DNA from: Agelas oroides
Lineage: Eukaryota; Porifera; Demospongiae; Agelasida; Agelasidae
Assembly: GCA_949130485.1 (NCBI GenBank)
Contig: OX422183.1
Location: 31,714,640 to 31,778,639, forward strand
Reading direction: 5' to 3'
DNA length: 64,000 nucleotides
The notes below the pieces were generated by a model. That model searched no databases. It was not told the origin of the DNA and saw only the letters and a list, made by a program, of their open reading frames with translations. Positions 1 through 64,000 of the stretch are shown here, one piece after another. The position numbers were made by a program, and so were the translations under genes. Within the stretch, counting starts at the first letter, position 1. Each line of letters begins with the position of its first letter.

Positions 1-149
1 AAGCACTCAATAATGTCTGATATGGCTCATGGAGGCCGTTGACTTATCTAACGCGGACATTTCGAGCGTGTCATTTGTGCACTTTGAATGTGGCCGCCAT
101 TTTTTTTCGGGGTCATCCCTACATATGGCGTACTACCGTACGCCATGAT
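1..149. repeat. Dispersed repeat, copy 1
   Basis: This stretch recurs almost unchanged at 41483-41631, with only a few mismatches, and both copies stop at the same place (...CGTACGCCATGATA). Near the end there is a perfect 9-bp hairpin, ATGGCGTAC-TACC-GTACGCCAT. The shared end suggests the terminus of a mobile element, but no coding sequence or second terminus is visible here because the window begins inside it. The following 150-472 bases show no gene and would be intronic to the minus-strand ASH-domain gene. Confidence 0.7.
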
Positions 150-472
150 AAAAATGTTTTGTGGTGTTAAGTTTTCACGGTTTCATTCAATCCACAAAAA
201 ATTTTTGCGGTTGACAGTTACAATATGCCTGGAGCGTTCCTAGCAGATAGTCTACTACCAGGTATCGGGAGAGCCAGGTATCGATGGCTACAGTTGTCAA
301 TCAGACATTTACCTCGGAGTGTGTGGACGTGCGTGCACACTTATTCATTGATTATCGCCACGTAAGTTTTTTTTCGTGTGTTATATTTTCGTGGTTGGTC
401 TCGACCGTGAAATTATTTTAACAGTGAAAGTTTCCCGATCTACGGTATGCTACTATTAACATACAAACTCAC

Positions 473-647
473 CCTGAAGTGTGAAAGTGAGCATCTGACC
501 ATTATCACAGGCCATACGGAACTGTCTGCTATGGTTGCCCACCGCAGGAGGGGTGAAGGCCACAGTGAACTCTACGCGACCCCCAGGAGGAAGGTAGAAC
601 TCAGAAGGGGTGATGGAGAAGTGATCAACTTCAAGAACAGAGGAGTG
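473..647 (-). CDS. Exon of an ASH/MSP-domain (cilium-type) protein, second half of the domain
   Basis: On the minus strand this 175-bp segment is open and bounded by a good acceptor (...CTCATACAG at 648) and donor (GTGAGT from 472). It reads HSSVLEVDHFSITPSEF, then YLPPGGRVEFTVAF, TPPAVGNHSRQF and a CDNGQ...LQG end. That is the typical second half of an ASH/MSP immunoglobulin-like domain: FxVxP, a PG strand, VxFxPxxxG and a final xLxG. Such domains occur in axonemal and centrosomal proteins (HYDIN, CFAP47, CFAP74, CEP192). The exon starts in phase 0, which matches the phase-0 end of the exon at 62223-62359, whose peptide supplies the first half of the domain. Which family member this is I cannot say. 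The remaining 3' exons would lie left of the window. Confidence 0.6.
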
Positions 648-1550
648 CTGTATGAGCAAATGGTTGGTGCCAGTAAGTCACAACTACATGTACAAGAATA
701 ACCTCTACAGACCTCTATTTCACAGCTACTACCAATGAAATAAGGAGCGATGGAGATGTGGTATTCAGGATACTTACAAATGCCCCAAAATTGACCTTCT
801 CAATGTAAATTTGCCTCTGAAACAACAAAAAAGCTCCCTTAATCAGAATAGCATTTTTGTCTCAAAGTGGAGGGGGTCTACTAGAATAACACAATTCTAA
901 CAAGAAATCCTAAATAGCAGGCCAGTATCAAGAACTTTGCTCCAATGGGTAAATGAGCCCTCCAAAGGACAGAAGATAAACCTTCTTCTCAATTTTTGAT
1001 TTGGGGCTGAGAAAACGGAAATTACAAGTGTGGCTAGAACCTGGGATATCTGCATAGGCCAGCACATTAAAGACACTACTAGCAAACACCCTTTTACTCT
1101 GTTTATCAGCAATAACAGAAACAGTGGTGTGTAACAATAAAGGGTTGTGCAAACATAATAATTGCAGTCAATAACAACACGTGACAAAGAGTAATGAAGA
1201 ATTATGTAAACTGGTGTACTTTCAATGGTGTTCCTTAAACAGCACAGTTTGCTGTTCTGATAATAGCACACGAACTTGGAGCAACACATTATGGAAGTTC
1301 TGTCTTTTATTCGCAGTGAACCACCAATATATATAAGTGGTTAGCCTCCTTCCCAGACATTCACTGCCTTCTTTGATTGTTCAAAGGGAGAAGGTCTGAG
1401 AGAGCAAAACACGTGTGGTGCTGTTGGTGATACAAAGGTGAGAGAAGCAGTCCGAACACATAAACTTCACATTTTGCATTATTAAACCATCCTCAGAACA
1501 GTGAGTGGTGGCTCTGGTCCCCAAGCCTTTGACAGATAGCACATAAAACA

Positions 1551-1780
1551 GATCCTTCACTGAGAGCTGTCCCTGTGCTTATTGCGATGTCTTAGCACAT
1601 GACCAGATCTCCTAGCACATGACCAGATCCTTCACTGAGAGCTGTCCCTGTGCTTATTGTGATGTCTTAGCACATGACCAGATGTCCTAGCACATGACCA
1701 GATCCTTCACTGAGAGCTGTCCCTGTGCTTATTGTGATGTCTTAGCACATGACCAGATGTCCTAGCACATGACCAGATCC
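1551..1780. repeat. 75-bp tandem repeat, three copies
   Basis: Units begin at 1551, 1626 and 1701, each starting GATCCTTCACTGAGAGCTG. Differences between units are one or two bases. Every unit also holds an internal duplication of TAGCACATGACCAGAT. A partial fourth unit begins at 1776. Confidence 0.9.
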
Positions 1781-2215
1781 ACCAAGCCTTCCTTCTCTGT
1801 ATTCAGATACTATAAGCAATCAAATACAGTCATGGGGGAACGAGGCTAAACAATCCCATTAGAAAGATGCATGAAACTGCTAACTATATATGGTAACTGG
1901 GACGATATCAAAATAACACTTGTGTATTCTACCTTAGAGCAAATAGGGTCAGGGAGTAGCAAAAAAGTGCATAGCCCTTAAATAGAAGAGAAGGAGCAAC
2001 TTCGGCTATTGCAAACACAGATAAAATGGAAGCAAAGATTGGCACATTGAAAGTCCTCACTTACTAATTAGGACTTAAGTTAAATTATAAATCACTAGTT
2101 TCCCAATTACTTAATTATCAATAACTGCCTTTTCATTCAACAAAGAAGTTGACTACAGCAAAGAAGAATTGCGTAAACATTCACATAGATTATTCAAAAC
2201 AAATTGCATATACAT

Positions 2216-2225
2216 ATATAAAAGT
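2216..2225 (+). promoter_or_regulatory. TATA-like box of the first array gene
   Basis: TATATAAAAG lies about 190 bases before the chosen ATG. It sits at the same place in a conserved upstream block (an ATTCA...TTATTCAAAA segment just before it) as the TATA-like boxes of the genes at 8976 and 15819. Confidence 0.4.
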
Positions 2226-2413
2226 GCATCACAGCTTATACGTATATCTTCCTTCTAAGTCAGAGAGTTTACAAGTGCTAAAGAGTGACCAAGGTTTGTC
2301 AGAATGAGATATAGCGGTATGACTATATCAGAGCTTGCTTTAATGCCTACTGCTTTATGTCTATTAGATTCTCAAAGAGTACTCTGTACATCCAGAAGAG
2401 CCTAATGTCTGAA

Positions 2414-5400
2414 ATGTATCCCCACTGGTTACTTGTGCTGTCCTGCTTCCTTGTGCTATCCTGGACTGCCACAGCAGAGCAATTCTATGTCGTACCCAGC
2501 AGCAACAGGAGTTGCCCTGGGGAGCATTGTTTCACCCTTACTGAAATAGTACTAAACCCATCTCGGTACTTTGCTTCTGACACAATCATCAAATTTCTGC
2601 CTGGGAACCACCAAACAAATGTAACTATGAATCTCAGTGTGCTGATCAAGGATGTGAGGAATATCTCCATGATCGGATTTGATCATACTGACAACAGCTC
2701 AAAGAGTGTGATTCAATGTACAGGACCACTAGGATTTGCATTCATAAATGTCACCACACTCAAGATTGCAAGACTAATTTTCTCATTCTGTGGAGCATCC
2801 TTACAGTTTACAGTCAATAAGTTTCCCAAAAAAGGGTCTAAAATGACTTTCTTCTTCCTAAAAACAACTAATGTAACCATATCTGAGGTGAACATAAGTA
2901 ATTCAACAGAAGCAGGATTAATAGGAATCAACATGTTCGGATTTTCAAACATCTCCCAGACAATATTCAGTGGTAACAGACCAAACTGCTTGATAATCTT
3001 TCAGGAGTTATTTAAATTAGACTTTGTTCCACCTACTGATTTTAACATTGCCAACTCGCAAGTGATGTTTGGAGAGAAACCAAAACATTTACGATCTTAT
3101 CATAGTTGGGGTGCCACTGGACTTGGGATTTTTCTGACACAAACTACATACAAAGTTTACATTCACATGAACCATCTTAACACATACAATAATATGAAAA
3201 AGGAACATTGGAATGGCAATCTTCAGTTTGTCATTACAAACTGGGAATGTCCGTCTTCACTGATTCGAGCCAAAAATATTACAAGCACTAACATAGAGGA
3301 GATGGGTGATAAAACATGGTTATACCTACAGTATATGAGTAAGAAACGTGGTAACTTAGCAAGTTGTAAATTTGTAAAACCAGCTGAAGAGAAATACACA
3401 GTGCACATTTCAGATAGTCACTTTGATGGGGTGATTATGCGAGTGAATACAAATATGAAGTATTGTGATACTAGAATAAAACTACAGAACATTACTACAC
3501 AAGACACTCTACTTCACATTTCAAAAATGAAGTATATTGAAATACAAGATATGATTGGTCAACGTTCAGGAATGTCAGCAGACGACAGTAACATCACAAC
3601 TTTAAGATGCTACTTCATGTATGTGCGGAATAAATACAGAAGTTTGGTCAGCTTCTTCAGAAGCAATATATCCTTTTATGATGCTAAATTCATTGGAAAT
3701 AAGGTGCAACAAGATACTGTGTTACTTGGCAACAACTCAACAATAAAGTTTCAACATGCAGCAGAGCTAGTGGAAAATAAAGCCCGGTTGGGCGGTGCCA
3801 TAGCACTGTACAACAGTTCTCAATTGGTTTTTGAGAAACAAAGTAATGTCAGCTTCCTGAGAAATTATGCCCAGCTGTACGGTGGTGCAATATTAGTTGA
3901 TAAATCAAGATTAGTCGTGGAATCAGAAGCAAGGATAGTGTTTATAGAAAATGAAGCCTATAACGGTGGAGCACTAGCATTTCAAAATGATGCCAGAATA
4001 ATGTTGAAATCACACAGTCAAATCACCTTCAAAAAAAATCATGCTCTGCAATATGGAGGTGCCTTATATGTAGAAGAACCAACACCAGAAATCCATTTTC
4101 TTCATTTGTATAGTTACACAATTAGATGTTTCTTCGACCTGCCACCACATTTCCATACAATTCCAAGATTGATGTTCGCAAACAACACTGCTGATACTGC
4201 TGGTAGTAGCCTCTACGGTGGATGGGTCAATTTCTGTACCAACAGCAAAGGTAAACCAGGCACACTTGTTTTCAATGAAATGTTTCATTTTCAACCTCTA
4301 CCAGCAGTATCTTCTAATCCCACAAGAGTTTGTGTATGTATCAACGATCTTCCTGACTGCACCATCACCCACTACAATGTCACAGCCTACCCTGGTGAGA
4401 CATTTCAAATACCTGCAGTTGCAGTGGGACAAATGCTTGGAACAGTACCTTTTACAGTACAGAGTAGGTTCTCTTCAGTTAACTCCAGTACCCCACCAAA
4501 ACTGAAATCATTACAGAAAACACAAGTGGTCAGAAAAGGTTGCACAAATTTAACATACACTATTGTATCTAGTTTTTACAATGAAGACATGACGTTGACA
4601 GTAGACAAAATTGATAAGCTACCTACCCATTTTATCATTCAATATTCAGATAAAAACCAACTTCCTCTAGTATTTAGGAACCTGCACGTACATATTCAAC
4701 TGAATCCTTGTCCATTAGGGTTTGTGTTGAACAATTCCTCATGCATCTGCCATCCCAAACTACATTATGGCTGCAACATTGACACCCAGAAGGTCTACAG
4801 ACAATCAACAACATGGATCAATGCAACGCTTACTAATACTTCACAGTATGGGGTCTTATTCCATGAGCACTGCCCATTTGACTACTGTAAGCCTAAAAGC
4901 TTTGATCTTGACTTGGAGGACCCTGATCAGCAGTGTGCATTCTATCGCTCTGGCATCCTCTGTGGAGCATGTCAACACAACCTCAGTCATGTCTTTGGAA
5001 CATCTGCATGTAGGGAGTGCTCAAGTCTGTGGGCTTTGCTTTGGGTTCCAGTCATTGCCTTAGCTGGGATAGCTTTAGTGGTGCTTTTGATTGTACTAAA
5101 CCTCACTGTATCTGTGGGAACAATCAATGGACTTATCTTCTATGCTAACATAGTGAGAGCCAACCATGCTACTTTCTTCCCTCCCAATACAACCAACTCA
5201 TTCCTCAGTTGGTTCATAGCCTGGATCAACCTAGATCTCAGCATTGCGACATGTTTCTACAATGGGCTGGACGCCTATGTCAAAACATGGCTACAGTTTG
5301 TTTTCCCACTCTACATCTGGTTCCTGGTCATCACAATCATAGTACTGAGCCACTACTACACACTTGCAGCAAGGCTGAGTGGTAGAAATGCAGTGCCAGT

Positions 5401-6242
5401 CCTGGCAACACTCTTCCTCGTGTCCTATGCAAAGCTACTTCGAATCATCATCACTGTATTCCAATCAACTGAGCTTGAGTACCCTGATAACTCTGTGAGG
5501 AAGGTGTGGTTTTATGATGGTAATGTTGACTACTTGAAAGGCAAACACATTCCACTCTTCACTACTCCTACTTCTCATTTCCCTTCCCTACACAGCCATC
5601 CTCATTTTCATCCAGTACCTCCAACACTGGTCCAGTTACAGAGTGCTGTTTTGGGTGAAGAAACTGAAGCCACTCTTTGATGCATACACTGGACCCTACA
5701 AAGACAGACACCGTTACTGGACTGGACTACTCCTGTTAGTTCGCATTGTACTCTTCCTCATATTCTCACTGAACACTCGTGGAAGTCCTGAGATTAATCT
5801 GCTGGCAATCATTGCAACAGTGCTCTTACTGTTCATGCAATTGGCAGTTGCTGGTGGTGTCTATAAGACATGGTCTCTGAACATTATCGAGTACTCCTTC
5901 TTCCTCAACCTTGGTATTTTGGCATCTGCCACAACGGTCACTACGTGGGGGCAAAAAGCAGTTGTATACACATCAGCTAGCATTGCGTTCGCTCTTTTCA
6001 TCCTCATTGTTGTATTCCATACAGTTACAAAGTTAAAATCTTCCCAGTTATGCAACTGGATTTCTTTAAACATTACAAGAAAAGTGCAAGTTAAGTTATC
6101 CAAACTCAGATCAGCTCTAAGGAAGCTCTGCCACAAGTGGAGAAGCACCCAGCCAAGCACTCAACCAGGAGTAAGTCACTTTTCAGTTGAACTGCGTGAG
6201 TCACTGCTGGAGTCACATGACTGTTCTGAAAGAAACTTCTGA
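2414..6242 (+). pseudogene. Beta-helix / multi-pass membrane protein, array copy 1 (frameshifted)
   Basis: Full-length member of the array family broken by one 8-bp deletion near 5561. The paralogue at 28730-32544 has TAGCTGCT where this copy has nothing. The first frame then runs on to a stop at 5678-5680, while the true C-terminal frame continues to 6242. I place the start at 2414 (MYPHW...) because it aligns with the signal-peptide start of the other copies; an upstream in-frame ATG exists at 2405. The signal peptide ends before EQFYVVPSS. The ectodomain carries GGAI/GGAL turns, the Cys-rich module is present, and the membrane segments are interrupted in the middle of the HIPLF segment. 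It is nearly identical to the 28730 copy over its last two thirds. A sequencing error or a functional truncated product cannot be excluded. Confidence 0.85.
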
Positions 6243-7379
6243 CAAGTAGTTGTGTACTATGCATTGTTTTACAAGAGAAACGTTCCTATCACCTTGACAG
6301 TTAATGGACACCAATAACGGACATGTTGAGTTTGTACACAACAAGTTATAGGCAAACAATACCCTGCAGAGTGTGAACCATTTCACATAATTTTTATTCA
6401 ATAGCATTTTTTGTAAACTATTTTAGAAATGAATGATGCAACAGTTGATGATAGAAGAAGAATAAACAGCAGCTACAACACAGTAAAGTCAGTCGCAGGC
6501 CCAGATCTCCCATCCAGTTTGTGATTGCTTACAAAACTGGAAGATGCATGGGAAGGCTGGCAAATTTTTACGCATTTCTTGCAAACTTTTTTAGCAACAC
6601 GTGATGCAATAGATACTTGTGGATATTTGTAGGATGCTCACTTAAGGTTACAGGATATAGTTTATTCATAACGTTCAACTGCGCATGCACACAGACGACT
6701 CTCTACGGACTTTGAACTGACACGATTAGTGCTGTCAAGTATTTTTTTTTCAACCAAAAATAGCGATCAGTATCTATGGATCCGAAGAGACCTAGTTACC
6801 AACGTACTTTACGATGGACAATGCAGGGGCAGACGGAGCCATTTTTTGAATATCACTGGCTGTTGTAATTTTACACAGAGGCGAAAAGTCATGAGGTGTG
6901 TACAGTTTGCTGGACAAGGGGCTATTGCTCAAAAACCAAACGACGTTTGCAACAAATGCTCTGTCTGGCCCTCGAGTATGTTGAAAAAAAGGCGATCTGG
7001 AGTATCATTCGTTGCTCCCGGTTGCTTGGGAGGTCAAATTTTGGTTCAAAAGTTTACACAGTTTGACTGTGTATGCATAACCGCTCGTACAAGTTCTCAT
7101 TGTGAAGAATGTGTTTAGGATCTCCCTTTTCATGTTCCATATTTTGCAGCTGTAGTCAGTGTTGTGTAATCACTTCGCAGTTAGTAAGTCTGAACCGTTG
7201 ACCGCGCCCCATTATGTATCCCGTACCCTTAACTGAGTCTGATGTATTACGTCACTTGGTATATGGATTGGTTCAATTTTCCATCAAAGCCATACATTTA
7301 CTACATAGAACAGAGGGTAAGACTTCCAACTGTTATTTATGCTGGTGAAAAGTATAAAGCAAATCAACATTTTATGTTT
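6243..7379. other. Intergenic spacer, copy 1 of a duplicated spacer
   Basis: Closely matches 41797-42575 and, in inverted orientation, 42576-42970. It contains the empty insertion site AACAAT at 6355-6360, which is occupied by the 9.1-kb transposon in the other copy. An ORF at 6729-7118 is not conserved in frame in the second copy. I see no gene. Confidence 0.7.
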
Positions 7380-7763
7380 TTTTGAAATCCGAAACCCTTA
7401 ACAGACGGTATCTCGGGCCGAAGACTGTGATGCAGATACTATAAATCGTGGAAAGGTCGCTTTCGCGGATTCCGGAACAGTACTTCGCTATTACATTGGT
7501 CAAACTTTACTTGCTACGTTTCGGTCCGATCCGGACCTTCTTCAGGCATACAACAACTGGGACACTGGTCAAATACAAGGTACAAATAACACAAGTGGAG
7601 TTCTTTTTATACTAAATCTCTAAGAGTCTGGCGTTCCGACGCAATGTTGTTAGCGTCTGGACGCAATGGTGTTAGCGTCCAGACGCGGCGTCTGTTAGTC
7701 CTCGATGTTGAGTCCCTCGGGCGTCAGTGTTCTGAGCTCGAAGATCCAATATCGTTCCTTCAG
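7380..7763 (-). mobile_element. 3' end of a Penelope-like retroelement, 5' truncated
   Basis: On the minus strand, 7763-7695 encodes LKERYWIFELRTLTPEGL followed by NIED and a stop. This fits the C-terminal end of the GIY-YIG endonuclease of Penelope-like elements (E..WI..L.T..P.GLN). About 150 bases downstream there is a CTGAAGA...GAAACG motif flanking a short hairpin, the arrangement of the hammerhead ribozyme core found in these elements. The homologous spacers lack this segment: the match to other spacers stops at about 7379, and the MITE remnant begins at 7763. The insertion has therefore replaced about 1.2 kb of spacer and the left part of the MITE. Confidence 0.65.
7517..7546 (-). ncRNA. 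Hammerhead-ribozyme-like core in the Penelope-like fragment
   Basis: The minus strand reads CCTGAAGAA, then GGTCC-GGAT-CGGACC, which can pair as stem II, then GAAACG. The CUGANGA and GAAA core elements are both present. I could not find a well-paired stem I, and the possible cleavage triplet GTC upstream gives only a weak stem III. The motif may be degenerate and inactive. Confidence 0.4.
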
Positions 7764-8172
7764 CAGTTTTTTCAAATAATAAGCGGCAGAGAAAACTTGA
7801 GCAAAGCCCAGGAAAGGGCTGCCTTGGCGTTTAATAGCGCCTTGAAAGCCATTCTCCGGGGTGTAAAGCGGTCAGTTTGCCAGGTAAGCAAGTAGGTTAG
7901 CGTGATTTTCGAATGTATGGGTCTGTATACGCTTACCATAGCTTTCCGTACTGCCAGGTAATGTAGCATAGTGCCATCTAGTCCCATTCTGTCGGCCATA
8001 AAGCTATCGCAACTGTATTCTGTCCATGTAGCGTGGGCGAGTTTATTCGTTCGCCCACATGTAATTAAGTTCTCTCTACCTATGACGTTTCTCACGTGAT
8101 AAATTTTACCAGGCTCTCCCCTTTCCTTTCGATTTTTCGTTCGTGCGCGGGGAGAGCCTGGGAACGAGGCTA
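7763..8172. mobile_element. Right remnant of a MITE (see 43697-44321)
   Basis: Matches the right two thirds of the complete element at 43697-44321 at a constant offset of 36,149, ending in GCCTGGGAACGAGGCTA. The left end is missing, replaced by the Penelope-like fragment. Minus-strand ORFs here are only translations of the element. Confidence 0.8.
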
Positions 8173-8388
8173 TCTCAGTACTTTGCATCTAACACAGTCA
8201 TCACATTCCTGCCCGGGAACCATCAAACAAACATCATTGAGGATCTCAGTGTGTTGATTAAGGATGTGAGAAATATCTCCATGATCGGATATTATCATAC
8301 CAACAGTGACTCAAGGAGTGTGATTCAGTGTACAGGATCACTAGGATTTGCATTCATAAATGTCACCACACTCAAGATACAACTGTGA
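8173..8388 (+). pseudogene. 5' gene fragment of the array family
   Basis: It continues in frame after the MITE end with SQYFASNTVITFLPGNHQ through FAFINVTTLKIQL and a stop. This matches roughly residues 50-125 of the complete proteins. The rest of the gene is absent and the sequence then passes into the promoter-type spacer of the next gene. The equivalent in the second block (44322-44537) still has its first exon part on the other side of the MITE. Confidence 0.85.
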
Positions 8389-8975
8389 AATTTAAAACTA
8401 TGTATGTACTGCCAGTTTGGACCACCAACAAATCTGGTTGGTGGACTTCAAGAGCACATCAGTTGAACAATACAGTACAATCAAAGGTACGTACAGTAAG
8501 ACTTTTCATGCTCCATACAAACTAACAAAATTCCCAAAGTCTGTTTTCCAACAACAGTAGCAGTAGTGTAATCATAACAAAACTACTTCACCTAACAACA
8601 GTTATGAGAGTTGAAAGTATCACTCTCATTGATAATGTGGAAAGATTTCCAAGTGCGCACATGTATACACCCTTAAGAGTAAACAACTTTGTTGAAGGGG
8701 ATTTTAAGGTGTAAACGAAATCCAAGAACCCAGTTTCCCAAAGAAAAAGTTTCTTTAACAAAATATATTGTATTTAATAACTAGCTTTTCATTGATAAAA
8801 GAAGTTGACCATAACATTCATGTAGGTTAGTTCAAAATAAAACAGGTGTATATAAGAGCATGTATTCTATTTGCCTATAATGTTGGTAGTGGCATGACCG
8901 AATTAGAGCGAAGGCAATTACACTATCCTCAAATCAATTCTCAACGGGAGCACTGGATCGAGAAGAAATCCCAAA
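8389..8975. promoter_or_regulatory. Upstream region of array copy 2, TATA-like box at 8849-8856
   Basis: A conserved upstream block shared with 15250-15818, 42980-43550, 44540-45124 and 51400-51969. It includes an AACCCAGTTTCCCAAAG segment, a TTCATTGATAAAA segment and then TATATAAG, about 120 bases before the ATG. Conservation across paralogues could reflect recent duplication as well as function. Confidence 0.45.
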
Positions 8976-11900
8976 ATGTATTTCCACTGGATATACATGT
9001 TGTCTTGCCTCTTTCTACTACCCATGGTCACAGCAGAGCAGTTCCATGTCATACCCAGCAGTGACGCAAGTTGCCCCAGGGAGCCTTGTTACACTCTCAC
9101 TGAAGTAGTACTAAACCCATCGCAGTATTTTACTTCTGACACGATCATCACATTCCTGCCTGGGAACCATAAAACAAATGCAACTAGGAATCTCAGCATC
9201 TTGATCAAGAACGTGAAGAATATCTCCATGATTGGATATGATCATACCAACAACAACTCAAAGAGTGTTATCCAGTGTACAGGATCATTAGGATTTGCAT
9301 TCATTAATATTACTACACTGAAAATTGAAAAACTGCAGTTCAATTTCTGTGGGGCACGTTTTCCCTCAAAGCTCACAGTTGAAGAGAACTTTGTGCGTCT
9401 TCATGACTTTGGAACCAAAATACCTCTCACAAATAACCACAAAGTTACTTTCTACTTCCTACAAACAATTAATGTAACCATCTCTGAGGTGGCCATAAGC
9501 AATTCCACAGGAGCTGGATTACTTGGAATCAACATGCTTGGACTATCAAACATCTCCCAGACTACACTAAATGGTAACAGACCAAACTGCTTGATTATCT
9601 TTCTGAACATTCCCTTCATCTCAGAAGCAATTCCATCTACTGCTCTCTACATTGAAGTTTCACACGTAATGTTTGGGAGGACGTCAAAATTTCTTAACTG
9701 GGGTGCCACTGGACTTGGCATTATGCTAGCACAGACTACATACAATGTCAACATTCGTATAAACAAATTTGAAGCATACAGTAATATGAAAAAGTACAAA
9801 TGGTGTGGAAATCTTCATTTCGTCCTTCAAAATTGGGCATGCCACTGTTCAGTGATTCAAGTCAAACAAATTGCAAGTTCCAGCACGGTGAATATAAAAG
9901 ATATAACACGAATATATCTTAATTCTAAAACTGCTGGTAGCACTTTACCTACCTGCAATTGCTCACAACAAGGGGAATACACAGTGCACATTTCAGAGGG
10001 TTACTTTGACAGGGTGGGCATATTGGTGGCAACATATTCAGAATATTGTGACGCTAGAATAAAACTGCAGAACATTACTGTGCACAATAGCACTACAGTA
10101 CATGCACTGTTCATTAGAGGAATGAAATCTATCGAATTCCTAAATGTAAAATTCACTTACAATAATCATAATAAAGAAACAGTATTAAAAATACATGACA
10201 GCAATATCACGGCTTCTGGAAGATGCCATTTCATCAACAACACTGGACACAGAGGTGTAGCTTTCTTATACGAAAGCAACATATTCTTTCGTCGAGAATC
10301 TGATGTCAAATTCTCTGAAAATAAGGCACAACTGGCAACAGTAATTCTTGCAAACAAGTCTACAATGAAATTTCAACAAACAGCACAGCTAGTGGGAAAT
10401 CAAGGCAGGGTAGGTGCTGCTATAGCACTATTCAACAGTTCTAAACTGGTGTTTGGGGAGCAAAGTTATATCACCTTCCTAGGGAACCATGCACAACTAC
10501 AAGGTGGTGCTATATTAGCCGATGGTTCAACAATAATTGTGGAAGCAAACACAACAATACTATTCATGGAAAACGAAGCCTATAATGGTGGAGCTGTAGC
10601 ATTGCAAAATGGTGCCAAAATAATGCTAAAATCACACAGTCGAATCATGTTCAGAAGAAATCATGCTCAGTACAATGGAGGTGCCTTGCACATAGAGGAA
10701 CCCACTTTTAAATTTAAATCCTATTTGAATATTTATAGGCTTAGATGTTTCTTCCAGCTATCACCAAAAATCAGTCCACAGGCAATTCCAAGCCTGATAT
10801 TTTCAAATAACACTGCAGATTCTGCTGGTAGTAGCCTCTATGGTGGATGGGTTAATTTTTGCACCACTAGTATAGGTAAAGTTTTCAACACAGTGTTTCA
10901 CTTCCAAGAGTCTGCACAACAACTTTCAACGGTATCCTCTAATCCCACAAGGGTTTGTGTATGCAGAGAAGACCTTCCTGACTGCAGCATCATCCACTAC
11001 AATGTAACAGCCTACCCTGGTGAAACATTTCAAATATCTGCAGTTGCAGTGGGACAAATGAATGGGACAGTTCCATTCATAGTACAGAGCAGATTTGCTA
11101 CAGTCAACTCCAGTAGCCCACCACAGATGAAACCATTGCAGAAAACACAGAGTGTCAGGAAAGCTTGTACAAATCTAACGTACACCATTATGTCAAATAA
11201 TCAAAATGAAGAGATGATATTAACAGTAGAAAAACTTGATAAGTTACCCACACAATATATCATTCAGAATCCAATTGGGAAAATAAATTCCCTTATTTTT
11301 ACAGACCTGCACTTACATGTTCAACTGAACCCTTGCCCACTAGGGTTTATGTTGGACAACTCTTCATGCATCTGTCACCCTCAACTACAACAACATGGAA
11401 TAAAATGTAACAATGACACCCAAACGGTCTACAGACAATCACCCAAGTGGATCACCACAACATTTGTAAATACTTCCCAGTATGGAGTCCTAGTCCATAA
11501 TCACTGTCCATTTGACTACTGCAAGCCTGAGAGCTTTGATCTTGACTTGGAGGACCCAGATGAGCAATGTGCATTCTATCGCTCTGGCATCCTCTGTGGA
11601 GCATGTCAGCACAACCGCAGCCATGTCTTTGGAACATCCACATGTAGGGAGTGCTCAAGTCTGTGGACCTTGCTTTGGGTCCCACTCATTGCCTTAGCTG
11701 GGATAGCTCTAGTGGTAGTTTTGATTGTGCTAAACCTCACTGTATCTGTGGGAACAATCAATGGACTAATCTTCTATGCTAACATAGTGAGAGCCAACCA
11801 TGCTACTTTCTTCCCTCCAAACACAACCAACTCATTCCTCAGCTGGTTCATAGCCTGGATCAACCTAGATCTCGGCATTGAGACCTGTTTCTACAATGGG

Positions 11901-12890
11901 CTAGATGCCTATGTCAAGACATGGCTACAGTTTGTTTTCCCACTCTACATCTGGTTCCTGGTCATCACAATCATAGAACTGAGCCACTACTACACACTTG
12001 CAGCAAGGCTGAGTGGAAGAAATGCAGTGCCAGTCCTGGCTACACTCTTCCTACTTTCTTATGCAAAGCTACTTCGGATTATCATCACTGTATTTCAATC
12101 AACTGAGCTTGAGTACCCTGATAAGTCTGGGAGAAAGATCTGGTTCTATGATGGAAATGTTGACTACTTAAAGGGAAAACACATTCCACTCTTCATAGCT
12201 GCTCTGCTCCTACTCCTCATCTCCCTACCCTACACAACCATCCTCATTTTCATCCAGTACCTCCTGCAAAGGTCCAGTTACAGATCTAGAATGTTGTTTT
12301 GGGTACAGAAACTGAAGCCGCTCTTTGATGCATACACTGGACCCTACAAAGACAGGCATCGTTACTGGACTGGACTACTTCTGCTAGTTCGCATTGTACT
12401 CTTTCTCATATTCTCAATGAACACTCGTGGAAGTGCTAACATTAATCTGCTAGCAATCATTGTTACAGCGCTACTGCTGTTCATGCATGTGGTACTGGTT
12501 GACACTGTCTACAAGACATGGTATCTGAACATTATTGAGTACTCCTTCTTCCTCAACCTCGGTATTTTGGCAGCTGCCACAACAGTCACTACATGGACAC
12601 AAACTGCAGTTGTATACTCATCAGTTAGCATTGCATTAGCTCTTTTCACCCTCATTGTTGTTTTTCATACAGTTACAAAGTTAAAGTCTTCACAGTTATG
12701 CAACTGGATTTTTGTAAACATTGCAAGAAAAGTACAAGTTAAGTTATCCAAACTCAGGTCAGCTCTAAGGAAGCCCTACTGCAAGTGGAGAAGCAACCAG
12801 CCAAGCACTGAGCCAGGAGTAAGCCACTTTTCAGTTGAACTGCGTGAGTCACTGCTAGAATCACATGACTGTTCTGAAAGAACCTTCTGA
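8976..12890 (+). CDS. Beta-helix / multi-pass membrane protein, array copy 2 (intact, 1,304 aa)
   Basis: A single uninterrupted reading frame. Residues 1-20 form a signal peptide ending LLPMVTA before EQFHVIPSS. Residues about 60-640 form an Asn-rich ectodomain with many NxS/T sites. At about 477-570 there are repeated turns (GAAIALFNSSKLVF, GGAILADGS, NGGAVALQNG, NGGALHIEE) like the GGA[I/L] and FxxN units of right-handed beta-helix proteins and chlamydial Pmp repeats. About 656-700 carries a conserved NPTRVCVC...YNVTAYPGETF module. About 783-897 is Cys-rich, with HCPFDYCKPESFDLDLEDPD and CGACQ. From 898 there are roughly eight to nine hydrophobic segments to about 1235, including the motif KPLFDAYTGPYKDRHRYW. 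The tail ends SVELRESLLES. The protein is predicted to be a plasma-membrane surface protein of unknown function. One membrane segment has Glu (VITIIELSHYY) where all the others have Val. Confidence 0.9.
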   Translation: MYFHWIYMLSCLFLLPMVTAEQFHVIPSSDASCPREPCYTLTEVVLNPSQYFTSDTIITFLPGNHKTNATRNLSILIKNVKNISMIGYDHTNNNSKSVIQCTGSLGFAFINITTLKIEKLQFNFCGARFPSKLTVEENFVRLHDFGTKIPLTNNHKVTFYFLQTINVTISEVAISNSTGAGLLGINMLGLSNISQTTLNGNRPNCLIIFLNIPFISEAIPSTALYIEVSHVMFGRTSKFLNWGATGLGIMLAQTTYNVNIRINKFEAYSNMKKYKWCGNLHFVLQNWACHCSVIQVKQIASSSTVNIKDITRIYLNSKTAGSTLPTCNCSQQGEYTVHISEGYFDRVGILVATYSEYCDARIKLQNITVHNSTTVHALFIRGMKSIEFLNVKFTYNNHNKETVLKIHDSNITASGRCHFINNTGHRGVAFLYESNIFFRRESDVKFSENKAQLATVILANKSTMKFQQTAQLVGNQGRVGAAIALFNSSKLVFGEQSYITFLGNHAQLQGGAILADGSTIIVEANTTILFMENEAYNGGAVALQNGAKIMLKSHSRIMFRRNHAQYNGGALHIEEPTFKFKSYLNIYRLRCFFQLSPKISPQAIPSLIFSNNTADSAGSSLYGGWVNFCTTSIGKVFNTVFHFQESAQQLSTVSSNPTRVCVCREDLPDCSIIHYNVTAYPGETFQISAVAVGQMNGTVPFIVQSRFATVNSSSPPQMKPLQKTQSVRKACTNLTYTIMSNNQNEEMILTVEKLDKLPTQYIIQNPIGKINSLIFTDLHLHVQLNPCPLGFMLDNSSCICHPQLQQHGIKCNNDTQTVYRQSPKWITTTFVNTSQYGVLVHNHCPFDYCKPESFDLDLEDPDEQCAFYRSGILCGACQHNRSHVFGTSTCRECSSLWTLLWVPLIALAGIALVVVLIVLNLTVSVGTINGLIFYANIVRANHATFFPPNTTNSFLSWFIAWINLDLGIETCFYNGLDAYVKTWLQFVFPLYIWFLVITIIELSHYYTLAARLSGRNAVPVLATLFLLSYAKLLRIIITVFQSTELEYPDKSGRKIWFYDGNVDYLKGKHIPLFIAALLLLLISLPYTTILIFIQYLLQRSSYRSRMLFWVQKLKPLFDAYTGPYKDRHRYWTGLLLLVRIVLFLIFSMNTRGSANINLLAIIVTALLLFMHVVLVDTVYKTWYLNIIEYSFFLNLGILAAATTVTTWTQTAVVYSSVSIALALFTLIVVFHTVTKLKSSQLCNWIFVNIARKVQVKLSKLRSALRKPYCKWRSNQPSTEPGVSHFSVELRESLLESHDCSERTF

Positions 12891-13037
12891 CAAGTAGTTG
12901 TGTACTACGCATTGTTTTTACAAGAGAAACGTTCCTATCACCTTAACAGTTAATAGACACTGATAACATCATGTTGAGTTTGTATACAACAAGTTATTGG
13001 CAAACAATATGTTGCAGAGTGTGAACCGTTTCACAAT
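12891..13037. other. 3' flank of array copy 2
   Basis: A short 3' region conserved after most copies (CAAGTAGTTGTGTACTA..., ...GAGTGTGAACCGTTTCACA). It ends at the Crypton-like insertion point. Confidence 0.5.
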
Positions 13038-13080
13038 TATATTTTGTTGCACATCATAATACAATTTTCTAATGCAACAA

Positions 13081-13160
13081 ATGTCATGTTGCACCGGATG
13101 TCATGTTGCATCGGATGTCATGTTGCACCGGAAGTCATGTTGCACCGGATGCAATGTTGG
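13081..13160. repeat. 17-bp direct repeats at one Crypton end
   Basis: About four to five copies of ATGTCATGTTGCACCGG with single-base variants. The equivalent lies at 49230-49309. Confidence 0.85.
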
Positions 13161-13244
13161 AAATGTATCGAGGGCAAGTAGCTACACACAAGCGTAAACA
13201 TAAAATGTAATAACATTTTATACAGTGATAGTGAAGCAGTTTAG

Positions 13245-14724
13245 TTATTGTCTAGGGGAGTAGTTGATGGTGATGTTCTGAATATTTCCTGTGTTGTAGA
13301 AGGCAAATGGCAGACTTGAGGCAGGATCGACAGCATTGAGTGTACGCGACTGCAAGTGGGAGGGGCTGGGGGAGCTGACAACAGTTTGTTTTATATCGAG
13401 GGATTGCGCTTCAAAGTTCTGTCTGGAAGTCAACGATCGAGATACAGCTCGCTTGTGTTGTTCACTAGTCTTCTCGTATCTGCGCAGACACTCAATGCTA
13501 CGGTGGCCTGTAACTTCCTGGACAAGTTTTTCTGGAACACCTGTATTGAATAGAGTCGTTGCTCCAGTCGCTCGGAGTGAATGGTTAGTTTTTGGTTTCA
13601 GACCAGCCTGCTCACACATACGCTTCACCATTGTAGCAAGCTTATTGCGCCCTACTGGGATGTTACAGTACCATTTTTCAGCTTTTGGTGCACCTTTCAC
13701 TGGCTGAAGGTAGAATGCATCGCTGGTGTCGGACGGGAGCTTGGACAGGTAAAAACGGAGAAGTGAGCAGTAGCAGCGCATTCCTGCATCAGCATCGTTG
13801 TATAGAACAACACCCTTGCCGTTCAGATGTAGCTGGCTGAAACCACCCCGAAAGGTCTTAGATCCTCGCTCGACATAGCGGTAGCCGCCTTCGATTTCAA
13901 CAAACTGGGAGCACTTGAGGTTTCTATGTTCCTCTCCACCGCAAAGGCACAGGTTTTTTCCAGTGTAATAGAAAATTGCATTTTGCAGTCCTGTAGGTGA
14001 GTCGGTTGCAAACACACCCTTGTCACAGAAGGTGTCTTCATCCTCTGGTGTGAACGCTTCGTGGTGGCGCACCTCTGCTCCCACTCCCTTTGACAACAGT
14101 TTCTTGAAGACGGTATCACAAGTGGAGTGGAAATCCGAATCGGTGATCTTTAATGTCAAAAATATTGAATGGAGTTTCAGATGTGGTCCTCATGTGTCTC
14201 TGTAGTCCGGACAGTAGCAGTTTGATAGTCTTTGCTGGAAACGGGGAGCCGTCCTCTTTTCTCGTTTCTACTACGTACCGAGACAGGCATTTGTCTAAGG
14301 CGGCTGTGTCAGAAGTCATTAGAATGTCGGCAGTAAATGGAGAGTCGGGGTGCAAGTTGTTGTAAGCAGCTCTCCATGCTTCGAAGTTGTTAAGTGCCCA
14401 GCGGTTGTTGCTCTGTGTGTTTTTCGGCACGACTTCCTTACACGCAGTCACGAGCTCTTCTTCAGAAGCGTCATAAAAGCGTGTCATCTTCGGTGGAGGA
14501 GGGTGGGGCTGCTGTTTTTCTTTTTCGTCATCACAAAAAAATGCGTCAAGGTCCTTTGTGGTTATTCCATCCAGAATGGATTGAATGCAATCCTCAGCAG
14601 TTATTTCACGATTTTCGTCTTGGGAAGACGTCCATTCATGCATCATCAAACAAGCCGGGTCTCCGCATTGGCTGCAATTGCTCACTGTTTCGGCTTCCAT
14701 TGTGCGCGTCGATTTCGTATCCAT
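13245..14724 (-). pseudogene. Crypton-type tyrosine recombinase, 2-bp frameshift
   Basis: Same gene as 49394-50875 but lacking two bases (CT in the plus-strand reading) at about 14136/14137. This splits it into an N-terminal part of about 202 residues and a C-terminal part of about 304 residues. The C-terminal part keeps the catalytic pieces: HSLR (HxxR box), TGHRS and the nucleophile Tyr in LRRYEKTS. Upstream on its own strand a TATATAAA box (14741-14748) lies about 20 bases before the ATG at 14724. The domain resembles the DUF3504 catalytic domain shared by Cryptons and the ZMYM2/QRICH1 family. The C-terminal half could still be made, but a complete recombinase cannot. Confidence 0.85.
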
Positions 14725-14775
14725 GGTACGCGCACACCTCTTTATATACTGAGCTATAACGCATGCGCAACAAGC

Positions 14776-14882
14776 ATGTTATTACATGAGCGGAAGCGCA
14801 ATATCGTTTATGTTGCCCTCAGGTCAACATCAATCCCTCGTGCAACATAAACGATATTGCACTCCCGCTCATGTAATAACAT
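14776..14882. repeat. 41-bp inverted repeat at the Crypton end
   Basis: Arms 14776-14816 and 14842-14882 pair with two mismatches around a 25-bp loop. Each arm ends in ATGTTATTACATGAGCGG or its complement. It lies immediately upstream of the recombinase promoter and reaches the element border. It may be the recombinase recognition site. Confidence 0.85.
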
Positions 14883-14885
14883 ATA

Positions 14886-15818
14886 CTTATTCCATAGCAT
14901 TTTACCATTTTAGAAATGAGTGATGCTTGTATAGATGTAGGATGCTCACTTAATAGCATTTATGTCACTTGGTATTTGGATTGGTTCATTTTCCATCAAA
15001 GCCACACATTTATTACATAGAACTGAGGGTAAGACTTTCAACTGTTATTTATGTTAGTAAAAAGTATAAAGCAAAGCAACATTTTATGTTGGTATGTAAT
15101 TAGCACTCAAGAACTCTCATTCCTAGAAAACCGGAGCAAAGCTACGTATGTACTTAAACATGTTGAGAATGCAGGCGAGTATCAATTGCCATGATTATTT
15201 CTATATTTTCCAGATGAAGAAAGCTCCCGTACTTCCCCTCCACCATTGTGAAGTTAATCTACATACCTACTGCCTGTTCATACCATCAACAAATATGGTT
15301 GGTGGATTTCAAGAACCCATCAGTTTAACAATACAGTACAATCAAAGGACTTTCATGTTCCATACAAACTAACAAATTTCCCAAAGTCTGTTTTCCAACA
15401 ACGGTAGCAGCAGTGTATTCATAACCAAACTACTGCACCTAACAACGGTTATGTGGAAAGATTTCCAAATGTATACACATGTACATGTATACACCATTAA
15501 GAGTAAACAGCTTTGTTTCAGGGGATTATAAGGTGTAAATGAAATCCAATAACCCAGTTTCCCAAAGAAATTGTTTCTTTAACAAAGTATGTTGTATTTA
15601 ATAACTAGCATTTCATTGATAAAAAGAAGTTGACTATAGCACTAATTAATTGTATAAACATTCATGTAGGTTATTAAAAATAAACCAGGTATAAATAAGA
15701 GCATGTACTCTATTTGCCTATAATGTTGGTAGTGGCATGACCAAATTAGAGTGAAGGCAACTACACTATCTTCAAATCAATTCTCAACGGGAGCACTGGA
15801 TCAAGAAGAAACTCCAAA
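14886..15818. promoter_or_regulatory. Upstream region of array copy 3, TATA box 15690-15697
   Basis: Same spacer type as upstream of copy 2. It contains a near-palindrome TATACACATGTACATGTATA at 15472-15491 and a clean TATAAATA about 120 bases before the ATG. No gene. Confidence 0.5.
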
Positions 15819-18800
15819 ATGTATCTCCACTGGATGTACATGTTGCCTTGCCTCTTTCCACTACCCATGGTCACAGCAGAGCAGTTCTATGTCATACCCA
15901 GCAGTGACGCACGTTGCCCCAAGGAGCCTTGTTACACTCTCACTGATGTAGTACTAATCCCATCTCAGTACTTTATATCCAACACAGTCATCACATTTCT
16001 ACCTGGGAACCACAAAACCAATATCACTAGAAATCTTCCAGTGCTGATCAAGGACATGAGAAATATCTCCATGATTGGATATGATTATACCAACAGTGAC
16101 TCAAAGAGTGTGATCCAATGTACAGGACCACTAGGATTTGCATTCATAAATGTCACCACACTCAAGATTGCAAGACTAAGTTTCATATCCTGTGGAGCAT
16201 TTATTTCCTCCGAGTTCACAATTGAAGAGAATGTTGTGTACCCTCATGACTTTGAAACCTTCCTACAAATGTCCAAGGTCACAATTTACTTCAAGCAAAC
16301 AATTAACACAACCATCACTGAGGTGGCCATAAGCTTATCCACAGGAGCTGGACTATTAGGAATCAATATTATTGGATATTCTAATATCTCTCAGTCTACC
16401 TTCAGTTACAACAAACCAAACTGCTTGATCATTTTTCTGGATCTTCCCTCCGCCTCACCGTCAACTGCTCTCAACATTAAAGATTCACATGTGATGTTTG
16501 GAATGCCACCAAACCATTCACAAAATATTGAATGGGGTGCTAGTGGACTTTGCATTATGCTAACACAGATTACATACCGAGTTCACGTTTATGCAAGCAA
16601 TATTACGACACACAACAACATAAAGTGGCATGTGAGCGGTAATCTCTATTTCTTCATTGAAAACTGGAAATGTCACTGCTCAGTGATTCTAGCCAAACAA
16701 ATTCTAAGTTTGAATAGAATAGAGGGATGGGATGAAAATCGAATACGTATAAAGCCTAAGCGCAATTTCCATCCTTGCAGCTGTTCAAAACCACCTAAAG
16801 AGGAATACACAGTGTACTTTTCAGATATTAGCTTTATTAAGGTGGGCTTAACAGTAAAGTCAGAAGAAGAATATTGTCATTTTAGAATAAGACTGCAGAA
16901 CATTACTGTGCTGAATAGCAAACCCTACGCACTTTACATTATAGGCATGCGGTACATGGAAATGCAAGATTTGAAATTAGCCTATAATTATAGAAAAGTA
17001 TTCATACAGTACAGCAACATCACAGCTTCAGGAAGATGTCACTTCATTTACAACAAAGGATACCCAAGTGCAATGTACTTAGACAAAAGCACCATATCTT
17101 TCAATGGAGAAGTTAAATTCATTGGAAATAATCACAAATTCAATCCCAATACATTCAAATTACCAGCCATTCGAAGTAAGGTACATTGGGCCGCTGTAAT
17201 TCTTACAAACAAGTCTATGATGAAGTTTCAACAAACAGCAGAGTTAGTGATAAATGGAGGCAATATAGGTGGTGCTTTAATATTATATGGTAGTTCTCAA
17301 TTGATTGTTGGGGAGAAAAGTAATGTCACCTTCGTAAGAAATTATGCCCAGGAGTATGGAGGTGCTATATTAGTTGATAAATCAACAATAGTCGTGGAAT
17401 CAGAAGCAAGGATGAAATTCACAGAAAATACAGCATACAATGGTGGAGCAATAGCATTGCAAAATGGTGCAAGAATTATGTTGGAATCACACAGTCAAAT
17501 CACCTTTGAACGAAACCATGCTCGACAATATGGAGGTGCCTTGTATGTAGAAGAACCAACACTTGATTCCATATTTACTTACGATCTATATACAATTCAA
17601 TGCTTTTTCAAGCTGCCATCACAATTAGAAGCAACTCCAAGTTTTGTATTTGTAAACAACACTGCTAATTCTGCTGGTAGCATCCTCTATGGTGGGTGGG
17701 TTGAGTTTTGTACCAACAATAGAGGTAAACCAGGTGTTCTGGCTTTCAATGAAACATTTCACTTTCAAGAAGTTGAATCAGCAGTATCTTCTAATCCCAC
17801 AAGGGTTTGTGTATGCATCAATAAAATTCCTGACTGCAGTATCACAAAGTACAATGTAACAGCCTATCCTGGTGAGTCATTTCAAATCTTTGCTGTTGCA
17901 GTGGGACAGATGCTTGGAACTGTACCATTTACAGTAAAGACTAGGTTTAATGCAGTCAACTCCAGTAGCAGATCACAACTGAAACCATTGCAGAAGACAC
18001 AGAGCGTCAGAAGAACTTGTACAAGCTTAATTTACACCATCATATCAAGTCACCAAAGTGAAAATTTAATACTGACAGTAGACAAACTTGACAAGCAAGC
18101 GACCCAACTTGTACTCCAATATCAAAACAAAAATAAACTCCCACTTGTATTGAAGGATCTTCATTTACATATCCATCTAAATCCTTGCCCACTTGGTTTT
18201 GTGTTGGACAACTCTTCATGCATCTGCCACCCCCAATTACAACTAAATGACATTAACTGTAACATTGACACTCAAAAGGTGAACAGAAAATCTTCAATGT
18301 GGATCAATGCAACATTTACAAATGGTTCACAAAATGGAGTCCTAGTCCATGAGCACTGTCCATTTGACTACTGTAAGCCTGAGAGCTTTGATCTTGACTT
18401 GGAGGACCCAGATGAGCAGTGTGCATTCCATCGTTCTGGCATCCTCTGTGGAGCATGTCAGCACAACCTCAGTCACGTCTTTGGAACATCTGAATGTAGG
18501 GAATGCTCAAGTATGTGGGCTTTGCTTTGGGTTCCAGTCACTGCCTTAGCTGGGTTAGTTCTAGTGGTGTTTTTGATCGTGCTAAACCTCACTGTATCTG
18601 TGGGAACAATCAATGGACTTATCTTCTATGCTAACATAGTGAGAGCCAACCATGCTACTTTCTTCCCTCCCAGCACAACAAACTCATTCTTCAGCTGGTT
18701 CATAGCCTGGATCAACTTAGACCTCGGCATTGAGACCTGTTTCTACAATGGGCTAGACGCATACGTCAAAACATGGCTACAATTTGCTTTCCCACTCTAC

Positions 18801-19718
18801 ATCTGGTTCCTGGTCATCACAATCATAGTACTGAGCCACTACTACACACTCGCAGCAAGGCTGAGTGGCAGAAATGCAGTGCAAGTTCTGGCGACACTCT
18901 TTCTCATATCCTATGCAAAGTTACTTCGAATCATCATTACTGTATTCCAATCAACTCAGCTTGAGTACCCTGATAAGTCTATGAGGAAGGTCTGGCTCTA
19001 TAATGGAAATGTTGACTACTTAAAGGGAAAACACATTCCACTCTTCATAGCTGCTCTGCTCCTACTTCTCATCTCCCTTCCTTACACAGTCGTCCTCATT
19101 TTCATCCAGTACCTTCAACACTGGTCCAGTTACAGCGTGCTCTTCTGGGTAAAGAAACTGAAGCCACTCTTTGATGCATACACTGGACCCTACAAAGACA
19201 AGCACCGTTACTGGACTGGACTGCTCCTGCTAATTCGCATTATACTCTTCCTCGTATTCTCCATGAACACTCGTGGAAGTACTAACATCAATCTGCTGGC
19301 AATCATTGTAACAGTGCTGCTGTTGTTGGCACTAGCTGGTAATGTCTATAAGACATGGTATTTGAATGCCATTGAGTATTCCTTCTTCTTCAACCTTGGT
19401 GTCTTGGCATCCGCCACATTCTACACAACAGTCACTGGGCAAGGCCAAATAGCACTTGCATATACTTCAGTTAGCATTGCTTTTGCTACATCCATAATCA
19501 TTGTCGTGTTCCACATGTTCATGAAATTTAAATTCACGCAGTTATCCGACTCGATTTCGGCAAATGTTCTAAAGAGAGTGAAAGCTAAAGTATCTGAACT
19601 TGATTCAGTTCTAAGGAAGCCCTGCTACAAGCGGAGAAAACACCACAACACTCAGCCAGGAGTAAGCCATAACTCAGTTGAGCTGCGTGAATCACTACTG
19701 GAGTACTGCTCTCAATGA
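15819..19718 (+). CDS. Beta-helix / multi-pass membrane protein, array copy 3 (intact, 1,299 aa)
   Basis: Same layout as the other copies: a signal peptide ending FPLPMVTA before EQFYVIPSS, an Asn-rich beta-helix-like ectodomain with GGAL, GGAI and GGAIALQNG turns, the Cys-rich block HCPFDYCKPESFDLDLEDPD, and eight to nine membrane segments. The ectodomain differs strongly from copy 2 in the first 450 residues, for example a unique stretch NNHKFNPNTFKLP. The membrane half is nearly the same. The tail diverges (KRRKHHNTQPGVSH, ending ESLLEYCSQ) and groups with the copy at 57618, which ends ESLLEYCADD. Its recent duplicate at 51970 is broken. Function unknown. Confidence 0.9.
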   Translation: MYLHWMYMLPCLFPLPMVTAEQFYVIPSSDARCPKEPCYTLTDVVLIPSQYFISNTVITFLPGNHKTNITRNLPVLIKDMRNISMIGYDYTNSDSKSVIQCTGPLGFAFINVTTLKIARLSFISCGAFISSEFTIEENVVYPHDFETFLQMSKVTIYFKQTINTTITEVAISLSTGAGLLGINIIGYSNISQSTFSYNKPNCLIIFLDLPSASPSTALNIKDSHVMFGMPPNHSQNIEWGASGLCIMLTQITYRVHVYASNITTHNNIKWHVSGNLYFFIENWKCHCSVILAKQILSLNRIEGWDENRIRIKPKRNFHPCSCSKPPKEEYTVYFSDISFIKVGLTVKSEEEYCHFRIRLQNITVLNSKPYALYIIGMRYMEMQDLKLAYNYRKVFIQYSNITASGRCHFIYNKGYPSAMYLDKSTISFNGEVKFIGNNHKFNPNTFKLPAIRSKVHWAAVILTNKSMMKFQQTAELVINGGNIGGALILYGSSQLIVGEKSNVTFVRNYAQEYGGAILVDKSTIVVESEARMKFTENTAYNGGAIALQNGARIMLESHSQITFERNHARQYGGALYVEEPTLDSIFTYDLYTIQCFFKLPSQLEATPSFVFVNNTANSAGSILYGGWVEFCTNNRGKPGVLAFNETFHFQEVESAVSSNPTRVCVCINKIPDCSITKYNVTAYPGESFQIFAVAVGQMLGTVPFTVKTRFNAVNSSSRSQLKPLQKTQSVRRTCTSLIYTIISSHQSENLILTVDKLDKQATQLVLQYQNKNKLPLVLKDLHLHIHLNPCPLGFVLDNSSCICHPQLQLNDINCNIDTQKVNRKSSMWINATFTNGSQNGVLVHEHCPFDYCKPESFDLDLEDPDEQCAFHRSGILCGACQHNLSHVFGTSECRECSSMWALLWVPVTALAGLVLVVFLIVLNLTVSVGTINGLIFYANIVRANHATFFPPSTTNSFFSWFIAWINLDLGIETCFYNGLDAYVKTWLQFAFPLYIWFLVITIIVLSHYYTLAARLSGRNAVQVLATLFLISYAKLLRIIITVFQSTQLEYPDKSMRKVWLYNGNVDYLKGKHIPLFIAALLLLLISLPYTVVLIFIQYLQHWSSYSVLFWVKKLKPLFDAYTGPYKDKHRYWTGLLLLIRIILFLVFSMNTRGSTNINLLAIIVTVLLLLALAGNVYKTWYLNAIEYSFFFNLGVLASATFYTTVTGQGQIALAYTSVSIAFATSIIIVVFHMFMKFKFTQLSDSISANVLKRVKAKVSELDSVLRKPCYKRRKHHNTQPGVSHNSVELRESLLEYCSQ

Positions 19719-22493
19719 GCCTTCCGACAAGTACTTACCTGTACTGGATTCTTAATAAGAGAACAACTTTTTACATTACAGTCATAATAGACATTGATAA
19801 CAAGCTAAATTTGCACACAACCACAACAATAGAGTTATGTATGTATCTCCACAAATATATGCTGTGATGCAGAATTTCACAAAATATTATTACACTACAA
19901 TGATTAGGACTTATTTGCATTTTCGCCAATCATTTTAGCTATACAAGTCAAAACTGGACAGTGTGAGGCTTGCTACTTACTACTGCTTTATGCTGGTATT
20001 TTTCTTTTGTTTGTCAACTGTTGCAATCCCTTAGTAATACAGTAAGTACTGCAGAATAACGCCTGGGATAACACTATATGGCAGCAAAGTCATATGCAGG
20101 CTAGCTACTGATTCTAGTCTCTTGCCCGGGTGGTCATTGGATCAATTTGAGCCAAAATCCCTGCATGGATTAACACTATTATTCTTTAAGAGGAAACTGA
20201 TATACGTAGAAGTGAGTCTGAGAGTTTTTCTAGCAAAACACTTCAGAGCTCTCATTCTTGGACAAGAGAACAAAGCTATACCTGAAACGTAGACACTGCA
20301 TGCAGTTATACCAAATAGTAACAGTATTTCATAGAACTATTATTTTAACGAGTGAGTGTTATAACTTCTCACCTATTTCGTACTTTCAACATAAACCTAC
20401 TGCTGAGCATATGTACATCACCAACAAACTATAACAGTGTCCCTAGCAGTGTGAACCCCACGGGAGATGTGGTGAATGAGATGAGATGAGAATTCAAAAA
20501 CATTTATCAAAGTTGTATTAAGACATTTACTTTCACTATAAGCATACAAGTTTCCCAAAGTCATATTCCAACAACAGCAGTGGTCGCCTCACTCGCCTGT
20601 ACAGTACGTATTAAGTGTCCACGTTTTGAGAACACTAGAATGGACATACGAGGGGGGTGGTCGCTACATACGTAAACTGGACAATTATAGGCATGTAGCA
20701 TCTGCCCACCTATGATGTGCATGTTGCTCAAGGTGTGATATGTTCTTAGGTCTAGAATCACTCTCCTTGTCAATCTTTGTCTCATTTTCAGTCTATCTAG
20801 CTAGGCCAAGTCTAGAGACATCAGTCTAGTTGATAAATTGACACTTTGCTTTATATAGGCAGCCCTATGCTCCCTCTGACACACAATACTCCTAAAACTG
20901 TATGTAGTGTATGAATTACATAAGCCTGTACAGTAGTTATAGAAAATATTTGCCACTCAGGTCAGTTTGGAGACCTGTCAGTAGGTAGAATGCCATGGAC
21001 AACAAATTTATGGAGTTCAGTCATCAGGCATGATCATCTTTAACACTGTAAACAGCTGGGGAGAGAAGTTGCATGGTCTGTTTTTCCTTTGTCTCCTGTG
21101 ACTCTGGTTCAAGCACTTCCACTGGATGAAGCCAAGGCTTATTTTTGGCTCACCTGGGCTAATTGTGTCTGTCTTGTTCCATCAATGCATCGTACTCTCT
21201 TCAAACATAGCTCGCTAACTGTGCCCTCCCTTGTTCTTTCATCAGTACGATGATCCCTATCATGGTCTACACCTAAGCTTTTTTGCAATTCTCTCTTGCA
21301 TAACTAGCTACAACCATACTACTCTACTATCCAAGCTATGATCTGTATTGTAGCAATACATGTGGAAATATTTGAACACACACAAATAGGCATACACGAA
21401 ATACACACGACCAAATAAACAATACATATACGTATATAGACAATTTCCTGTTTTCACCACAAGTGAGGGGCTCACTCACATTCATCCCCATTACTAGCCA
21501 AATTATCACAGCACATCTTCACCATAATAAGTCTAAAGATGTGGTTCATACAGGCTTTTGACAAGTACATCACCATTAATTGTTTTTACGGATTGTTTAA
21601 CTCATTTATTCTTCAACTACAAATGGAGTGTGCTGCTCAAACATATCGAAAGTACACATATAGATGTTTACACAATCATCTATTGTGACAAGAGTATAGT
21701 GTAGTCTCATTAGAACAACCAACGAACCACATCTCCCTAAAAATAAAAGAGGCCTAGATGTTATGCATAAGAGCAGGCCAGTATAGCATAGCACTACATA
21801 ACTGCACACGTAACTATGTGCAAATCATGATCAGAAAGTCAGCACTTGGTTGAATATCTAAATAGAAAATGGAAATGGCAAGAACATGCAATATACATGT
21901 ACATAGTACATAATCAAAAGCCATAAAACTTGGCCACAAGTAAGATTAGCCAACATGGACCTGTGAGGTTTTGATGTAGAAATAGATGTGTATAACAAAA
22001 ACTGATTGTGAATACATGTTTATAGCAAAAATTGAATGTGAAACATGTGTATAACAAAAAATGTGAAAACATGTGTATAACAAAAAATGATTGTGAAAAC
22101 ATGTGTATAACAAAAAATGATTGTGAAAACATGCGTATAACAAAAGTGATTGTGCATGAAAATATGCATATAACAAAACTGATTGTGAAAACGTGTATAA
22201 CAAAAGCGATTATGAAAACATGGGCATAACAAAAGTTATTGTGAAAACATGGTTGGTCATAACATCTTTTACCTGTGCAATATCATTGGAGAAGTTAACG
22301 ATAATATCTGTTCAAAATTAATCTTCATAAGAATACATTTTCAGTTATGTCCTCATAATGTAAGTTACACAGTGTATCAAGACGTGGTAAAGAGCAAGTG
22401 AAAGGACACAACATTCAGTGCCAGGGTGAGCTACTATAAGCTACTGTTTACTCCTATATACCTTTAGATGTCGAAAGAGAACTAAGTGCCAAA
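19719..22493. other. Long spacer between copies 3 and 4
   Basis: No gene found. Up to about 20110 it matches 55872-56250. From about 21058 it closely resembles 27452-28729, the spacer in front of the 28730 copy, indicating an older duplication. It holds the repeats at 21990-22250 and the presumed promoter of copy 4, where the segment AAGAGCAAGTGAAAGGACAC about 100 bases before the ATG is shared with the 28730 copy. Confidence 0.6.
21990..22250. repeat. Tandem repeat of about 30 bp (GTGAAAACATGTGTATAACA type)
   Basis: About eight imperfect units containing TGTGAAAACATGTGTATAAC. A shorter relative with about three units is at 28380-28470, at the same relative place upstream of the next gene. 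The small ORFs here are products of the repeat. Confidence 0.85.
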
Positions 22494-25400
22494 ATGCACC
22501 CTCACTGGATGTCCTACCTCCTTCTGATATTCTGGACTGCCAAAGCGGAGCAGTTCTATGTTGTACCCAGCAGCAGCACAAGTTGCCCTAGGGAGCCTTG
22601 CTACACTCTGACTGAGGTAGCACAAAAACCGTTTCAGTACTTTGTTTCTGACACAGTCATCACTTTTCTGTCAGGGAACCATAAAGTAACTAGAGATCTC
22701 AGTGTGATGATCAAGGATACAAAGAATATATCCATGGTTGGATATGATCATACCAACAGTGACTCAAAGAGTGTGATTCAGTGTACAGGACCCCTAGGAT
22801 TTGCATTCATAAATGTAACCACACTGAAAATTGAAAAATTGCAGTTCAATTTCTGTGGGGCACATTTTCCCTCAAAGCTCATAGTTGAAGAGAACTTTGT
22901 GCATCTTCATGACTTTAGAACCAAAATACCTCTCACAAATAACCACAAAGTTACTTTCTACTTCCTGCAAACAACTAACATAACCATCTCTGAGGTGTCC
23001 ATAAGCAATTCCACAGGAGCCGGGTTACTGGCTATCAACATGCTTGGACTATCAAACCTTTCCCAGACTGTATTCAGTGGTAACAGACCAAACTGCTTGA
23101 TAATCTTTCTGAACATTCCCTTCACCTCAGAAGCAACTGCACCTACTCATCTCAACATTGAACATTCACAGGTGATGTTTGGAAAAATACCAAGCAATTT
23201 TAGTTCTGACTGGGGTGCAACTGGCCTTGGCATTATGCTAGCACAGACTAGATACAATGTCTACAATTACATAAACAATATTACAACACACAATAATGTG
23301 AAAAAGGAGCAATGGTATGGCAATCTTCATTTCATCATTGATAAGTGGGCATGCCACTGCTCAGCAATTCGAGCCAAACTAATCACAAGTATTAATACTG
23401 TAGATAGAACACAAGTACGCTTGAGGTCTAGTGATGGCAGCTGCAAATGTTCAAAGCCAGCTGAAGGGGAATACACTGTGTATATTTCAGACAGTTACTT
23501 TGTGGGGGTTGGCATACGAGTGGTTACACATCAAGAATATTGTGATACTAGAATAAAACTGAAGAACATTACTGTGCAAAACAGCTACACTAAATATCCA
23601 CTGAAAATTAGAAAAATAAAGTTTATTACATTGCAAGATGTGAATTTTATCTACAACTATAACGGAGTAATAGATGCATATCGTAGCATAATCACTTTTT
23701 CTGGAAGCTGTTACTTTATCAACAACACTGGAAATACAGGCATTGCCTACTTATATCAAAGTACAATATACTTTCAAAGGGAGGTTCTATTCATTGGAAA
23801 CAAGGCAAATTGGGCAATTGTAATTGGTTCAAAAAATTCTACAATAAATTTTCAACAAATAGGAGAGCTAGTGGACAATGAAGGCAAGGTGGGTGGTGCT
23901 ATAGCGCTGTATGATGATTCTCAATTGATTGTTGGAAAGCAAAGTAGTGTCACCTTCCTGAGAAACCATGCCCAGCTGTATGGTGGTGCTATATTAGTTG
24001 ACGATTCAACAATAGTCGTGGAATCAGAAGCAAAGATAGCATTCACAGAAAATGAAGCCTATAATGGTGGAGCACTAGCATTTCAAAATGGTGCTATCAT
24101 CATCTTAGAATCACACAGTCAAATCACCTTCATCAGCAATCATGCTCAGCAATATGGAGGTGCCTTGTACATAGAATATGTACAGGAATCCACACTTAAA
24201 CTAAAATTTTATTGGAGTATTCATAACGTTAGATGTTTCTTCCAGCTACCATCAAAAATCAGTCCACAGGCAATTCCAAGTCTGATATTTTCAAACAACA
24301 CTGCAGATTCTGCTGGTAGTATCCTCTATGGTGGATGGGTTGAATTTTGCAACACTAACACGGGTACATCAGGTGTTTCACTTTTCAAAGCAGTATTCCA
24401 CTTTCAAGAAGCTACACATCTGTCAACAATATCTTCTTATCCCACAAGGGTTTGTGTGTGTATCAATGATCATCCGGACTGCACCATCACCCTATACAAT
24501 GTCACAGCTTACCCTGGTGAGACATTTTTAGTATCTGCCGTTGCAGTGGGACAGAGGTTTGGAACGGTACCATTTATAGTGCATAGTAACTTTACTTATG
24601 TTAATTCCTGGACAAGTGGCCCACCACAAATGGCAGCATTACAAAAAACACAGAGCGTCGAAAGAGCTTGTACCAATTTGACATACACTATTGTATCCAG
24701 TCATCAAATTGAACAGATGATATTAACAGTAGATAAGCTACCTACCCAATACAACCTTCCCAGAAACAAACTACCACTTGCACTCAAGGATCTTCGCTTA
24801 AATATCCATCTCAATCCTTGCCCAATGGGATTCGTGTTGAACAATTCTTTATGCATTTGCCACCCACAACTACAAAAACATGGAATGAACTGTAGCATTG
24901 ACACCCAAAAGGTCTACAGACAACCAAAAACATGGATCAATGAATCATTTACAAATGGTTCAAAGGATGGAGTCCTAGTCCATCAGCACTGCCCATTTGA
25001 CTACTGCAGGCCTGACAACTTTGACCTTGACTTGGAGGACCCAGATGAGCAGTGTGCATTCCATCGCTCTGGCATCCTCTGTGGAGCATGTCAGAACAAC
25101 CTCAGTCACGTCTTTGGAACATCCACATGTAGGGAGTGCTCAAGTCTGTGGGCTTTGCTTTGGGTCCCACTCATTACCTTAGTTGGGGTAGCTCTAGTGG
25201 TGCTTTTGATTATGCTAAACCTCACTGTGTCTGTGGGAACAATCAATGGACTTATCTTCTATGCTAACATAGTGAGAGCCAACCATGCCACCTTCTTCCC
25301 TCCCAATACAACCAACTCGTTCCTCAGCTGGTTCATAGCCTGGATTAACCTAGATCTTGGTATCGAGACCTGTTTCTACAATGGGCTAGACGCCTATGTC

Positions 25401-26387
25401 AAGACATGGCTACAGTTTGTTTTCCCCCTCTACATCTGGTTCCTGGTCATCACAATCATAGTACTGAGCCGCTACTCAACACTTGCAGCAAGGCTGAGTG
25501 GTAGAAGTGCAGTGCAGGTTCTGGCAACACTCTTCCTCCTATCCTATGCAAAGCTACTTCGGATTATCATCACAGTGTTCCAGTCAACTGAGCTTGAGTA
25601 CCCTGATAACTCGGTGAGAAAGGTCTGGTTTTATGATGGAAATGTTGACTACTTAAAAGGTAAACACATTCCACTCTTCATAGCTGCTCTGCTCCTACTG
25701 CTCATCTCCCTCCCCTACACAACCATCCTCATTTTCATCCAGCACCTCCAACAAAGATCCAGTTACAGATCTAGAGTACTGTTTTGGGTACAGAAATTGA
25801 AGCCACTCTTTGATGCGTACACTGGTCCTTACAAAGGCAGACATCGTTACTGGACTGGACTACTTCTGCTAGTTCGCATTACACTCTTCCTCATATTCTC
25901 AATGAACATTCGTGGAAATGCTAATATTAATCTGCTAGCAATTATTGTCACAGTGCTACTGCTGTTCATGCATGTGGTACTTGTTGGCAGTGTCTACAAG
26001 AAATGGTATCTGAACGTCATTGAGTACTCCTTCATCCTCAACCTTGGTATTTTGGCATCTGCCACATTTTACACATCAACGATCACTGAGTGGGGGCAAA
26101 CAGCAGTTGTATATACATCAGTTAGCATTGCATTCGCTCTTTTCAGCTTCATTGTTGTAGTCCATACAGCTATAAAGTTAAAATCTTCACAGTTATGCAA
26201 TTGGATTTCTATAAACATTGTAAAAAAAGTGCAAGTTAAGTTATCCAAACTCAGGCCAGCTCTAAGGAAGCCCTGCCATGAGTGGAGAAGCACCCAGCCA
26301 AGTACTCAACCAGGAGTAAGTCACTTTTCAGTTGAACTGCGTGAGTCACTGCTAGAATCACATGACTGTTCTGAAAGAACCTTCTGA
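22494..26387 (+). CDS. Beta-helix / multi-pass membrane protein, array copy 4 (intact, 1,297 aa)
   Basis: Single exon. The signal peptide MHPHWMSYLLLIFWTAKA is followed by EQFYVVPSSSTSC. The ectodomain has GGAIALYDDSQLIV, GGAILVDDSTIVV, NGGALAFQNGA and GGALYIE turns, followed by the NPTR-like module (here YPTRVCVC), a Cys-rich block and the multi-pass half. Residues around LQFNFCGAHFPSKL to NNHKVTFYFLQT nearly match copy 2, whereas neighbouring segments match other copies, so the gene appears mosaic. A cytosolic tail ends ESLLESHDCSERTF, as in copies 1, 2 and 5. Function unknown. Confidence 0.9.
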   Translation: MHPHWMSYLLLIFWTAKAEQFYVVPSSSTSCPREPCYTLTEVAQKPFQYFVSDTVITFLSGNHKVTRDLSVMIKDTKNISMVGYDHTNSDSKSVIQCTGPLGFAFINVTTLKIEKLQFNFCGAHFPSKLIVEENFVHLHDFRTKIPLTNNHKVTFYFLQTTNITISEVSISNSTGAGLLAINMLGLSNLSQTVFSGNRPNCLIIFLNIPFTSEATAPTHLNIEHSQVMFGKIPSNFSSDWGATGLGIMLAQTRYNVYNYINNITTHNNVKKEQWYGNLHFIIDKWACHCSAIRAKLITSINTVDRTQVRLRSSDGSCKCSKPAEGEYTVYISDSYFVGVGIRVVTHQEYCDTRIKLKNITVQNSYTKYPLKIRKIKFITLQDVNFIYNYNGVIDAYRSIITFSGSCYFINNTGNTGIAYLYQSTIYFQREVLFIGNKANWAIVIGSKNSTINFQQIGELVDNEGKVGGAIALYDDSQLIVGKQSSVTFLRNHAQLYGGAILVDDSTIVVESEAKIAFTENEAYNGGALAFQNGAIIILESHSQITFISNHAQQYGGALYIEYVQESTLKLKFYWSIHNVRCFFQLPSKISPQAIPSLIFSNNTADSAGSILYGGWVEFCNTNTGTSGVSLFKAVFHFQEATHLSTISSYPTRVCVCINDHPDCTITLYNVTAYPGETFLVSAVAVGQRFGTVPFIVHSNFTYVNSWTSGPPQMAALQKTQSVERACTNLTYTIVSSHQIEQMILTVDKLPTQYNLPRNKLPLALKDLRLNIHLNPCPMGFVLNNSLCICHPQLQKHGMNCSIDTQKVYRQPKTWINESFTNGSKDGVLVHQHCPFDYCRPDNFDLDLEDPDEQCAFHRSGILCGACQNNLSHVFGTSTCRECSSLWALLWVPLITLVGVALVVLLIMLNLTVSVGTINGLIFYANIVRANHATFFPPNTTNSFLSWFIAWINLDLGIETCFYNGLDAYVKTWLQFVFPLYIWFLVITIIVLSRYSTLAARLSGRSAVQVLATLFLLSYAKLLRIIITVFQSTELEYPDNSVRKVWFYDGNVDYLKGKHIPLFIAALLLLLISLPYTTILIFIQHLQQRSSYRSRVLFWVQKLKPLFDAYTGPYKGRHRYWTGLLLLVRITLFLIFSMNIRGNANINLLAIIVTVLLLFMHVVLVGSVYKKWYLNVIEYSFILNLGILASATFYTSTITEWGQTAVVYTSVSIAFALFSFIVVVHTAIKLKSSQLCNWISINIVKKVQVKLSKLRPALRKPCHEWRSTQPSTQPGVSHFSVELRESLLESHDCSERTF

Positions 26388-28729
26388 CAAGCAGTTGTGT
26401 ACTATGCATTGTTTTTACAAGAGAAACATTCCTATCACCTTGACAGTTAATGGACACAGATAACGTTAATGTTGAGTCTGTACACAACAAGTTATACGCT
26501 AACAATACCCTGCAGAGTGTGAACCATTTCACAAAATATTGATTATACCTTTTTATAGCATTTTTTGTAAACCATTTTAGAAATCAGTGATGCAACAGAT
26601 ACTTGTATAGATGTAGGATGCTCAATTAACTGAGTCTGATGTATTATGTCACTTGGTGTTTGGATTGTTTCAATTTTCCATCAAAGGCACACATTTACTA
26701 CATAGAACTGAGGGCAAGAATTTCAACTGTTACTTATGCTAGTAAAAAGTATAAAACAAAGCAACATTTTATGTTGGTATGTAATTAGCACTCAAGAACT
26801 CTCATTCCTGGAAAACCAGAGCAAAGCTACGTATGTCCTTAAACATGTTGAGAATGCAGGCGAGTATCAACTGGCATGATTATTTCACAAGTCTATATTT
26901 CCGGATGAAGAAAACTCCCGTACTTCCTCTCCACCATCGTGAAATTCAATCTATGTACTAATTGCCTGTTCATACCACCAACAAATCTGGATGGTGGATT
27001 TCAAGAGCCCATCAGTAGAACAATCAAAGTACAATCAAAGGACTTTTGTGTTCCACACAAACTAACAAATTTACCAAAGTCTATTTTCCAACAACAAACC
27101 AAACTACTGCACCTAACAACAGTCATGTGGGGCGAGCCTGAGCGAGTCCCACACTAGCGTGACTGCATGCACACACAAGTGTGGATGTATCTACGCTTGT
27201 TTGGACCGACCACTTACCGTAAATTTCAATATTCAAATATATCACAAAGATCAATATCGTCAGGCATGTGAAGGCCAGTACTGTCAGAGTGCAGCATCAG
27301 TGACCCGGAGCGAAGACGACTAAAGTTGAAGCAAGCGTGGCAACTTAATTCTGGTTTGTACTTCTACCGACCATCAACGGCAGACCGCTTACAGGCGGTG
27401 CAAATTTAATATGGATGGTGGTTGAGGTCGCTTCAGGTAAGGGCCACTTCTGGGGAGAGAAGTTGCATGGTCTGTTTTTCCTTTGTCTCCTGTGACTCTG
27501 GTTCAAGCACTTCCACTGGATGAAACCTGGGCTTATTTTCAGCTCGCCTGGGCTAATTGTGTCTGTCTTTGTTTCATCAATGCGTCGTACTCTTTCAAAC
27601 GTACATAGCTTGCTAACTGTGCCTCCCTTGCGGCTTTCAGCAGTACAATGATTCTTATCGCAGTGTACGCCTAAGCTTTTTTGCTATTCACTCTTGCATA
27701 GGCAGCTACGACCATTTCCACATGTATTGTAGCAATACATGTGGAAACCATTTGATCATGCACAAATAGGGCAGAAATGCATACACGGAATACACACGTA
27801 CCATATAAACATATAAATACATATAGAGAGAGAGATAATTTCCCATTTTCACCACAACTGTGGGGCTGGCTCACGTTCATCCCAATTACTAGCCAAATTA
27901 TCACAGCATATCTTCATCATAGTAGAAGATCTAAAGATGTGGATCATACAGACTATTGATATTATTGGTATATCATCATTAATTGCTTTTACGGATTGTT
28001 TAAACTCATATTATTCAACCATAAATGGAGAGTGCGTTGTTCAAGCATATCGAAAGCACACATATAGATGTTTACACAATCATCTACAGTTACAAAGGTG
28101 TTGTTTTTGTATAAAGAGGTCCCAAATCATCAAGGGTATAGTGTAGTCTCATTCATGCATAAGAGCAGGCTTGTGTAGCATAGCACTACATAACTGCATA
28201 TGTAACTACGTATGTGCAAATCATATTCAGAAAGTCAGCACTTAGTTGAACCTCTAAACAGAAAATGGAAATGGCATGAACATGCAATATACATATATAG
28301 TACATGATCAAAAGCCATAAAACTTGGCCACAAGTAAGGCTAGCCAACATGGACCTGTGAGGATTTGTTGCAGAAATAGGTTCGTATAACTAAAATGATT
28401 GTGAAAACATGTGTATAACATAAAATGATTGTGAAAATGTTTATAACAAAAACTGAATGCGAAAACATGGTCAATCAATAACATCTTTTACCTCTGCGAT
28501 ATCATTGGAGAAAAACAATAATATCTGTTTAAAAAATAATCTTTGTAAGAACGCATTTTCAGTTATGTCTTCACAATGTAAGTTACACAGTGTATCGAGA
28601 CGTGGTAAAGAGCAAGTGAAAGGACACAACGTTCAGTGCCAGGGTGAGGTAGTATTTATAAGCTACTGTTTACTCCAATATACCGTCAGATTATGAAATA
28701 GAGCTATAAAGAGTTAATTAAGTGTCAAA
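26388..28729. other. Long spacer between copies 4 and 5
   Basis: No gene found. 26388-27150 resembles the 3' flank plus upstream-type spacer seen between other copies. 27150-27450 is unrelated to them. 27452-28729 repeats 21058-22493. Short ORFs at 27671-28146 lie in the duplicated spacer and are not supported. Confidence 0.55.
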
Positions 28730-31700
28730 ATGCACCCCCACTGGATGTTCCTGCTTCTGCTATCATGGACTGCCACAGCAGAGCAGTTCTATGTCGTACC
28801 CAGCGGTAGCACAAGTTGCCCCAAAGATCCTTGCTACACTCTGACTGATGTAGTACAAAACTCATCTCAGTACTTTGCTTCTGACACGGTCATCAAATTC
28901 CTGCCTGGAAACCACCAAACAAACATCACTAGGGATTTCAGTATGCTGATCAAGGATGTGAGAAATATCTCCATGATCGGATTTGATCATACTGACAACA
29001 GCTCAAAGAGTGTGATTCAATGTACAGGACCATTAGGATTTGCATTCCTTGAGGTGAACACACTAAAGATTGACAAATTTCTAATTGTGGGGGACAAATT
29101 CCCATGAACATCAAAGTCCAATACAAGCTACTCAAACCAGGTTCATTTCTGACCGTCTTCTTCCTAAAAACAACTAATGTAACCATATCTGAGGTGAATA
29201 TAAGCAATTCTACAGGAGCAGGGATAATAGGAGTCAACATGTTTGGAGTTTCAAACATTTCCCAGACTGTACTCAGTGGTAACAGACCAAATTGCTTGAT
29301 CATTTTTCAGGAGCACTTTAAATTAAAAGATATTCAACCTACCCATTTCAACATTGCCAACACACACGTGATGTTTGGAAAAACACCAAAAGATTTACAA
29401 ACACCTCATAACTGGGGTGCTACCGGACTTGGTATTTTTCTGGCGCAGACTACATTCAATGTCCATATTCACATAACCGATGTTAAAACATGCAATAATA
29501 TAAGAAAGGAAGGTTGGTATGGCAATCTTCGATTTGTCATTGAAAATTGGGAATGTCAATGTTCACTGATTCAAGTCAAAGAAGTTGCGAACACTAACAC
29601 CGTGGAGGAGAACGATAGGACACAATTACGTCTACAATCCATTAATAAGAAAAGTGCTCAGTTACCAGGTTGCATATGCTCAAAACCAGCTGAAGAGGAA
29701 AACAATGTTCAGATTTCAGACAGTTATTTTGAAGGGGTGAGCATACGGATAGATGCAGATACAAAGAATTGTGATATTAGAATAAAACTGCAGAACATTA
29801 CTGTGAACAATAATATACTTCACATTTCAGGAATGAGGTCTATCGAAATACAAGATATGAATCAAAGTACAGGAATGTTAATAGATGACAGTAACATCAC
29901 AGTTTCTGGAAGATGCCACTTCATGCACACACACAATATATATACAAGGATAGTCAGCTTATTCAGAAGCAACATATCCTTTTACGATGTTAAATTCATT
30001 GGAAATAGGGTTGAACAAGATACTGTGTTACTTGGCAACAACTCTACAATAAAGTTTCAACATACAGCAGAGCTAGTGGGAAATCAAGGCAGGGTGTGTG
30101 GCGTCATAGCACTGTACAACAGTTCTCAATTGGTTTTCGGAGAGCAAAGTAATGTCACCTTCCTGAGGAACTACGCCCAGCAGTATGGAGGTGCTATACT
30201 AGTTGATGGTTCAACAATAGTTGTGGAATCAGAAGCAATGGCAGCATTCATAGAAAATAAAGCCTATAACGGTGGAGCACTAGCATTTCAAAATGATGCC
30301 AGAATAATGTTGAAATCAAACAGTCAAATCACCTTCAAAAAAAATCATGCTCAGCAATATGGAGGTGCCTTATATGTAGAAGAACCAACACCAGAAATCC
30401 ATTTTCATTTGTATAGTTACACAATTAGATGTTTCTTCAACCTGCCACCACATTTCCATACAATTCCAAGATTGATGTTCGCAAACAACACTGCTGATAC
30501 TGCTGGTAGTAGCCTCTACGGTGGATGGGTCAATTTCTGTACCAACAGCAAAGGTAAACCAAGCACACTTGTTTTCAATGAAATGTTTCATTTTCAACCT
30601 CTACCAGCAGTATCTTCTAATCCCACAAGAGTTTGTGTATGTATCAACGATCTTCCGGACTGCACCATCACCCACTACAATGTCACAGCCTACCCTGGTG
30701 AGACATTTCAAATACCTGCAGTTGCAGTGGGACAAATGCTTGGAACAGTACCTTTTACAGTACAGAGTAGGTTCTCTTCAGTTAACTCCAGTACCCCACC
30801 AAAACTGAAATCATTACAGAAAACACAAGTGGTCAGAAAAGGTTGCACAAATTTAACATACACTATTGTATCTAGTTTTTACAATGAAGACATGACGTTG
30901 ACAGTAGACAAAATTGATAAGCTACCTACCCATTTTATCATTCAATATTACGAACTTCCTCTAGTATTTAGGAACCTGCATGTACATATTCAACTGAATC
31001 CTTGTCCATTAGGGTTTGTGTTGAACAATTCCTCATGCATCTGCCATCCCAAACTACATTATGGCTGCAACATTGACACCCAGAAGGTCTACAGACAATC
31101 AACAACATGGATCAATGCAACGCTTACTAATACTTCACAGTATGGGGTCTTATTCCATGAGCACTGCCCATTTGACTACTGTAAGCCTAAAAGCAATGAT
31201 CTTGACTTGGAGGACCCTAATCAGCAGTGTGCATTCTATCGCTCTGGCATCCTCTGTGGAGCATGTCAACACAACCTCAGTCATGTCTTTGGAACATCTG
31301 CATGTAGGGAGTGCTCAAGTCTGTGGGCCTTGCTTTGGGTTCCAGTCATTGCCTTAGCTGGGATAGCTCTAGTGGTGCTTTTGATTGTACTAAACCTCAA
31401 TGTGTCTGTGGGAACAATCAATGGACTCATCTTCTATGCTAACATAGTGAGAGCCAACCATGCTACTTTCTTCCCTCCCAATACAACCAACTCATTCCTC
31501 AGCTGGTTCATAGCCTGGATCAACCTAGACCTCGGCATTGAGACCTGTTTCTACAATGGGCTGGACGCCTATGTCAAAACATGGCTACAGTTTGTTTTCC
31601 CACTCTACATCTGGTTCCTGATCATCACAATCATAGTACTGAGTCACTACTACACACTTGCAGCAAGGCTGAGTGGTAGAAATGCAGTGCCAGTCCTGGC

Positions 31701-32544
31701 AACACTCTTCCTCATGTCCTATGCAAAGCTACTTCGAATCATCATCACTGTATTCCAATCAACTGAGCTCGAGTACCCCGATAACTCTGTGAGGAAGGTG
31801 TGGTTTTATGATGGTAATGTTGACTACTTGAAAGGCAAACACATTCCACTCTTCATAGCTGCTCTACTCCTACTTCTCATTTCCCTTCCCTACACAGCCA
31901 TCCTCATTTTCATCCAGTACCTCCAACACTGGTCCAGTTACGAAGTGCTGTTTTGGGTGAAGAAACTGAAGCCACTCTTTGATGCATACACTGGACCCTA
32001 CAAAGACAGACACCGTTACTGGACTGGACTACTCCTGTTAGTTCGCATTGTACTCTTCTTCATATTCTCACTGAACACTCGTGGAAGTCCTGAGATTAAT
32101 CTGCTGGCAATCATTGCAACAGTGCTCTTACTGTTCATGCAATTGGCAGTTGCTGGTGGTGTCTATAAGACATGGTCTCTGAACATTATCGAGTACTCCT
32201 CCTTCCTCAACCTTGGTATTTTGGCATCTGCCACAACGGTCACTACGTGGGGGCAAAAAGCAGTTGTATACACATCAGCTAGCATTGCGTTCGCTCTTTT
32301 CATCCTTATTGTTGTATTCCATACAGTTACAAAGTTAAAATCTTCACAGTTATGCAATTGGATTCCTGCAAACACTGTAAGAAAAGTGCAAGTTAAGTTA
32401 TCCAAACTCAGATCAGCTCTAAGGAAGCTCTGCCACAAGTGGAGAAGCACCCAGCCAAGCACTCAACCAGGAGTAAGTCACTTTTCAGTTGAACTGCGTG
32501 AGTCACTGCTGGAGTCACATGACTGTTCTGAAAGAACCTTCTGA
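28730..32544 (+). pseudogene. Beta-helix / multi-pass membrane protein, array copy 5 (N-terminal frameshift)
   Basis: The first frame (signal peptide MHPHWMFLLLLSWTATA, EQFYVVPSG...) stops at 29107. The remaining 1,146 residues are in another frame starting by 29104. Upstream of that ATG the second frame still encodes a conserved NCGG element that aligns with FCGA of the paralogues. The break is therefore an indel near 29071-29085, not a new start. Downstream, all modules and membrane segments are intact, including KPLFDAYTGPYKDRHRYW and ESLLESHDCSERTF. If translation began at 29104 the product would lack a signal peptide. The last two thirds are almost identical to copy 1 at 2414-6242. Confidence 0.8.
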
Positions 32545-32662
32545 CAAGTAGTTGTGTACTATGGATTATTTTACAAGAGAAACGTTCCTATCACCTTGAC
32601 AGTTAATGGACACCAATAACGGACATGTTGAGTCTGTATACAACAAGTTATACGCTAACAAT

Positions 32663-33345
32663 TATGGGGTGCCATATGTCTCAAAATTAAAAAATAAAAG
32701 GGTATTTGTATATGCAGCACAGAGTATACAAATCCAGTGCAGGATTTATAAATCCAGCCAGGTATATATATATATCCAGCCAGGGATTTATATATCTAGC
32801 ACAGGATTTATATATCCAGCACAGGATGTATATATCTAGCACAGGATTTATATATCCAGCACAGGATGTATATATCCAGCCAGGGATTTATATATCCACC
32901 ACAGGATTTATATATCCAGCACAGGATGTATATATCTAGCACAGGATTTATATATCCAGCACAGGATGTATATATCCAGCCAGGGATTTATATATCCACC
33001 ACAGGATTTATAAATCCAGCCAGGGATTTATATATCCAGCCAGGGATTTATATATCCTGCACGGGATTTACCATCTATGGTCACAGAATATAGTCACGTG
33101 TTACCCCGCGCGCGCGCGTGTGATCACGTGACGTAAGAAGCGCAATGGTGTGACGATCACGAGTAGGTCTGCCTTGCTGACTTGCAGTACTGCCACTCAG
33201 GAGAGTATCGCGGTATGGCTGGATTACCTTCATTCGGGACGGTGAACGTAGGCGCTCTGTCGAATGCCATTGCTGTTGCCATCCAGCAAGCCAGCGTTAG
33301 CCGTCATAGTTCGGGTCAATCGTTCTCCACCTCGGTGAATGTGAC
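32663..33345. repeat. Left terminal inverted repeat
   Basis: Pairs with 39300-39795 plus 41632-41796 on the opposite strand; the right arm is split by a nested insertion. 32755-33085 consists of about 20-bp units of the TTTATATATCCAGCACAGGA type. Next come a CG-rich segment with CACGTG-like motifs and the first exon of the gene. Similarity fades after about 33321-33345. Confidence 0.85.
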
Positions 33346-36300
33346 GGCTAATAACGGAGCCACTCGTCAGCAAGCCACTACTGGCACTGAGGGTCCTTTC
33401 CTACACCAAACCCAGTCTTCAGCAAGCGGATCAAGTACAGATGAACATGAACGTGGCTCAGGGTAAGTGTTAAGTAATAAGCAGCATGAAAGGAAGCATA
33501 ATTGAAAAAGCTTTGGTGTAGCCAGGCTAAAGCAGAAAATCTGGGAATGATCTGGCTTATCAGGGAAGTTGTACAGATGAGACGTAAGACATGGGCATAG
33601 TGGGTGCATTTAACAGTGAATGCAGTAAGTAGAAGCTGTAAGTATAGTTTTACTGCACAGTGTCATAGAGCACGAGTGCAAGCCAGCACTGCAATCTGAT
33701 TGCAGTGTACACTGAATGTCAGCAATTTCAGTATAGGCATGGATAACACTTGGTATATGCATTTCACTAGGTTCTTCGCTGTACTTGAGAAACTGGCAAT
33801 GCTAGACTATGAAAAGTAACCATGCTCTTTTATTTTTCCCTTCAGTTCAGCCCGTATTATTTTACCATCCTTCCTTAAGAGAAAGGGCTTGGAAGGGAGA
33901 GCTGCGACTAGTCACTCAAAGCGCCCAAAGGTAGCTCAGTGCTGGGATAGGGACATAGTTTGCTTACCACAGCAGTCAAGTCCATCCACTCGCTTGCCGT
34001 ATCCTCGTGGAAAGTATCGTTCCTGGCTAGCAGTGAATGGACTTATTGGAAAGATTCGGCTGATGTCAACTATGACTGTGAAAGAGGTAGAAGATGAGGT
34101 GCGATCTGTTTTTCACAAGGCAATGAGCGGAAGGAGTGACTTCCCATTCACTTTTCTTCAACCAGCTGGTGCTGGCAGCAGAACCCTCACAATTCCGTCA
34201 GTATCATCATCATTCAGCTGGACAGCACAACAAGTAGCCAAACTTGGGCCAAACAAGCAGTCCATATACATTCTTGCAAGGGATAAGCTTGCAGTGGAGT
34301 CAGAGGTCAGTTTGAATTCATGCTAATGCTAGGAATATTGATAAAAACTTGTATGTGTATCAGGCTAAACCCAAAGGAGGCAAGATATGGTTGAACTTTA
34401 CCAATTAAAATGACTGGGGTCATTGCTAATTGCTTTCTGTATCTCAACAGACCTACCCTCTTGGCTTTTATTGAGAGGGGTCCCACTTTCTAATCAAGGT
34501 TCAAGGCTTGGCCCAGTCATAAAGAGGCTTTGTATCAAGTAGGGATGATTCCAGGTATTTACTTAACAAAGGTCAACTATGTACTACCTGTGTTAGGCTA
34601 AACCATTCCAGGCAGCAAGCAGTTGCCAAGCACTGGGACAAGTAATACTAGTATGGAAGCCCCTAGTTCCTCACCAGTCACTCCTAGATTTTATTATCCT
34701 TGGTGTTATTCATTGCAAAACACAAATAGAATGGGATTTGATGTAACTCTATAACACACTTTAGAGTGATAGTGGCTCAGAGTCTGATGATGGCTTGCAG
34801 ACTGAAGTCCAGACTGAGGAAGGAGAGAAAGACAACTATCCAGGTGATAACAGACAAGAAAGAGTGCGAGAAGATATAGAAGAAGTTGACCAAAGTGGTG
34901 GAGTGTACAGGTAACTGAATCCTTTTTATGACCCCTCCTAACATGTATATAGGATATTTCCATATGGATTTACCTCAAGTCTACTTTTAATTGTGTACTA
35001 ATTCTAGCTATTTAGCGACTACACAAAAAATCGCTAAAATTAGTGCACGCCATTATAAGGTCGCGGCCTAGAGTCTGGGTATGATTAGCCTCATACCCAG
35101 GCTCTTAAGAATGACATGTTATGGCTCTCCTGACCTCATTGCACTATCGTGTTGAAGAGCTGGCGAAGGGCCTTGTTACAAGGTGGTACCTTTTGTGATG
35201 TCTTATGGCCTGATTCCAGAGGATTCCTATGAGCATGCAGCTACTCCACTTGACATGAGACAGTGTTAACAAGGCAGTCTTTAAAAAGACTTGATATGTC
35301 TCGGCACGACTTGGTATATGTGGAAGTGGTCATTAATTACTAGTTAGCCTTACATTAGTTTTAGTGGAAGACAGAGCTGTCTGTATAATGTACATAATCA
35401 ACGATATGCAGACTAGCACAAACAGGGTCATGCTTGCTGTGTCATCATTAATATGGCATTACATGACCTTATGATGTATGTACGGGAGCCGTCTCTGTGT
35501 CTCGGCACTCCGGTGCCGAGACAAAAATTTGTCTTGTGCATGTGTACACTTTTACATCATCATTACATCATACTTAATAATAGGTACAAAGACAATACTA
35601 AAAATAGAATGGTTTGTCTAATATAGTACACCTTTGATTTCGATTGCCTACTTTCAATACCACATTCTATGTATATTTTGTTGTAGGAGGTATGCAAATC
35701 TTATTGATCTTACTGTCATGAGTAATGATGAAGGCGACATTTCAGATGAAAGTGAAATAGATGATCTTCCGCCTGCACCTATTACTCTGGCTGCTGCACC
35801 ACTGAGAAGGTACATGTGATAATGTACACCTTGTATAATAGAACTAAGTGCCTATAGGCATGGACAACCACACTGTAGAATAATTGGAAAGGGAGGGGCA
35901 TTTTTAGTCAATCTCTGTAAAAGTTTTCTTTGTGTAACAAGTCAATAAGGCTTGAATTCAAAAAAGCATAGGTGGTTGAAATTCAGCTTTGATCCTTGTT
36001 ATATACTGTTGACCTTTGGGTTGATTGAATCATTCCCTTTTTTCCACTGACCTTGAATAGTACTTTTGACTCAGCCTTGTCATCATGCCTCCCTAATTGC
36101 ATGAACTTATGGTGAGGTGCAACTTATTCACCATGCTGTGCATGCCCTATCAGTAATAGAAAGTAAAATGGTCTTGGGGTTTGACTACTTGTTCAGTGTA
36201 TTACTTGTTCACAATTTAGGTCTGAACCTGTCAAGCATGACTACATTGTGGCCAAAAATGTGTTGCAGCAACACCAGTGCAAGGTAATCACTGGTCGTGA

Positions 36301-37763
36301 TGAAGAAGACCATCAGCGTATTTGTGTCCGCAGGAGCCACCTCTTTTCAGATGCTGCACGTGCATTCTCAAGGCCAAATTTTAATGTGTCCAAACTGTTG
36401 AAGGTAGTTTTTGTTGGCGAACCATCAGTTGATGAAGGTGGGCCACGGCGGGAATTCTTTCAGTTTCTAATGAAAGAAGCTTTCGCATCATCTGGCCTTT
36501 TTGCTGGCTGGCCCCAAAATGTTGTTCCCATCCACAGTGTGGAGGCAGTTGCTGCCAACAGCTACTACATTGTTGGAAAAATGATTGCAACGTGTCTGGT
36601 ACAAGGTGGTCAACCCCCGGTTTGCTTTGCTGCTGCTGTAGCTGATTATCTTGTCTTTGATGAAGTTAAAAGTGAACCATCCTTGAATGACATCCCTGAC
36701 CACACTGTTCGGAATAAGTTGGAGAAGGTATGTGCAAAGCCATGCATCCTATAAATGTATCCCATTCCCTAAAGTACATTAATCAGTGAACTATGTTATT
36801 CATTCTGTAATGTTTTACGAAATATGTAAATAATTTGTGCTATGGCTACAACATCTATTCTCCCATAATCACTCATTACATAATCAGCTGTATGCCAAAC
36901 CACTTTCCTGGAATATTGACTGTACACCTGTAGGTACAGGCGGCCAATTCTACCGAGGAGATCAGAGAGGTGGTTGAACGGGAACTTGATTTCCGTTTTG
37001 AATGTGGCTACCTGAAACCAACAAGTCAAATGCAGCTGGCTGATAAACATCACCTTGTCAAATGTGTTTGGCTACACTACGTTTTCTTTGTTCCTCACGC
37101 CGAGTTAGAGCAACTGCGGAAGGGCCTACGAGAAACCCTCCAACTTGAATTGTTAGTATGCCTTCACCCACACGAGATATGGAGTCTTCTTGTGGCATCG
37201 TCAGACTTTGAAGTGTCTACAGAGTTTTTCCTAGACTCATTTGCAATCTGTTATTCAGAGCAAGGCTGTAACAAGCGTACTGCTGAGGAAGCTGTCATCC
37301 TCCATTGGAATGACTATGTCACTGACTGTGAGGGTAAGTGACATAGTGTATATGACCCACTTGTGCTCACATAAACTCTTGATAACCTGGCTCACATGCA
37401 CATATCTACCCATTTCGCTGAAAGTTACATTAATCACATGACTGTCAGTATAGTGAAATGGCTACTATAATACTAATACAAACTGATGACTATTTGCACT
37501 GATTACATTTATTTCCTACAGATAGAGGAAGTGTTTCATTAGGTGATATCCTACACTTTGTTTCGGGATCTACCAAGCTGCCTGCAGCTGGTTTCCACTG
37601 CACACCTAAGGTCTGCTTCACAGATGAGTTGTGCCTTCCCAGAACATCAACGTGTGACCTTAGCATCACATTCCCAAGGTCATTTGGATCTCTAACGTAT
37701 AAAGACTTTAAAGAGAAAATGAACATGTGTGTTTGTGACTCTTTTGGTTTTGGCAAGCCTTGA
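33215..37763 (+). CDS. Transposon-encoded HECT-type E3 ubiquitin ligase, seven exons
   Basis: I infer exons 33215-33462, 33846-34305, 34765-34910, 35687-35809, 36220-36727, 36934-37333 and 37522-37763. All introns are GT-AG, and the total is 2,127 bases, an exact 708 codons plus stop. Exon 1 (MAGLPSFGTVNVGALSNAIA...) lies in the terminal repeat and is Ser/Gly/Gln-rich. Exons 2-4 give a basic region (YPRGKYRSWLAVNGL) and an acidic linker (SDSGSESDDG, SDESEIDDLPP). Exons 5-7 are the HECT domain: the N-lobe motif FVGEPSVDEGGPRREFF and the C-lobe GF..TPKVCF...LPRTSTCDLSITFP, with the expected catalytic Cys in STC. HECT enzymes accept ubiquitin on this Cys and pass it to substrates. Its purpose in transposition is unknown. 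Confidence 0.85.
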
Positions 37764-37948
37764 AACTGTCAACTAATATTATCCTGCAGTTATGTAATGC
37801 ATATACTCCATCACCTAAATCACTGTCCAATTATGTGTGCATGTGTGTGTGTGTGAGTGAGTGAGAGGAAGGGTTCATTCGCATTTTGAATTGTCGATCA
37901 TGCTTCGTATATACTATGTACACAGATGAAATGAACATTTATACATAT
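37764..37948. other. Gap between the two convergent transposon genes
   Basis: Holds a short (GT)n/(GAGT) tract and the 3' ends of both convergent genes. No gene. Confidence 0.6.
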
Positions 37949-39425
37949 TCATGATTCAGAAACACACTGACTACAACCCAAACTCAAATGATGTCCAGCC
38001 ATCTGAATAGCCTGAATGTACAACATTTTGCCGTGATCTGAGCATGCACCTAGTGGATCTATGTTGTGTAAGTTGTGAGTTAACAAGGTACATGGAATGA
38101 AAGAAATTCGTGGAACATTGACATGTTCTCCCGTTAATTCAGATACATCAATATCTCCATCTAATGAGGGTACATTATAACCATAGTAACGAACCAAATG
38201 ATTCACCCCTTCAAAGAACAACTGATAGGGAGTCATGCTTCCTTCACTTGAGAGAGCATGGTGGTTCCAACTTTCCTGAAACTCAGAAATGCTTTTGTTG
38301 ATGCGTCGTAGAAATATGTAATGAAGACAATACAAGTCGACTTCATTGAGAGGATCAAGAAGATCCTCACTTTCCAGGTTCCTGAATGTATCAGCATAGG
38401 TACTTGCTATACATCGATGTACATCACGCCACATTCTCTCGATTCTTTCGTTGTGCACAGAACTCCCTGTCAGTACACGAGAATAGTCGTTGCTGTGACT
38501 AAGTATCATGCACTTCCAGATCCCCACATTCTCCCCTCCGTGGTCCGAACGGACATAATTAGGTAAACTAAATCTTGAAATTGCCTTGCAGAACGAATCA
38601 AGTACTGTTGTTGCCCGATTGTTGTCTGCACACTTGAGGTAGGTGATTGTGCGTGAAAATCCATCTACAGCCCCATGAATCACAAAATGCCACCTTATAA
38701 GCTTATGGTGACCATCTACGTGCCAAATATAATTAGGATGGGGAACTGAATAAATGCGACGTCGGACAACTGAGCGCTTTCGAGTGACAGTACTGATATG
38801 GTCAACACGATGGATGGCATTACGAAGAGCATGACGAGGTACTTTTATTCCTTGTCTGAGTAGGTGGCCTTGCAATAACACTTCACCATCATTGGGATGG
38901 TCCTGTTTTATAGAACAAATGACTTCATCTAGTTGTTCATCTGATACTTGTGTATAGTCATCCGAAGAAACACCAGCCTCCTCGAGCCTTCTGTACAGTG
39001 TGGCCCTAGATAACCCCAAAATGGTAGCTATTTTGGTCCACTTATAATGAAGTGCTCTCAGCTCCAAAATATCATTGATGTCCACATCCACTCGAGGTCT
39101 ACCAACTGATGAAGGCCTGGGGAGAATAGGAAACCCCTGTCAAACTTAGTAGGTAATTCACTTTACAACTACTATCAGGCTTTATTTGTAACCCTTACCC
39201 TGAGCCACATTCTTGTCCATCTGAACTTGACCTACTTGATGGAGTCTGCGCTTGGGCTTGGGATGAACCCGAACTGGCTTGCTGATGAGTAGTGCTGTCA
39301 TTCACCGAGGTAGGCAGCGATTGACCCGAACTATGACGGCTAACGCTGGCTTGCTGGATGGCAACAGCAATGGCATTCGACAGAGCGCCTACGTTCACCG
39401 TCCCGAATGAAGGTAATCCAGCCAT
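37949..39425 (-). CDS. Transposon DDE integrase/transposase, two exons
   Basis: Exon 1 is 39425-39199 and exon 2 is 39116-37949, with an 82-bp GT-AG intron. The total is 1,395 bases, 464 aa plus stop, and the joint reads SGPSSVGRPRVDVDIND in frame. Exon 1 shares MAGLPSFGTVNVGALSNAIA with the HECT gene because both lie in the terminal repeats. Exon 2 begins with a helix-turn-helix (KWTKIATILGLSRATLYRRL). The rve/DDE core follows: first Asp in WHVDGHHKLIRW, second in YVRSDHGGENVG, and Glu in SVHNERIERMWRDV, 31-34 residues later. A C-terminal segment (SWNHHALSSEGSMTPYQLFF) is typical of this integrase family in animals. The reading frame is intact. Confidence 0.85.
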
Positions 39426-39795
39426 ACCGCGATACTCTCCTGAGTGGCAGTACTGCAAGTCAGCAAGGCAGACCTAGACCTACTCGTGATCGTCACACCA
39501 TTGCACTTCTTACGTCACGTGATCACACGCACGCGCGCGGGGTAACACGTGACTATATTCTGTGACCATAGATGGTAAATCCCGTGCAGGATATATAAAT
39601 CCCTGGCTGGATTTATAAATCCTGTGGTGGATATATAAATCCCTGGCTGGATATATACATCCTGTGCTGGATATATAAATCCTGTGCTAGATATATAAAT
39701 CCTGTGCTGGATATATAAATCCTGTGGTGGATATATAAATCCCTGGCTGGATATATACATCCTGTGCTGGATATATAAATCCTGTGCTAGATATA
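39300..39795. repeat. Right terminal inverted repeat, inner part
   Basis: Complement of about 32830-33345 including exon 1. The outermost part (41632-41796) is separated from it by a nested insertion of 1.84 kb. Confidence 0.85.
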
Positions 39796-41354
39796 AAGTC
39801 ACAAAAAAGTTTGCCAAACGCAAACAAGCACATGTAGGGATGAAATCCTCAAAAACCAACCAAACAAGACGAGAACGACACCACAATACTTTTACACCAT
39901 CCCTACATCTTGTGCCATTTTGCCAAAACTGTGTGTTTGTATTTGTTTTTTAGTTGTGTGTAGAAGAGGGTTGTCTTGTAGATGGAAGGGTGTGGCGTGG
40001 GTGTGTTGTGCATAGTGAGTATGTTGTGTTGTTGGTGGTTGCTACTGAGTGTAGCAGGTATGGTCCAAGTTGTGTGTAGAAGGTGTGGAGTGAGTGAGGA
40101 GTGGTGAGTGTGTGTGTTATGTTGGAATGTGCATTATGTTGTTAAGTTTTATGCCTGTTTAGCATGATAGATATGGGTTGTCTTGTATACAGGTGGCTGT
40201 GAAGTGAGTAGTGGTAATTTTGTAATGCTTTGTGAAGGATGGGTTATTTTGTGAGATAGTTGAATGGAGTGAAGTACTATGTTTGTTTGTGGTTGGTGTG
40301 GGCTAATAAGTACAAATGTAGAGGGTTTTGTGTTGTGTACAGGTGGCAAAATGGCACAAGATGTAGGGATGGTGTAAAAGTATTGTGGTGTCGTTCTCGT
40401 CTTGTTTGGTTGGTTTTTGAGGATTTCATCCCTACATGTGCTTGTTTGCGTTTGGCAAACTTTTTTGTGACTTGTTTCTGTTGTTTTTTTTTTGTTGTTG
40501 TGTAACCACACCCCAAGTGAAATGACTTGTTATGTAGTTTATTGTTGATGTTGATGGATTTCTGGAGGATGTTAGCTGTTTGCACTTATCCACTTGACAA
40601 TGGAATCATGGGTGTAACTGTTGTCTAATTGGGTATGTGCATGTGTGTGTGAGTGGTTGTTCTAAGGCACTGTGGTATATACATGACTGTCTACCTGTTC
40701 TGTTGTATGACAGGGTTGTAACACTGTATGTTGTGTATTGTCCAAGGAACAGTTTCTATAGCTGGTTATACATTGTGGGCAGGTGTGTGTAGGTTGTGTA
40801 TGGTGGGTGGCAGGTACATAGGTCATAAAGAGGTAAGGCATAACTGTGGTAAAGGAACCCTTGGAGAGTAAGAGTGTTTTTCCGGGTTCTTCCAGTACTT
40901 GTTACGGGACGCTTGCCTTTTGCTTTCTTTGTTTCGCAGATAGTTCTGCTTATCCCGCGCCCGTTTCTTGTGGACGTTACGCATACTGCGTTCCTTGTCA
41001 AATCCAGCACAAGTACGTCAACTGCTGTATGAAAGTAGCAACATATGCAATCGTTTGGGAATCAATCGATCGTCAAGTTCTCTACGGAAGTAGAATAACC
41101 GCAGCTGCATGCCAACTTCACGTGCTGTAGCTGTTGAACTTCTGTTGACGTAATCGCTATGAATATTCTATTCTAACAAAATGGCGTATAGCAGCAAGCA
41201 TAAGCGTGGGGTTACCTGAGAATCGCCGATTAATTCGACTTCTTTCTTTGAGAACGATGAGTGGTGGGTACAATACCCAGTAATTTATGCTGATCTTTCG
41301 CGTTTGAATCGTTGTAATAGCTTCAGCCGTTGTCGTGCTATCGTGGTGAGCAAA

Positions 41355-41359
41355 AGAAG

Positions 41360-41390
<31 letters not shown>
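41355..41390. repeat. (GAA)n microsatellite
   Basis: About eleven uninterrupted AGA/GAA triplets. Confidence 0.95.
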
Positions 41391-41482
41391 CAGAAGATAG
41401 ACGATTTGCCTTTTTTAGCGACTTGACTGTCAGGTACTTAGCGATGCTTTCCAGCAAATTTAACGATCCTGTTGCCCATGGA

Positions 41483-41631
41483 AGCACTCGATAATGTCTG
41501 ATATGGCTCATGGAGGCCGTTGACTTATCTAACGCGGACATTTCGAGCGTGTCATTTGTGCACTTTGAATGTGGCCACCATTTTTTTTCGGGGTCATCCC
41601 TACATATGGCGTACTACCGTACGCCATGATA
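41483..41631. repeat. Dispersed repeat, copy 2
   Basis: Second copy of the sequence at 1-149, again ending in the GTACGCCATGATA hairpin. Confidence 0.8.
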
Positions 41632-41796
41632 CATCCTGTGCTGGATATATAAATCCTGTGCTAGATATATAAATCCCTGGCTGGATATATATATATACCT
41701 GGCTGGATTTATAAATCCTGCACTGGATTTGTATACTCTGTGCTGCATATACAAATAAATTTTATTTTTTAATTTTGAGACATATGGCACCCCATA

Positions 41797-43550
41797 AACA
41801 ATACCCTGCAGAGTGTGAACCGTTTCACAAAATATTGATTATACATAATTTTTTTTCAATAGCATTTTTTGTAAACTATTTTAGAAATGAATGATGCAAC
41901 AGTTGATGATAAAAGAAGTATAAACAGTAGCTACAACACAGTAAAGTCAGTCGCAGGCCCCAGATCTCCCATCCAGTTTGTGATTGCTTACAAAACTGGA
42001 AGATGCATGGGAAGGCTGGCAAATTTTTACGCATTTCTTGCAAACTTTTTTAGCAACACGTGATGCAATAGATACTTGTGGATATTTGTAGGATGCTCAC
42101 TTAAGGTTACGGGATATAGTTTATTCATAACGTTCAACTGCGCATGCACACAGACGACTCTCTATGGACTTTGAACTGACATGATTAGTGCTGTCAAGTT
42201 GTTTTTTTTCAACCAAAAGTAGCGATCAGTATCTATGGATCCGAAGAGACCTAGTTACCAACGTACTGTACAATGGACAATGCAGGGGCAGACGGAGCCA
42301 TTTTTTGAATATCACTGGCTGTTGTAATTTTACAGAGGCGAAAAGTCACGAGGTGTGTACAGTTTGCTGGACAAGGGGCTATTGCTCAAAAATCAAACGA
42401 CGTTTGCAACAAATGCTCTGTCTGGCCCTCGAGTACGTTGAAAAAAAGTCGATCTGGAGAATCATTCGTTGCTCCCAGTTGCTTGGGAGGTCAAATTTTG
42501 GTTCAAAAGTTTACACAGTTTGACTGCGTATGCATAACCGCTCGTACAAGTTCTCATTGTGAAGAATGTGTTTAGGAGGAAGTACGGGAGCTTTCTTCAT
42601 CTGGAAAATATAGACCTGTGAAATAATCATGCCAATTGATACTTGTTTAGGTACATAGCTTTGCTCCTGTTTTCCAGAAATGAGAGTTCTCGAATGCTAA
42701 TTACATAACAACATAAAATGTTGATTTGCTTTATACTTTTCACCAGCATAAATAACAGTTGGAAGTCTTACCCTCAGTTCTATGTAGTAAATGTATGGCT
42801 TTGATGGAAAATTGAACCAATCCATATACCAAGTGACGTAATACATCAGACTCAGTTAAGGGTACGGGATACATAATGGGGCGCGGTCAACGGTTCAGAC
42901 TTACTAACTGCGAAGTGATTACACAACACTGACTATAGCTGCAAAATATGGAACATGAAAAGGGAGATCCCTCCATCATTGTGAAGTTAATCTACATACT
43001 AATTGCCTGTTCGTACCACCAACAAATTTGGTTGGTGGATTTCAAGAACCCATCAGTGGAACAGTACAGTACAATCAAAGGACTGTCATGTTCCATACAA
43101 ACTAACAAATTTCCCAAAGTCTGTTTTCCAACAACGGTAGCAGCAGTGTATTCATAACCAAACTACTGCACCTAACAACGGTTATGTGGAAAGATTTCCA
43201 AATGTATACACATGTACATGTATACACCATTAAGAGTAAACAGCTTTGTTTCAGGGGATTATAAGGTGTAAATGAAATCCAATAACCCAGTTTCCCAAAG
43301 AAAATGTTTCTTTAACAAAGTATGTTGTATTTAATAACCAGGTTTTCATTGATAAAAAGAAGCTGACTATAGCAATAATTAATTGTATAAACATTCATAT
43401 AGATTATTCAAAACAAAACAGTGTAAATAAGAGCATGTATTCCATTTGTCTATAATTTTGGTAGTCGTATGACTGGATTAGAGCTAAGGCAGCTACACTA
43501 TCTTCAGATCAATCCTAAAAGAGAGCACTGGGTCCAGAAGAAATCCCAAA
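41797..43550. other. Intergenic spacer, copy 2, with local inversion
   Basis: Continues the 3' flank of copy 5 after the transposon and matches 6355-7120. 42576-42970 is inverted relative to 7118-7379 and to the other spacers. 42971-43550 is again in normal orientation and is the promoter-type spacer (near-palindrome TATACACATGTACATGTATA at 43205-43224). No gene. Confidence 0.65.
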
Positions 43551-44537
43551 ATGTATCTCCACTTGTTGTTTTGCCTCTTTCTACTACCCATGGTCACAGC
43601 AGAGCAATTCTATGTTGCACCCAGTGGTGGTACAAGTTGCCCTAAGAATTCTTGCTACACTCTCACTGATGTAGTACTATAAACCCATCTCAGTACTAGC
43701 CTCGTTCCCAGGCCCCGCCCAGCTTTCCATCGCTTGCAGTACGGAAAAACGGGAGAGAGCCTGGGATAATTTATCACGTGAGTGACGTAGGGGAAGAGAG
43801 AAGGGTAGAGATGACTTAATTGAGCGTAGGCAGATCGTCGATGTGCCCACGCACGTAGTTGATCGATAATCGACAGTACACATAGCTGGTTTTTAGTAGG
43901 AGCCCGTTCTGGCAGTTTTTTCAAATAATAAGCGGCAGAGAAAACTTGAGCAAAGCCCAGGAAAGGGCTGCCTTGGCGTTTAATAGCGCCTTGAAAGCCA
44001 TTCTCCGGGGTGTAAAGCGGTCAGTTTGCCAGGTAAGCAAGTAGGTTAGCGTGATTTTCGAATGTATGGGTCTGTATACGCTTACCATAGCTTTCTGTAC
44101 TGCCAGGTAATGTAGCATAGTGCCATCTAGTCCCATTCTGTCGGCCATAAAGCTATCGCAACTGTATTCTGTCCATGTAGCGTGGGCGAGTTTATTCGTT
44201 CGCCCACATGTAATTAAGTTCTCTCTACCTATGACGTTTCTCACGTGATAAATTTTACCAGGCTCTCCCCTTTCCTTTCGATTTTTCGTTCGTGCGCGGG
44301 GAGAGCCTGGGAACGAGGCTATCTCAGTACTTTGCATCTAACACAGTCATCACATTCCTGCCCGGGAACCATCAAACAAACATCATTGAGGATCTCAGTG
44401 TGTTGATTAAGGATGTGAGAAATATCTCCATGATCGGATATTATCATACCAACAGTGACTCAAGGAGTGTGATTCAGTGTACAGGATCACTAGGATTTGC
44501 ATTCATAAATGTCACCACACTCAAGATACAACTGTGA
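43551..44537 (+). pseudogene. 5' gene fragment of the array family, split by a MITE
   Basis: 43551-43696 encodes a signal peptide and N-terminus (MYLHLLFCLFLLPMVTAEQF...SCPKNSCYTLTDVVL), then a 2-bp insertion gives a stop. The MITE follows at 43697-44321. Coding similarity resumes at 44322 (SQYFASNTVITFLPGNH...) and ends at 44537. Nothing of the remaining 1,170 or so residues is present. Confidence 0.85.
43697..44321. mobile_element. MITE, 625 bp, with 9-bp target duplication
   Basis: Termini TAGCCTCGTTCCCAGGC and GCCTGGGAACGAGGCTA are perfect 17-bp inverted repeats. The flanks are TCTCAGTAC on both sides (43688-43696 and 44322-44330), and removing the element rejoins the interrupted gene sequence. 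A 9-bp duplication suggests mobilisation by a Mutator-like transposase. No transposase is encoded. The right part matches 7763-8172. Confidence 0.85.
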
Positions 44538-44540
44538 AAT

Positions 44541-45124
44541 TTAAAACTATGTATGTACTGCCAGTTTGGACCACCAACAAATCTGGTTGGTGGACTTCAA
44601 GAGCACATCAGTTGAACAATACAGTACAATCAAAGGTACGTACAGTAAGACTTTTCATGCTCCATACAAACTAACAAAATTCCCAAAGTCTGTTTTCCAA
44701 CAACAGTAGCAGTAGTGTAATCATAACAAAACTACTTCACCTAACAACAGTTATGAGAGTTGAAAGTATCACTCTCATTGATAATGTGGAAAGATTTCCA
44801 AGTGCGCACATGTATACACCCTTAAGAGTAAACAACTTTGTTGAAGGGGATTTTAAGGTGTAAACGAAATCCAAGAACCCAGTTTCCCAAAGAAAAAGTT
44901 TCTTTAACAAAATATATTGTATTTAATAACTAGCTTTTCATTGATAAAAGAAGTTGACCATAACATTCATGTAGGTTAGTTCAAAATAAAACAGGTGTAT
45001 ATAAGAGCATGTATTCTATTTGCCTATAATGTTGGTAGTGGCATGACCGAATTAGAGCGAAGGCAATTACACTATCCTCAAATCAATTCTCAACGGGAGC
45101 ACTGGATCGAGAAGAAATCCCAAA
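44541..45124. promoter_or_regulatory. Upstream region of array copy 6, TATA-like box 44998-45005
   Basis: Same as 8389-8975 in the first block, with almost no changes. Confidence 0.45.
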
Positions 45125-48100
45125 ATGTATTTCCACTGGATATACATGTTGTCTTGCCTCTTTCTACTACCCATGGTCACAGCAGAGCAGTTCCATGTCA
45201 TACCCAGCAGTGACGCAAGTTGCCCCAGGGAGCCTTGTTACACTCTCACTGAAGTAGTACTAAACCCATCGCAGTATTTTACTTCTGACACGATCATCAC
45301 ATTCCTGCCTGGGAACCATAAAACAAATGCAACTAGGAATCTCAGCATCTTGATCAAGAACGTGAAGAATATCTCCATGATTGGATATGATCATACCAAC
45401 AACAACTCAAAGAGTGTTATCCAGTGTACAGGATCATTAGGATTTGCATTCATTAATATTACTACACTGAAAATTGAAAAACTGCAGTTCAATTTCTGTG
45501 GGGCACGTTTTCCCTCAAAGCTCACAGTTGAAGAGAACTTTGTGCGTCTTCATGACTTTGGAACCAAAATACCTCTCACAAATAACCACAAAGTTACTTT
45601 CTACTTCCTACAAACAATTAATGTAACCATCTCTGAGGTGGCCATAAGCAATTCCACAGGAGCTGGATTACTTGGAATCAACATGCTTGGACTATCAAAC
45701 ATCTCCCAGACTACACTAAATGGTAACAGACCAAACTGCTTGATTATCTTTCTGAACATTCCCTTCATCTCAGAAGCAATTCCATCTACTGCTCTCTACA
45801 TTGAAGTTTCACACGTAATGTTTGGGAGGACATCAAAATTTCTTAACTGGGGTGCCACTGGACTTGGCATTATGCTAGCACAGACTACATACAATGTCAA
45901 CATTCGTATAAACAAATTTGAAGCATACAGTAATATGAAAAAGTACAAATGGTGTGGAAATCTTCATTTCGTCCTTCAAAATTGGGCATGCCACTGTTCA
46001 GTGATTCAAGTCAAACAAATTGCAAGTTCCAGCACGGTGAATATAAAAGATATATCACGAATATATCTTAATTCTAAAACTGCTGGTAGCACTTTACCTA
46101 CCTGCAATTGCTCACAACAAGGGGAATACACAGTGCACATTTCAGAGGGTTACTTTGACAGGGTGGGCATATTGGTGGCAACATATTCAGAATATTGTGA
46201 CGCTAGAATAAAACTGCAGAACATTACTGTGCACAATAGCACTACAGTACATGCACTGTTCATTAGAGGAATGAAATCTATCGAATTCCTAAATGTAAAA
46301 TTCACTTACAATAATCATAATAAAGAAACAGTATTAAAAATACATGACAGCAATATCACGGCTTCTGGAAGATGCCATTTCATCAACAACACTGGACACA
46401 GAGGTGTAGCTTTCTTATACGAAAGCAACATATTCTTTCGTCGAGAATCTGATGTCAAATTCTCTGAAAATAAGGCACAACTGGCAACAGTAATTCTTGC
46501 AAACAAGTCTACAATGAAATTTCAACAAACAGCAGAGCTAGTGGGAAATCAAGGCAGGGTAGGTGCTGCTATAGCACTATTCAACAGTTCTAAACTGGTG
46601 TTTGGGGAGCAAAGTTATATCACCTTCCTAGGGAACCATGCACAACTACAAGGTGGTGCTATATTAGCCGATGGTTCAACAATAATTGTGGAAGCAAACA
46701 CAACAATACTATTCATGGAAAACGAAGCCTATAATGGTGGAGCTGTAGCATTGCAAAATGGTGCCAAAATAATGCTAAAATCACACAGTCGAATCATGTT
46801 CAGAAGAAATCATGCTCAGTACAATGGAGGTGCCTTGCACATAGAGGAACCCACTTTTAAATTTAAATCCTATTTGAATATTTATAGGCTTAGATGTTTC
46901 TTCCAGCTATCACCAAAAATCAGTCCACAGGCAATTCCAAGCCTGATATTTTCAAATAACACTGCAGATTCTGCTGGTAGTAGCCTCTATGGTGGATGGG
47001 TTAATTTTTGCACCACTAGTATAGGTAAAGTTTTCAACACAGTGTTTCACTTCCAAGAGTCTGCACAACAACTTTCAACGGTATCCTCTAATCCCACAAG
47101 GGTTTGTGTATGCAGAGAAGACCTTCCTGACTGCAGCATCATCCACTACAATGTAACAGCCTACCCTGGTGAAACATTTCAAATATCTGCAGTTGCAGTG
47201 GGACAAATGAATGGGACAGTTCCATTCATAGTACAGAGCAGATTTGCTACAGTCAACTCCAGTAGCCCACCACAGATGAAACCATTGCAGAAAACACAGA
47301 GTGTCAGGAAAGCTTGTACAAATCTAACGTACACCATTATGTCAAATAATCAAAATGAAGAGATGATATTAACAGTAGAAAAACTTGATAAGTTACCCAC
47401 ACAATATATCATTCAGAATCCAATTGGGAAAATAAATTCCCTTATTTTTACAGACCTGCACTTACATGTTCAACTGAACCCTTGCCCACTAGGGTTTATG
47501 TTGGACAACTCTTCATGCATCTGTCACCCTCAACTACAACAACATGGAATAAAATGTAACAATGACACCCAAACGGTCTACAGACAATCACCCAAGTGGA
47601 TCACCACAACATTTGTAAATACTTCCCAGTATGGAGTCCTAGTCCATAATCACTGTCCATTTGACTACTGCAAGCCTGAGAGCTTTGATCTTGACTTGGA
47701 GGACCCAGATGAGCAATGTGCATTCTATCGCTCTGGCATCCTCTGTGGAGCATGTCAGCACAACCGCAGCCATGTCTTTGGAACATCCACATGTAGGGAG
47801 TGCTCAAGTCTGTGGACCTTGCTTTGGGTCCCACTCATTGCCTTAGCTGGGATAGCTCTAGTGGTAGTTTTGATTGTGCTAAACCTCACTGTATCTGTGG
47901 GAACAATCAATGGACTAATCTTCTATGCTAACATAGTGAGAGCCAACCATGCTACTTTCTTCCCTCCAAACACAACCAACTCATTCCTCAGCTGGTTCAT
48001 AGCCTGGATCAACCTAGATCTCGGCATTGAGACCTGTTTCTACAATGGGCTAGATGCCTATGTCAAGACATGGCTACAGTTTGTTTTCCCACTCTACATC

Positions 48101-49039
48101 TGGTTCCTGGTCATCACAATCATAGTACTGAGCCACTACTACACACTTGCAGCAAGGCTGAGTGGAAGAAATGCAGTGCAGGTTCTGGCTACACTCTTCC
48201 TACTTTCTTATGCAAAGCTACTTCGGATTATCATCACTGTATTTCAATCAACTGAGCTTGAGTACCCTGATAAGTCTGGGAGAAAGATCTGGTTCTATGA
48301 TGGAAATGTTGACTACTTAAAGGGAAAACACATTCCACTCTTCATAGCTGCTCTGCTCCTACTCCTCATCTCCCTACCCTACACAACCATCCTCATTTTC
48401 ATCCAGTACCTCCTGCAAAGGTCCAGTTACAGATCTAGAATGTTGTTTTGGGTACAGAAACTGAAGCCGCTCTTTGATGCATACACTGGACCCTACAAAG
48501 ACAGGCATCGTTACTGGACTGGACTACTTCTGCTAGTTCGCATTGTACTCTTTCTCATATTCTCAATGAACACTCGTGGAAGTGCTAACATTAATCTGCT
48601 AGCAATCATTGTTACAGCGCTACTGCTGTTCATGCATGTGGTACTGGTTGACACTGTCTACAAGACATGGTATCTGAACATTATTGAGTACTCCTTCTTC
48701 CTCAACCTCGGTATTTTGGCAGCTGCCACAACAGTCACTACATGGACACAAACTGCAGTTGTATACTCATCAGTTAGCATTGCATTAGCTCTTTTCACCC
48801 TCATTGTTGTTTTTCATACAGTTACAAAGTTAAAGTCTTCACAGTTATGCAACTGGATTTTTGTAAACATTGCAAGAAAAGTACAAGTTAAGTTATCCAA
48901 ACTCAGGTCAGCTCTAAGGAAGCCCTACTGCAAGTGGAGAAGCAACCAGCCAAGCACTGAGCCAGGAGTAAGCCACTTTTCAGTTGAACTGCGTGAGTCA
49001 CTGCTAGAATCACATGACTGTTCTGAAAGAACCTTCTGA
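45125..49039 (+). CDS. Beta-helix / multi-pass membrane protein, array copy 6 (intact, 1,304 aa)
   Basis: Recent duplicate of copy 2. I counted about four residue differences: IKDISRI for IKDITRI, QTAELV for QTAQLV, IIVLSHYY for IIELSHYY and NAVQV for NAVPV. In three of the four positions this copy has the residue usual in the family. Signal peptide, beta-helix turns, Cys-rich block and membrane segments are all intact. Both copies being open means either could be functional. Role unknown, as for the rest of the array. Confidence 0.9.
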   Translation: MYFHWIYMLSCLFLLPMVTAEQFHVIPSSDASCPREPCYTLTEVVLNPSQYFTSDTIITFLPGNHKTNATRNLSILIKNVKNISMIGYDHTNNNSKSVIQCTGSLGFAFINITTLKIEKLQFNFCGARFPSKLTVEENFVRLHDFGTKIPLTNNHKVTFYFLQTINVTISEVAISNSTGAGLLGINMLGLSNISQTTLNGNRPNCLIIFLNIPFISEAIPSTALYIEVSHVMFGRTSKFLNWGATGLGIMLAQTTYNVNIRINKFEAYSNMKKYKWCGNLHFVLQNWACHCSVIQVKQIASSSTVNIKDISRIYLNSKTAGSTLPTCNCSQQGEYTVHISEGYFDRVGILVATYSEYCDARIKLQNITVHNSTTVHALFIRGMKSIEFLNVKFTYNNHNKETVLKIHDSNITASGRCHFINNTGHRGVAFLYESNIFFRRESDVKFSENKAQLATVILANKSTMKFQQTAELVGNQGRVGAAIALFNSSKLVFGEQSYITFLGNHAQLQGGAILADGSTIIVEANTTILFMENEAYNGGAVALQNGAKIMLKSHSRIMFRRNHAQYNGGALHIEEPTFKFKSYLNIYRLRCFFQLSPKISPQAIPSLIFSNNTADSAGSSLYGGWVNFCTTSIGKVFNTVFHFQESAQQLSTVSSNPTRVCVCREDLPDCSIIHYNVTAYPGETFQISAVAVGQMNGTVPFIVQSRFATVNSSSPPQMKPLQKTQSVRKACTNLTYTIMSNNQNEEMILTVEKLDKLPTQYIIQNPIGKINSLIFTDLHLHVQLNPCPLGFMLDNSSCICHPQLQQHGIKCNNDTQTVYRQSPKWITTTFVNTSQYGVLVHNHCPFDYCKPESFDLDLEDPDEQCAFYRSGILCGACQHNRSHVFGTSTCRECSSLWTLLWVPLIALAGIALVVVLIVLNLTVSVGTINGLIFYANIVRANHATFFPPNTTNSFLSWFIAWINLDLGIETCFYNGLDAYVKTWLQFVFPLYIWFLVITIIVLSHYYTLAARLSGRNAVQVLATLFLLSYAKLLRIIITVFQSTELEYPDKSGRKIWFYDGNVDYLKGKHIPLFIAALLLLLISLPYTTILIFIQYLLQRSSYRSRMLFWVQKLKPLFDAYTGPYKDRHRYWTGLLLLVRIVLFLIFSMNTRGSANINLLAIIVTALLLFMHVVLVDTVYKTWYLNIIEYSFFLNLGILAAATTVTTWTQTAVVYSSVSIALALFTLIVVFHTVTKLKSSQLCNWIFVNIARKVQVKLSKLRSALRKPYCKWRSNQPSTEPGVSHFSVELRESLLESHDCSERTF

Positions 49040-49186
49040 CAAGCAGTTGTGTACTACGCATTGTTTTTACAAGAGAAACGTTCCTATCACCTTAACAGTT
49101 AATAGACACTGATAACATCATGTTGAGTTTGTATACAACAAGTTATTGGCAAACAATATGTTGCAGAGTGTGAACCGTTTCACAAT

Positions 49187-51036
49187 TATATTTTGTTGCA
49201 CATCATAATACAATTTTCTAATGCAACAAATGTCATGTTGCACCGGATGTCATGTTGCACCGGATGTCATGTTGCACCGGAAGTCATGTTGCACCGGATG
49301 CAATGTTGGAAATGTATTGAGGGCAAGTAGCTACACACAAGCGTAAACATAAAATGTAATAACATTTTATACAGTGATAGTGAAGCAGTTTAGTTATTGT
49401 CTAGGGGAGTAGTTGATGGTGATGTTCTGAATATTTCCTGTGTTGTAGAAGGCAAATGGCAGACTTGAGGCAGGATCGACAGCATTGAGTGTACGCGACT
49501 GCAAGTGGGAGGGGCTGGGGGAGCTGACAACAGTTTGTTTTATATCGAGGGATTGCGCTTCAAAGTTCTGTCTGGAAGTCAACGATCGAGATACAGCTCG
49601 CTTGTGTTGTTCACTAGTCTTCTCGTATCTGCGCAGACACTCAATGCTACGGTGGCCTGTAACTTCCTGGACAAGTTTTTCTGGAACACCTGCATTGAAT
49701 AGAGTCGTTGCTCCAGTTGCTCGGAGTGAATGGTTAGTTTTTGGTTTCAGACCAGCCTGCTCACACATACGCTTCACCATTGTAGCAAGCTTATTGCGCC
49801 CTACTGGGATGTTACAGTACCATTTTTCAGCTTTTGGTGCACCTTTCACTGGCTGAAGGTAGAATGCATCGCTGGTGTCGGACGGGAGCTTGGACAGGTA
49901 AAAACGGAGAAGTGAGCAGTAGCAGCGCATTCCTGCATCAGCATCGTTGTATAGAACAACACTCTTGCCGTTCAGATGTAGCTGGCTGAAACCACCCCGA
50001 AAGGTCTTAGATCCTCGCTCGACATAGCGGTAGCCGCCTTCGATTTCAACAAACTGGGAGCACTTGAGGTTTCTATGTTCCTCTCCACCGCAAAGGCACA
50101 GGTTTTTTCCAGTGTAATAGAAAATTGCATTTTGCAGTCCTGTAGGTGAGTCGGTTGCAAACACACCCTTGTCACAGAAGGTGTCTTCATCCTCTGGTGT
50201 GAACGCTTCGTGGTGGCGCACCTCTGCTCCCACTCCCTTTGACAACAGTTTCTTGAAGACGGTATCACAAGTGGAGTGGAAATCCCTGAATCGGTGATCT
50301 TTAATGTCAAAAATATTGAATGGAGTTTCAGATGTGGTCCTCATGTGTCTCTGTAGTCCGGACAGTAGCAGTTTGATAGTCTTTGCTGGAAACGGGGAGC
50401 CGTCCTCTTTTCTCGTTTCTACTACGTACCGAGACAGGCATTTGTCTAAGGCGGCTGTGTCAGAAGTCATTAGAATGTCGGCAGTAAATGGAGAGTCGGG
50501 GTGCAAGTTGTTGTAAGCAGCTCTCCATGCTTCGAAGTTGTTAAGTGCCCAGCGGTTGTTGCTCTGTGTGTTTTTCGGCACGACTTCCTTACACGCAGTC
50601 ACGAGCTCTTCTTCAGAAGCGTCATAAAAGCGTGTCATCTTCGGTGGAGGAGGGTGGGGCTGCTGTTTTTCTTTTTCGTCATCACAAAAAAATGCGTCAA
50701 GGTCCTTTGTGGTTATTCCATCCAGAATGGATTGAATGCAATCCTCAGCAGTTATTTCACGATTTTCGTCTTGGGAAGACGTCCATTCATGCATCATCAA
50801 ACACGCCGGGTCTCCGCATTGGCTGCAATTGCTCACTGTTTCGGCTTCCATTGTGCGCGTCGATTTCGTATCCATGGTACGCGCACACCTCTTTATATAC
50901 TGAGCTATAACGCATGCGCAACAAGCATGTTATTACATGAGCGGAAGCGCAATATCGTTTATGTTGCCCTCAGGTCAACATCAATCCCTCGTGCAACATA
51001 AACGATATTGCACTCCCGCTCATGTAATAACATATA
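49187..51036 (-). mobile_element. Crypton-like tyrosine-recombinase element, copy 2
   Basis: Identical layout to 13038-14885: TATA borders (49187-49190 and 51033-51036), 17-bp direct repeats at 49230-49309, an inverted repeat with arms 50927-50967 and 50993-51033, and a TATA box at 50892-50899 before the gene. It was duplicated together with its neighbours, not transposed independently. Confidence 0.85.
49394..50875 (-). CDS. Crypton-type tyrosine recombinase, intact (493 aa)
   Basis: An uninterrupted frame. The N-terminal part contains a Cys/His group (CSQCGDPACLMMH) and an acidic, Pro-rich stretch. A SAM-like core-binding region (NNRWALNNFEAWRAAYNN) follows. The C-terminal part resembles DUF3504: CGGEEHRNLK with the presumed first Arg, HSLRATGATTLF (HxxR), TGHRSIECLRRYEKTS with the second His and the nucleophilic Tyr. 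This enzyme class cuts and rejoins DNA through a 3'-phosphotyrosine link, which fits an element without transposase-type TSDs. The gene is related to the domesticated ZMYM2/QRICH1 group, but its place in an element with clear borders supports a transposon gene. Confidence 0.85.
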   Translation of the reverse strand: MDTKSTRTMEAETVSNCSQCGDPACLMMHEWTSSQDENREITAEDCIQSILDGITTKDLDAFFCDDEKEKQQPHPPPPKMTRFYDASEEELVTACKEVVPKNTQSNNRWALNNFEAWRAAYNNLHPDSPFTADILMTSDTAALDKCLSRYVVETRKEDGSPFPAKTIKLLLSGLQRHMRTTSETPFNIFDIKDHRFRDFHSTCDTVFKKLLSKGVGAEVRHHEAFTPEDEDTFCDKGVFATDSPTGLQNAIFYYTGKNLCLCGGEEHRNLKCSQFVEIEGGYRYVERGSKTFRGGFSQLHLNGKSVVLYNDADAGMRCYCSLLRFYLSKLPSDTSDAFYLQPVKGAPKAEKWYCNIPVGRNKLATMVKRMCEQAGLKPKTNHSLRATGATTLFNAGVPEKLVQEVTGHRSIECLRRYEKTSEQHKRAVSRSLTSRQNFEAQSLDIKQTVVSSPSPSHLQSRTLNAVDPASSLPFAFYNTGNIQNITINYSPRQ

Positions 51037-51969
51037 CTTATTCCATAGCATTTTACCATTTTAGAAATGAGTGATGCTTGTATAGATGTAGGATGCTCAC
51101 TTAATAGCATTTATGTCACTTGGTATTTGGATTGGTTCATTTTCCATCAAAGCCACACATTTATTACATAGAACTGAGGGTAAGACTTTCAACTGTTATT
51201 TATGTTAGTAAAAAGTATAAACCAAATCAACATTTTATGTTGGTATGTAATTAGCACTCAAGAACTCTCATTCCTAGAAAACCGGAGCAAAGCTACGTAT
51301 GTACTTAAACATGTTGAGAATGCAGGCGAGTATCAATTGCCATGATTATTTCTATATTTTCCAGATGAAGAAAGCTCCCGTACTTCCCCTCCACCATTGT
51401 GAAGTTAATCTACATACCTACTGCCTGTTCATACCATCAACAAATATGGTTGGTGGATTTCAAGAACCCATCAGTTTAACAATACAGTACAATCAAAGGA
51501 CTTTCATGTTCCATATAAACTAACAAATTTCCCAAAGTCTGTTTTCCAACAACGGTAGCAGCAGTGTATTCATAACCAAACTACTGCACCTAACAACGGT
51601 TATGTGGAAAGATTTCCAAATGTATACACATGTACATGTATACACCATTAAGAGTAAACAGCTTTGTTTCAGGGGATTATAAGGTGTAAATCAAATCCAA
51701 TAACCCAGTTTCCCAAAGAAATTGTTTCTTCAACAAAGTATGTTGTATTTAATAACTAGCATTTCATTGATAAAAAGAAGTTGACTATAGCACTAATTAA
51801 TTGTATAAACATTCATGTAGGTTATTAAAAATAAACCAGGTATAAATAAGAGCATGTATTCTATTTGCCTATAATGTTGGTAGTGGCATGACCAAATTAG
51901 AGTGAAGGCAACTACACTATCTTCAAATCAATTCTCAACGGGAGCACTGGATCAAGAAGAAACTCCAAA
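51037..51969. promoter_or_regulatory. Upstream region of array copy 7, TATA box 51841-51848
   Basis: Duplicate of 14886-15818, with TATAAATA and the near-palindrome at 51623-51642. No gene. Confidence 0.45.
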
Positions 51970-54900
51970 ATGTATCTCCACTGGATGTACATGTTGCCTT
52001 GCCTCTTTCCACTACCCATGGTCACAGCAGAGCAGTTCTATGTCATACCCAGCAGTGACGCACGTTGCCCCAAGGAGCCTTGTTACACCCTCACTGATGT
52101 AGTACTAATCCCATCTCAGTACTTTATATCCAACACAGTCATCACATTTCTACCTGGGAACCACAAAACCAATATCACTAGAAATCTTCCAGTGCTGATC
52201 AAGGACATGAGAAATATCTCCATGATTGGATATGATTATACCAACAGTGACTCAAAGAGTGTGATCCAATGTACAGGACCACTAGGATTTGCATTCATAA
52301 ATGTCACCACACTCAAGATTGCAAGACTAAGTTTCATATCCTGTGGAGCATTTATTTCCTCCGAGTTCACAATTGAAGAGAATGTTGTGTACCCTCATGA
52401 CTTTGAAACCTTCCTACAAATGTCCAAGGTCACAATTTACTTCAAGCAAACAATTAACACAACCATCACTGAGGTGGCCATAAGCTTATCCACAGGAGCT
52501 GGACTATTAGGAATCAATATTATTGGATATTCTAATATCTCTCAGTCTACCTTCAGTTACAACAAACCAAACTGCTTGATCATTTTTCTGGATCTTCCCT
52601 CCGCCTCACCGTCAACTGCTCTCAACATTAAAGATTCACATGTGATGTTTGGAATGCCACCAAACCATTCACAAAATATTGAATGGGGTGCTAGTGGACT
52701 TTGCATTATGCTAACACAGATTACATACCGAGTTCACGTTTATGCAAGCAATATTACGACACACAACAACATAAAGTGGCATGTGAGCGGTAATCTCTAT
52801 TTCTTCATTGAAAACTGGAAATGTCACTGCTCAGTGATTCTAGCCAAACAAATTCTAAGTTTGAATAGAATAGAGGGATGGGATGAAAATCGAATACGTA
52901 TAAAGCCTAAGCGCAATTTCCATCCTTGCAGCTGTTCAAAACCACCTAAAGAGGAATACACAGTGTACTTTTCAGATATTAGCTTTATTAAGGTGGGCTT
53001 AACAGTAAAGTCAGAAGAAGAATATTGTCATTTTAGAATAAGACTGCAGAACATTACTGTGCTGAATAGCAAACCCTACGCACTTTACATTATAGGCATG
53101 CGGTACATGGAAATACAAGATTTGAAATTAGCCTATAATTATAGAAAAGTATTCATACAGTACAGCAAGATCGCAGCTTCAGGAAGATGTCACTTCATTT
53201 ACAACAAAGGATACCCAAGTGCAATGTACTTAGACAAAAGCACCATACCTTTCAGTGGAGAAGTTAAATTCATTGGAAATAATCACAAATTCAATCCAAA
53301 TACATTCAAATTACCACCCATTCGAAGTAAGGTACATTGGGCAGCAGTAATTCTTACAAGCAAGTCTATGATGAAGTTTCAATGAACAGCAGAGTTAGTG
53401 AGAAATGGAGGCAGTATAGGTGGTGCTATAATATTATATGGCAGTTCTCAGTTGATTGTTGGGAATAAAAGTAATGTCAGCTTCGTAAGAAACTATGCCC
53501 AGGAGTATGGAGGTGCTATATTAGCTGATAAATCAACAATAGTCGTGGAATCAGAAGCAAGGATGAAATTCACAGAAAATACAGCATACAATGGTGGAGC
53601 ACTAGCATTGCAAAATGGTGCAAGAATTATGTTGGAATCACACAGTCAAATCACCTTTGAACGAAACCATGCTCGACAATATGGAGGTGCCTTGTATGTA
53701 GAAGAACCAACACTTGATTCCATATTTACTTACGATCTATATACAATTCAATGCTTTTTCAAGCTGTCATCACAATTAGAAGCAACTCCAAGTTTTGTAT
53801 TTGTAAACAACACTGCTAATTCTGCAGGTAGCATCCTCTATGGTGGGTGGGTTGAGTTTTGTACCAACAATAGAGGTGAACCAGGTGTTCTGGCTTTCAA
53901 TGAAACATTTCACTTTCAAGAAGTTGAATCAGCGGTATCTTCTAATCCCACAAGGGTTTGTGTATGCATCAATAATATTCCTGACTGCAGTATCACAAAG
54001 TACAATGTAACAGCCTATCCTGGTGAGTCATTTCAAATCTTTGCTGTTGCAGTGGGACAGATGCTTGGAACTGTACCATTTACAGTAAAGACTAGGTTTA
54101 ATGCAGTCAACTCCAGTAGCAGATCACAACTGAAACCATTGCAGAAGACACAGAGCGTCAGAAGAACTTGTACAAGCTTAATTTACACCATCATATCAAG
54201 TCACCAAAGCGAAAATTTAATACTGACAGTAGACAAACTTGACAAGCAAGCTACCCAACTTGTACTCCAATATCAAAACAAAAATAAACTCCCCCTTGTA
54301 TTGAAGGATCTTCATTTACATATCCATCTGAATCCTTGCCCACTTGGCTTTTTGTGTTGAACAACTCTTCATGCATCTGCCACCCTCAATTACAACTAAA
54401 TGACATTAACTGTAACATTGACACCCAAAAGGTCAACAGAAAAGTTTCGGTATGGATCAATGTAACATTTACAAATGGTTCACAAAATGGAGTCCTAGTC
54501 CATGAGCACTGTCCATTTGACTACTGTAAGCCTGAGAGCTTTGATCTTGACTTGGAGGACCCAGATGAGCAGTGTGCATTCCATCGTTCTGGCATCCTCT
54601 GTGGAGCATGTCAGCACAGCCTCAGTCACGTCTTTGGAACATCTGCATGTAGGGAATGCTCAAGTATGTGGGCTTTGCTTTGGGTTCCAGTCACTGCCTT
54701 TGCTGGGTTAGCTCTAGTGGTGTTTTTGATCGTGCTAAACCTCACTGTATCTGTGGGAACAATCAATGGACTTATCTTCTATGCTAACATAGTGAGAGCC
54801 AACCATGCTACTTTCTTCCCTCCCTACACAACCAACACATTCCTCAGCTGGTTTATAGCCTGGATCAACCTAGACCTCGGCATTGAGACCTGTTTCTACA

Positions 54901-55871
54901 ATGGGCTAGATGCCTATGTCAAGACATGGTTACAGTTTGTTTTCCCGCTCTACATCTGGTTCCTGGTCATCATAATCATAGTGCTGAGCCACTACTACAC
55001 ACTCGCAGCAAGGCTGAGTGGTAGAAATGCAGTGCAAGTCCTGGCGACACTCTTCCTCATATCCTATGCAAAGCTACTTCGAATCATCATCACTGTATTC
55101 CAATCAACTCAGCTTGAATACCCTGATAAGTCTATGAGGAAGATCTGGCTCTATGATGGAAATGTTGACTACTTGAAAGGCAAACACATTCCACTCTTCA
55201 TAGCTGCTCTACTCCTACTCCTCATCTCCCTCCCCTACACAATCATCCTCATTTTCATCCAGCACCTCCAACACTGGTCCAGGTACAGAGCGCTGTTCTG
55301 GGTGAAGAAACTGAAGCCACTCTTTGACGCATACACTGGACCCTACAAAGACAAGCACCGTTACTGGACTGGACTGCTCCTGCTAATTCGCATTATACTC
55401 TTCCTTGTATTCTCCATGAACACTCGTGGAAGTACTAACATCAATCTGCTGGCAATCATTGTAACAGTGCTGCTGTTGTTGGCACTTGCTGGTAATGTCT
55501 ATAAGACATGGTATTTGAATGCCATTGAGTATTCCTTCTTCTTCAACCTTGGTGTCTTGGCATCTGCCACATTCTACACAACAGTCACTGGGCAAGGCCA
55601 AATAGCACTTGCATATACTTCAGTTAGCATTGCTTTTGCTACATCCATAATCATTGTCGTGTTCCACATGTTCATGAAATTTAAATTCACGCAGTTATCC
55701 GACTCGATTTCGGCAAATGTTCTAAAGAGAGTGAAAGCTAAAGTATCTGAACTTGTTTCAGTTCTTAGGAAGCCCTGCTACAAGCGGAGAAAACACCACA
55801 ACACTCAGCCAGGAGTAAGCCATAACTCAGTTGAGCTGCGTGAATCACTACTGGAGTACTGCTCTCAATGA
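51970..55871 (+). pseudogene. Beta-helix / multi-pass membrane protein, array copy 7 (stop and frameshift)
   Basis: Duplicate of copy 3 at 15819-19718. The first break is a stop at 53383-53385, where copy 3 has CAACAAACA and this copy CAATGAACA. The second is a 2-bp insertion in a T run at about 54349-54353, before the Cys-rich block. Between and after the breaks the frames stay open (53398-54360, 54336-55871). The first 410 residues are almost unchanged from copy 3. An assembly error is a less likely alternative because there are two independent lesions. Confidence 0.85.
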
Positions 55872-57617
55872 GCCTTCCGACAAGTACTTACCTGTACTGG
55901 ATTCTTAATAAGAGAACAACTTTTTACATTACAGTCATAATAGACATTGATAACAAGCTAAATTTGCACACAACCACAACAATAGAGTTATGTATGCATC
56001 TCCACAAATATATGCTGTGATGCAGAATTTCATTACACTACAATGATTAGGACTTATTTGCATTTTATTTGCATTTTCGCCAATCATTTTAGCTATACAA
56101 GTCAAAACTGGACAGTGTGAGGCTCGCTACTTACTACTGCTTTATGCTGGTATTTTTCTTTCGTTTGTCAACCGTTGCAACCACCTTGTAATACAGTAAG
56201 TACTGCAGTGGATAATGCATGCAAAGACCCAGGCCCGGGATAACACTATGTATATAGCACCAAAGTCATATGCAGGCTATATACCGGCTGTAGTCTCTTG
56301 TGCGGGTAGTCATTTGGATCAATTTGAGCCAAAATGCCTGCATGGAATAACACTATTAAGTCTTACATTCTTTAGGTGGAATCTGATAAACATAGAAGGG
56401 ACTCCGAGGGTTTGTTAAAGTTGGTTTGCTCTCTAGTACAAACACTTCAGAACTCTCATCCTCAGACAAGAGAACAAAGCTACATATTACACTGTACCTG
56501 AAAATGTAGAGAATGCATTTAGTATACCAAGGACTATAGATTTTCACATTGAGGAGGCCCAGACAGAACTGCATATGTAACTGTGTTCAAGTCATGCTCA
56601 GAGAGCCAGCACTCATGCAAATGACTTACTAGGTATCGGATGACATGAACATGCAATGTAGTACATAATCGAAAGTCATAAGACTTAACCACAAGCAACC
56701 TATGAGTTTATACTGATGTGAGTTAGTAATGCATGGTTTGAAATATATGTACAATTTTTCTGTATGTACAATGTACATGTACATCTGCACTTACACTTGT
56801 TTGTAACCATTGATCTGGTTTGTACAACCTTGAGGATTAGGTGTGGTATCAGCCTGATAAGGCTTTTAACTAATAAAGCACACATTCTACCTACAAGCAA
56901 ACAGGGCTCAGGAGAAAATAAAGTAGCCACAACTACATCACACTCACATGCAAAGACATACACATCTAACTGTACCATGCATCAAATGTAAAACAAAAAC
57001 CTACTTTTTTTGACAGGGTTGACTGGTACTAACAAAAACAGTGGCATGTAACAGTGAAATGATCGTGGAAACAACTATTGTGTGGTTAGTCAGTGTGGAC
57101 ATGATGTGAGAATTTCATGGCAGAAACAGTTGCACATGTATCAATGAATGGTTATGGAAACAAATGTCGTGCAGTTGTGGAATCATGAAGATTTGACGGA
57201 GGTGCATGTACCTAGATTACAAAACAACTATTTTGTGGTTACTCAATGTGGACTTGTTGGCAGAAACGGTTGTGCATATAACAATGAAGACCACTATTGT
57301 GTGCTCAGTCAATATGGACTTCTGATGAAAGAAACGGTCGTGCATTTGATAGTTGAAAGTTGCACAGTTGGTCAATATCATCTTGTACTTTTGCAAAAAC
57401 ATTGGTGGAATCACACAAACTATACTATCTGTATCAAAACAATTTATAAAAACACTTTCAGTTTGTCCTCCCAATATAAGTCCGAAAGTGTAATGAGACG
57501 TGGTAAAGAGCAAAGTTTGTCAGGGTGTGACTAAACAAGATACTGTCTATCATTATATACATGTATACCTTTAGATTTGGAAGAGAGCACTGAATCCAGA
57601 AGAAACCAAATGCCAAA
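55872..57617. other. Spacer before the last array gene
   Basis: 55872-56250 matches the 3' flank of copy 3 and similarity decays after that. 57030-57450 is a degenerate tandem repeat of roughly 65-70 bp (GTGGAAACAACTATTGTGTG, GTCAGTGTGGAC). A promoter-like TATATAC lies near 57556. No gene. Confidence 0.5.
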
Positions 57618-60600
57618 ATGCTCTTTGACTGGCTACATGTGTTGTCCTACCTCCTCCTGCTATCCTGGACTGCCACAGCGGAACAGTTCTATGTTGTACC
57701 CAGCGATAGCACAAGTTGCCCCACGGATCCTTGCTACAGTCTGACTGATGTAGCACAAAACTCATCAAGGTATTTTGCATCTAACACAGTCATCATATTC
57801 TTAGCTGGAAACCACCAAACAAATATCACTGAGGATCTCAGTGTGCTGATCAAGGATGTGAGAAATATCTCCATGATTGGATATGACCATACCAACAACA
57901 ACTCAAAGAGTGTTATCCAGTGTACCGGACCGTTAGGATTTGCATTCATAAATGTCACAGCAGTCAAGATTGCAAAACTGACATTTAATTTCTGTGGGGC
58001 ACTTTTTCCCTCAGCATTCACAGACAAAGAAATATTTGTGTATCCTCGTGACTTCAGAACCAAAATAAATGTCAAACAAGTGACATTCTACTTCCTGCAT
58101 ACAATTAATGTAACCATCTCCAAAGTGGCTATAGTCAAGTCCACAGGGGCAGGGTTACTGGGAATCAACATGTTCGGACTTTCAAACATCTCACAGACTT
58201 TATTTAGTAGTAACAGACCAAACTGCTTGATAATCTTTCTGGAAACTCCCTCCACCTCACAAGCAATTCCAGCCACTCATCTGAACATTGAAGTTTCACA
58301 TGTAACATTAGGAAAAGCACCAAAATATTATAGCAGGTGTCCTGGTTGTTCCACTGGACTTGCAATTACACTAGCGCAGACTACATACAATGTACATATT
58401 TACATAAACAACATTAAAATGCATAGGAATAATAAAATAAGAGGATGGTGGTACGGAAATCTTCATTTCTTCGTTGAAAATTGGGAATGTCACTGTTCTG
58501 TAATTCAAGCAAAACAAATTACAAGCACTAATAAAGTGAAGTGGGGGGATACAACACGAATATATCTAAAATCTAATGGCACTTTACCTACCTGCAACTG
58601 CTCAAAAGAAGAGGAATATACAGTGAAAATTTCAGATAGTTACTTTGAGGGGGTAGGCATATTGATAGATACAGATAGCAAATACCCCCGGTACTGTGAC
58701 ACTCAAATAAAACTGCAGAACTTTACTGTGCAAAACAGCTCAACATTTCCATTGCGCATCGGAAAAATGAAATCCATTGAATTGCAAGATGTGAAATTTG
58801 TCTATAATCATAATAAAGGAATATTATCATACAACAGCAACATCACAGCTTCTGGAAGATGTCACTTCATTAACAACACCGGCAACAGAGGTATAGTTTT
58901 GTTAACTGAAAGCACAATATCTTTTGATAGAGAATCAGATGTTAAATTCAATGAAAATAAGGTGCAACTAGCAGTAGTGATTCTTGCAAACAACTCTACA
59001 ATAAAGTTTCAACAAACAGCAGAATTGGTGGGAAATGAAGGCAGAGTAGGTGGTGCTATAGCACTGTTTGATGATTCTCAACTGGTTTTTGGGGAGCAAA
59101 GTAACACCACTTTCCTGAGAAACTATGCACAGCAGGATGGTGGTGCTATATTGATTGATGGTTCAACAATGGTTGTGGAACCAGAAGCAAGGGTACAATT
59201 CATTGGCAATGAAGCCTATAATGGTGGAGCACTAGCACTGCAAAATAATGCCAACATCACTTTAAAATCACACAGTCAAATCATCTTCCTAAAAAATCAT
59301 GCCCAGCAAAATGGAGGCGCCTTGTATGTAGAGGCACCCATACTTAAATTTCATTCCTATTTTAATATTCAGAGGGTTAAGTGTTTTCTTCGACTATCAC
59401 AAAAGATTAGTTCACAAACATTACCAACTATGATATTTTCAAACAACACTGCTGTTTCTGCCGGTAGTAGCCTTTATGGTGGATGGGTTAATCTTTGTAG
59501 CACTGGTGCATCTATACATCGTAATAACACTTTCAAGGTATTGTTTCACTTTCAAGAAGCTCTTTCCCAACTATCACCAGTCTCTTCAAATCCCACAAGG
59601 GTTTGTGTGTGTATCAATGATCTTCCTGACTGCAACATCACCCACTACAATGTCACAGCCTACCCTGGTGAGACATTTCAAATACCTGCAGTTGCAGTAG
59701 GACAAATGTTTGGAACTGTGCCATTTACAGTACACAGTAGATTCTCTCAAATCAACAACCCACCACAAATAAAAGCATTACAGAGAACACAAAAACTGAG
59801 AGGAACATGTACAAATCTCATATACACCATTGCATCAAGCCATCAAATTGAAGAGATGATATTGAGAGTAGACAAACTTGATAAGCTACCTGCCGAATAT
59901 ATTATTCAATATACAGGTAAATACGAACTTCCTCTTGTACTCAGAAACCTGCACTTGCATATCCAACTGAATCCTTGTCCATTAGGGTTTGTGTTGAACA
60001 TTTCTGTATGCACCTGCGACCCACAACTAACCCAAAGTGGAATAAACTGCAGTATTGATACCCAGAAGGTCTACAGACAATCCTCCAAGTGGATCAGCGC
60101 AACATTCAAAAATACTTCACAGTATGGAGTCCTAGTCCATGAGCACTGCCCATTTGACTACTGTAAGCCTGAAAGCTTTGATCTCAACTTAGAGGACCCA
60201 GATGAACAGTGTGCATTCCACCGCTCTGGCATTCTCTGTGGAGCATGTCAGAACAACCTAAGCCATGTCTTTGGAACATCTGCATGTAGGGAGTGCTCAA
60301 GTCTGTGGGCCTTGCTTTGGGTTCCAGTCATTGCCTTAGCTGGGTTAGCTCTAGTGGTGCTTTTGATTGTGCTAAACCTCACTGTGTCTGTGGGAACAAT
60401 CAATGGACTCATCTTCTATGCTAACATAGTGAGAGCCAACCATGCTACTTTCTTCCCTCCCAACACAACCAACTCATTCCTCAGCTGGTTCATAGCCTGG
60501 ATCAACCTAGACCTTGGTATTGAGACCTGTTTCTACAATGGACTAGATGCTTATGTCAAGACATGGCTGCAGTTTGCCTTTCCACTCTACATCTGGTTGA

Positions 60601-61541
60601 TAGTTGTGCTTATTATTGGCTTCAGCCACTATTTCAATAAAATAGCAAAGTTGAGTGGCAGTAATGCAGTACAGGTCCTAGCAACACTCTTCCTTCTATC
60701 TTACGCTAAACTTCTTCGAATCATTATCACTGTGTTTTCATTCACAGTAGTCAAATACCCTGACAAAACAGTAAAAGTCTGGCTTTATGATGGAAATGTG
60801 AAATACCTAGAAGGAAAGCACATTCCACTCCTTGTAGCGGCAGTGGCAATACTCCTAGCCATTTCTGTACCTTACACTGGAGTGCTTCTGTTCATCCAGT
60901 GTTTTCAGAAGCTCTCCAGCCATAAGCTATTTTCATGGGTACACAAACTGAAGCCACTTTTTGATGCATACACTGGACCCTACAAAGACAGGCACCGCTA
61001 CTGGACTGGACTACTTCTGCTAGTTCGTGCTGCGCTCTTCCTTATTTTCTCAGTAAATGCTATCGCCAACCCTGTAGTTAACCTATTGGCTATCACCTTA
61101 ACTGCATTCTCTCTTATAACACTTGGGGTAGTTGCTGGCCGAGTCTACAAAACATGGATTCTAAACACCATAGAGTATTCATATCTCCTCAACCTTGGTG
61201 TTCTTTCATGTGCAACATTATACATGAGGGCAAACGATCAAGAAGACTCTGGGGGAGCTACGGGCCACGGTCAGAAGGAAGTTGTGTATACCTCAGTTGC
61301 CATTGCTCTAGTTACATACAAAGTCATAGTAGTGATGCACATTTTGAAGAAAGCAAAATCCTTCCCACAGTGCAACAGACTATTTTCAGAAAGCATCACC
61401 TCAAAGCTCTCAAAAGTGAGGAAAAAGGCTACCTTAGCCATGGAGCGTAAGCATCATCACAGTCCCCTTCCCACTCCAGCAGTCAGTCCAACTTCAATTC
61501 AACTGCGTGAATCACTACTTGAATACTGTGCCGATGACTAA
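57618..61541 (+). CDS. Beta-helix / multi-pass membrane protein, array copy 8 (intact, 1,307 aa)
   Basis: The most divergent intact copy. The signal peptide (MLFDWLHVLSYLLLLSWTATA) precedes EQFYVVPSDSTSC. The ectodomain shows GGAIALFDDSQLVF, GGAILIDGS, GGALALQNN and GGALYVE turns. The Cys-rich module has HCPFDYCKPESFDLNLEDPD. The first membrane segments match the family closely. From about residue 995 onward the loops change (WLIVVLIIGFSHYFNKIAKL, and a loop RANDQEDSGGATGHG absent elsewhere), although KPLFDAYTGPYKDRHRYW is kept. The tail ends SIQLRESLLEYCADD. It is the only copy whose membrane half is clearly not homogenised with the others. Function unknown. Confidence 0.9.
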   Translation: MLFDWLHVLSYLLLLSWTATAEQFYVVPSDSTSCPTDPCYSLTDVAQNSSRYFASNTVIIFLAGNHQTNITEDLSVLIKDVRNISMIGYDHTNNNSKSVIQCTGPLGFAFINVTAVKIAKLTFNFCGALFPSAFTDKEIFVYPRDFRTKINVKQVTFYFLHTINVTISKVAIVKSTGAGLLGINMFGLSNISQTLFSSNRPNCLIIFLETPSTSQAIPATHLNIEVSHVTLGKAPKYYSRCPGCSTGLAITLAQTTYNVHIYINNIKMHRNNKIRGWWYGNLHFFVENWECHCSVIQAKQITSTNKVKWGDTTRIYLKSNGTLPTCNCSKEEEYTVKISDSYFEGVGILIDTDSKYPRYCDTQIKLQNFTVQNSSTFPLRIGKMKSIELQDVKFVYNHNKGILSYNSNITASGRCHFINNTGNRGIVLLTESTISFDRESDVKFNENKVQLAVVILANNSTIKFQQTAELVGNEGRVGGAIALFDDSQLVFGEQSNTTFLRNYAQQDGGAILIDGSTMVVEPEARVQFIGNEAYNGGALALQNNANITLKSHSQIIFLKNHAQQNGGALYVEAPILKFHSYFNIQRVKCFLRLSQKISSQTLPTMIFSNNTAVSAGSSLYGGWVNLCSTGASIHRNNTFKVLFHFQEALSQLSPVSSNPTRVCVCINDLPDCNITHYNVTAYPGETFQIPAVAVGQMFGTVPFTVHSRFSQINNPPQIKALQRTQKLRGTCTNLIYTIASSHQIEEMILRVDKLDKLPAEYIIQYTGKYELPLVLRNLHLHIQLNPCPLGFVLNISVCTCDPQLTQSGINCSIDTQKVYRQSSKWISATFKNTSQYGVLVHEHCPFDYCKPESFDLNLEDPDEQCAFHRSGILCGACQNNLSHVFGTSACRECSSLWALLWVPVIALAGLALVVLLIVLNLTVSVGTINGLIFYANIVRANHATFFPPNTTNSFLSWFIAWINLDLGIETCFYNGLDAYVKTWLQFAFPLYIWLIVVLIIGFSHYFNKIAKLSGSNAVQVLATLFLLSYAKLLRIIITVFSFTVVKYPDKTVKVWLYDGNVKYLEGKHIPLLVAAVAILLAISVPYTGVLLFIQCFQKLSSHKLFSWVHKLKPLFDAYTGPYKDRHRYWTGLLLLVRAALFLIFSVNAIANPVVNLLAITLTAFSLITLGVVAGRVYKTWILNTIEYSYLLNLGVLSCATLYMRANDQEDSGGATGHGQKEVVYTSVAIALVTYKVIVVMHILKKAKSFPQCNRLFSESITSKLSKVRKKATLAMERKHHHSPLPTPAVSPTSIQLRESLLEYCADD

Positions 61542-62222
61542 AATTAATACTTCAACTCATACATGCAGTTCAAACAGTAGTAATATACTGCATCACCATT
61601 GCCATACATGTATCACCCTTACAATACATCATCCACTTGTATACATACTACCAAACACAGCACACTGTTTTAACCAACACTAGCAATAAAACTGCATACT
61701 ATAGACGCATCACATGTAATTTGCATTTGTTGTAATACCGAGCACATTATTTTATTCCTTGATGTAACACTCTATCATCCACATAGTTGTGTAAATAGTA
61801 ATTGACTTACCTTTTTGTGTGTGTACCAACTACATAAGTACACAATGTATATCCATTACTTTGTCACAGCCTTTGGTATACATGTACCCACATATCAATT
61901 CCATTGTGATCTCTTGTGGTGAAAACATATTCCAAAAGAATTCCTTCCTTTAATTAGGCTTAAGGACAGAAAAGCAGCCAAGTCAGATAAAAGTAATGCA
62001 TTATTGTAGCTTCACAGCAAGACTGCAATAATGTGAACATGCAGAAATTAACTTCTATGTGCAAGAAGAGGTTGGACATGTTGATGTATTATATTGCAAA
62101 ACATTTCTTGCAACATAATCATTCACTCTTATATAATGTTTGTGCATGATCCCACTGCTAGGTCATACACAACATGTATACAAACATCTTTAATGCATAA
62201 AACTAATGTGGATTTTGTTTAC
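61542..62222. other. 3' flank of the last array gene
   Basis: AT-rich, no convincing gene on either strand, no clear repeats. Confidence 0.5.
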
Positions 62223-62359
62223 CTGAAGCTCCTGAGGCCCATCACTTCCATCTACAGTCATCAGTCGGAAGTTCCCCTCACCCCCTGTGTTAGCACACTC
62301 CAACATGATCACCTTTGTGCTGCCAGCTAGACAGTAGCCACAGTCCAGTGTACTTGGCA
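62223..62359 (-). CDS. Exon of an ASH/MSP-domain protein, first half of the domain
   Basis: 137 bp with an acceptor (TTCTCATTCAG ending at 62360) and a donor (GTAAAC from 62222). It encodes PSTLDCGYCLAGSTKVIM, then LECANTGGEGNFRLM and an acidic end. This is the classic opening of an ASH domain: LDFG..xxG, a beta strand, NxGxxxxF. It begins after one base of a codon, as supplied by the exon at 63845-63914, and ends in phase 0, as needed by the exon at 473-647. Confidence 0.6.
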
Positions 62360-62398
62360 CTGAATGAGAATAGTAATAGCTCTGATGCACATCACACA

Positions 62399-62724
62399 TA
62401 GCCTTGTTCCCAGGCCTTCCCACCATCCAGTTTTTGATTGCTTGCAGTATATAAAAACGGAGGGGAAGGCCTGGTCCATTATAGCACGTGAATGACGCTT
62501 TGTCTACCTAGGTAGACAGAGGGGGGAGGGGTCCCTAATCGAAAAAACAAGCTTGAGGCCTTATCTTGTAGTTTCTGCCCCAAGTGCTGGAGTTTCGAAC
62601 GTTCGCGAAGCGAAAGACGTACCACTCCTGTTCCAAAACGAAGAACGAGTGCACGAAATGCGTCATTCACGTGATAAAATGGACCAAACTTTCCCCTTCA
62701 GTGGGAAGGCCTGGGAAGAGGCTA
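62399..62724. mobile_element. MITE, 326 bp, same family as 43697-44321
   Basis: Termini TAGCCTTGTTCCCAGGC and CCTGGGAAGAGGCTA are inverted repeats. The flanks are CATCACACA on both sides (62390-62398 and 62725-62733). The interior differs and is shorter. It lies in the intron of the ASH-domain gene. Confidence 0.8.
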
Positions 62725-62733
62725 CATCACACA

Positions 62734-63844
62734 CTGAAACACCAAGATGTAGTCAATCTCACCTAAGTATTGACAGACTTACACTGACCAGTACATATTG
62801 TAAAGATGAACTGGGCAGCTGTGAAATCAGTCCTCTTCCAACTCAAGCCATCTTCCTTTTCCACTTTTTTTTCTTTTTGTACGAGGCTAACCGCATCCCA
62901 AGTGGAAAGAAAACGGTGTCTTGAATGCAGGTGGACAAATCAGCCTGTCCTGCCATAAAGAAGTCATCAAGCTAACCCACTAGCTACACATAGTGTGGAA
63001 GCCTAGCTAGGTTAGGGCAAAAGTGGAACAGGGAACAGAGAATCAGAGATAGATAGTTTGTAGAATCTTGTGTCACCATGCATAGGTCCCATTTCATGAT
63101 GGCAAATTTTTGGCCCTGTATAGTCTCCATGGATTACCTCTCAGGCTTAGTGCTTTAACTGAAGATACTTCTGTATCCAGCTGTGGTGCCAAACTTCACG
63201 CGAATGTATGGGAGTGAATGGAGAAGCCTTGCAGGAGCGCAAAGTTTATAAAAAGCCATATCTTTTACTACAAGTCACGTGAGAATCCGTATCAGGTACT
63301 ACAAGTCACGTGCACTCACTCGTCTGAACGTGCAATGAGGGTTTGTGTGATAAAATCATTATCACCATAGTACCAAGCTATACTGGAAAAAAAGTCACTC
63401 GTTTGTTGCCGTTGGCATTGTTACTCATGCTTCACACTCGTAACAATACAGACAGCAACAAACTCATGATGTTTTCCGATATACCTTTGTATTATGGTGA
63501 TACCTATTTCTTGTCTTTCCGCTTGGGCTGCAATTACTGCTACCACACAATTGCTACATGGACATGACCCTCAACTCAAGACAGAATGTAAACACACTAG
63601 TCTAGAACAACTATATGTTCCTAGTTGAATGCAGTACAGCGTGGGGCAAGCCTGAGTGTCTACCTATTAAATCCACATGTATCTAAAATCTAAAATCTAA
63701 ACAAACACAGGTAGAAGGGTGATAGATTGTTACTTGGAAGCCAAAAGCAGACCATACCAGACTCACATACAGGCATTTATCCTAGCCACAGAGCGATTGC
63801 ATATATTCACTGTAACAAATTTAAGTGCATGGGTTTTGTCATAC
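62734..63844. other. Intron of the minus-strand ASH-domain gene
   Basis: No exon-like segment recognised between the MITE and the exon at 63845. The ORFs at 62553-62924 and 63343-63567 resemble no family I know. Confidence 0.4.
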
Positions 63845-63914
63845 GTGTAAGCTCAGGGGCAGGTCTCACTCCTTTGAGGGGCACAGACAAACAATGCCCA
63901 CAGTAGGACAGCAC
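63845..63914 (-). CDS. Exon of an ASH/MSP-domain protein, linker before the domain
   Basis: 70 bp, preceded by a pyrimidine-rich acceptor (TCTACTTCCACTATCTCAG) and followed by GTATGA. It reads VLSYCGHCLSVPLKGVRPAP then ELT, leaving one base that completes a Leu codon with the exon at 62359. The joint becomes ELT-L-PSTLDCGYC. The phase match and sense of the joined peptide are the main support. Confidence 0.5.
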
Positions 63915-64000
63915 CTGAGATAGTGGAAGTAGAACAGAAAACAAAAAAACTATGTTTTAAAAATCCTTCATCCTTTGAGAGTAGTTTCAAATGAGTGAGA

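Follow-up and report, generated by a model that had tools for sequence, protein, structure and literature searches.

An IS3EU-like transposon of the sponge Agelas oroides whose inverted arms appear to supply the first coding exon of two genes

A transposon with two convergent genes

The window, by which we mean the whole 64,000-nucleotide stretch analysed (contig OX422183.1 of Agelas oroides), holds one DNA transposon at 32663-41796, with termini TATGGGGTGCC...GGCACCCCATA and a perfect 6-bp target site duplication, AACAAT, at 32657-32662 on its left and at 41797-41802 on its right. The left inverted arm (32663-33472, plus strand) runs from the TATGGGGTGCC terminus through a 20-bp repeat array and a leader to the first exon of a HECT ligase gene and its donor. 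The right arm, on the minus strand, consists of an inner part with donor, exon, leader and repeat array (39189-39795) and an outer end (41629-41796) that bears the GGCACCCCATA terminus and is 95% complementary to 32684-32831; about 1.83 kb of other DNA (39796-41628), which carries an internal inverted repeat, splits the two. By alignment the arms are complementary at 90% over 320 nt and at 95% over 189 nt, far above chance, and the alignment stops a few bases beyond the exon-1 donor. TRF finds 18.2 copies of the 20-bp tandem unit in the left arm and 11.0 in the inner right arm. This inserted segment sits inside the right-arm array, and its inverted repeat is perfect over 130 nt (39796-39925 / 40344-40473). 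The arms of relatives described below (L022, L023-L025, L029, L032) have family-specific tandem units of 19-21 bp, unrelated in sequence and similar in period. Just upstream of the element, at 29074-32544, lies a long open frame of 1156 aa with hydrophobic stretches resembling membrane spans.

Between the arms are two convergent open gene models, one for a HECT ligase of 7 exons and 708 aa, the other for an integrase of 2 exons and 464 aa. The HECT model, on the plus strand, begins with the left copy of the shared first coding exon (33215-33462, phase 2; ATG at 33215, donor 33462|GTAAGT), which is followed by exon 2 (33846-34305, with consensus splice sites and its acceptor before 33846), exon 3 (34765-34910), exon 4 (35687-35809), exon 5 (36220-36727, where a profile match places the start of the HECT domain), exon 6 (36934-37333) and exon 7 (37522-37763), which matches PF00632 on its own (E 2.6e-5). 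On the spliced model PF00632 covers residues 411-706 (E 8.3e-14, 52.4 bits against a cut-off of 23.9). Near the C-terminus exon 7 encodes LPRTSTCD, and we take the cysteine of LPRTSTC, going by the motif, to be the candidate catalytic residue of the ligase.

The integrase model, on the minus strand, begins with the right copy of the shared exon (39199-39425, phase 2; ATG at 39425, donor 39199|GTAAGG); after an 82-nt intron (39117-39198) and an acceptor before 39116 comes exon 2 (37949-39116), with an HTH and a DDE core (PF24764 rva_4, E 3.6e-75; PF00665 rve; PF02796 HTH_7). Candidate DDE residues are D210, D267 and an E at 299 or 302. Against NCBIfam the protein resembles IS481 (E 9.6e-16) and IS3 (E 2.2e-10), both matches being under the curated cut-offs, and it has a weak likeness to HTLV-2 integrase (E 7e-4). 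Integrase exon 2 has no Met ahead of the HTH and the first catalytic Asp, so that a start further upstream is needed. In HECT exon 2 the first Met sits beyond the stretch resembling other families. In both genes exon 1 runs in frame into exon 2 from a GG|GTAAG donor in phase 2. The original prediction placed the limits of the element and its first splice junctions correctly to the base; on the sequence it was also right that the left arm starts the HECT gene and the right arm the integrase gene, each with start codon, first exon and donor, and that the two exons end at a common GG|GTAAG.

To which group does the element belong? IS3EU / GingerRoot elements are described as having TAYGG..CCRTA ends and 6-bp target duplications (PMC12730594, PMC10045372). 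Ends of this kind are found as TATGGGGTGCC..GGCACCCCATA in the window element and, wherever another element has both ends, as TATGG..CCATA, and all nine elements with both ends have 6-bp duplications (the window element, C18, C3, L022, L029, L023, L024, L025 and L032, the last six read by eye). Together with the IS3/IS481-like integrase, these features appear to fit IS3EU as matched to the published descriptions, which have the end motif, the duplication length and this type of transposase in common with the window element. Fungal IS3EU elements are described with an alpha-kinase as a second gene in opposite orientation, whereas here the second gene is a HECT ligase. Both gene models here start in an arm exon, and neither that arrangement nor a HECT gene figures in the parts of the IS3EU / GingerRoot descriptions compared. 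Among open-access titles and abstracts, none concerned inverted repeats that have a coding exon in common or an IS3EU element with HECT, and none of the open-access papers listed with IS3EU contained 'HECT'.

One exon in two arms

How alike are the two copies of the exon? Their first 108 nt, or 36 codons, are identical; the remainder is alignable but diverged, with two gaps, one of 12 and one of 9 nt, that preserve the frame, and the left copy is 248 nt long versus 227 nt for the right. The claim that ligase and integrase have the same N-terminal peptide, for which 20 residues had been quoted, holds for the first 36 residues and fails for the exon beyond 108 nt.

A search of the 259-Mb genome with the exon of the window element's family, family A, gave at least 8 matches at at least 4 loci, with inverted pairs at 3 of those 4. 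Two of the copies, C18 and C3, have target duplications GGTCCA and TCCAAC, respectively; in these derivatives most of the HECT gene is gone and both arm exons remain. Another copy, C2, kept the HECT gene, with its first exon split by about 7.6 kb, and lost nearly all of the integrase gene. In C3 (L010 5583-5209, minus strand) the left-arm exon runs straight into the last HECT exon, with no intron and with the frame kept, which gives an open frame of 125 aa; C18 has the same fusion junction, but there the frame stops after 74 codons.

Both arms of three family A copies, the window element, C18 (L009) and C3 (L010), were compared. The 108 columns of codons 1-36 hold no fixed left/right substitution, and the 108 columns of codons 37-72 hold 21, together with 21 gap columns and 7 otherwise variable ones (Fisher p 1e-8 for the contrast in fixed differences). 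Within codons 1-36 two columns are copy-specific with both arms agreeing: at offsets 91 and 97, counted from the ATG, a change occurs in both arms of a single copy and in no other (C3 and C18, respectively). These two sites match the trace that exchange between the arms of one copy would be expected to leave. Ten further columns vary in a manner neither side- nor copy-specific, so that such exchange would have been patchy. Taken together, the pattern implies sequence exchange between arms that extends into the exon.

Is the sharing peculiar to family A? The family B element L022 (C17) has an integrase 59% and a HECT ligase 61% identical to those of the window element. Its arms are 94% alike over 614 nt and each contains an exon MA(T/A)PPSTTVNVQTLSNAIAV..., with one change and one 9-nt gap between arms; both gene models splice in phase 2 to exons matching those of the window element, and the target duplication (L022 with L057) is CGGGAA. 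A partial relative, L021, has the right exon only, with a disturbed donor. Two of the six loci with the family B exon are inverted pairs, and in a short derivative with such a pair (L058) one exon has an extra C, a 1-nt change that shifts the frame. In family C the integrase of L029 (C9) is 52% identical to that of the window element over the matched part. The exon (L029, with L056) reads MAGTIDPKALTALAADLLAQVQQQQ... in the left arm and MAGTIDCNTLTALAAGLLAQVQQQQQ... in the right, both in phase 2; the arms differ by a 3-nt gap, 5 nonsynonymous changes and 1 synonymous change, and the target duplication is TATTAA. All six loci with the family C exon are inverted pairs. The short derivatives L054 and L055 have both arms of the right-arm type, intron start included.

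By sequence, then, exon sharing is not a one-off: families B and C have the same arrangement, with all four junctions in phase 2 and in-frame acceptors. The indels between arms within the exon are multiples of three in 4 of 4 cases (12 and 9 nt in A, 9 nt in B, 3 nt in C). Conservation of the shared exon in other copies, a question raised with the original prediction, is borne out by the family A copies and by families B and C as well, with frame and phase kept.

Relatives with separate first exons

The original prediction named relatives whose genes begin outside the repeats as evidence against it, and such relatives exist. In family D (L023-L025) the repeats end ahead of the genes. The HECT exon 1 of this family, MAQGGDDSYK..., in phase 2, was found in L023 and L024; the integrase exon 1, MATCRALVDE..., is also in phase 2, with a junction AGAG|GTCAGT that was joined by eye, the scripted donor list having given none. 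In family E, of which one locus (L032) was read, the integrase frame is uninterrupted from start codon through HTH, the HECT gene starts MAGDFARARN..., and both starts are outside the repeats. In family F (L027) the HECT ATG is outside the repeat; an integrase first exon was sought in L027 and not found. Because the first exons of families D and E are separate and outside the repeats, exon sharing is neither universal nor needed by the group. The generality of the layout is thereby limited, and the layout in the window element stands.

Two further upstream regions were searched for an inverted copy of the exon, and neither has one: upstream of L046 the inverted matches are short and lie at the far end (87% over 89 nt and 94% over 32 nt), and L047 has only a match within its own upstream stretch. 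L026, L028, L030, L031, L033 and L049-L053 are outside the first-exon comparison. Viral contigs were searched for relatives, and none was found.

What history accounts for this distribution? In a tree of 19 integrases, family C falls outside A+B+D+F with branch support of 93/92. Family C is a long branch, and a single A+B+C clade is not rejected (p-AU 0.071). The tree would be compatible with one gain followed by loss in D/F or with two gains. Homology is clear between the A and B peptides (z 8.7, with 0 of 300 shuffles aligning as well) and no more than suggestive between A and C (z 2.5, with 5 of 300 shuffles doing as well). We also considered whether the shared exon was derived from a separate first exon of the D, E or F genes and rejected this, as no peptide pair between A/B/C and D/E/F stood out (best z 1.8, C-E).

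What the arms may do

We propose, with a probability of roughly 0.78, that this is an IS3EU-like transposon of the cut-and-paste kind whose arms serve as element end, as promoter and leader, and as first coding exon, and in which exchange between the arms keeps the opening peptide matched. Each long inverted arm would have three jobs. It would be an element end, with an array of repeats of about 20 bp to which transposase presumably binds; it would provide promoter and leader; and it would provide the first coding exon with its donor. It is most likely that end, promoter region and first exon are together in the arm. Transcription from the left arm would yield the HECT ligase and transcription from the right arm the integrase, probably in co-expression, each first exon being joined in phase 2 to the second exon of its own gene. 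By gene conversion or end repair, the arms would exchange sequence, and this would keep the terminal part alike through about codon 36, so that both proteins would retain one opening peptide, and the linker behind it would drift.

The MuDR element of the maize Mutator system likewise has two convergently transcribed genes, whose promoters are in inverted repeats of about 215 bp, the promoters and start sites being located within these repeats or immediately internal to them; a shared coding exon is not mentioned in the part of that account drawn on here (PMC3440606). MuDR resembles the window element in having two convergent genes that open at inverted repeats, the arm promoters of the latter being putative. 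It differs in belonging to another superfamily and, so far as that part of the account goes, in having no coding exon in its repeat, and is an analogue in working, not a relative.

Does the peptide itself matter to both proteins? Chief among the alternatives to a functional shared peptide is an exon that hitchhikes with a shared promoter. The arms would be kept matched for the sake of ends and promoter, with the exon lying within conversion tracts; the peptide would matter to one protein at most, and the shared function would be that of a promoter and a start codon. We give this account an even chance, and regard it as about as likely as any peptide function in both proteins. Arm-to-arm identity breaks off partway through the exon, where no gene feature lies, as hitchhiking would have it. 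Short derivatives without room for either gene still hold paired exons, and families D and E manage without sharing. In family C the comparison between arms gave no sign of constraint (5 nonsynonymous to 1 synonymous changes). Against hitchhiking, the A-B peptide looks to be under constraint, with dN 0.455 and dS 2.17 over 32 codons (Fisher p 0.002 on rounded counts), though selection through one gene combined with conversion would mimic constraint through both. For the arm-specific linker of family A, dN is 0.348 and dS 0.564.

An amphipathic helix in the peptide was considered and rejected: its hydrophobic moment is no better than that of shuffles, with 338 of 500 as high for the left copy in A and 307 of 500 for C. 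The family B peptide gave a weak signal (38 of 500 shuffles as high), and AlphaFold, given the exon alone, returned a mean pLDDT of 57.3 and placed a short helix over residues 12-22. On these results we make no claim about peptide structure.

A more specific function can be imagined, which we consider unlikely: the shared peptide may be a self-matching docking module that brings the ligase to an integrase assembly at the element ends, for instance for clearing or modifying bound protein. Were this true, the inverted repeat would be a DNA device for matching a protein-protein interface by way of gene conversion.

It is improbable that just one gene uses its arm exon, the other copy being a passive image and the second gene starting from an unrecognised exon. 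The different first exons of the two family D genes are in line with such a view. However, in families A, B and C both junctions are in phase 2 and have a consensus donor and an in-frame acceptor, the full elements of all three families retain frame and donor even in the parts where their arms have diverged, and integrase exon 2 offers no Met before the HTH. A local inverted duplication or assembly artefact, in place of a mobile element, is refuted by the independent target duplications, since copies on other contigs have 6-bp duplications of their own and the same layout occurs in two further families.

Inverted repeats are normally taken for binding sites, at times for promoters; in this element they apparently hold coding sequence for two unrelated genes as well, and exchange between the repeats seems to make the N-termini of two proteins evolve together. 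If transcripts agree, the element would be a clean case from nature in which to study how separate proteins are kept matched by gene conversion, and it would bear on the question of why a transposon carries a ubiquitin ligase.
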